A program made the translations under genes and the position numbers. A stretch of 41,593 nt of DNA from Helicobacteraceae bacterium (GTDB lineage Bacteria > Campylobacterota > Campylobacteria > Campylobacterales > Sulfurimonadaceae), in contig WGDB01000047.1 in the NCBI GenBank assembly GCA_015493495.1, positions 1-41,593 on the forward strand. The letters run 5' to 3'. Positions 1 to 41,593 of this stretch are shown here, piece after piece (positions within the stretch are counted from its first letter, which is position 1; each line of letters begins with the position of its first letter). The notes under the pieces were generated by a model. The model worked only from the letters and a program-made list of their open reading frames with translations. It searched no databases and was not told where the DNA came from.

Positions 1-2
1 GA

Positions 3-374
3 TTGGAGATGAAGATGATTTATAATACTTCATTCTGCCAACTCAAATACCTAAAAGAAAAAAACGCCATCCTCTGTGAATGGAAACAGTTTTGCAAAGG
101 TGATGACTATCGTGATCCATTAAAATTTGCTACACAAGTGATAAATAAATATCAAATTAGCACATGGATAACTGATACAACCAACGGCTTTGAAAGTGAA
201 GAAGCAGATACTAAGTGGCTGTTAGAAGAGTTTATACCTAGTATGGTAGAGAGTAGTATTGAAAAAGTGATATTTGTCATTGCAAACGACAGTCCTTTGA
301 TGGAAGAGATAAAGGGGCAGAAGGTGGCTTTGAGTACGTTTTTTGAGGTGGAGTTGGTGGAGAGGTTATTATGA
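3..374 (+). CDS. hypothetical protein, possibly STAS/SpoIIAA-like
   Basis: 123-aa ORF, ATGA overlap with the next gene; weak resemblance to SpoIIAA-like small domains. Confidence 0.5.
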   Translation: MEMKMIYNTSFCQLKYLKEKNAILCEWKQFCKGDDYRDPLKFATQVINKYQISTWITDTTNGFESEEADTKWLLEEFIPSMVESSIEKVIFVIANDSPLMEEIKGQKVALSTFFEVELVERLL

Positions 375-760
375 TGTTGACAACAGTATTACTGCTTTTA
401 GCACTCATTCATCTCTATTGGCTCTTTGGTGAGTTTGGTATAGACCATGCACTACCCACCAACGAAAAAGGGGAGAGACTTCTCAACCCTGGTAAATTGA
501 TGACTGCAGCTGTGGCTTTTGTTTTATTTGGATTTGCATGGGTTTCATACCGTTTAGATATAGCATCACATGCCTCATGGATAGATACAATAGCTTGGGC
601 ATTGGCATTACTCTTTTTTCTCAGAGTTATTGGAGATTTTAAAATGGTTGGGCTCTTCAAGAAAATAAGGCATACAAAATTTGCCAAATATGACAATCTG
701 ATTTATATACCGCTCTGTTTTTTGATTTCAATTGGATTTGTTTTGAAGATCGTTGCTTAA
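371..760 (+). CDS. small membrane protein, DUF3995-like
   Basis: 129 aa, about 4 hydrophobic segments; HxYW...G...A.P pattern typical of DUF3995. Confidence 0.6.
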   Translation: MMLTTVLLLLALIHLYWLFGEFGIDHALPTNEKGERLLNPGKLMTAAVAFVLFGFAWVSYRLDIASHASWIDTIAWALALLFFLRVIGDFKMVGLFKKIRHTKFAKYDNLIYIPLCFLISIGFVLKIVA

Positions 761-774
761 CAGATGAAAAGAAT

Positions 775-1185
775 ATGATGAATATTTATTATCTATTACT
801 AGGGGCACATATTGTTTCTGCTTTTTTTCTAATCTTACCTTTAATCTTCATACCCAAATTATTTCATCTGTATGAAAACGAACAAGGACGACGATTTTTA
901 CAGAAGATGCATACAGTCATAGGTATAGGAGGATGGACGCTTTTGCTATCTGGCATTGTCATGCTGTATTTGCAAGATGGAGCAATGCTGTTGTGCCTGT
1001 GGATGGTGTTTTCTTTGGTTTTATTTGTACTCATTCAAGGTGTTGATCATTTTTGGGTAGATAAACAAGAAGAAATTTTGGAACATGGTATGCGATCAGA
1101 CACAAGCAGACTGAAAATGTGGACAATAGCCAAACTATGGGGTTATCTCTTGATAGCATTATTGATGGTGATACAGCCATGCTGA
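775..1185 (+). CDS. small integral membrane protein, DUF2269/CopD-like
   Basis: 136 aa, 4 hydrophobic segments with an early His (GAHIVSAFF). Confidence 0.5.
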   Translation: MMNIYYLLLGAHIVSAFFLILPLIFIPKLFHLYENEQGRRFLQKMHTVIGIGGWTLLLSGIVMLYLQDGAMLLCLWMVFSLVLFVLIQGVDHFWVDKQEEILEHGMRSDTSRLKMWTIAKLWGYLLIALLMVIQPC

Positions 1186-2342
1186 AAACCTCGATAACCC
1201 TCTTCTTCATAGTCTCCATAATCTTCTCCACCATTTACACTCCACAAGCGATTTTACCTGAGCTTCAAGGCTATTTTCATATTACTGTCGCACAGACAAA
1301 TCTGCTACTTTTTGGGATGCTTTTTGTCTTGATGTTTGCTACTCCATTGTACACACCGCTACTTCAACGTTTTGAGAAGAAAAAAATCATACTTTTTTCT
1401 ATGGCATTGCTTACATTTTCTGTACTTATTTCTGCTTTGTCTTCAAATTTTTATTGGTTGCTTTTTAGTCGTGTATTGCAGGGACTGTTTATCCCTGGTA
1501 TTACGGTTACAATGCTCTCTTATGTGCAAGAGATTTACCCTGAGCATCATCGAGGTCTAGGTATGGGTGTCTATATGTCAGCCACAGGATTTGGTGCCGT
1601 ACTTGGTCGGCTGTTGGCTGGGTGGATGACACAGTGGTATGGTTGGCGTGAGGCATTTGGGATTTTTGTTGTGTTGTTATTGATGGCATGGGTGATGATG
1701 TATCTAGGATTACCCTCTACCAAATCTACTTCTCAAGGTGCAAAAACAAAGGCAAATAAAAAAATGCTTTTAGGCTATCTGAAAAACTCTAAAATACGTT
1801 CTGTATTGTTTGTGCCTATGGTAGTGTTTTTCTCATTTATGGCAGTGAGTAGCTTTGTGACCTACCGTTTGGCAGCGGCGCCTTTCTCTTTAGATGCATC
1901 TGCTTTAGGCAATACTTTTTTGGTACTTTTAGTCGCTGTGATTGTGAGTCCTTTAGCCGGAAAATACTCTGACACACTAGGCAGAGTAACAGTGCTGTTT
2001 TTAGGCATAGTCATTTTACTTGTAGGTATTATGCTTAGTACCCTAGGTGGTTACACTTGGATACTTATGGGATTGGGGCTGGTGACAGTAGGGATGTTTA
2101 GTGTACAGGCTGTCGCCCCTGCTTATTTGGGTGATTTGGTACCTGACGACAAAGCTACGGTAGCCGTGTTGTATCAGACATTTTTTTACTTTGGTGGCGC
2201 GATGGGAACACTCTTGCCTGCTGTGGCTTGGAACTATGGTGGGTATGATGCTGTGGTATTGCTGTGTTTTGGCCTGGTACTTGTGTGCGTGATGCCTTTT
2301 GGATATATAATATTTTTGAAGGACAACAAAAATGATGGATAA
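1179..2342 (+). CDS. MFS transporter (YnfM/AraJ-like)
   Basis: About 12 TM segments; start moved from ORF-track 1119 to ATG 1179 (MLKTSITLFF), overlapping the upstream stop. Confidence 0.8.
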   Translation: MLKTSITLFFIVSIIFSTIYTPQAILPELQGYFHITVAQTNLLLFGMLFVLMFATPLYTPLLQRFEKKKIILFSMALLTFSVLISALSSNFYWLLFSRVLQGLFIPGITVTMLSYVQEIYPEHHRGLGMGVYMSATGFGAVLGRLLAGWMTQWYGWREAFGIFVVLLLMAWVMMYLGLPSTKSTSQGAKTKANKKMLLGYLKNSKIRSVLFVPMVVFFSFMAVSSFVTYRLAAAPFSLDASALGNTFLVLLVAVIVSPLAGKYSDTLGRVTVLFLGIVILLVGIMLSTLGGYTWILMGLGLVTVGMFSVQAVAPAYLGDLVPDDKATVAVLYQTFFYFGGAMGTLLPAVAWNYGGYDAVVLLCFGLVLVCVMPFGYIIFLKDNKNDG

Positions 2343-2712
2343 AGATAGTTACAGTGAAGACTTTATAGTAAAAGAACAAGACTGTATTTCAGAGATAAGC
2401 AGTAGTTTACCCTCTGTCTTAGGGACTTATATTTTAGTCAAGTGGATGGAGACAGTAAGTGCAAGACTCATCAATAAACAGATAGATACCCAAAAGTACA
2501 TAACTATGGGTAAAAGAGTAGATATAGAACATAGTGGTATGGCTAAGAGAGGTGAAGAGATTATCATTAAAGCTACTGTTGTAGAGCGATCTAAAAGAGA
2601 AGTTTTGTTGCGTGTAGTAGCGATGCTTGGAGACAATGAGATAGCAATAGCATCTCATACAAGAATTGTGATTTCTAAAAAAATTTTATTTAAGATGATG
2701 GGAGAAGTATAA
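2332..2712 (+). CDS. hotdog-fold thioesterase-like protein (FlK-like)
   Basis: 126 aa; pattern resembles fluoroacetyl-CoA thioesterase-like hotdog proteins (E...A.LI...T.G..V.I.H...A..G..I...A.V). Confidence 0.5.
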   Translation: MMDKDSYSEDFIVKEQDCISEISSSLPSVLGTYILVKWMETVSARLINKQIDTQKYITMGKRVDIEHSGMAKRGEEIIIKATVVERSKREVLLRVVAMLGDNEIAIASHTRIVISKKILFKMMGEV

Positions 2713-2749
2713 TGTTGGTGGATAGGTTGTGGAATCAAAGGAGTAAAAA

Positions 2750-2968
2750 ATGAGAGAATCATTTAAGAAAAATATCATAGAAGTATGCAACAAAAAGATC
2801 GAAGCCAAGGGTGATAATGTTGGTCTGTCATTTTATGCGTTTTTTGCCAACAAAAATGATGACCCTGAACTACTTATGGAGGTCGCCAAATGGTGGATAT
2901 GGGAAAACAGGCTAGATCATTTTGAAAAAGCTGTGAAGATAAGAGGTATGGTAGAAAATGAAAAATAA
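2750..2968 (+). CDS. hypothetical small helical protein
   Basis: 72-aa ORF with GGAG-type RBS, overlapping the start of the next gene. Confidence 0.5.
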   Translation: MRESFKKNIIEVCNKKIEAKGDNVGLSFYAFFANKNDDPELLMEVAKWWIWENRLDHFEKAVKIRGMVENEK

Positions 2969-3401
2969 AAAAGCAATAGATGTGATTGAATTGTTTAGCA
3001 ATGTATTGGGCGATAAAGTGAATGACTTTAACTTACCGCCTCCAAGCTTTGAGATAATGCAATGTGAGCTGATAGAGTACAGTGCACAACACCAGTCACT
3101 TATTACAAGACTACCCGTTCTAGAGAAATGGCAAAATCCCTTTGGCACAATGCAGGGTGGTATGATAGATGGTGCTATAGATAACGCTGTCGGGCCATTG
3201 AGCCTTTTAGCAGCTCCCATGAATATAACGCGAACCATAGAGACAAAGATACTCAAAGCCATTACAATGGATGTCGAGACCATTTATGTCAAAGCCAGGT
3301 TGGTTGAAGCAAAAAAGAGACGATTGATCTTTGAAGCTGAGATAGTTGATGAACATGAAGTGATATATGCAACCTCCAAAGTAGTTAATTTTGTTTTGTA
3401 G
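2958..3401 (+). CDS. PaaI-like hotdog thioesterase
   Basis: 147 aa; NPFGTMQGGMIDGAIDNAVGPLS matches the PaaI/YbgC-like hotdog motif (N..G..HGG....D). Confidence 0.7.
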   Translation: MKNKKAIDVIELFSNVLGDKVNDFNLPPPSFEIMQCELIEYSAQHQSLITRLPVLEKWQNPFGTMQGGMIDGAIDNAVGPLSLLAAPMNITRTIETKILKAITMDVETIYVKARLVEAKKRRLIFEAEIVDEHEVIYATSKVVNFVL

Positions 3402-3413
3402 TACAGGATATAT

Positions 3414-4004
3414 ATGCAAACATTAAAACAAAACTTAGAAGAGATCATCACAATCAGTGATGCAGAGTGGCAAGAAGTTTCCAAACTGTTTAAATCCCGC
3501 TATTTTAAAAAACATGAGATGATTTATCAGGGTGGTGAAATCATGGATGTCGTTTTTTACCTCTCAAATGGCGTGGCAAAATCGTATATTTATGATGCTG
3601 AACATAAAGAGTTTATTTGGCAAATCTATTATAACCATGCGAAATTAAGTACAAAAAGTGCTCTTCTTGAGGACTGTGTGAGTTATTATGACAAAACGCC
3701 AAGCCTGCTGAATTTTGAGGCGTTGGAAGATGTGGAGTGTTATGAGATATCAAGAGCAGATCTGGAAAGACTCTATGAAAGTGATATGAAGTGGCAGTAT
3801 ATGGGACGAATGTTAACACAGAGTGCTTATGGAAATGCCTATAAAAGAGTGGTCTCCATTATGACACAGAATGCCACTGCAAGATATACAGACCTTTTAA
3901 ATACCTATCCAAATATTTTTGACTATGTAAAGGCGTATCATATAGCCGCATATTTAGGTATCGCTCCACAATCATTAAGCAGATTGCGAAAAAAGTTATC
4001 CTAG
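3414..4004 (+). CDS. Crp/Fnr-family transcriptional regulator
   Basis: cNMP-binding-like N-terminus; C-terminal HTH IAAYLGIAPQSLSRLRKKL. Confidence 0.8.
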   Translation: MQTLKQNLEEIITISDAEWQEVSKLFKSRYFKKHEMIYQGGEIMDVVFYLSNGVAKSYIYDAEHKEFIWQIYYNHAKLSTKSALLEDCVSYYDKTPSLLNFEALEDVECYEISRADLERLYESDMKWQYMGRMLTQSAYGNAYKRVVSIMTQNATARYTDLLNTYPNIFDYVKAYHIAAYLGIAPQSLSRLRKKLS

Positions 4005-4057
4005 GTGAATGACAAACTTGCCGCGCTTTTGTAAAATGTTCTGATAAAAGGATAATT

Positions 4058-4561
4058 ATGCAAAAACTGGCAAATAAAAACGTAGTAATAGTTGCACTTG
4101 TGGCTATGTTGATAATGTTTGGTGTGGTGATGTTTACAGTAAACCCATTGATAGACAATGGTGATGGTTTGGAGGTCATTGGGCTTCAAGTCTCTTTTGA
4201 CAAGCAGGCGGGAGCAGAGATAGTAAGTCATTGGAATGTTCAAGCGTTTAAGCAATGGATCTTTACAGATTATATCTACGCTTTATGTTATACACTCTTT
4301 TTTACTTCATTACTTTTATGGCTTATGAAAGTCAAAGGTAAGGATAACAGTTGGTATATGATATTTGTTTATGTCGCAATATTTGCTGGATTGTCTGATT
4401 GGATTGAAAACAGTTTAGAGTTATGGTTTTTGGATGATATAGATGGGTTTTCTCAAGGCTTGTTTTGGACACACTCTATGATAGCCACTTTAAAATGGTT
4501 GGCACTACCTGTAGTATTGGTAGGCATCATCAGCTTGTATAAGTCAAAAACAAATGCATAA
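4058..4561 (+). CDS. hypothetical integral membrane protein
   Basis: 167 aa, 4 hydrophobic segments. Confidence 0.6.
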   Translation: MQKLANKNVVIVALVAMLIMFGVVMFTVNPLIDNGDGLEVIGLQVSFDKQAGAEIVSHWNVQAFKQWIFTDYIYALCYTLFFTSLLLWLMKVKGKDNSWYMIFVYVAIFAGLSDWIENSLELWFLDDIDGFSQGLFWTHSMIATLKWLALPVVLVGIISLYKSKTNA

Positions 4562-4590
4562 AATGAACTTGTGTTGCACCAATTAAGCAG

Positions 4591-4615
4591 GGATCCGAGA
4601 GGCTCCTAGATTTTT
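4591..4615 (+). terminator. candidate intrinsic terminator between convergent genes
   Basis: ggatcc-gaga-ggctcc imperfect hairpin (one internal mismatch) followed by tagattttt. Confidence 0.4.
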
Positions 4616-5990
4616 AATATGCTGCTTTCCAGATAGCACTAAAAGCGTCTACAGCTTCATCGATCTCTTCTAAATTAAAGCCACCAAAGCCCATACGTGC
4701 AGCTTCAAATTCTCCACCACTGCGCTCTTTGGCGAGGTAAAGGGCTATGTTGTTTTTTTCTGCCAAGGTCTTTAGTCTTTCCCAATTAAATTGAGGCGCA
4801 CTTGGCACAATAAGGATGGCGAGTCCTGCGCCTTGGGCTACGATGTTGCAAGTGTCACCCAAATGTCTGATAATCGCATCTTTCATGGCTTGATGCTTCT
4901 TTTTGTTGAGGATGCGAATACGTCGTATGTGCCTTTCCCAGTGTCCTTCTTGCATAAAAGCAGCAAGGGTCAGCTGAGTACTTAAACTCACACGGGCAAA
5001 ATGGGCGTCGTAACTTTTGTTATAGAGCTTCATCAACCATGAGGGTAGTACCATATAGCCGACACGAATAGAGGGAGATAGTGCTTTGGCAAAGGTACCC
5101 AAATATGCCACGCATTCCTCCTTGTCTAAACCTTGAAGTGAGGGAATAGGGCGGTTGTAGTATGCAAGTTCACTGTCGTAGTCATCTTCTATGATAAGTC
5201 CTCCGATGGATTGCATATGTGCGATAAGTTTGAGACGATTGGCTACAGGCATGGTCACTCCTGTGGGGTATTGGTGAGAAGGGGTGATGTAAATGATTTC
5301 GGCTTGGCTCTGTTGAAGTTCTTCTACACAAAGTCCCTGAGCATCTACCCCTATGGGGCTGATCTTGTATCCATATGCATCAAAGACCTTGTAGGCGATG
5401 TGATAGCCAGGTATCTCTTGAGAGAAGTGCTTGTATCGAGATTTGGCCAGTTTGGCAACAAGTTCCATAGCGTCACTAAACCCATGGGTTATGACGATAT
5501 TATCTGCATGACACAGTACGCCACGAGAGCTTTGAAGATAATTCACTATAGCCTCACGCAAGATCAACTCTCCTTGCCCTGTAGGATAGCTTCCAAAGTC
5601 GGTCTCTTGCGTGATGACCTTATTGAAAAGGCGTTTCCATGTCTTTAATGGAAAATCTTCTTTATGAAGACGTGCAGGAAAAAAATCGTATTTGTATGTT
5701 TTAGATGATGGATTGTCACCATTTTTGTTTGGATTTTCTGTATGAAAACTGTCAAAAAAGAGTTCACTAACATAGTAGCCACTTTTGGCACGACTCTCCA
5801 CGTATCCCTCTGCATAGAGTTGCACATAGGCAGACTCTACGGTGTTTTTACTCAAGTTGTACAGTGACGCCACTTTACGAATAGAGGGAAGTTTCTCCCC
5901 TACATGGTAGTTAGTAACAATATCATCTTTAATAGCTTGATAGAGCTGTATATATAGAGGGGTTTTACTTTTTACATCTAATACATACAC
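4614..5990 (-). CDS. MocR/PdxR-like GntR-aminotransferase fusion regulator
   Basis: N-terminal GntR wHTH (PLYIQLYQAIKDDI...LPSIRKVASLYNLSKNTVESAYVQL) fused to aminotransferase fold I with YLGTFAKALSPSIRVGYMVLP. Confidence 0.9.
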   Translation of the reverse strand: MYVLDVKSKTPLYIQLYQAIKDDIVTNYHVGEKLPSIRKVASLYNLSKNTVESAYVQLYAEGYVESRAKSGYYVSELFFDSFHTENPNKNGDNPSSKTYKYDFFPARLHKEDFPLKTWKRLFNKVITQETDFGSYPTGQGELILREAIVNYLQSSRGVLCHADNIVITHGFSDAMELVAKLAKSRYKHFSQEIPGYHIAYKVFDAYGYKISPIGVDAQGLCVEELQQSQAEIIYITPSHQYPTGVTMPVANRLKLIAHMQSIGGLIIEDDYDSELAYYNRPIPSLQGLDKEECVAYLGTFAKALSPSIRVGYMVLPSWLMKLYNKSYDAHFARVSLSTQLTLAAFMQEGHWERHIRRIRILNKKKHQAMKDAIIRHLGDTCNIVAQGAGLAILIVPSAPQFNWERLKTLAEKNNIALYLAKERSGGEFEAARMGFGGFNLEEIDEAVDAFSAIWKAAY

Positions 5991-6047
5991 TATCTGTCCT
6001 TATATATTTTTAATATTTTGTATCTTTACACAGGTACACATTTGGCA

Positions 6048-6053
6048 TATAAT
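6048..6053 (+). promoter_or_regulatory. candidate -10 box for the PNPOx-like gene
   Basis: TATAAT about 26 nt before ATG 6079 in the divergent intergenic region. Confidence 0.45.
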
Positions 6054-6078
6054 AACGTAAATCATTGAAAGGAACAGC

Positions 6079-6684
6079 ATGAACCCCAATTTTGAAATAA
6101 AAGATAAAGCACTTATTTATGACATACTCGACAAAGCAGAGTATGGTACTTTAGCACTGTGTGTTAAGAACAAACCCTATGCAGTACCACTTAATTTTGT
6201 ACGCATAGAAGATGACATCTATTTTCATGGAGCCTTAAAAAACAAAAAGATGAAAATGTTACAGCAAAATACTACCGTATCATTTTCGGTTGTAGAAAAC
6301 TATGCACTGATAGATTCTGACTTCTCTAGTACAGAGGATTTGGCATGTCCTGCGACACAGTTTTTTAAGTCAGTTAGCATTGAGGGTATGGCAGTAGTGC
6401 AAGAGAGTAGAGAAGTCAAGGTCAGGGTCTTTGAAGCTTTGATGCATAAACTCCAACCCAAAGGAGGCTACAAACCCTTTAGCGACAGCGTTTATGATCA
6501 AGCCTTAAAAGCCACAGCAGTGGTGAAGATAGAGATAAAAAAGCTCACGTGCAAGTTTAAATTTGGACAGCATTTGGATGAAGATAGGTTTAATATGATA
6601 CTCACGCATCTGTTAGCACGTGGTACACAGATAGATAAAGAGACGGTAAGAATTATGAAAGCACAAAGAGGAGTTAAGTTTTGA
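6079..6684 (+). CDS. pyridoxamine-5'-phosphate-oxidase-like / NimA-type FMN-binding protein
   Basis: GTLALCVKNKPYAVPLNFVRIEDDIYFHGALKNKKMKML typical of NimA/PNPOx-like split barrel; divergent from the MocR gene. Confidence 0.8.
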   Translation: MNPNFEIKDKALIYDILDKAEYGTLALCVKNKPYAVPLNFVRIEDDIYFHGALKNKKMKMLQQNTTVSFSVVENYALIDSDFSSTEDLACPATQFFKSVSIEGMAVVQESREVKVRVFEALMHKLQPKGGYKPFSDSVYDQALKATAVVKIEIKKLTCKFKFGQHLDEDRFNMILTHLLARGTQIDKETVRIMKAQRGVKF

Positions 6685-6901
6685 AAATCTATAATTTTTT
6701 TCAATATAGTGATGCTATTGCTTGTTCAGGATTACTTAAAGAAGAGGAGTTTCTTTTATTTATCTTTATCACCTTATAAAAGAGAGAGCAGTCGATGAGG
6801 AATTATTAAATCAGTTTTGCTATCCACGAAAAGAGTGGGTCACATTTAGAAAAAAGATACTAAAAAAATATAAGCTAAAGGAGTCAGAAAATGGAATATA
6901 A
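6681..6901 (+). pseudogene. candidate frameshifted small gene
   Basis: Two abutting frames: TTG 6681-6779 (...LLKEEEFLLFI) and a +1/-1 shifted continuation to TAA 6899-6901 (YHLIKERAVDEELLNQFCYPRKEWVTFRKKILKKYKLKESENGI). Confidence 0.3.
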
Positions 6902-7439
6902 AATAGCAGAGCTTTCAGACATAAAAGCCACACTAAAACTTCATGCCAAATACCAAATAGACAGCATAGAAGAAGAGGACAAAAAAGATGGCTTTGTTAC
7001 TACAGCATTTACAAAAGAGGAACTTACGCAACTTATAAAACAAGAACAGGGCTTGTTTATAGCTAAAGAAGGAGAGGAAGTGCTGGCGTATGTTATGTCT
7101 GCATCATGGGAATTTTGGTCTAAATGGGAGATGTTTAGACATATGATAGCTGACTTACCAAACCTAAGCTACAAAGGTGTGCAATTAAGCACACAAAATT
7201 CTTATCAGTATGGTCCTATATGTATAGACAAGCATGTACGAGGCACAAAGGTACTACCAAACATCTTTGACTTTGCTTTAAAACATATGTCTAAACGTTA
7301 CACCATATTGGTTACCTTTGTCAATCAAATCAACCCACGCTCCTACGAAGCACATCACCGCAAGTTGGGGTTAGATATTATTCAAGAGTTTGAATTTAAT
7401 GGTAGTAGGTATTGGGAGATGGGGTGTAGGACTAGTTAA
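6891..7439 (+). CDS. GNAT-family acetyltransferase
   Basis: 182 aa; GNAT-like layout, GPICIDKHVRGTKVLPNIFDFAL...FVNQINPRSYEAHHRKLGLDII. Confidence 0.7.
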   Translation: MEYKIAELSDIKATLKLHAKYQIDSIEEEDKKDGFVTTAFTKEELTQLIKQEQGLFIAKEGEEVLAYVMSASWEFWSKWEMFRHMIADLPNLSYKGVQLSTQNSYQYGPICIDKHVRGTKVLPNIFDFALKHMSKRYTILVTFVNQINPRSYEAHHRKLGLDIIQEFEFNGSRYWEMGCRTS

Positions 7440-7479
7440 GATAAACTTATTACACTCCACAGAAAGAAGCTATAGAGGG

Positions 7480-7509
7480 TTACAACTTCTACAAGAGTAG
7501 AAGTTGTAA
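7480..7509. terminator. bidirectional terminator hairpin
   Basis: Perfect 13-bp stem TTACAACTTCTAC-AAGA-GTAGAAGTTGTAA between convergent GNAT and dapD. Confidence 0.7.
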
Positions 7510-7516
7510 GTTAGGG

Positions 7517-8713
7517 CTAGTGTAGGTCAGCGTTGAGCTTGATCTCACGCTTTGAGCGTAGAACCATCATCTCACCAGTGAAAGAGTCCTGGCGGAAGTG
7601 TAGTCCATTAAGACCAGCAAGGTCTTTACCTTTGATCCACTCGCCTTCGATGTTTTTACCAGGATTGGCTTCGTTTAGTTTAGGAAGCTCCTCCTCTTCG
7701 ATGATAAACTTGGTGCCTTCAAGAACAGCGATACCTGCATCGATAATACATGCATCACCTAGAGGGATACCACAAACAGAGTTAGCCCCTAAAAGAGAGT
7801 TTTTACCTACTGAAATAGGATTACCGTCAGTACCACTAAGCACACCTAAGATACTTGCACCACCACCAACGTCTGAACCATCGCCAACGATAGCAGAAGA
7901 GCTGATGCGACCTTCGACCATGCTCACACCCGTAGTACCAGCATTGAAGTTAATGTAAGATGCACCTGGCATTACCGTAGTTCCTGCGTGTAGTTGTGCA
8001 CCAAAACGTACTTTAGAAGTCTCTAAGATACGTGTGTTGTCAGCAGGGATGATGTGCTGTAAGAAACGTGGGAACTTGTCTACGAAGTCTACGTGTGGGT
8101 AAGCGTTAGCAAACTTGAGTTCTATCTCGTTGTCGCGTAACCAGTCAAGCTCAATAGGTTGACCATCAGACCATGCAACGTTTGGTAAAGCTCCAAATGC
8201 ACCGTTAAGATTGATGCTACGAAGTGCTACTTTAGCAAGTGAAAGTGCATACAGCTTAAGGTAAGTCGCTTCAACACTCACACATGCTGCATCATCAAAG
8301 ATAAATACTATACGAAACTCACCCTCACGAGCACCTTCCGCTTTTAACTGACCATAAAGTGCAGAGATAACCTGAATGTTTTTGTGTGCATCACCAAACG
8401 CTTCATCAGAGTATGGTGTAAATGCATTAAGACAAGACTCTAAAAATGCAAGGTTGACGTTACAGACAACTTCGCTCTCATTAAAGTCTACTACTACACC
8501 TTGTTCAGCCAATGCTTCAATAAAGATCGCTGCAGAACCGAAGTTCTCGTTCCAGTTCACTACAGGGTAGGTTGCCTGAAGTACTTTGTCTGTATTTTTC
8601 TGACCAAAATCTACACGACAAATACCAAATGCTAGAGGGTCTTTGTACCCATCTTTAGTCTTAATAGTCTCTATAAGTGCTTTAAATGCGTCAGCAGTTT
8701 GAATCATTTCCAT
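7517..8713 (-). CDS. dapD: 2,3,4,5-tetrahydropyridine-2,6-dicarboxylate N-succinyltransferase
   Basis: Long (about 400 aa) DapD with left-handed beta-helix region (RVRFGAQLHAGTTVMPGASYINFNAGTTG... GVLSGTDGNPISVGKNSLLGANS); start at MEMIQT preceded by AAAGAGAG. Confidence 0.88.
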   Translation of the reverse strand: MEMIQTADAFKALIETIKTKDGYKDPLAFGICRVDFGQKNTDKVLQATYPVVNWNENFGSAAIFIEALAEQGVVVDFNESEVVCNVNLAFLESCLNAFTPYSDEAFGDAHKNIQVISALYGQLKAEGAREGEFRIVFIFDDAACVSVEATYLKLYALSLAKVALRSINLNGAFGALPNVAWSDGQPIELDWLRDNEIELKFANAYPHVDFVDKFPRFLQHIIPADNTRILETSKVRFGAQLHAGTTVMPGASYINFNAGTTGVSMVEGRISSSAIVGDGSDVGGGASILGVLSGTDGNPISVGKNSLLGANSVCGIPLGDACIIDAGIAVLEGTKFIIEEEELPKLNEANPGKNIEGEWIKGKDLAGLNGLHFRQDSFTGEMMVLRSKREIKLNADLH

Positions 8714-8906
8714 TGTTTCTCTCTTTAGTGGCAATATGCCTAAAATTTTTATGATGGGATTTTACCATTTATAAGTTTATGAATAGGCATATTTATTACA
8801 ATTAAGCTATGCCTTAAACGAAACCCAAACATATGTGACGTTATGACATTATTTACAAACTCTTAACCATCTTTGATATACTTCACCATCTATATTAAAA
8901 AGAACA

Positions 8907-9383
8907 ATGATGACAAAATGGCTATCTATATTACAAAAAAACGATTATATGTCTGCAAAAAAGCATATAAAAGAGGGTGGTAACTTAAACGCTCGAACCG
9001 AGGCAGGTGAATCTGTTTTAGCGTATGCACTCAAAAGTCGTGTAGACCAAGACCTGTTGGAACTGCTGGTTGAACATGGTGCTGATCTTTTTTACAGTGA
9101 TGATGAGGGTGTCAGCATCCTGGACTTTGCCGTAACCTATAATAATATGTATATGATCAACCTCCTTTTGGAAAAAGGTAAAGATGTTAACGACGTAACA
9201 CGTAAAAGTGGTTTTACACCACTAATGGCAGCAGTCTGTTATGGCCGTTATGAGATCTTTAGTGTTTTGCTGGGTGCAGGTGCAGATATCCATGCTGTTG
9301 AGCGTAAAGGGATGACTGCCTTAGACTTTGCTAGAAAAATGCGCAAAACAAGTATGATCAAACGTTTAGAAGAGGTCTCATGA
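8907..9383 (+). CDS. ankyrin-repeat protein
   Basis: Repeats such as GESVLAYALKSRVDQDLLELLVEHGADLF and GFTPLMAAVCYGRYEIFSVLLGAGADIHAVERKGMTALDFA. Confidence 0.85.
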   Translation: MMTKWLSILQKNDYMSAKKHIKEGGNLNARTEAGESVLAYALKSRVDQDLLELLVEHGADLFYSDDEGVSILDFAVTYNNMYMINLLLEKGKDVNDVTRKSGFTPLMAAVCYGRYEIFSVLLGAGADIHAVERKGMTALDFARKMRKTSMIKRLEEVS

Positions 9384-9760
9384 GAGTACACCTACTCGTT
9401 ATCTCTTTTATAGTTGTGTTTGCTGGATGTTCTCAAGAGAGCAGTGAAAAAAAAGAGCAGGGCATTCAGGTCGAACAAAAGGTTCTTAAAAGTCCAAACA
9501 AAAATGAAGCACTTATCTGCCTTGACGAAAATGAGAAGATCACCTGCAAGTTAATGACAAAACGTGTGAAAAAGAAGAGATCAGTACGCTTTGAATGGGA
9601 GTCACCACATGGCAAAGACAACCGTGAGCGCGCAATGGTCTTACCTGCCAATCATGCCAGTATCTTTGATGCAAGAGATAAAAAAGGTCGTGCAAAGGGC
9701 AAATGGAAAGTGGTGGTAGAACTAGACGGTGAGAAGATCTCGACTAGTTTTCAGTTGTAA
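9380..9760 (+). CDS. small lipoprotein
   Basis: Signal peptide with lipobox-like VFAGC; ATGA overlap with the ankyrin gene. Confidence 0.65.
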   Translation: MRVHLLVISFIVVFAGCSQESSEKKEQGIQVEQKVLKSPNKNEALICLDENEKITCKLMTKRVKKKRSVRFEWESPHGKDNRERAMVLPANHASIFDARDKKGRAKGKWKVVVELDGEKISTSFQL

Positions 9761-9767
9761 TAAACTA

Positions 9768-10139
9768 CTAATAGAGTGAAGTCTCTTCTTTCTCGAGGTT
9801 CAATTCATACACATCATCAGGTGTGATGCAGAAGATCTCATAGAGTTGTATCATAGGATTCTCTTTTAGAACTGTTTTCATATCCAAGTTCTCTGCCCAT
9901 GCCTTGATCTTATCAATAACTTCTTTGTCATTAGAGGTGATCTCAACAAGAAGGTCCCCTTTAAATCCGGCGTAAGTACGTATGTCTCTTATGTTGAGAC
10001 CTAAAGCATACTTTATGACATCTTTACGCTCTTGCGCCATATCTTGGGTGGAGGGTTCTAGATCACCTATAGAACGTCCATTTTCCCAAAATGTTCCCTC
10101 ATGACTGTACTTCTCTTCATGTGTTTCTTCATCTTGCAT
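9768..10139 (-). CDS. hypothetical acidic protein
   Basis: 123-aa ORF in a gap between clear genes. Confidence 0.5.
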   Translation of the reverse strand: MQDEETHEEKYSHEGTFWENGRSIGDLEPSTQDMAQERKDVIKYALGLNIRDIRTYAGFKGDLLVEITSNDKEVIDKIKAWAENLDMKTVLKENPMIQLYEIFCITPDDVYELNLEKEETSLY

Positions 10140-10209
10140 GTTGACCCCTAAAGCTATGATTTGTTCATTACTATAATATCGTGCTTAATGTATTAGTAAG
10201 ATTAAAAGA

Positions 10210-10740
10210 TTAGAGGAATTTATAGCGCTCTTTTAAAAGGAACTTGGATTCATCTTCAAAAAGCAGGGCAAGTTCGAGGTAGCCGCTGATGTAGGTACAG
10301 AAGAACTTCATAAAACGTAGATCGTCCTGTGTGAAAGGTTCTCTTTTATTTAAGAGCTCTAATGCCCCCATAACACTTTTGTCAGAAGACAAAATTGGAA
10401 CAACAGCAATGTTTTTTGTTATAAACCCGCTTTTTTTATCGATCTTTTTACAAAAGTTTTCATCTTCATAGGGACTGTTACTTATTTTGGGTTCGCCACT
10501 TTTTACACACTGACCAACAACACCTTCCTCAGCACTTAAGATGATCTTGTGTGTGCCTTCAGCTACGATGGTCCATAGCATGCTGAGTTTTTTATTATAT
10601 ATAAATATTGAACAGCGCTCAACATTAAGAACCTCTTTCAAATACTTGGTAATCAAAGGCAAACCTACCTCAAGAGAGGGGTTGTCCAGAAGTTCACGAC
10701 CGAATTGAGCCAACTGCTGATAAGAAGCTACATGTTTCAT
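10210..10740 (-). CDS. GAF-domain protein
   Basis: VERCSIFIYNKKLSMLWTIVAEGTHKIILSAEEGVVGQCVKSGEPKISNSPYED... typical GAF motif. Confidence 0.85.
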   Translation of the reverse strand: MKHVASYQQLAQFGRELLDNPSLEVGLPLITKYLKEVLNVERCSIFIYNKKLSMLWTIVAEGTHKIILSAEEGVVGQCVKSGEPKISNSPYEDENFCKKIDKKSGFITKNIAVVPILSSDKSVMGALELLNKREPFTQDDLRFMKFFCTYISGYLELALLFEDESKFLLKERYKFL

Positions 10741-10749
10741 CTTTAATTC

Positions 10750-10938
10750 CTAAAAAAATTGGCCCTGGTTTTCATTTTCCAGGGGTTTTCGGCGCTCTTT
10801 TGCCAACCAGTCTTGTAGTAACTTTTCCGTCACTTTACTTAAACTCATTTTGTAACGTTTACGAGAGTATTTCATCGCTTCATCCCATGTTTTTCGATCG
10901 ATTACTAAAGAACGGGTCACTTCATCTTTTGGTTTCAC
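10750..10938 (-). CDS. small ribbon-helix-helix-like protein
   Basis: ORF-track start trimmed to GTG 10938 (VKPKDEVTRSLVIDRKTWDEAMKYSRKRYKMSLSKVTEKLLQDWL), preceded by AGGAA at suitable spacing. Confidence 0.45.
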   Translation of the reverse strand: MKPKDEVTRSLVIDRKTWDEAMKYSRKRYKMSLSKVTEKLLQDWLAKERRKPLENENQGQFF

Positions 10939-11066
10939 ATATATTCCTAATTTTATATAGTTTATTATATAGTAAATTCCATATATTTTCAAGAGAAAAA
11001 GATGTCAAAATGCCTACTTTTAGGCATTTGCAGAAGTTTTTAAGGTATCGGTTTTTAGAGACGCTC

Positions 11067-12209
11067 TTAAGTGATTGTTTTTTGTGGTTTTAAGGTTAAC
11101 ACAGAGATCTCACTGGGTGCAAAAACACGTACAGGTGGACCCCAATACCCTGTCCCACGGCTTACAAAAATCTGCTTGCCTTGAGTGACCTGATGAAGAC
11201 CCGCTAAAAATGGCTGTTGCAACATCACTAAAAACCCAAAAGGAAAGATCTGCCCGCCATGTGTGTGACCACTTAACATAAGGTCATAATCTATCTCTGA
11301 GACGATCTCAATACTTTTAGGTTGGTGAGATAATAAAAGTGTAGGTATTGTGTGATCTACATTTTTAAAAGCTTTAGCTGTGTCCACTAACATAGTTTTA
11401 AAACGTATAGATTGGAGGTCGTTTAGCCCAACAAGGTTGATACTGTTGTGCCCATCACTGATGATGACACTCTCATTTAGAAGTGCTTTAATGTTGAGTT
11501 GGGGCATATAATCGGCTATATCTTTTGCACCGTGATAGTACTCATGGTTACCCAACACAAAATAGGTCCCATAGGTAGAGACTAACTCTTTTAGCGGTGC
11601 CAAGTCCTCTTTTGCATCTTCGATCTTTCTGTCTACCAAGTCTCCCGTGATCACAACAATGTCAGGTTTCAGGGCATTAATACGCGCGACACACTCTTGT
11701 AAAAACACTTTACCAATGGTGTTTCCAATATGGACATCACTTAACTGAACTACCCGTAATGATTCAAATCCCAACTCTTTAATAAAGATATCAACCTTGT
11801 TTAACTCTGGACGTTTTATACCTCCAACGAGACCTTTAAGCAGGTAAGAGAAAGCCAGCACCAACATCGTGACATCAAAGGCTATTTTCATAAACTTTCT
11901 ACGACCTTGATCAAATGGGATCCGCTCTGCTGTAGTATGGATAAGATCATAAAGCAAGGTAATGAAAAAGAGAGAGACGGTGATGGCTACAGAGAGGCTG
12001 AGTATGTAAAAAAGTGTAGGGGACTCAACAATAGGGTGAAATAGCATCTGTACTACAAAAAACAGTTCTGCTACAAAGAGCAGAGATAAAACAGGCAAAA
12101 CCACCTTAGTCAAGTCAAAATGGAGACGTTTGAAAAGACGTTTATAGATATAACTGTTCATTAAGTACATGACACCTATAAAAGCTAGAGGAAAGAGTGT
12201 AGTGCTCAT
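11067..12209 (-). CDS. membrane-anchored metallophosphoesterase (YkuE/YaeI-like)
   Basis: QLSDVHIGNTIG...VVITGDLVDRK...YFVLGNHEYYHG...LMLSGHTHGGQIFPF calcineurin-like motifs; N-terminal TM segments. Confidence 0.9.
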   Translation of the reverse strand: MSTTLFPLAFIGVMYLMNSYIYKRLFKRLHFDLTKVVLPVLSLLFVAELFFVVQMLFHPIVESPTLFYILSLSVAITVSLFFITLLYDLIHTTAERIPFDQGRRKFMKIAFDVTMLVLAFSYLLKGLVGGIKRPELNKVDIFIKELGFESLRVVQLSDVHIGNTIGKVFLQECVARINALKPDIVVITGDLVDRKIEDAKEDLAPLKELVSTYGTYFVLGNHEYYHGAKDIADYMPQLNIKALLNESVIISDGHNSINLVGLNDLQSIRFKTMLVDTAKAFKNVDHTIPTLLLSHQPKSIEIVSEIDYDLMLSGHTHGGQIFPFGFLVMLQQPFLAGLHQVTQGKQIFVSRGTGYWGPPVRVFAPSEISVLTLKPQKTIT

Positions 12210-12952
12210 CGCTCATGTACTTCGTAAGGGATCTGTTCATTGTCCATATATTCTAGAAATTGTTTAAAGTAGTCACTTGTAAGATCTTTGTCATAAGAGG
12301 CGATAGAGATCTCTACATTGGCTTTTTCATCGACGAACATTGGCAGAGATGAACACTCTACATCATTTGGGATTGTTTTCATAAGCTTTATAAAGCGTTC
12401 CTCACTGCATTTGGCTAGAAAACTTTGACGGTAAAGTGTACTGTTTTCTGGTAAAAAACGTCTTATAGCCTCTTTTACCATAGGGTGGGCCATCTCTGGA
12501 AAACCGGGTACAAAAAAGTAACGTTTTTCAAGATAAAATCCTGACATATTGTTTACAGGATTGTGAAGCAGTTCAGCATTCTCTGGAAGGTCTGACATCT
12601 CTATGCGATTGGGGAATGCCGCTTCGCCAAAACGCTCTACGATATCATTTTCAAACTTCTTATGACGCACAAGTGGCTTTGATGTAAAGATCTTGGCGGC
12701 AATCGCCCGTGTCAAATCATCGGGTGTAGAGCCTATACCACCAAAACAGAACATCACCGCCTTTTCATCAGACATAACCCGTCTGAAACTACTCTCTATC
12801 AGTGCACTGTCATCTTTAATGATCTCTATACAAAAAGGGAGATGCCCTTTAGCTGAGAGTGCCTGTTTGATAAAGGCAGCATGTTTGTCTTGACGACGTC
12901 CATTTAAGATCTCTGAGCCAATAATAACAACATAGATATGCAGATCAGACAT
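12206..12952 (-). CDS. CinA N-terminal-like (MoCF_biosynth) molybdopterin-binding domain protein
   Basis: VVIIGSEILNGRRQDKH...FCFGGIGSTPDDLTRAIAA; lacks the C-terminal CinA amidohydrolase domain. Confidence 0.8.
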   Translation of the reverse strand: MSDLHIYVVIIGSEILNGRRQDKHAAFIKQALSAKGHLPFCIEIIKDDSALIESSFRRVMSDEKAVMFCFGGIGSTPDDLTRAIAAKIFTSKPLVRHKKFENDIVERFGEAAFPNRIEMSDLPENAELLHNPVNNMSGFYLEKRYFFVPGFPEMAHPMVKEAIRRFLPENSTLYRQSFLAKCSEERFIKLMKTIPNDVECSSLPMFVDEKANVEISIASYDKDLTSDYFKQFLEYMDNEQIPYEVHER

Positions 12953-12985
12953 AGTTACACTCCAAACATTATTTATTCTTATAAT

Positions 12986-13007
12986 TATAGATTAGTTTTC
13001 ATCTATA
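12986..13007. promoter_or_regulatory. candidate operator upstream of the fad cluster
   Basis: Perfect inverted repeat TATAGAT-N8-ATCTATA in the cinA-like/fadD divergent intergenic region. Confidence 0.4.
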
Positions 13008-13068
13008 GTATGTAAAAAAGTTATATAGTGTTTAAATATATATAGACCACTAAATTAAAAGGCAAAAA

Positions 13069-14793
13069 ATGTTTGAGTTTGACACCATCGCCACTCTTTT
13101 TGAACATATAGACAAAAATATAAAAACGCCATCTTATCTTAATTATAGAAACAATGCCCGTTGGAATAGCCTCGAGAAAACAGAGTTTGTGAGGCATGTA
13201 CAACAGCTCTCTTTAGCCTTTAGTGCTGTGGGTGTCAAGCAGGGGACTACGGTAGGCATTATGGCGCCATCATCTCCCTTTTGGTTGATGGTTGACTTCT
13301 CTTTACAGAGACTGGGTGCCATTTCTGTCCCTATCTTTACCAATATCGCTTCTGAAAATTTACAGTATGAGATAGAAGATGCAGATATACATTATCTATT
13401 TATTGCAGGCGTGCCAGTGGACACTGCATTAGAGAAGATCATACAAGAGATGCGATCTGTTGTGCTCAAAGACCTTGTCTTAAAAAACGATCATACCAAT
13501 GTTCATAGTTGGGAAGACTTTTTAGAGTCAGCTCAGGCAGGTGCCCTCAAGCCAGTCACTATCAACCCAACAGACACTGCTACTATTGTCTATACCAGTG
13601 GTTCTACCGGTCAACCCAAAGGGGTTGTCTTAAGTCATGAAAACCTTGTGACACAGGTTAAAGATGCTCAAAAAGCGATCTACTTAAGTGAAAAGGATAC
13701 GGCATTAAGTCTTCTGCCTCTTGCACATATCTTTGAACGGATGGTGATGCTTTACTATTTGGCTGCAGGTGTCAAGATCTATTTTGTAGATGATGTTCAA
13801 AAGGCAGGTACCTACATAAAAGAGGTTAAGCCAACAACAATGCTGGTCGTACCAAGACTGTTAGAGAAGATCTACACAAAAATGCATATGAATGTTGCCC
13901 AAGCACCTTTTTTTAAAAAACATGTTGCAAGTGTGGCATTTTGGTGGGCACGAGTGAGAGATCCAAACAGACTTAAACGTAATATTATAGATAGGTTCTT
14001 TGATCAACTTGTTTATAAAAAGCTTTTAGAGGCACTCGGTGGAAACTTCCGAATTATTATCTCAGGCGGGGCACCACTCTCAAAACCCATCTCGAAGTTC
14101 TTTTTAAACATAGGTCTTCCTCTTTATCAAGGTTATGGTCTTACAGAGTGTGCACCTGTAGTTTGTGTCAACAGAGTGGCGCATAATCGTTGGGGCAGTT
14201 CAGGGCAGGTATTTGAGAGTGTGGAGGTGAAGCTAGGTAAGGACAATGAGCTGTTAGTCCGAGGTAAAAATGTGATGAAAGGCTATCATAACAAGCCAGA
14301 AGTCACGGCAGAGACCATAGACCGTGAGGGTTGGCTTCATACAGGTGATCTTGCTTCTATAGATGCTGAGGGCTATATTACTATAGAGAGCCGTCTCAAA
14401 GAGCTTTTTAAGACCTCTACCGGAAAATATGTATCAGCCATCAAAATAGAGTCTGCACTGATGCATTCCAAATGGATCGAATACGCGATGGTGATCGCTG
14501 AAGGACGTGCCTATGTCACCGTCTTGATCTTCTGTGATAAAGCTGTATTGGAGACCTTGACCCCACAGCAAAAGATGATGACAGCACAGACCATTGCAAA
14601 AAAGATCAAAGAGGTAAACAGACACTTCAATAAATGGGAGCAAATAGGCGGCTTTAGTCTCATAGCAGAGACACCTAGTACAGACAATGGACTCCTGACA
14701 CCCTCTATGAAGCTTATACGCAACAAGGTAATGGATCGATATGAAAAAGAGATAGAAACCATGTATGCAGAAAAGTCAAAAGGAGGAGTGTGA
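13069..14793 (+). CDS. long-chain acyl-CoA synthetase (AMP-binding, FadD-like)
   Basis: TATIVYTSGSTGQPKGVVLSHENLV and YQGYGLTECAPVV, GWLHTGDLASID adenylate-forming motifs. Confidence 0.93.
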   Translation: MFEFDTIATLFEHIDKNIKTPSYLNYRNNARWNSLEKTEFVRHVQQLSLAFSAVGVKQGTTVGIMAPSSPFWLMVDFSLQRLGAISVPIFTNIASENLQYEIEDADIHYLFIAGVPVDTALEKIIQEMRSVVLKDLVLKNDHTNVHSWEDFLESAQAGALKPVTINPTDTATIVYTSGSTGQPKGVVLSHENLVTQVKDAQKAIYLSEKDTALSLLPLAHIFERMVMLYYLAAGVKIYFVDDVQKAGTYIKEVKPTTMLVVPRLLEKIYTKMHMNVAQAPFFKKHVASVAFWWARVRDPNRLKRNIIDRFFDQLVYKKLLEALGGNFRIIISGGAPLSKPISKFFLNIGLPLYQGYGLTECAPVVCVNRVAHNRWGSSGQVFESVEVKLGKDNELLVRGKNVMKGYHNKPEVTAETIDREGWLHTGDLASIDAEGYITIESRLKELFKTSTGKYVSAIKIESALMHSKWIEYAMVIAEGRAYVTVLIFCDKAVLETLTPQQKMMTAQTIAKKIKEVNRHFNKWEQIGGFSLIAETPSTDNGLLTPSMKLIRNKVMDRYEKEIETMYAEKSKGGV

Positions 14794-14870
14794 TGAGGAA
14801 TACAGATATATATCTTAAAAAAGCGTACAGTAGTAGTACATGCATAAACCACCCAGGAGGTGAGAGATGA
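14793..14870 (+). CDS. candidate coupled 25-aa micro-ORF
   Basis: MRNTDIYLKKAYSSSTCINHPGGER*, starts in a TGATG overlap with fadD and ends in an ATGA overlap with the thiolase. Confidence 0.3.
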   Translation: MRNTDIYLKKAYSSSTCINHPGGER

Positions 14871-16153
14871 AAGAGCGGATGGCCATAATAGAGGGAGTAC
14901 GATCTCCCATTGCCAAAGCAGGGGGCAAATTCAAAAACCTGCAGGCTGAGACTTTAGGGGCACGTGTTGTACAAGAAGCCGTGTTGCGTTCTGGACTATG
15001 TTACAGTGATTATGATGAAGTGATCATAGGTAATGTCTCACAACCTACCCATGCCGCCAATGTTGCACGGGTTATTTCGCTGAAAGCAGGCTTTGGTGAT
15101 GAGACCATTGCCTACACTGTTCACCGAAACTGTGCCTCGGGGATGGAGTCCATAACCTCTGCTACAGAGAAGATCTTAGCCGGTTCGGGTAAGGTCTACC
15201 TCTGTGGTGGCGTTGAGTCCATGAGTAATGTACCTCTACTCTTTGGAACACAGATGAAGCACTTTTTAGAAGCGTTGAGTCGCTCAAGAACATTGACACA
15301 AAAACTACAGACCATCCAACATTTTCGCCCTGGTTATCTTAAACCTGTTATAGGGTTGATGCAAGGGCTTAGAGACCCTGTGAGTGGCTTAATGATGGGT
15401 TCAACAGCAGAGATCTTGGCACAAGATTTTGGAATAAGCAGGGAAGAACAAGACAGCTTTGCTTTAGAGAGCCATCAAAAAGCCTCTAGAGCACAGCAAA
15501 AAGGTATCTTTGCTGAAGAGATCGTACCTATTGTCTATGACATTGCCCATGCTAAGATCATGCATGATGATGACGGTATCCGGCATGAACAGTCATTAGA
15601 AGCTCTTGGCAAACTTCACCCATTTTTTGATCGTAAAAACGGAACAGTTACAGCTGCAAACTCCTCACAGATCTCCGATGCAGCAGCAGCCTTGACACTT
15701 ATGAGCGAAAGTGAAGCTAAAAAACGTGGACTGGATCCCTTAGGGTTTTTGAGTGGCTTTGCCTATGCAGGCTTGGAGCCAAAACGTATGGGGATGGGGC
15801 CTTATTATGCCACTGCAAAACTCTTTAAAAATATGAAGCTTTCGCTTAAAGATATTGATCTTATAGAGATGAATGAAGCCTTTAGTGTACAAGTTCAGGC
15901 CAACCTAAAAGCCTTCCCTTCCAAACATTATGCAGCTGCTCATGGTTTTAATGCACCACTGGGAGAGATCGATACAAATGTGCTCAATGTCAATGGCGGA
16001 GCAGTGGCACTGGGACATCCTGTTGGTATGACAGGTACACGACTGGTGATCCATGTTCTAAAAGAGCTTCGACGCCGTAAAAAAGAGCGTGGTCTCGCAA
16101 CATTGTGCATCGGTGGCGGTCAGGGTGCCGCACTGCTGTTGGAGGTGGTATGA
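14867..16153 (+). CDS. acetyl-CoA C-acyltransferase (FadA/FadI-type thiolase)
   Basis: HRNCASGMESI, NEAFSVQ, NGGAVALGHPVGMTGTRL, CIGGGQGAALL thiolase motifs. Confidence 0.93.
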   Translation: MKERMAIIEGVRSPIAKAGGKFKNLQAETLGARVVQEAVLRSGLCYSDYDEVIIGNVSQPTHAANVARVISLKAGFGDETIAYTVHRNCASGMESITSATEKILAGSGKVYLCGGVESMSNVPLLFGTQMKHFLEALSRSRTLTQKLQTIQHFRPGYLKPVIGLMQGLRDPVSGLMMGSTAEILAQDFGISREEQDSFALESHQKASRAQQKGIFAEEIVPIVYDIAHAKIMHDDDGIRHEQSLEALGKLHPFFDRKNGTVTAANSSQISDAAAALTLMSESEAKKRGLDPLGFLSGFAYAGLEPKRMGMGPYYATAKLFKNMKLSLKDIDLIEMNEAFSVQVQANLKAFPSKHYAAAHGFNAPLGEIDTNVLNVNGGAVALGHPVGMTGTRLVIHVLKELRRRKKERGLATLCIGGGQGAALLLEVV

Positions 16154-18267
16154 TGAAACATTTAAAATATTCCCAAGATAAAGAAGGTGTAGCAACGATA
16201 CTCTTTGATCATGCCACACTCGATGTTAACCTCCTCTCAGAAGAGGTACTTTTAGAACTTGAAGTCCTTATAGAGAAACTTTCTCAAAATGATGAACTAA
16301 AGACGGTACTGTTCAAAAGTGCTAAAGAGGGCATTTTTATAGCAGGTGCTGATATCAATGAGATCAAATCACTGACAACACAAGAGCAGGCTCTTGCCAA
16401 AGTAAGACAGGGACGACGTATATTAAGCAGTATCGCCACACTTAAGGTTCCGACCATAGCTATTATTGATGGGGCAGCACTTGGTGGCGGGTTTGAACTT
16501 GCCTTGGCGTGTGATTACAGAATTGCCACTGAAAATCCCAAGTGTAAGATCGGTCTGCCTGAGGTGAGTCTTGGTGTGATGCCAGGCTTTGGTGGTACTG
16601 TACGCCTGCGTGAGCTTATTGGTCTACAGAAAGCTATGGAGCTTATACTTGGGTCTAAACAGCTTAATGGTAAAAAAGCAGAACATTTAGGTCTTGTGGA
16701 TGCCTGCGTACCTAGTGGTTACCTTAGTTTTAAAGAGGCTGAGTTCATAGCGGCTATCAACTCAGAGAAGGGACGAGAAAAGATCCTCTCTAAACGCCAC
16801 AAACCTACACTATTAGAACGTTTGGGAAGTGCTTTGATCTTCTCATTTACTGAAAAAGAGGTGGCAAAGAAGACCAAAGGAAAATATCCTGCACCTTTGG
16901 AAGTGATACACCACTTTAAAAAGATCCAGGATATGAATTTTTATGAAGCGTTGGAGTCTGAGACACAAAGTTTTGCCAAATTGGCACTCACACCCGAGAG
17001 TAAACATCTTATATCACTATTTTTTACCTCTGAACGTCTAAAACATGACAGCGGCGTTGGTAAAGATGTTCAAGCAAAACCTCTACACCGTGCTGCTGTC
17101 TTTGGTGGTGGTACCATGGGTTCAGGAATTTTGTGGCTCTTTAGTAAAATCGATATTCCGGTAAGGCTTAAGGTGCGTGGAGAGCAACAGATCGCCGAGA
17201 CACTGCAGGCTGTCAACAAAAACTATATGGCCATCAAAAAACGTGGACGGCTGAGCCAACGAGAGATAGAACTGAAACTTGACCTTATTTCAGCCGACAC
17301 AGGGTTCCGTGGTTTTGAGATGAGTGATATTGCCATAGAAGCCATTGTAGAAGATGTTTCTGCCAAAGAGACACTCTACAAGATTCTAGAGACACAGTTA
17401 GACAAAGAGGCTATTATTGCGACCAACACCTCCTCTCTTTCCGTTTCCACTTTAGCACGTTCACTGAAATACCCTGAGCGTTTTGTAGGGATGCACTTTT
17501 TCAATCCTGTTAACCGTATGCCACTTGTTGAGGTGATCAGAGGTGACAAAACTTCAGACGGGAGTGTGGCAACAGTCATTGCGTTGGCTAAAAGGGCTGG
17601 CAAGACGCCTATCGTTGTAGGAGACTGTCCCGGGTTTTTGGTAAACCGTCTATTGATCCCTTACATAGTAGAAGCTGTCCACATGTTTGAAGAGGGTGAA
17701 AGTTTTGAACGCATAGATACCTTGCTTTTAGACTTTGGCATGCCGATGGGGCCATTTAGGCTGGTGGATGAAGTTGGTTTGGATGTAGGCTATAAGGTGG
17801 CTAAGGTACTGGAAGAGGGGTATGGTTCTCGTATGAAAACTGCGCCAATCTTTGAGTGTATTTATTCCGATATGGGGTTACTGGGTAAGAAAAAAGGACG
17901 TGGTTTTTACACGTACATAAAAAATAGTTCAGAGGTCAATGAAGCAGTCAATGCCCTAGTCACTCAAAAGCATAGCTTTAGCGACGATGAGATCCTAGAC
18001 AGAACACTTTTAGTCATGGTTAACGAAGCTTCGCGTGCCTTGGAGGAGGGCGTGGTCGACAATGCTGCTTATCTTGACATGGCAATGGTCATGGGTACCG
18101 GTTTTCCACCTTTTAGAGGAGGACTTTTAGCCTATGCTGATGAGAGAGGTATAGAGAGTGTTGTTGCACGTCTTAAAGTGCTTAGTACACTTTATGGAGC
18201 ACGTTTTGAGCCATCAAGGCTTCTAATGACTATGGTACAAGAAAAACGTAAGTTTTACAAGGAGTAA
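16150..18267 (+). CDS. enoyl-CoA hydratase / 3-hydroxyacyl-CoA dehydrogenase (FadJ/FadB-type)
   Basis: Crotonase AALGGGFELALACDYRIA...KIGLPEVSLGVMPGFGGT; HCD FGGGTMGSGI and GMHFFNPVNRMPLVEVI; start at 16150 or 16153, not 16105. Confidence 0.93.
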   Translation: MMKHLKYSQDKEGVATILFDHATLDVNLLSEEVLLELEVLIEKLSQNDELKTVLFKSAKEGIFIAGADINEIKSLTTQEQALAKVRQGRRILSSIATLKVPTIAIIDGAALGGGFELALACDYRIATENPKCKIGLPEVSLGVMPGFGGTVRLRELIGLQKAMELILGSKQLNGKKAEHLGLVDACVPSGYLSFKEAEFIAAINSEKGREKILSKRHKPTLLERLGSALIFSFTEKEVAKKTKGKYPAPLEVIHHFKKIQDMNFYEALESETQSFAKLALTPESKHLISLFFTSERLKHDSGVGKDVQAKPLHRAAVFGGGTMGSGILWLFSKIDIPVRLKVRGEQQIAETLQAVNKNYMAIKKRGRLSQREIELKLDLISADTGFRGFEMSDIAIEAIVEDVSAKETLYKILETQLDKEAIIATNTSSLSVSTLARSLKYPERFVGMHFFNPVNRMPLVEVIRGDKTSDGSVATVIALAKRAGKTPIVVGDCPGFLVNRLLIPYIVEAVHMFEEGESFERIDTLLLDFGMPMGPFRLVDEVGLDVGYKVAKVLEEGYGSRMKTAPIFECIYSDMGLLGKKKGRGFYTYIKNSSEVNEAVNALVTQKHSFSDDEILDRTLLVMVNEASRALEEGVVDNAAYLDMAMVMGTGFPPFRGGLLAYADERGIESVVARLKVLSTLYGARFEPSRLLMTMVQEKRKFYKE

Positions 18268-18270
18268 ATT

Positions 18271-20667
18271 ATGCAATATCTTATAGCATCTGGTTTGACA
18301 CTGGTTTTGTTGGGTGTATGGTTTAAAGGTACACGTTTTAGTCTCTGGTCACTGCTTTTAGCAGCCGTTTTATGGAGTTGGTTTGAGCCGCCTTTACTAT
18401 TTTGGCTTGTTTACCTGCCGCTCAATGCTCTTTTGCTCTATCCTCCTTTAAGAAGCAAGCTAATTACCAAACATATTGTTGCATTGATGAAACAGAAAAA
18501 CCTTATGCCTAAGATCTCTGAAACAGAAAAAACAGCACTAAGAGCAGGTACTCTATGGATTGATGGAGAGTACTTTTCAGGTAAACCGGATTTTGAGCGT
18601 ATTTTTAAAGAGTCCTACCCGCAACTCACTGTACAAGAACAAGCCTTTTTAGATAACGAGGTCAATACACTCTGTGCGATGACAAACGATCATAAAGTCT
18701 TTCAAAAACGTGATCTGCCACCTGAGGTCTGGGCGTATCTTAAAAAACACAACTTCTTTGGTATGGTCATCCCAAAAGCATATGGTGGTCTTGGTTTTAG
18801 TGCATTAGGACACTCTGCTGTCGTTCAAAAACTGGCGTCAAGGTCACAAGTCCTTGCGATTACTGCAATGGTTCCCAACTCTATTGGTCCAGGTGAACTG
18901 ATTTTAGAACATGGTACTGAGTACCAAAAGAAACACTACCTTCCTCGACTTGCTGATGGTCGTGAAATACCTTGTTTTGCTTTGACAGAACCACTAGTGG
19001 GAAGTGATGCAACAGCTATCAATGCCACTGGTGTTCTCTTTAAAGATGAAAAGGGTGAGGTGAAGATCCGTCTTAATTTTGAAAAGCGCTACATTACCTT
19101 AGGAGCAGTCGCTACCTTGCTTGGACTGGCCTTTGTCTTAAAAGACCCAGATGCACTTTTAGGAGATGAAGAAGATCTTGGTATCACCTTTGCCCTTGTT
19201 CCCAACACCTTAGAAGGGGTAGACCAGGACCATCGTCATGATCCGCTTGGTGTTCCTTTTATAAACTCTTCACTTTATGGCAAAGATGTCATCTTAGAGA
19301 TCGACATGATTGTTGGTGCCAAAGCGGGGATTGGTAAGGGGTGGCAGATGTTAATGGAGTCACTCTCGGTTGGACGTGGTATCTCCTTGCCATCAACAAG
19401 TAGTGGTGGTATGAAACTAACTGCGCATGTAGCAGGAGCATACACAACGATTCGCGAGCAGTTTGGCATCTCTATCTCTCAGTTTGAAGGGATACAGTAT
19501 GAATTGGGACAGATCGCTGCGACCACCTATATGATGGATGCGGCGCGTATATTTACAATAGGTGCCATAGATGCAGGAGAAAAACCGGCCGTCATAAATG
19601 CGGTCATGAAGTACCACGCTACAGAGCGTTTTAGAGATGTCATCAACTCCGGGATGGACATCTTGGGTGGTGCAGGCATTATCTTGGGTGAGAAGAACCT
19701 CATAGGACATGCTTACATGGGTGCACCTATTGGTATTACGGTCGAAGGTGCTAACATCATGACACGTACGCTTATACAGTTTGGTCAAGGTGTCATACGT
19801 TGTCACCCCTATGCCTACAGTGAGATCGAAGCACTGGAAGCTGGCGACATTGCAGCTTTTGACAAACTCTTTTTTGCGCATATTGGTTTTGCACTTAGAA
19901 ACAGTATCCGTGCCAAACTGCTCTTTTTAAGTCGGGGATACCTGCACTTTAGTAAAAGTGATACCTTTGTTTTAAAATATGAGCGAAAGCTTGTCTGGAG
20001 TGCAGCTACTTTTGCTGCAATGACAGACGTAGTCATGGGACTCTATGGTGGAGGCTTCAAGCAAAAAGAGATGTTGAGCGCCCGTTTTGGAGATGTGCTC
20101 TCGTGGATGTACCTTTTAACTGCAACACTCAGACGTTTTGAAGCAGAGGGGCGCAAAGAAGAAGATAAGGTCTATGTCGAATTTATAGGAGCACAAGCCT
20201 TAAGTGAGATACAAAAAGCCTTTGATGCTATCTATGCCAACATAGGTAACGGTTTTGTACACTTCGTTTTTAAAAATATCATAGGATATGCAACCAAACT
20301 CAATGCCCTCGCATCTGAACCTAACGACAAACTCTACATCGCATTGGCAGCAAAACTCTCTCAAGAGAATGCCACAAGACAAACTTTAACAGAGGGTATC
20401 TACATTCCGGATGATCCTAAAGCTGCAATGGCTGAGATGGACCACTGTTTTGAGGCTGTTTTACAAGCCAAACCCATAAAAACAAAGATCAAAAAAGCAC
20501 TAAAAAGTAAACAACTTCGTAAGTCTGAGACACTGTTTGAAGATGCCTTGGCGGCCAAGATCATTACACAAGAGGAGTATCTATATGTCATTCAAACGCA
20601 ACGTGAGAGTGAAAATGTTGTTCAAGTCGATGCCTTTAGTGTTCAAGACTATCTAGCAAGGAAGTAA
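18271..20667 (+). CDS. fadE: membrane-associated acyl-CoA dehydrogenase (FadE-type)
   Basis: 798 aa with N-terminal TM region; ETEKTALRAGTLWIDGEYFSGKPDF and CFALTEPLVGSDATAI resemble E. coli FadE. Confidence 0.9.
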   Translation: MQYLIASGLTLVLLGVWFKGTRFSLWSLLLAAVLWSWFEPPLLFWLVYLPLNALLLYPPLRSKLITKHIVALMKQKNLMPKISETEKTALRAGTLWIDGEYFSGKPDFERIFKESYPQLTVQEQAFLDNEVNTLCAMTNDHKVFQKRDLPPEVWAYLKKHNFFGMVIPKAYGGLGFSALGHSAVVQKLASRSQVLAITAMVPNSIGPGELILEHGTEYQKKHYLPRLADGREIPCFALTEPLVGSDATAINATGVLFKDEKGEVKIRLNFEKRYITLGAVATLLGLAFVLKDPDALLGDEEDLGITFALVPNTLEGVDQDHRHDPLGVPFINSSLYGKDVILEIDMIVGAKAGIGKGWQMLMESLSVGRGISLPSTSSGGMKLTAHVAGAYTTIREQFGISISQFEGIQYELGQIAATTYMMDAARIFTIGAIDAGEKPAVINAVMKYHATERFRDVINSGMDILGGAGIILGEKNLIGHAYMGAPIGITVEGANIMTRTLIQFGQGVIRCHPYAYSEIEALEAGDIAAFDKLFFAHIGFALRNSIRAKLLFLSRGYLHFSKSDTFVLKYERKLVWSAATFAAMTDVVMGLYGGGFKQKEMLSARFGDVLSWMYLLTATLRRFEAEGRKEEDKVYVEFIGAQALSEIQKAFDAIYANIGNGFVHFVFKNIIGYATKLNALASEPNDKLYIALAAKLSQENATRQTLTEGIYIPDDPKAAMAEMDHCFEAVLQAKPIKTKIKKALKSKQLRKSETLFEDALAAKIITQEEYLYVIQTQRESENVVQVDAFSVQDYLARK

Positions 20668-20668
20668 A

Positions 20669-22786
20669 ATGATCGATTTTGTCTATAGCTCATCTGGTTT
20701 TATGTTAAAGGTGATAGACACGATCATGCAAACAAACATCAGGGTCCATGGCGAAGAGAACATCATAAAAAATGCGCCTACACTTTTTGTAGCCAACCAT
20801 TTTACCCGTTTTGAGACCCTGATTATGCCTTATGTCATTAACAGTCGCAGTGATAAAAAGATACGATCTCTTGCTGATCGCTCGCTATTTATGGGACTTC
20901 TAGGGACTTATCTTCAACACTCTGGCGCGCTTTCTACAGCAGATGAAAACAGAAACAATATTATTATTGGTGATCTCATTGCGGGACGTAATAACTGGAT
21001 CATCTATCCTGAAGGGTTTATGGTCAAAAACAAAAAAGTGACCTTGGAAGAAGCCTTTATGATTGATATTCCAAGGCATCATGGTCCTGTCTTCAGCGGT
21101 GCTGCACTGATGGCCCTTGAAGCCAAAAAAGTCAAAGAAGGTTTACGAAAACAGAAAAAATATAATCATGCTGCCTTCGAGACATTAAAAGAAAAATACT
21201 TTTTACAAGAGGATGATCTTTCATATCCAAGTACTTATATCACACCTGTTAATATCACCTATTATCCGCTAAGGCCTGGGCATAATGCTATGATGAACTT
21301 AGTAAGCCTTTTAACAGATGGTGATGCATCTGAACAGATGCTAGAAGAGATTGAGATAGAGGGTAACCTTCTCTCTAAAGCAGAGATTCATGTTCAGTTT
21401 TGTGAACCTATAAATCTTGCTCACTATACTCTTCATGAAGCAATTGACAAAGAGTCTATGCGTACGTTGAGACATGAACTAACAAAAGATTTTATGGAAG
21501 TAGTATATCAAAATGTCATGGTCCATATTGACCATATATTTAGTGCTATATTAGTACATTATAGAGAACGACGTATAGAAAAGGAGCATCTCAAGCAACT
21601 TCTGTTTACAGTGGCACTAAAGCTAAAAGAACTCGATGTTTATCATCTGCATCGTACTATAGATGAAGAGATCATTAACATATTAATAGATGAAGACTAT
21701 GCACCCTATGAGAGTGTACTGCAACTGGCACAAATGCAAAAGATTCTCAAAAGTGTCAGTCAAAAAAGCTATAGTATAAACTACAGACGTTACCAAAAAG
21801 AGAAACCATTTCATACCTTGAGACTGACCAACACATTAAGGGTTATCTTTAACGAGATAGCCATCTTACGACTCTTAAGAGAGACTGTTGATGAAACAGT
21901 AGGGGTTGACAGATTGCAGCTATCTAAAGATATTTTTTATCAACTCTACCGAAATGATCTGGCACTTTTTCATAAAGACTATAAAGAACACTACTCGGTA
22001 GTCGACTCTAAGTCCCAAGAGACAGGTGAGCCTTTTATACTTTATGATCCTAAATTTACGGTCGGAATTGTCTTTGCCCATGGCTTGAAGTCTACACCTC
22101 AAGAGGTGCGGGAGATGAGTGAATATCTTCATACTAATGGATTTAATGTTTATGGGGTAAGGTTAAAAGGACATGGTACACTACCAGAAGATCTACGTGA
22201 TGTGCATTATGAAGCGTGGATAGATAGTATGAATAGAGGCTACGCTGCAATGAAGCAGGTCTGTAAAAAGGTCTATCTTGGTGGTTTTTCAACCGGTGGT
22301 CTGGTGGCGCTGGTCTGTGCCTCTCGCAAAACATGCCCCATTGCTGGTATGGTCTGCATAAACACTGCACTAAAACTACATGACATCCGTATAGACTACG
22401 CCCAATCTATGCATGTTGTTAATAACTTTCTTTCACTGTTTAAGGCCGATCTAGAGTATATAGAACACAAAGCAGATAACCCTGAAACAAACTACTCCAG
22501 ACTCTATGTCAGTACATTGGCACAATTAAAAGGCTTGATGTCCGAGACCAACAAGATACTTAAAAAGATAGAAGCACCACTCTTAGTCATTCAAGGGGAC
22601 CAAGACCCTGTAGTCCTTGCCAAAGGGGCAGAGACTATCATTGCTAAAACATCTTCTGTACATAAAGAACTGTTCATCCCCAAAAGAGATCGACATATTA
22701 TTGTGCAAGGTGAGGGGAGAGAAGAGATCTTTAAAAAGGTGGTCTCTTTTATGAAAAAGAGAAAAAAAGTGGTCAAAAGAAACTAG
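20669..22786 (+). CDS. fusion protein: PlsC/PlsB-like acyltransferase plus alpha/beta hydrolase (monoacylglycerol-lipase-like)
   Basis: N-term FVANHFTRFET and IIYPEGFM; C-term VGIVFAHGLKSTPQEVREMSEYL, GFSTGG nucleophile elbow, GDQDPVV Asp, RDRHIIV His. Confidence 0.85.
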   Translation: MIDFVYSSSGFMLKVIDTIMQTNIRVHGEENIIKNAPTLFVANHFTRFETLIMPYVINSRSDKKIRSLADRSLFMGLLGTYLQHSGALSTADENRNNIIIGDLIAGRNNWIIYPEGFMVKNKKVTLEEAFMIDIPRHHGPVFSGAALMALEAKKVKEGLRKQKKYNHAAFETLKEKYFLQEDDLSYPSTYITPVNITYYPLRPGHNAMMNLVSLLTDGDASEQMLEEIEIEGNLLSKAEIHVQFCEPINLAHYTLHEAIDKESMRTLRHELTKDFMEVVYQNVMVHIDHIFSAILVHYRERRIEKEHLKQLLFTVALKLKELDVYHLHRTIDEEIINILIDEDYAPYESVLQLAQMQKILKSVSQKSYSINYRRYQKEKPFHTLRLTNTLRVIFNEIAILRLLRETVDETVGVDRLQLSKDIFYQLYRNDLALFHKDYKEHYSVVDSKSQETGEPFILYDPKFTVGIVFAHGLKSTPQEVREMSEYLHTNGFNVYGVRLKGHGTLPEDLRDVHYEAWIDSMNRGYAAMKQVCKKVYLGGFSTGGLVALVCASRKTCPIAGMVCINTALKLHDIRIDYAQSMHVVNNFLSLFKADLEYIEHKADNPETNYSRLYVSTLAQLKGLMSETNKILKKIEAPLLVIQGDQDPVVLAKGAETIIAKTSSVHKELFIPKRDRHIIVQGEGREEIFKKVVSFMKKRKKVVKRN

Positions 22787-22805
22787 GTTTCACTATGTGA
22801 ATTGT

Positions 22806-23375
22806 TTATATTTTTGAAGTAATAAAAGCGTCCATCTCTGCAACGATCTCTTCGATAGTGCGTTCACCATTGATTTTGGTTAGGATACCTTTAGCTTCGT
22901 AGAAATCCTGGATGAGTTGCAGTGGCTCTGTATAGACCTTCATACGGTTGTCGAAGACTTCATTGTTATCATCTGCGCCACGGCCACGTCCTAGAACACG
23001 GTCACGTGCGACCTCTTCACTGACTACAACTTCAATCACACTAATAAGTTCAACACCACTCTCAGGAGTCAAGTACGCCTCTAAGGCTTCCATCTGCTCT
23101 TTAGAACGTGGATAACCATCGATGATGACTACAGGTGTTGGTGCTTTGACGATGGCATTTACGATCGTTTTGATAGCGATCTCAATAGGTACGATATTGC
23201 CTTTTGAGATAAAGCTATCGATAATCTTTCCCTGTTCTGAACCACTGGCCACTTCAGCACGGAACATATCACCTGCAGAGTAGTGTGTAATAGCGTCATT
23301 ATTGGCAGCAATAAGCTCTGCGTCGGTTGTTTTACCTGAACCTGGTGCTCCGATGATAAGAAATAGTTTTTTCAT
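22806..23375 (-). CDS. adk: adenylate kinase
   Basis: KLFLIIGAPGSGKTTDAELIA P-loop; VVIIDGYPRSKEQMEAL. Confidence 0.93.
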   Translation of the reverse strand: MKKLFLIIGAPGSGKTTDAELIAANNDAITHYSAGDMFRAEVASGSEQGKIIDSFISKGNIVPIEIAIKTIVNAIVKAPTPVVIIDGYPRSKEQMEALEAYLTPESGVELISVIEVVVSEEVARDRVLGRGRGADDNNEVFDNRMKVYTEPLQLIQDFYEAKGILTKINGERTIEEIVAEMDAFITSKI

Positions 23376-23456
23376 GAATTGTCATCCTAAAAGGTAGTTT
23401 TGTTCTCATTCTTAACTAGAGTCAAAAGGCAGTTCTCTGAGTGGTTTAAATCCAGT

Positions 23457-23486
23457 TAAAAACAAAGTGGTTGGAAGTACCAACCA
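23457..23486 (-). terminator. intrinsic terminator of aspS
   Basis: On the minus strand: TGGTTGG-tactt-CCAACCA stem followed by CTTTGTTTTT, just downstream of the aspS stop. Confidence 0.6.
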
Positions 23487-23492
23487 GATTCA

Positions 23493-25256
23493 TTATGCTT
23501 TCGTTGCACGCTCACGTAGTTTGATGTGAAGGTCACGAAGCTGCGTGTTATCAACAGGACTTGGTGCATCAGTCAAGATACAAGAAGCTTTTTGTGTCTT
23601 AGGGAAGGCGATAACGTCACGGATACTGTCACGCTTGGTTAAAAGCATCATAAAGCGGTCAAAACCAAGTGCAAAACCACCATGTGGAGGTGCGCCGAAT
23701 TTCAATGCATCAAGTAAGAAGGCAAACTTCTCTTGCGCCTCCTCTTCAGAGATACCAAGAAGTTTAAAGATCTCAGACTGCATCTCTTCTTTGTGGATAC
23801 GGATTGATCCACCACCAAGCTCTGTACCGTTAAGCACGATGTCATAAGCGATAGACTCGATCTCTTCAAGATCACCGTTATGCTCTAATGATTTAGGCTG
23901 TGTAAATGGATGGTGAAGTGCTTTGACTTTACCATCTTCTACTTCGAACATTGGGAAGTCAACTACCCATAGGAAGTTAAAGGCATCAGGATCGATAAGG
24001 TTCATCTTCTCGTGCTCAGCGATAAAGATACGGAAACGTCCCATATAGTCCCATACCGTCTTCTTAGCACCTGCGCCAAAGAAGACGACATCGCCAACTT
24101 CAAGCTCAGTACGCTCGATAAGAAGCGCAATGTCCTCTTCTGAGAAGAACTTGATCAGTGGCCCTTTAAGACCGTCTTCTTTCATCTGGAAGTAACCGAG
24201 ACCACCTGCACCAAACTTACGTACAAAGTCCTCAAAACCTTTCATCTCACGCTTAGAGAAGATAAGATCAGCACCTGGAACTTTAAGGGCTTTAATACGG
24301 TTGTTTTTAGCATCTTTAGCGATGTCAGAGAAGATCGCATTGTCACAACGCTCAAAGATGTCGATAACGTCTACCATCTTAAGGTCATAACGCATGTCAG
24401 GCTTGTCTGAACCATAAAATTCCATAGCATCGTTGTAGCTCATACGTGGGAATGGTGCAGTGACACTCTGTCCACAAGCTTCAAACATATCAACAAGCAG
24501 TGTCTCAGCAACACCGATAACATCTTCTTGATCACAGAAACTCATCTCGACATCTATCTGAGTGAATTCTGGTTGACGGTCTGCACGAAGGTCTTCGTCA
24601 CGGAAACATTTAGCGATCTGGAAGTAACGGTCAAATCCACCAACCATCAACAGCTGCTTGAAAAGCTGTGGAGACTGTGGAAGTGCGTAGAACTCACCAT
24701 CATGCACACGAGAAGGTACAAGATAGTCACGCGCACCCTCTGGAGTAGACTTCGTCAAGATAGGTGTTTCCACTTCTAGGAAACCTAGCTTGTCAAGAGA
24801 GTTACGTGCAGCAATAGCTGCTTTTGAACGTAGACGGAAAGTCTCATAAGACTGTGTCGAACGTAAGTCCAAGTAACGGTACTTAAGTTTGGTCTCTTCT
24901 CCGACTTTTTCATCGCCGATAACAAATGGCATAGGCGCAGAACGGTTCTCGATGATAAGCTCATCAACCACTACTTCAATAGCACCCGTTTTAAGACGAG
25001 GATTTTCAAGACCTTCACCACGGGCACGAATGGTGCCCTTAACAAGAAGTACAAACTCGTCACGTACTTCATTTGCTTTTTTGTGTGCTTCTACATTGTC
25101 TGCAGGGTCACATACCAGCTGGATAAGACCACTTTTGTCACGTAGATCAATAAAGATGATTCCACCATGATCACGATGGTTGTTTGCCCAACCTGCTAGT
25201 TCTACTTTATCGCCAATGTTCGCTTTACCCAAATCTGTACAGTAATGACTTCTCAC
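23493..25256 (-). CDS. aspS: aspartyl-tRNA synthetase
   Basis: [43 protein letters not shown] start at 25256 chosen because a TATAAT lies at 25305-25310. Confidence 0.95.
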
Positions 25257-25304
25257 CGAGAAAATCCTTCTTGAGACACTAATGTGCTCGTAATATTTTT
25301 CGCG

Positions 25305-25310
25305 ATTATA
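25305..25310 (-). promoter_or_regulatory. candidate aspS -10 box
   Basis: GCTATAATC on the minus strand about 50 nt upstream of GTG 25256. Confidence 0.5.
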
Positions 25311-25385
25311 GCTAAAAGTGTTTAAAAAACGCATCACATTAAAGTGAGTTCTGTCATGTTTTGAGTCACCTTGGTTAGAATTTGC

Positions 25386-25391
25386 TATAAT
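25386..25391 (+). promoter_or_regulatory. candidate nadK -10 box
   Basis: TTTGCTATAATC extended -10 about 30 nt upstream of TTG 25421. Confidence 0.55.
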
Positions 25392-25420
25392 CAGAACACT
25401 AAAAGCTAAAGGCTTACCAA

Positions 25421-26275
25421 TTGGGACCATTAAACATTACCTGTGTCGGTATATTGCTTCGACCATCAACACCTGAACTAAAAGACAAGTTTTATGAGAT
25501 CAAAGAGATCTTTGAACGCCACGACATCGAAGTCATTATAGACACCATCAGTGGCGGTATGATCGATGTGATGGGTCAAGAATTTGACATAATGTGTGAG
25601 AGTGCTGATATGTTGGTGACACTTGGTGGGGATGGTACCTTGATCTCTGCAGTAAGACGCTCTGTCAAGCATGAGATCCCTGTTCTTGGTGTCCATGCTG
25701 GCAAGCTGGGTTTTTTGGCCGACTTTACCATAGAAGAGTTGGATGCATTTATACCTAAACTGCGTAGTGGTGACTTTCGTCTCGATCGCCGTGCGATGCT
25801 GCAAGCAACCATAGAATCTGCTGACAGTGTTAGGGAGATCGTTGCTTTTAACGACATTGTTATGACTCGGCCTTCTATCTCTAAGATGATCCATTTAGAG
25901 ACTTCCGTGGATGATCAACCTTTTAACACCTACTATGGTGATGGTGTCATCGTCTCAACACCGACCGGTTCAACTGCCTACAACCTCTCTTGTGGCGGCC
26001 CGGTACTCTTTCCATTGACACAGGTCTTTGTCTTGACGCCTATCTCCCCACACTCACTTACACAACGCCCTGTAGTACTGCCTGGTCAGTACGAGATCGA
26101 AGTCAAAACACCAGACATCAGTGCACTGGCTATTGTTGATGGTCAAGACATGTATGAGTTTGGAGCAGGAGACACCATAAAAATCCACCTTGCTACAGAG
26201 TCTGCACAACTGATCCACCGCAGTGAATTTAACTACTTTGATGTTCTCAAAGAGAAACTCAATTGGGGAGAGTAA
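25421..26275 (+). CDS. nadK: NAD kinase
   Basis: [15 protein letters not shown] (GGDGT) and [16 protein letters not shown] motifs; TTG start. Confidence 0.95.
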
Positions 26276-26279
26276 TATA

Positions 26280-27812
26280 ATGATAGAGCGATTTTATCTT
26301 AAAAACTGTTTGACGTTTAATGAAGTCGAGATGGAGTTAGGTTCAGGGCTTATTGTCTTTTCTGGACCTTCTGGAAGTGGAAAGTCCGTTCTTATGCGCT
26401 CTATCCTCGGTTCAGTGGGGTTTGACGATGCCTTGGCTGAAGTGAGTGAGTCCTCAGTCACTTGGACCATAGATGAAGAAGCGACCGGTTTTAACAATGA
26501 AGAGACCAATATTTTCAAACAGGTAAAAAAAGAGAAGGTACGTTACTTTATTAACGCACAAAGCATCTCAAAAAAAGCCCTTCACAATATCTCAAAAAAC
26601 TATTTGCGTCTTTTGAGTCTTAAAGACTATAGCGATTTTGAACAGAGCAATATGTTGCATATTTTAGACCAACAGATCATGAAAACTGACCAGACCTACG
26701 AAGAGACCTTGGCCATCTATGAAAAAGACTTTCATCTCTATCAAAACAAAAAACATGAGTTGGAGCAACTTATAATACAAGAACGACGCATCACTGAGCA
26801 TAAAGAGTTTGCTGCCTTTGAGTTGGCTAAGATCGATGCTATCAATCCACAGAAAAATGAGTATGATACACTGCTTGAAGTCAAGCGGACCTTGTCACAA
26901 AAAGAGAAAGCAGAAGAGAAGATCACCTTAGCAGAAAGTTTTTTTGAAAAAGAGCACTTGGTCTCTGACGCGCTGAACTCACTAGACATCGACAGCGGTT
27001 TTTTTGATGATGCTATGAATGAACTGCGGGCAATCTTTGAGCAGACACGCTCTAACTTCTTAGACCTTGAAGGTGAAGATATTGAGTCTGTTTTAGACCG
27101 CCTTGAAGACCTTTCAGAGCTTAAACACCGTTATGGTTCCATTGACGAAGCCATTGCATACCGTGACCAAAAGGCTAAAGAGATTGAAAAGTATGAAAAC
27201 TTTGATTATGAGAAGGCGCGACTCACTAAAGAGGTCGATCAACTCTTTAGTGAACTGTTGACCTTGGCTGACCATATCTCTCTCAAACGTTCAGAGACCC
27301 TGTTTGACCTAAATGCTGCGATCAACGATTATTTGAAGCAGCTTTACCTTAGTGGTGCAGAGATGACGCTTAGCCATGGCGACTTTATGTTAACAGGACA
27401 AGACAAGGTAGAGTTTAACCTTAAAGGTGCTTCGCTTGAAAAAGTGAGTGCGGGTGAGTTTAACCGCCTGCGATTAGCACTACTTGCGCTTCAGTCGGAG
27501 TCTATGCAAGGTCAAGGTGGTGTTTTGATGCTCGATGAAATCGATGCCAACCTTAGTGGTGAAGAGTCCATGAGTGTGGCAAAAGTGCTTAGACAACTCT
27601 CCAAACATTTTCAGATCTTTGTAATCTCACATCAACCCCAACTCACATCGATGGGTGAGCAGCATTTTATTGTCGAAAAAGATGATGTCAGTACAGTTAG
27701 AGAGCTTACTAATGATGAACGCGTAGAAGAGATCGCCCGTATGATTAGTGGTGACACGGTCTCCAAAGAGGCTAAAAGCTTTGCAAAAGAGCTTCTAGAG
27801 AGTGCTTCATAG
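26280..27812 (+). CDS. recN: RecN-like SMC-family DNA repair ATPase
   Basis: Walker A SGPSGSGKS, SAGEFNRLRLALLAL signature, Walker B GGVLMLDEIDANLSGEES; start at MIERFYLKN. Confidence 0.88.
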   Translation: MIERFYLKNCLTFNEVEMELGSGLIVFSGPSGSGKSVLMRSILGSVGFDDALAEVSESSVTWTIDEEATGFNNEETNIFKQVKKEKVRYFINAQSISKKALHNISKNYLRLLSLKDYSDFEQSNMLHILDQQIMKTDQTYEETLAIYEKDFHLYQNKKHELEQLIIQERRITEHKEFAAFELAKIDAINPQKNEYDTLLEVKRTLSQKEKAEEKITLAESFFEKEHLVSDALNSLDIDSGFFDDAMNELRAIFEQTRSNFLDLEGEDIESVLDRLEDLSELKHRYGSIDEAIAYRDQKAKEIEKYENFDYEKARLTKEVDQLFSELLTLADHISLKRSETLFDLNAAINDYLKQLYLSGAEMTLSHGDFMLTGQDKVEFNLKGASLEKVSAGEFNRLRLALLALQSESMQGQGGVLMLDEIDANLSGEESMSVAKVLRQLSKHFQIFVISHQPQLTSMGEQHFIVEKDDVSTVRELTNDERVEEIARMISGDTVSKEAKSFAKELLESAS

Positions 27813-28004
27813 ATGTGCCTGATCATTGCATTTGTCTCCCTTGTCTATGCTTTTGTAGCTTTTAATGCAGGTAACTACGCTTCAGGTGCAGTTGCCATAG
27901 TGGTAGCTCTCTTTTTTATTGGGCTGCTTATTAAAAATGTAACTGACGTCAGAAAGATGCGTCAAGAGAAAGATACTACAGAAAGTAATGAGGATAAAGC
28001 GTGA
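27813..28004 (+). CDS. small membrane protein
   Basis: 63 aa, two hydrophobic segments, overlaps tatD start by 4 nt. Confidence 0.6.
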   Translation: MCLIIAFVSLVYAFVAFNAGNYASGAVAIVVALFFIGLLIKNVTDVRKMRQEKDTTESNEDKA

Positions 28005-28777
28005 TTATAGATACACACATACATTTAGATGATGAACGTTATAGAGATGACCTAGAAGCGGTCTTAGAGAGAGCAAAAGAGGGTGATGTAACCCGTTATA
28101 TTATTCCAGGTGCAGACATTACCACTCTTGAGCGTGCAGTCAAACTGGCTGAAAACCATGAAAGCATCTACTTCGCGGTAGGAATCCACCCTTACGATAA
28201 AGAGCAGTATGATGAAGCAAGACTCGAGATGTACATCAACCACCCCAAATGTGTTGCAGTAGGGGAGTGCGGTCTTGACTACTTTCGCTTAGAAGGGAGT
28301 GAAGAGGAGATCGCTGAAGAAAAACGCGTGCAAAAAAAGGTCTTTGAAGCACAGATCGCCTTGGCCAAACGTTATAAAAAACCACTTATTGTCCACATAC
28401 GTGATGCCAGTCATGATTCTAGAGTCATCTTGGAGGAGAACGGGGCAGAAGAGGTTGGTGGTGTCTTGCACTGTTTCAATGCAGACGAAGAGCTGCTGGT
28501 GCTTGCTGAGAAAAACTTCTATTATGGCATAGGAGGTGTTTTGACCTTTAAAAATGCCAAAAAGCTGGTCAATGTCCTGCCTAAGATCCCTCATGACAAG
28601 CTGATCATCGAGACTGATGGTCCCTATTTAACACCACACCCGCACCGTGGGGAGAGAAATGAGCCTATTTACACTACTTTAGTGCGTGACAAGATGGCAG
28701 AACTTCTAGACGTTAATAGCGCATTTATAGAGCATTTAACCACTAAAAATGCAAAAGCACTGTTTAATATTTCATAA
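28001..28777 (+). CDS. tatD: TatD-family DNase/hydrolase
   Basis: MIIDTHIHLDDERY, AVGIHPYD, VAVGECGLDYF, PLIVHIRDA, LIIETDGPYLTP. Confidence 0.93.
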   Translation: MIIDTHIHLDDERYRDDLEAVLERAKEGDVTRYIIPGADITTLERAVKLAENHESIYFAVGIHPYDKEQYDEARLEMYINHPKCVAVGECGLDYFRLEGSEEEIAEEKRVQKKVFEAQIALAKRYKKPLIVHIRDASHDSRVILEENGAEEVGGVLHCFNADEELLVLAEKNFYYGIGGVLTFKNAKKLVNVLPKIPHDKLIIETDGPYLTPHPHRGERNEPIYTTLVRDKMAELLDVNSAFIEHLTTKNAKALFNIS

Positions 28778-28886
28778 TATCATTTCAATTAGAAACATGC
28801 TATCTATATGCTTAGCCCTGAAATTCCAAAAACAGCACTTGTTTAGCCACTTTAGGCTATTATAAAGGCCTATATAGGGGCTTTTA

Positions 28887-30281
28887 TTGCGATATAATTT
28901 AACTTTTATTTTTCTGTTGCTTCCCCACCTGCTTTTTGGTGGTTTGGAGTTTGAGAGCAATCACAACCGACAGATCATATTACTACAGGCATTTGATGTT
29001 GATCCTAACTACATTCATGACGAGTACCTTAACACCATGCTTGAGTCAAAACAGTCACCTGAGTCTTATAAACACTACTACAATGCTATGCAGAGTGCCC
29101 GTCTTTACATCCCCACTATCAAGATGATCCTTGACAAGGCAGATGTTCCACCAGAGTTCATCTACTTGGCTATGGCAGAGTCCTCTTTTACCACTAAAGC
29201 ATTTTCTAAAAAAAAGGCTGCAGGTATTTGGCAGTTTATGCCCGCGACAGGACGCCAGTATGGTCTGCATATTGATGATTATCTTGATGAACGTCGAGAC
29301 CCTGTAAAGTCTACTGAGGCTGCTGCACGCTACCTCAATGCCTTACACAACCGTTTTGGTAAGTGGTACCTTGCAGCCATGGCTTACAACTGTGGTGAGG
29401 GTTGTGTTATGCGTGCTATCGACAAAGCAGATGGCCATGATGATATCTTTACACTCTTGGACGAAGAAAAACGTTACCTGCCGCTTGAGACAAGAAACTA
29501 TATTAGGAAAATCCTCTCTTTTGGTTTGATGGGTATCGATGAGTCAGACATGAGCAGCAGTGGTTACAGTTATCTTATGAACAGAGCAAGCCATAAGTCC
29601 ATCGCAACTATTTCACTGCCTAAAGGTGAAAAGATCACCCGAGTAGCTGAGATGCTCGGTATTGATAAAAAAGAGATGAAAAAACTTAACAGACACCTGA
29701 CTTACGACTTTGTTCCTCCCTTTTCGAGTAAATGTGATGTCTATATCCCTTATGACAAACTCAACAATTTCAAGCAAAACTACAAGCCTTGTGACTTGAA
29801 AAAGATCTATTTGGTGCATATTGTTCGTCCTGGAGAGAACCTCTCAAAGATCGGGGCTAAGTATCATGTGCCTTATCGCATCATTAAAGAGTTTAACCAT
29901 CTTAAATCAAACTATCTCAGGGTCAGACAAAAACTGATCATCCCTACCACACCGGCACTTCTTAATAAATACAAGTTCAAATATGCACGAAACAGTTATG
30001 TTGTCAGACCAGGAGACACACTGCGCGGCATAGCCAAACGCTATAAGACGAGTGTTAAAAAGATCAAACAGCTTAATGACAAAAAAAGTGATATCATCCA
30101 TGTCAGTGAAAAACTGATCGTCCCACCACTGCCACTGAGGAAAAACCGTTATGTGGTCAAGTCAGGGGACAACTTAAGCTCTATAGCAAGGCGTTATAAA
30201 GTGAGTGTACGAACACTCAAGTCAAGAAACCACAAACACTCTGATGTTATCAGAGTAGGAGAAAAATTACGTGTTTATTAA
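28887..30281 (+). CDS. lytic transglycosylase (MltD-like) with three LysM repeats
   Basis: LAMAESSFTTKAFSKKKAAGIWQFMPATGRQYGL; three LysM units (YLVHIVRPGENLSKI, YVVRPGDTLRGIA, YVVKSGDNLSSIA); TTG start. Confidence 0.92.
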   Translation: MRYNLTFIFLLLPHLLFGGLEFESNHNRQIILLQAFDVDPNYIHDEYLNTMLESKQSPESYKHYYNAMQSARLYIPTIKMILDKADVPPEFIYLAMAESSFTTKAFSKKKAAGIWQFMPATGRQYGLHIDDYLDERRDPVKSTEAAARYLNALHNRFGKWYLAAMAYNCGEGCVMRAIDKADGHDDIFTLLDEEKRYLPLETRNYIRKILSFGLMGIDESDMSSSGYSYLMNRASHKSIATISLPKGEKITRVAEMLGIDKKEMKKLNRHLTYDFVPPFSSKCDVYIPYDKLNNFKQNYKPCDLKKIYLVHIVRPGENLSKIGAKYHVPYRIIKEFNHLKSNYLRVRQKLIIPTTPALLNKYKFKYARNSYVVRPGDTLRGIAKRYKTSVKKIKQLNDKKSDIIHVSEKLIVPPLPLRKNRYVVKSGDNLSSIARRYKVSVRTLKSRNHKHSDVIRVGEKLRVY

Positions 30282-31089
30282 AACCATTTCATTAGCACTA
30301 GCTGCTATTTTGATCGTAGGATGCAGCACTAGAGGTGTGAAGTCGCATCAAAGCAGGCACCAGCATACTAACTCTTCATCTTCTACACAAAGTACCAAAC
30401 ACTATGCCAGCAGACAAAACAACAGCAGTTATGTCCACCCAACAATGAAACCTTACAGTGTTTTTGGTAAGAGATATTATCCAACCAAGGTACGTGTGGG
30501 AGAGACATTTTATGGCATCTCAAGTTGGTATGGACCTGATTTTGATGGTAAAGCGACCTCAAGTGGCGAGATCTATGACATGCATGGCCTTACAGCAGCG
30601 CACAAGACACTCCCTATGAACACCATGGTCAAAGTGACCAACCGAGACAACGCTAAAAGTGTTGTAGTCCGCATCAATGACAGAGGACCTTTTGTAGGGA
30701 CGCGCATCATCGATCTTTCTAACAAGGCAGCACACCAGATCGACATGGTTAAAAAGGGAACAGCCAACGTTAAACTCGAAGTAGTAGGGTTCGCGGACCA
30801 GAAGTCGGCTGACAGAGGTTCTAAAAGTAGTACATCAGTAGCTTCTAAACCCAAACTCAACTACAGTGTCTATGCCATACAGATTGGCTCTTTTTCAAAG
30901 ATAGATGGTGCCTTGAAAACCCAAGAACAGTACGAAGGTTACAAAGGTTACCACACTATTATCAAAGATACAGAGTATAATGGCACTAGAGTTTTCCGTG
31001 TTTGGCTTAGTGGTTTCAAAAGCGAAGAAGCGGCACGAGAGTTTAAAAAAGATTCACCATTTCAAAATGCATTTATAGTTGGAGAGTAG
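30271..31089 (+). CDS. rlpA: RlpA-type septal lipoprotein with DPBB and SPOR domains
   Basis: LIVGCS lipobox; YGISSWYGPDFDGKATSSGE...VVRINDRGPFVGTRIIDLS; SPOR-like YAIQIGSFSK. Confidence 0.92.
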   Translation: MFIKTISLALAAILIVGCSTRGVKSHQSRHQHTNSSSSTQSTKHYASRQNNSSYVHPTMKPYSVFGKRYYPTKVRVGETFYGISSWYGPDFDGKATSSGEIYDMHGLTAAHKTLPMNTMVKVTNRDNAKSVVVRINDRGPFVGTRIIDLSNKAAHQIDMVKKGTANVKLEVVGFADQKSADRGSKSSTSVASKPKLNYSVYAIQIGSFSKIDGALKTQEQYEGYKGYHTIIKDTEYNGTRVFRVWLSGFKSEEAAREFKKDSPFQNAFIVGE

Positions 31090-31092
31090 CAG

Positions 31093-31665
31093 ATGATCAC
31101 AAAAGAGAGAATGACCAAGGAGACTGAGATCACAGTCAAGTTAGAGCTTCACGGCTCAGGTAAAAGTAATATCAACACAGGTGTCGGTTTTTTTGACCAT
31201 ATGCTTGAGGCCTTTAGTAAACATGCTTTGATAGATCTTGATGTCACCTGTAAAGGGGACACACATATTGATGACCACCATAGTGTAGAGGATGTCGGTA
31301 TCGTGATCGGTCAAGCATTGGCAAAGGCCATCTATCCTATAGAAAAGGTAGAGCGCTTTGGTAATGCTACAGTAGTGATGGACGAGACAGCAGTAGAGTG
31401 TGACATGGATCTTAGTGGACGTCCTTATCTTCATTACGAGGTCGATGTTAATGGCAAGGTTGGCAGTTTCGACACGGAACTTGCAGAAGAGTTCTTTCAC
31501 GCAGTTGTTTTAAACGCACGTATCACAGCTCACATCGTTATGAAACGTGGCCGTAACAAGCACCATATCTTAGAAGCATCTTTTAAAGCTTTTGCAGTGG
31601 CACTTCGTCGTGCGACAGCTGAAAACATACGTACAGGCATCCCAAGCACCAAGGGTGTACTGTGA
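31093..31665 (+). CDS. hisB: imidazoleglycerol-phosphate dehydratase
   Basis: GVGFFDHMLEAFSKHALIDLDVTCKGDTHIDDHHSVEDVGI...ARITAHIVMKRGRNKHHILEASFKAF; monofunctional. Confidence 0.95.
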   Translation: MITKERMTKETEITVKLELHGSGKSNINTGVGFFDHMLEAFSKHALIDLDVTCKGDTHIDDHHSVEDVGIVIGQALAKAIYPIEKVERFGNATVVMDETAVECDMDLSGRPYLHYEVDVNGKVGSFDTELAEEFFHAVVLNARITAHIVMKRGRNKHHILEASFKAFAVALRRATAENIRTGIPSTKGVL

Positions 31666-32156
31666 TCAAACTGATCGTTTTGGATGTAGATGGTTGTCTG
31701 ACCGATGGCAAGATCATCTACTCTAACTCAGGAGATGAGACCAAGGCCTTTAATGTTAAAGATGGACTGGCCATACGTTCATGGGTTGACTTGGGTCACC
31801 ATGTGGCGATCATCACTGGCAGACGTTCACAACTGGTAGAGAGACGGGCTAAGGAGTTGGGTGTTACCCATCTGCATCAAGGTATCAAAGAAAAGGCAGC
31901 TGTTCTTGAAAAGGTCTGTGAGACATTGTCCATACCGCTTAGAGAGGTAGCAGCTATTGGTGATGATCTAAATGACTATAAGATGCTTTCAAGTGTAGGT
32001 TATGCCTTCACCCCGAACAACGGTTCAAAACACATTCAAAAGATCGTCAAACATGTTTGTAAAGCCAACGGAGGTGAAGGCGCTGTTCGTGAGATGATAG
32101 AGCACCTTTTTGAGATCAATGATGAAGTGGAAGACTATTTGCAACTATGGGCTTAG
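31662..32156 (+). CDS. kdsC: KDO-8-phosphate phosphatase (HAD family)
   Basis: LIVLDVDGCLTDGKIIYSNSGDETKAFNVKDGLAIR; GDDLNDYKML. Confidence 0.92.
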   Translation: MIKLIVLDVDGCLTDGKIIYSNSGDETKAFNVKDGLAIRSWVDLGHHVAIITGRRSQLVERRAKELGVTHLHQGIKEKAAVLEKVCETLSIPLREVAAIGDDLNDYKMLSSVGYAFTPNNGSKHIQKIVKHVCKANGGEGAVREMIEHLFEINDEVEDYLQLWA

Positions 32157-32686
32157 ACGCTAACTACTTCTTTTTAGCCATTGGTGCGATACTGTTGGCT
32201 ATTTTGCTCTTTTTCAAACCAACCAAAGTACAGGATCTACCTCATAGCAATAAAGAGGTTCCAGCACTTGAACTGCACAACTTTACACTGTATGAGTTGG
32301 ACCAAAATGGTCTAAAAGACATTATGAAAGGTAAAAAGGGGTATCGCTTTAGTAAGCGTCTTGAGATAGCCGACATTAACTACACCGACAGTACACACAC
32401 CCTGCGTAACAACCTGCTTGCAGACTATGGTGTTTATAACAATGTCGACCTTATCACCCTCAAAGGCAATGTCCGTTACCATCGCGAGGATGGAATGTAT
32501 TTTGTAACCAACAAAGCTATTGTCAACCAGAAAAAAGAGACTATCGATACAAGAGGTCCTTTTACACTTTATAAACAAGAGGACATCGTCATCGGAAAAG
32601 ACCTCTATTATGACTCTAAAAAAGGGTTGAGCAGGGCCAAAGATGTTACCGGTCTCTTTGAGCTTGATGAGAAGGAAAAATTTTGA
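32147..32686 (+). CDS. lptC: LPS export ABC transporter periplasmic protein LptC
   Basis: N-terminal TM; position kdsC-x-lptA; LptC-like small protein. Confidence 0.75.
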   Translation: MGLDANYFFLAIGAILLAILLFFKPTKVQDLPHSNKEVPALELHNFTLYELDQNGLKDIMKGKKGYRFSKRLEIADINYTDSTHTLRNNLLADYGVYNNVDLITLKGNVRYHREDGMYFVTNKAIVNQKKETIDTRGPFTLYKQEDIVIGKDLYYDSKKGLSRAKDVTGLFELDEKEKF

Positions 32687-33156
32687 AACATTTATGGATT
32701 ATTACAACACTTTTGCTGCTTTCTGTACAGGCACAACAGCTTAAGATCGTAGCCAAGACTTTTGACAGTGATGAGAAAAAAGGTCAAACCACATTTAATG
32801 GTGATGTTAAGATCACCAAAGGGTTTGACGAGCTTAATGCCTCTAAAGTCACTGTCTACACTAATATGAAACGTAAACCTACCAAGTATATCGCTCTTGG
32901 AAATGTCTCTTTTTATATTGTGACAGAAAATAAGGCTATCTACAAAGGTAAGGCACAAAAAGTTATCTTTTACCCTATAAAAAAAGAGTACCATTTTTAC
33001 AAAGATGTCAACATTCAGCAGGTCGATGAGAAAAAAGAGATCATTGGTGAAGAGGTGGTCATCGGTACTGTAGAAGGTAAGGCAAGAGCCAAAGGTGGCA
33101 GTAAAAAGCCTGTGATCATGACCTTTGAGATCGAAGAGAAGGAGACAAAAAAATGA
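32683..33156 (+). CDS. lptA: LptA/OstA-like LPS transport periplasmic protein
   Basis: Signal peptide; KGQTTFNGDVKITKGFDELNASKVTVYTN OstA-like motif. Confidence 0.85.
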   Translation: MKHLWIITTLLLLSVQAQQLKIVAKTFDSDEKKGQTTFNGDVKITKGFDELNASKVTVYTNMKRKPTKYIALGNVSFYIVTENKAIYKGKAQKVIFYPIKKEYHFYKDVNIQQVDEKKEIIGEEVVIGTVEGKARAKGGSKKPVIMTFEIEEKETKK

Positions 33157-33779
33157 TAGAGATCATCAACTCATCTTTTGTGACATCAGCACCAAACGTA
33201 GCTGCTGCTCCAGAAAATGAATACCTAAACGAAGTAGTCTTTATGGCGCGTTCTAATGTCGGAAAAAGTTCTTTGCTAAATGCATTGAGTGGTAGAAAAA
33301 GTCTTGCTAAAGTCTCTTCAACACCAGGAAAGACAAGGCTCATCAATTTTTTTGATGTGACCATGATAGACAGAGACAACGATCAGAGGCTAGAAGCGAT
33401 TTTTGTGGATCTCCCCGGTTTTGGTTATGCAAAGGTCTCTAAGTCGATTAAGTCAGATTGGGAGAAGAACCTAACTGATTTTATTGCCCAACGCAAACAG
33501 ATCAAGATCTTTATGCACCTCATAGACTGTCGTCATCCCAACTTGGCAATCGATTATTCAGTCTCAGACTACCTGGATCAGGTGTGTAGAGAAGACCAAG
33601 TGATCATTCGGGTCTTTACCAAGATCGACAAACTCAACCAAAAAGAGCAGGGCAAGCTTTTACGTGACCACCCTGGTGCTATTTTGATCTCCAGTGCTAA
33701 GAAAAAAGGAACAAACAAGCTTGTAGCCCTCATTCATGATATTTTAAACGAAGACAGAGAAGACGAGAATGACTCTTAG
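33153..33779 (+). CDS. engB: ribosome biogenesis GTP-binding protein YsxC/EngB
   Basis: VVFMARSNVGKSSLLNALSGRKSLAKVSSTPGKTRLINFF; DLPGFGYAKVSKS; FTKIDKL. Confidence 0.95.
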   Translation: MIEIINSSFVTSAPNVAAAPENEYLNEVVFMARSNVGKSSLLNALSGRKSLAKVSSTPGKTRLINFFDVTMIDRDNDQRLEAIFVDLPGFGYAKVSKSIKSDWEKNLTDFIAQRKQIKIFMHLIDCRHPNLAIDYSVSDYLDQVCREDQVIIRVFTKIDKLNQKEQGKLLRDHPGAILISSAKKKGTNKLVALIHDILNEDREDENDS

Positions 33780-34230
33780 CTTTCGTAAGGCTACACTTCT
33801 TGACATCCCTGCGATGCAGACCTTAGTCGAACCAGAAGTTGTAAGCGGTGTTATCTTAAAACGTGACAATGATGAAGTCGCTACCAACATCCGCTCATAC
33901 CAACTGGCTTTTTATAAAGAGAAACTGGTCGGATTTTGTGCCTTGCATATCCATACAACTACCTTGGCAGAAGTTCGTTCTCTGATCGTTGATGATAGTG
34001 CAAGAGGTAGCGGTATAGGTTCAGAGCTTATTCGGTTAGCTCTTAAAGAGGCCAAGGAACTTGGTCTTAAAGAAGTTCTTTCCCTTACGTATCAACAGGC
34101 ATTTTTTGAACATTTAGATTTCAAAGAGATTCCCAAAGAGTCTCTTCCTGAACATAAGATATGGGCTGACTGTATCAACTGTAAACATTTTCCAATATGC
34201 AACGAAGTATCACTTATCCATTCTATATAA
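33769..34230 (+). CDS. GNAT N-acetyltransferase, short ArgA-like (putative N-acetylglutamate synthase)
   Basis: EVRSLIVDDSARGSGIGSELIRLAL acetyl-CoA site; C-terminal KIWADCINCKHFPICNE motif. Confidence 0.7.
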   Translation: MTLSFRKATLLDIPAMQTLVEPEVVSGVILKRDNDEVATNIRSYQLAFYKEKLVGFCALHIHTTTLAEVRSLIVDDSARGSGIGSELIRLALKEAKELGLKEVLSLTYQQAFFEHLDFKEIPKESLPEHKIWADCINCKHFPICNEVSLIHSI

Positions 34231-34649
34231 AAGCCTTTATGCTTTTAGTGCTTTATCTCATTTATGAGAGTTTGAGCACGATATACCTCTTTTTACCACC
34301 ACTTTTTGGAGTTCTCTTTTTCTATTTCATCCGTGCATTGGACAAACAAGACCTCTCACTGCTCTTTTTAGTGGTGATATTAGCCCTGATCTATGAGGCG
34401 GACAAAGGGTATCTTTTTTTAAGTTCTTTGGTCTTTTTCTCCTTTACCTACAAGTTTATTTTACCCAAACTTCATCAGATGATAGAGTGTACGCGCTGTA
34501 TGCACTTTATCTATATCGTTTTAGCGTACATTGGTTTTTGGATTTTTTCATTGCTGCTGCAGCAGATGTTCGTCTTAGAATTTGCCAGTATAAACTTCTA
34601 TGTCATCTGGTATATACTTTTTGAGTTTCTCTTGGTTGGTCTGTTATGA
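34197..34649 (+). CDS. integral membrane protein in mreD position
   Basis: About 5 hydrophobic segments; ends in ATGA overlap with mrdA; real start may be ATG 34239. Confidence 0.6.
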   Translation: MQRSITYPFYIKAFMLLVLYLIYESLSTIYLFLPPLFGVLFFYFIRALDKQDLSLLFLVVILALIYEADKGYLFLSSLVFFSFTYKFILPKLHQMIECTRCMHFIYIVLAYIGFWIFSLLLQQMFVLEFASINFYVIWYILFEFLLVGLL

Positions 34650-36433
34650 GACTAAAATTACTCATCTCTTTTTTCTTTTTGATCTGGATTTCACTGTTGG
34701 TTCGTGTCTTTTACCTTTCGGTACAGTCAAACAACTACTACTCCAAACTCTCCTCACATAATACCATTAAGACCAAGAAGATAGCGCCGATCCGTGGTGA
34801 GATCCATGACCGGAACAACCTGCCAATAGCCATCAACAAACTTGGTTTCTCCATCCAACTTTTACCTCACCTAAAACACAAAGGTGACAACAGTGAACTG
34901 GACATTGCCATAAGAGATCTGGTACATAACCTCCCTGATCTCAACGCCACAAAGATCAAAAAACGTTACCTTCGTAATGACTCCTACTATAACCACAATG
35001 ACATCAGAGTAGTGGACTTCGTCTCTTACAAAAAGATCATGCCGGTCTACTCACCACTACACTTAAACGATAACATCTTAGTCATACCCGCCCCTAAACG
35101 CTACTACCCGTATAGCGACTTAGCTGCCCACATCATTGGCTATGTTGCCAAAGCAAACAAAAAAGATGTCGAACGCGATGAACTGGCCAAGCTTATTGGA
35201 TCTACTGGTAAAAGTGGTATAGAGAAGTACTATAACAGCTACTTAGAAGGTGTTGCTGGTCAACGTAAGATCAAGGTAAGTGCGCAAAACGAAGTGATCA
35301 AAGAGCTTAGTTATCTCAAAGCCATAGAGAACCGTGATATTACACTTACTCTTGATATGCGGTTACAAAAATATATTAGCGAACAGTTCAAAGCACGCGC
35401 CGGTGCTGTTATAGTCATGAGTGTGGATGGTGAGATTCTGGCTGCTGCCAGTTTTCCTGAGTATGATCTAAACTCCTTTGTATCGGGTATCTCCTCTAAG
35501 CAGTGGAAAGCGCTTATAGAGAGTATCGACACCCCTTTTACCAACAAGATAATTAACGGACTCTATCCACCAGGATCTACCATTAAGACAGGTTTGGGTC
35601 TGGTCTATCTAAGTTCAGGTATCTCTCAGTGGTGGACTACCAACTGTACCGGTACAATGAAGCTGGGTAAACGTAACTTTCGCTGTTGGAAACACTCGGG
35701 TCATGGTAAAACTGACATACGAAAAGCCATTCGTGAGAGTTGTGATGACTATTTCTATAAAGGGAGTCTAAAAGTCGGTATTGCTGATATGAGTTTTGGT
35801 CTGAAGCGTTTTGGTCTGGGCAGTAAAACGGGTGTAGATCTTCCTAACGAGTTTATTGGTACCGTGCCAAGTCGTGAATGGAAACGTAAACGTTTTAACC
35901 AGCCTTGGTACATCGGTGAGACCCTTAACACTTCTATTGGGCAAGGGGACTTCTTGACGACTCCTTTGCAGATCGCTCAGTTTACTGCACTAATGGCTAC
36001 AGGTCGTCTTGTCAAACCACACCTCGCCAAAAGTATTGACGGTGAAGAGGTGATGCCTGAGTTTGAAGACGTTTTAACCCCTTCACAGCATAAAAAACTG
36101 CCTATTATCCAACAAGCTATGCGTCAGGTATGTCAGCACTCCAAAGGAACAGCAGTACACTTTATGCATGCCAAAATACCAGTTGCAGGTAAAACCGGAA
36201 CGGCACAGGTCATTGGGATCTCTCAAGAGATCAAGCAGCGTATTAACGAAAGAGACATGCGCTATTACACCCGCTCACATGCATGGTTTACGACCTATGC
36301 ACCAGCACGAGATCCACAGTACATCGTCACTGTATTGGTCGAACATGGTGGTCATGGTGGCGCTGCAGCAGGTGGTATGGTCTCAAACATCTATAATAAA
36401 CTCTTAGAGTTTGGATATATAAAAAAGAAGTAG
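34646..36433 (+). CDS. mrdA: penicillin-binding protein 2
   Basis: PPGSTIKTG (SxxK), RESCDDYFY (SxD), GKTGTAQV (KTG). Confidence 0.93.
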   Translation: MRLKLLISFFFLIWISLLVRVFYLSVQSNNYYSKLSSHNTIKTKKIAPIRGEIHDRNNLPIAINKLGFSIQLLPHLKHKGDNSELDIAIRDLVHNLPDLNATKIKKRYLRNDSYYNHNDIRVVDFVSYKKIMPVYSPLHLNDNILVIPAPKRYYPYSDLAAHIIGYVAKANKKDVERDELAKLIGSTGKSGIEKYYNSYLEGVAGQRKIKVSAQNEVIKELSYLKAIENRDITLTLDMRLQKYISEQFKARAGAVIVMSVDGEILAAASFPEYDLNSFVSGISSKQWKALIESIDTPFTNKIINGLYPPGSTIKTGLGLVYLSSGISQWWTTNCTGTMKLGKRNFRCWKHSGHGKTDIRKAIRESCDDYFYKGSLKVGIADMSFGLKRFGLGSKTGVDLPNEFIGTVPSREWKRKRFNQPWYIGETLNTSIGQGDFLTTPLQIAQFTALMATGRLVKPHLAKSIDGEEVMPEFEDVLTPSQHKKLPIIQQAMRQVCQHSKGTAVHFMHAKIPVAGKTGTAQVIGISQEIKQRINERDMRYYTRSHAWFTTYAPARDPQYIVTVLVEHGGHGGAAAGGMVSNIYNKLLEFGYIKKK

Positions 36434-36445
36434 GATAGAACGAGT

Positions 36446-36477
36446 GAATGGATGGATAGATAGATAGACAGACAGAC
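36446..36477. repeat. tetranucleotide microsatellite-like array
   Basis: GAAT GGAT GGAT AGAT AGAT AGAC AGAC AGAC, eight 4-nt units. Confidence 0.7.
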
Positions 36478-36492
36478 CGATCAGTCTGTCTG
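36469..36492. terminator. hairpin between convergent mrdA and cytochrome c genes
   Basis: Perfect 9-bp stem CAGACAGAC-CGATCA-GTCTGTCTG. Confidence 0.5.
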
Positions 36493-36499
36493 CGAAGGG

Positions 36500-36781
36500 C
36501 TATTTTTTAAGTTTGTAGTGTGTCTCATTAAGGTAAGTCGCTACATCATGTGTATCTTCATCAAACCAACCAGCATCTGTGTTAAGTTGACATCCTTGAA
36601 CGCGTCCCTCTAGCTGGTGAAAGTTTTTGACCTTCTTTGAGTTGTCAAAATCTTCACTGTTGTGACACTCCATACATTTTGCTTCTTCAAAAAGCTCTTT
36701 TCCCTCTTCAGCACCTGCAAATGCAGCTGTTGAAAAAAATAGTGTTGCAGCCAAGAGTGTGGCTTTTGTCATTTTTATCAT
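36500..36781 (-). CDS. small periplasmic monoheme cytochrome c
   Basis: Signal peptide MIKMTKATLLAATLFFSTAAFA; CMECH heme-binding motif. Confidence 0.85.
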   Translation of the reverse strand: MIKMTKATLLAATLFFSTAAFAGAEEGKELFEEAKCMECHNSEDFDNSKKVKNFHQLEGRVQGCQLNTDAGWFDEDTHDVATYLNETHYKLKK

Positions 36782-36859
36782 GAACGCTCCTTATGGTTAT
36801 AGGCAATCTGCCTTTTTATGAGGATAGTATACCATGTAATATTGAGGCTTTGGTAAAAA

Positions 36860-36896
36860 AAAGAAGAGAAATAATGTCCATTTCAAGATGGACATT
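36860..36896 (-). terminator. intrinsic terminator of the CaCA exchanger gene
   Basis: AATGTCCAT-N6-ATGGACATT stem, then T-rich tract on the minus strand (ATTTCTCTTCTTTTTTTT). Confidence 0.6.
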
Positions 36897-36914
36897 TAAG
36901 GACACCTTGAGTTG

Positions 36915-37841
36915 TTAAGCAGCAATAACCGCGTTATGGATAAATAGGGCAAGGATCATTAACAAAAAGAGTGCACCCGCTTTGTTGTAAAGTTTATTTG
37001 CAAGAATCAAAAAGAGCGCAACAGAAGCTGCGATCATGATGTAGATGTCAAAAGAGGCAGCACCACTCATACTCAGCGGGTTGATCATAGAAGCGCCACC
37101 AAGGACCATAGAGAAGTTAGCGACGTTGGAACCGATGATGTTACCGACACTCATGTCGGCATTGCCCTTTTTTATAGCTACAAGAGAGACAACCAACTCT
37201 GGTAAAGAGGTTCCTAATGCGATCAAAAAGAGACCAATGATCCACTCACTCACCTCAAACATACGTGCGATGTTACTACCGCTTTCAACCACATAGTTTG
37301 CACCGATGATTGTTAAAATGAAGCCAGCACCAAGCATCACAACACTTTTTCCCCAGTTAAACTTCTCTTTTTCCAGATCTTCATCGATCTCAAACTCATC
37401 AGCGGAGGTCGTGAACAAAAAGAAGAGATAGGCTGCCATCATCAGCAAAAAGAGCAGTCCATCAAAACGTGATATCTCACCATCGAGTGTCATTAAGATA
37501 AACATCAAGGGAGGCATAATGATCCAAGCACTATCGAGTCGGAAAAGGTCGCGTTCAGGTGTCATCTTTTTAGCGATTAAAAAGACGATGCCCAGTACCA
37601 GGGTAATGTTAAAAGTAACCGAACCGATAACATTGGCAATAGCCATCTCACTTTTGTTGTCCGCACTTGCCATCATAGAAGCAGCCATCTCTGGAAGAGA
37701 GGTTCCCAGACCTATCAGTGTCGCACCAATCACAAAATGCGGTATGTTAAAGTGCAGGGCAATACGCTCTGAGTCTCTAATAATAAAGTCAGCTCCAAAT
37801 ATAAGTGCAGCCATTGCGGCGATAAATATTACAAAATCCAT
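36915..37841 (-). CDS. CaCA-family (Na+/Ca2+ exchanger-like) cation antiporter
   Basis: Two alpha repeats: GLGTSLPEMAASMMA and ALGTSLPELVVSLVA; about 10 TM. Confidence 0.92.
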   Translation of the reverse strand: MDFVIFIAAMAALIFGADFIIRDSERIALHFNIPHFVIGATLIGLGTSLPEMAASMMASADNKSEMAIANVIGSVTFNITLVLGIVFLIAKKMTPERDLFRLDSAWIIMPPLMFILMTLDGEISRFDGLLFLLMMAAYLFFLFTTSADEFEIDEDLEKEKFNWGKSVVMLGAGFILTIIGANYVVESGSNIARMFEVSEWIIGLFLIALGTSLPELVVSLVAIKKGNADMSVGNIIGSNVANFSMVLGGASMINPLSMSGAASFDIYIMIAASVALFLILANKLYNKAGALFLLMILALFIHNAVIAA

Positions 37842-37842
37842 C

Positions 37843-38265
37843 TTATTCCTTAGTCGTTCTAATAATCAGGCTCTCTGGAAGTCCAAAGGCCTCGAGCACC
37901 TCATGCTCTTTTTGACGCATCTCACCACTGTCAACTTCATGGTCATATCCAAGTATATGGAGCATACCATGTATAAAAAGGAGGGCGCGTTCATCTTCCA
38001 AGCTATGTTCAAATGTCTCTGAGCCATGTTTGACAAATCCTTCAGAGATCACGATGCTGCCAAGCGGTGCACCCGGCATCTCCATCATCGGAAAGCTCAA
38101 CACATCTGTTGATTTAGCTATCTGACGCGTCTCTTCATTGATCTCTGCCATCTCAAGATCATCGGTTAAGATCAGTTCTATATCTTTGTCACTGAGACTT
38201 GCAGCGATACGTTCGAGTAGTGTTATGTCTACATTTACTTCTGTTCTATTGTCTAGTTCAATCAT
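37843..38265 (-). CDS. ybeY: endoribonuclease YbeY
   Basis: FIHGMLHILGYDHEVD (HxxxHxxxxxH) metal site. Confidence 0.93.
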   Translation of the reverse strand: MIELDNRTEVNVDITLLERIAASLSDKDIELILTDDLEMAEINEETRQIAKSTDVLSFPMMEMPGAPLGSIVISEGFVKHGSETFEHSLEDERALLFIHGMLHILGYDHEVDSGEMRQKEHEVLEAFGLPESLIIRTTKE

Positions 38266-38282
38266 ACACGTATTTTAGCGTA

Positions 38283-38696
38283 TTAGGCTTCATCTTCTGA
38301 CTTTTTGTAACGCACATCAAACTCACGTTCACCCATACGGGCAATCCCCTGAGCCTCTGTCGCAGAGCGTTTGGAGCCATCATTGAGTAGGGCAACGATA
38401 CGCCAGTAGTATTTGGCTTCGGCACTGGCGATGTTGGTTATAAAAGCTTGATTCATCAAAAAGCGGTCACCAACTTTTAGGTCTTCGAAGGCTTCGATGA
38501 TCTCGTTTTTGATGAGCTCGTCTATCCCGTTGCCAAGCGGCAGATTCTGCGCACGTACCATCATCATCTCGTCATACTCTTGAACCGGCATCACCTGGTT
38601 GTTTTCGTCTGGTGTTAAGACCATGTTCATAAAGATGTCTTTGGCGCTGTTTTCTAGGGTGAAAAGCTTTGTGTTGGTAAAAACTGAAAGTCTCAT
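38283..38696 (-). CDS. hypothetical protein
   Basis: 137-aa ORF, same direction as ybeY. Confidence 0.6.
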   Translation of the reverse strand: MRLSVFTNTKLFTLENSAKDIFMNMVLTPDENNQVMPVQEYDEMMMVRAQNLPLGNGIDELIKNEIIEAFEDLKVGDRFLMNQAFITNIASAEAKYYWRIVALLNDGSKRSATEAQGIARMGEREFDVRYKKSEDEA

Positions 38697-38991
38697 GGTT
38701 CTCTCTTAATTATTGATAATGAAAGGGTACAAAAACAAGCTTAAGGTGTGGAATATTTATTTTTGATTTAAAACTATATCAACAAAGAATAATAAGCCTA
38801 TAAGTATCCTTTCTTTTTCACTCTTGGAATCAACGACTTTAGTCTTGGCTGTCACTGGGTAGAAGTAAACTTTTATTCCTTGTCTCCATAAGAATAACAA
38901 TATTAAGATGTAGTTAAATGATTACAACGAATATTACTATAATGTGTTTTTGTCACACATACAACTCATACTCTTATGTTACAATCACTCT

Positions 38992-39504
38992 ATGATAAAC
39001 AGAAGAGATTTTTTTCAATACAGTGGAATGGTCGGTGTTGCTGTTCTTGTGGGAGTTGCAGCTAAAAAGTATGCACAGAGCAATAACCCAAGTACAGAGA
39101 CCTATAAGATCATAGAAGCGCTCATAGACCATATGTTTGCAGACAGTGATGGTTACGTCACCTCACAACTCAACGTTGTTGGCTATTTTAAGGGTGTTTT
39201 GAACGACACACGTATCAGCATCGATCAACGTCACTACCTTATAAACGGTACAGTCTGGCTTGATGAGACCGCTGAGGAGGAGTATGACAAATCTTTTCTA
39301 AAACTGACTCATGATGAAAAAGAGAGACTTCTTAAAAAGATCTCGATGCTTCGTTGGGGAGACAGTTGGCTTTATAAGGTTATGGGCTACTATTTCGAGA
39401 CGGCATTTTCTGACCCTATCTATGGTGGAAATATCAATGGAGTAGGCTGGAAATGGCTTGCCTATGAACCGGGATTTCCACGACCAAACGAGGTAGCTAT
39501 ATGA
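38992..39504 (+). CDS. gluconate 2-dehydrogenase subunit 3-like Tat-exported protein
   Basis: INRRDFFQYSGMVGVAVLVGVAA twin-arginine signal; adjacent GMC oxidoreductase; start moved from 38944 to ATG 38992. Confidence 0.75.
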   Translation: MINRRDFFQYSGMVGVAVLVGVAAKKYAQSNNPSTETYKIIEALIDHMFADSDGYVTSQLNVVGYFKGVLNDTRISIDQRHYLINGTVWLDETAEEEYDKSFLKLTHDEKERLLKKISMLRWGDSWLYKVMGYYFETAFSDPIYGGNINGVGWKWLAYEPGFPRPNEVAI

Positions 39505-41171
39505 CAACAAAAGCAGACATCTGCATTATCGGCAGTGGAGCTGGGGGCGCACCTGTTGCCTATACTCTGGCAAAAGCAGGCTACAAAGTAGTCGTTTTGG
39601 AAAAAGGGTCACTCTATGATGAACGTGACTTTAAAAAAGATGAGATCGCAGTCTCGAGGCGTTCTCTCTTTACCCCTGACCTTAAAGATGAGTTTCATAT
39701 GGTAGAGACCTTGGATGAAGAGGGCAAGATCACTAAAGAGGGTGGTTGGAACTTCTGGAACGGCTCTATGGTGGGTGGTTCGTCAAACCTGATGAGTGGT
39801 TATTTTCACCGTATGAAACCTAACGACTTCAAATTATACTCTGCTTTTGGTGACGTGGAAGGTGCCAATGTTGTTGACTGGCCTATAGACTACGAGACGA
39901 TGGAGCCATACTACACCAAGGTAGAAGAGGTAGTGGGTGTCTCTGGAAAGATGGTAGAACACCCATTCAGAGAGAAACGCTCTACTGCAGATTTCCCTTA
40001 TCCTCCAACATGGGAGCATCCCATCGCCAAGTGGATCGATGACTCTTGCAGTAAGCTCGGTTACTTCGCCATGCCAACCCCTCGCGCTATCATCCCTTAC
40101 GATGCATTGGATCGTCGCGGATGTTCCTACTCCAACCTATGCGGCAGTTATGGCTGTGCTACCGGCGCGAAAAGTCATGCCAAGTCAGCCCTTTTGGACA
40201 AGGCAGTTTGTACAAACAACTGTACTATCATCGCTGATGCTTTTGTTTACAAAATAGAGAGTGAAAAAACAGAGGCGACTGCTATACACTATTATGACAA
40301 AGATGGCTCCTCACACACTGTACAGGCCAAGATCTATATTCTAGCAGCACAGGCTATAGAGAGTTCTCGACTCCTGCTTAACTCCAAAAATAGCCATTTT
40401 CCAAATGGCTTGGCAAACAGCAGTGGTGAAGTAGGTAAAAACCTTATCTTTTCTGCCGGAGGAAGTGGCAGTGGCAGACTCGACTTTAAAAACCTCACCC
40501 AGGAGCAGCAAGACTCCCTTCTGTTACATGGCGCCTTTGTCAACCGCTCTCTGCAGGACTGGTATGAGTACAATAAGGATGGTAAGCCCTACAAGGGTGG
40601 AACTATAGACTTTTTGTTTGAACACGCCAACGCTATACCAAGAGCCTTAGACCAAGTCTATGATATAAATGGAGACCTGCAGTGGGGCAAGACCCTTTCC
40701 AAAAATCTACATCACGCTTTTGAACGCTCTCGTGTCATCACCTTCGAGGTCTTTAACGACTGGATGCCAACTGACAACTGTTTTGTCACTGTTGACGAAG
40801 AGGAGAAAGACAAATGGGAGATCCCAGTTGGTAAGATCCGTCTCTATGGGCACCCTCAAGATCTAAAAGTCGGAAACCATCTTGCTCAAAAAGCGGTAGA
40901 GGTCTTAAAAGGGCTTGGCTGTGAAGATATCAGTTCAAACATCTCAGCCGCACCTCCACCCAACCTTGTAGCAGGAGGATGTCGCTTTGGAACAGACCCT
41001 AAACACTCTGTCTTAGATGTCAACTGTAAAACACACGACCTCAAAAACCTCTATGTCACTGACGCCAGTTTTATGCCTACAGGAGGCAGTGTCCCTTATA
41101 CTTGGACCATTTATGCTAACAGTTTCAGGGTAGCTGATAAGATTTTAGAAAGATTACAAAACAATGTTTAA
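39501..41171 (+). CDS. GMC oxidoreductase, gluconate/fructose dehydrogenase-like large subunit
   Basis: FAD motif ADICIIGSGAGGAPVAYTLAKAGYKVVVLEKG; C-terminal LYVTDASFMPTGGSVPYTWTIYANSFRVADKIL; CSYSNLCGSYGC Cys cluster. Confidence 0.88.
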   Translation: MTTKADICIIGSGAGGAPVAYTLAKAGYKVVVLEKGSLYDERDFKKDEIAVSRRSLFTPDLKDEFHMVETLDEEGKITKEGGWNFWNGSMVGGSSNLMSGYFHRMKPNDFKLYSAFGDVEGANVVDWPIDYETMEPYYTKVEEVVGVSGKMVEHPFREKRSTADFPYPPTWEHPIAKWIDDSCSKLGYFAMPTPRAIIPYDALDRRGCSYSNLCGSYGCATGAKSHAKSALLDKAVCTNNCTIIADAFVYKIESEKTEATAIHYYDKDGSSHTVQAKIYILAAQAIESSRLLLNSKNSHFPNGLANSSGEVGKNLIFSAGGSGSGRLDFKNLTQEQQDSLLLHGAFVNRSLQDWYEYNKDGKPYKGGTIDFLFEHANAIPRALDQVYDINGDLQWGKTLSKNLHHAFERSRVITFEVFNDWMPTDNCFVTVDEEEKDKWEIPVGKIRLYGHPQDLKVGNHLAQKAVEVLKGLGCEDISSNISAAPPPNLVAGGCRFGTDPKHSVLDVNCKTHDLKNLYVTDASFMPTGGSVPYTWTIYANSFRVADKILERLQNNV

Positions 41172-41442
41172 TGCCATTAAAAACAGAGCTAAAAAGATAG
41201 CCGAAGATACCAAAGAGGCTTTTTATGAGGGTCTCGATGAAACACCTACTCCACAAGAGGTCATGGAGGCTTTTAAGATCTTTGGTCTAAGTAAAGAGGC
41301 TTCACTCCAAGAGATAAAAAGCCAATTTAAAGCACTATCCAAGCTCTATCACCCCGACACAAAGAGCAATAGTGACTCAGAACAGTTCATGCGTATTAAA
41401 GAGGCTTATGATGTGTTAAAATTACATTATAAAAGTACTTAA
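41164..41442 (+). CDS. small J-domain protein
   Basis: 92 aa with C-terminal KLYHPDTKSNSDSEQFMRIKEAYDVL (HPD motif). Confidence 0.8.
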   Translation: MFNAIKNRAKKIAEDTKEAFYEGLDETPTPQEVMEAFKIFGLSKEASLQEIKSQFKALSKLYHPDTKSNSDSEQFMRIKEAYDVLKLHYKST

Positions 41443-41593
41443 TGCATACATCTATACATATGTCAGATCAATATGGTGCTATTGACAATGTCATAGGTTT
41501 TTTTGTTTCTATGGGACCCATACAGTTTGTTGTCTACATAGTTTTTATAACACTTTTTGGGTACTACATCAATACAAAAAGAATAACAGAGAA
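41442..41593 (+). CDS. partial membrane protein, truncated by window end
   Basis: Open frame from ATG 41442: MHTSIHMSDQYGAIDNVIGFFVSMGPIQFVVYIVFITLFGYYINTKRITE...; TAATG overlap with the J-domain gene; hydrophobic; could be a MotA/TolQ/ExbB-type N-terminus (speculative). Confidence 0.45.
   Translation, partial: MHTSIHMSDQYGAIDNVIGFFVSMGPIQFVVYIVFITLFGYYINTKRITE

Follow-up and report, generated by a model that had tools for sequence, protein, structure and literature searches.

Does the open reading frame that closes this fad gene cluster encode one protein with two working heads, an acyltransferase and a hydrolase, or is one half defective or separately made? In the window (the whole stretch of 41,593 nucleotides that was analysed), the earlier note had described one 705-residue polypeptide joining an acyltransferase to a lipase-like hydrolase, and this description holds. 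Both domains lie in one ORF (Table 1) and both were found above the curated Pfam cut-offs, PF01553 with 31.3 bits against 23 and Hydrolase_4 (PF12146, residues 467-678) with 73 bits against 27. PF01553 was also matched by 24/24 relatives of the fusion, and every full-length relative carries both domains in a single reading frame. The note had named two separately translated proteins as one of the objections to be met. Such split translation is unsupported, because the linker (residues 380-475) contains no ATG or GTG, its possible starts being three TTG codons, and the full-length relatives carry both domains in one ORF. The fusion, present in one copy in its own genome, is a real single polypeptide and not a chance arrangement, and both its halves come from superfamilies already known.

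Table 1. Coordinates of the fusion gene, its domains and motifs, the preceding fad genes (window positions) and the phage copies (contig positions)
Feature	Position	Strand	Basis or remark
FadD-like AMP-binding acyl-CoA ligase, operon gene 1	13069..14793	+	PF00501; order conserved in relatives
FadI-like thiolase	14867..16153	+	PF00108/PF02803; TIGR01930 above cut-off
FadJ-like enoyl-CoA hydratase/3-hydroxyacyl-CoA dehydrogenase	16105..18267, likely ATG 16150	+	domain searches
FadE-type acyl-CoA dehydrogenase	18271..20667	+	PF09317; NF007000 above cut-off
Acyltransferase-hydrolase fusion, 705 aa	20669..22786	+	single ORF, ATG start, no internal stop
PF01553 acyltransferase domain, residues 24-152	20738..21124	+	Pfam
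Motif I N43-H44-FTRF-E49-T50 (HX4E)	20795..20818	+	H44, E49 identical in 38/38 rows covering the site
Motif III PEGFMVKNK, residues 114-122	21008..21034	+	P, E, G, M118, K120 identical in 40/40
PlsB-matching region past motif IV, including start of helical C-terminal domain, residues 205-331	21281..21661	+	PlsB profile-profile alignment; GPAT1 fold match
Alpha/beta-hydrolase domain, monoacylglycerol-lipase-like, residues 452-698	22022..22762	+	PF12146; Bacillus monoacylglycerol lipase sequences in PDB, E 1e-25
Nucleophile Ser541 (GFSTGG)	22289..22291	+	identical 40/40
Acid Asp646 (GDQDP)	22604..22606	+	identical 40/40
His676 (RDRHII)	22694..22696	+	identical 40/40
Phage fusion copies	L104:4929-7208, L108:4953-7232, L109:4929-7208; also L105-L107, L111		IMG/VR

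The hydrolase head is monoacylglycerol-lipase-like, as judged from its sequence. The fusion has the GxSxG motif and the Ser-Asp-His triad of this domain, and the apparent triad noticed earlier proved complete and invariant in the alignment. The closest solved sequences are those of Bacillus monoacylglycerol lipase (3rm3, 4ke9, 4lhe), which has the same triad but is a stand-alone enzyme.

As to the kind of acyltransferase (ACYLTRANSFERASE), a profile of residues 1-455 from 24 relatives was aligned to that of the PlsB family (hhalign probability 77%, P 2e-5), with residues 25-331 covered. In this profile-profile alignment, H44..E49 of the fusion falls on H306..D311 of PlsB and PEG on the EGG of motif III, ITPVNITY aligns with LIPIYIGY of PlsB motif IV, and the alignment runs on into the following helical region. 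Taken singly, both halves of the profile were placed correctly (P 7e-4 and 3e-4); reversed and shuffled controls, for which the C-terminal half alone was used, reached no better than P 0.095. When residues 1-455 were modelled with AlphaFold from ten sequences, with modest confidence (pLDDT 65, pTM 0.66), the best PDB match of the model was human GPAT1 (8e4y; E 6e-7, 454 columns, TMq 0.50), followed by T. maritima PlsC (5kym, E 2e-4) and then squash GPAT; a full-length model from 5 sequences (pLDDT 44) was set aside. Owing to the PlsB profile alignment and the GPAT1 fold match, the acyltransferase is considered GPAT-like in build, and its N-terminal ~330 residues appear to fit the PlsB/GPAT1 architecture better than that of PlsC. 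The PF01553 domain is shared with PlsC/AGPAT (TIGR00530), but a PlsC-type acyltransferase was rejected, as its fold match is poorer than that of PlsB/GPAT1 and the fusion scores 14 bits against the 103-bit cut-off of TIGR00530. The fusion also has a hydrolase and a helical stretch further on, both missing from PlsC.

In comparison to PlsB/GPAT (PF01553 plus GPAT_C, PF19277), the fusion has the same order of motifs I, III and IV and the subsequent helical region. It differs in having HX4E for HX4D, PEGxMxK for EGGRSRTGR and an additional hydrolase domain. Motifs II (FFxRR) and III (EGGRSRTGR) of PlsB, described as binding G3P/DHAP (PMC4207751), are absent and replaced by other family-wide residues. 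GPAT_C was not matched by hmmscan in the window protein, and was matched in 2/24 relatives at best E 0.0077. The fusion is therefore not classed as a member of PlsB and, since motifs II and III are not retained, its acyl acceptor may not be G3P.

These differences bear on the idea of a surrogate PlsB, whose hydrolase head would clear surplus or wrong acyl chains. The PlsB/GPAT1-like build and the grouping of the gene with FadD, the maker of acyl-CoA, agree with it, as does the gene content: PlsB was not found in the own genome, where PlsY and other PF01553 acyltransferases are present, and it is missing from 34/35 fusion-bearing genomes. This absence is weak evidence, however, because Campylobacterota may lack PlsB generally, and the altered G3P-binding motifs speak against such a role. 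Moreover, a rule that every FadE genome has either PlsB or the fusion fails in Pseudomonadota, where 37 of 80 genomes have FadE and, among these, 10 have PlsB, one the fusion and 26 neither; FadE thus does not require a PlsB-like or fusion-like enzyme. On balance, a surrogate PlsB is unlikely. Two PlsY-type acyltransferases were seen in the own genome (G000 contigs C94 and C142; L097, L098), one of which could derive from the 4.6% contamination.

In the acyltransferase head, HX4E in motif I and EGFM in motif III were both confirmed as first described. The HX4D of PF01553 acyltransferases is not found in the fusion; the same genome encodes three further PF01553 proteins, which do have it. In a 40-sequence alignment, every one of the 38 rows covering motif I has the same N43, H44, R47 and E49; the other 2 rows were cut short by where their start had been set, and read NHFTRSE in the complete ORF. 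P114, E115 and G116, together with M118 and K120 of YPEGFMVKNK, are equally invariant over all rows, and K122 varies as K/H/R. Overall identity among the aligned relatives, phages included, drops to about 25% with these motif residues still unchanged. The relatives from Campylobacterales and from genome contigs all read N-H-[FL]-[TS]-R-x-E-[TA] at motif I, and the Glu is present in Campylobacterales, Alphaproteobacteria MAGs, larger Pseudomonadota genomes and marine T4-like phage contigs. No HX4D member of the family was found among the relatives reading through motif I. An isolated mutation, against which the earlier note had cautioned, is ruled out, and because all relatives covering the site have Glu, HX4E is a feature of the clade and not a local mutation.

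HX4E is also known in the lipid A acyltransferases LpxL and LpxM of the same superfamily, where it is catalytic; LpxM needs its Glu, and alanine mutants of H132 and E137 in LpxL lose 1000- and 3000-fold activity (PMC6286764). The Glu of the fusion is thus compatible with catalysis. The fusion differs from these enzymes in having no LpxL-type Pfam match, and the fold match to LpxM is weak (E 0.05). Another likeness is with Aas (2-acyl-GPE acyltransferase/acyl-ACP synthetase), in which an acyltransferase is likewise fused to an acyl-handling partner and whose models PRK08633/PRK08043 are weakly matched by some members of the fusion family, but the partner domain of Aas is a ligase and not a hydrolase.

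The earlier suggestion of an altered or inactive acyltransferase half has lost ground with these results. In its strict form, only the hydrolase head would be catalytic and the acyltransferase-like head would serve as an acyl-CoA sensor or membrane anchor. The unlikeness of motifs I-III to PlsB and to the HX4D proteins of the same genome would suit this, and so would the lower score of the acyltransferase half, which Pfam misses altogether in one large-genome relative (L066). But decay would not leave H44, E49, PEG, M118 and K120 invariant at ~25% identity, and the use of HX4E by LpxL/LpxM also stands against it; we consider an inactive head improbable. Residues H, E, PEG, M and K, unchanged from bacteria to phages, speak for a functional acyltransferase head, and the family, with its shared Glu, is a conserved lipid enzyme and neither broken nor mutated.

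The genomic setting of the acyltransferase-hydrolase is a fatty-acid-use operon. The fusion is the last gene after fadD-fadI-fadJ-fadE, with 1 nt between the fadE stop and its ATG, and the corresponding distance in same-strand loci ranges from -7 to +17 bp. It was found in 20/249 Campylobacterales genomes, the window's own and 19 others with full-length copies at 34-41% identity. Independent searches for the FadE type (PF09317) and for the fusion gave exactly the same 20 genomes, spread over 14 genera, with a chance figure of 6e-30 that ignores shared ancestry. In 17 of these (window counted) FadE is the gene directly upstream of the fusion; in one more it lies at a greater distance upstream, and in the other two it is on a separate contig. 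Mirror-tree correlations of the fusion with the Fad proteins (r 0.90-0.94) carry no correction for common species history and are not counted as evidence here. FadL (PF03349) was tried as a partner marker and is uninformative, as it occurs in 152/249 genomes. Outside Campylobacterales, fad genes adjoin the fusion in two Alphaproteobacteria MAG loci, in divergent orientation, and are absent, within the stretch fetched, beside several other MAG fusions and beside the phage and large-genome fusions; the tie to beta-oxidation is therefore not universal.

Taken with the likeness of the two heads, this setting leads us to propose an acyl-CoA-dependent GPAT-like acyltransferase and a monoacylglycerol-lipase-like hydrolase that would together partition acyl chains between glycerolipid esters and beta-oxidation, a reading to which we give a probability of about one half. 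The C-terminal serine hydrolase would release fatty acids from monoacylglycerol or a similar lysolipid or ester, and FadD would activate them to acyl-CoA. In the N-terminal head His44 may act as the base, oriented by Glu49, with HX4E doing the work of HX4D, and the acyl group would pass from acyl-CoA to an acceptor of the glycerol type, be it G3P, a lysolipid or monoacylglycerol. In this way the fusion would decide how many acyl chains go to glycerolipids and how many enter the FadE/FadJ/FadI cycle of beta-oxidation. We infer catalysis by both heads, the substrates, the direction and any channelling; acyl-CoA as the donor is presumed from the operon and the GPAT likeness only. A storage-lipid or wax enzyme, whose two heads would form triacylglycerol or wax ester as neutral lipid and mobilise it again, drawing on the operon's acyl-CoA, would suit the lipase-like head, the acyl-CoA supply and the acceptor motifs unlike those of G3P enzymes, but with no further neutral-lipid synthesis gene seen within the window and a modelled fold that is GPAT-like it is very improbable.

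Further relatives include four fusion loci from genome contigs, two of them in Alphaproteobacteria MAGs. A Pseudomonadota search gave more MAG relatives with HX4E, including one whose genome has 3.1 Mb. It also gave a divergent HX4E group of ~780 aa from Pseudomonadota genomes of 4.4-4.7 Mb (L049, L050 and L051; larger regions L066-L068), which reads FNHFARFET and has no fad genes beside it within the sequence retrieved. When IMG/VR was scanned with the family profile, eight contigs came up, 7 of them with a full-length fusion of about 760 aa, these seven copies being 78-100% identical to the reference copy L104. The four copies read through contain NHFSRIE, PEGGMVKD and GFSTGG. The phage fusion sits between DNA methyltransferase and nucleotide-metabolism genes, and L104, flanked by DNA methyltransferases, the ribonucleotide reductase small subunit, ThyX and DUF6267, is taken, from these genes, for a T4-like marine phage. 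The fusions of the phages cluster with the large-genome Pseudomonadota clade (support 1.0), their nearest bacterial relatives being L049-L051. In the plasmid and annotated-phage collections, hydrolase-domain matches but no full fusion were found among the matches listed. One viral-collection contig (L110:4869-6494) has only the acyltransferase part (NHFARFE), without the hydrolase and overlapping an adjoining tape-measure-like ORF; it may be a damaged copy or a chimeric assembly.

The PlsB/GPAT-type build, the beta-oxidation operon with its exact FadE co-occurrence and the phage copies had all been missed in the first reading of the locus. A description of an acyltransferase-hydrolase fusion was not found in the open-licence full text searched, nor was an HX4E clade with a GPAT build, a tie to FadE and phage copies. 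Presumably databases already list such proteins under generic labels, 'alpha/beta fold hydrolase' for example.

Where phospholipid synthesis by PlsX/PlsY/PlsC and fatty-acid burning occur in one bacterium, acyl chains have to be allotted to one or the other. The fusion, which may both release and attach such chains, begins 1 nt past fadE, never occurs without FadE in the sampled Campylobacterales, and is a good candidate for the point of this decision. Further, it adds a clear HX4E clade beyond the lipid A enzymes, useful for the role of Asp versus Glu in the superfamily, and it brings to light a lipid gene of marine phages. More tentatively, it is possible that this enzyme family is bifunctional: a GPAT-type head, its catalytic site rebuilt (HX4E, PEGxMxK) and its acyl acceptor new, would be joined covalently to a lipase of its own. 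The pair would be tied to FadE-type beta-oxidation in Campylobacterales, and marine T4-like phages would have acquired it to remodel the lipids of the infected host.

Elsewhere in the window, an FlK-type (fluoroacetyl-CoA-like) thioesterase was seen at 2332-2712 with an adjoining 147-aa ORF at 2958-3401, a GntR/aminotransferase (MocR-like) regulator with a divergent pyridoxamine-phosphate-oxidase-like protein at 4614-6684, and a gluconate 2-dehydrogenase subunit 3-like protein followed by a GMC oxidoreductase at 38944-41171.
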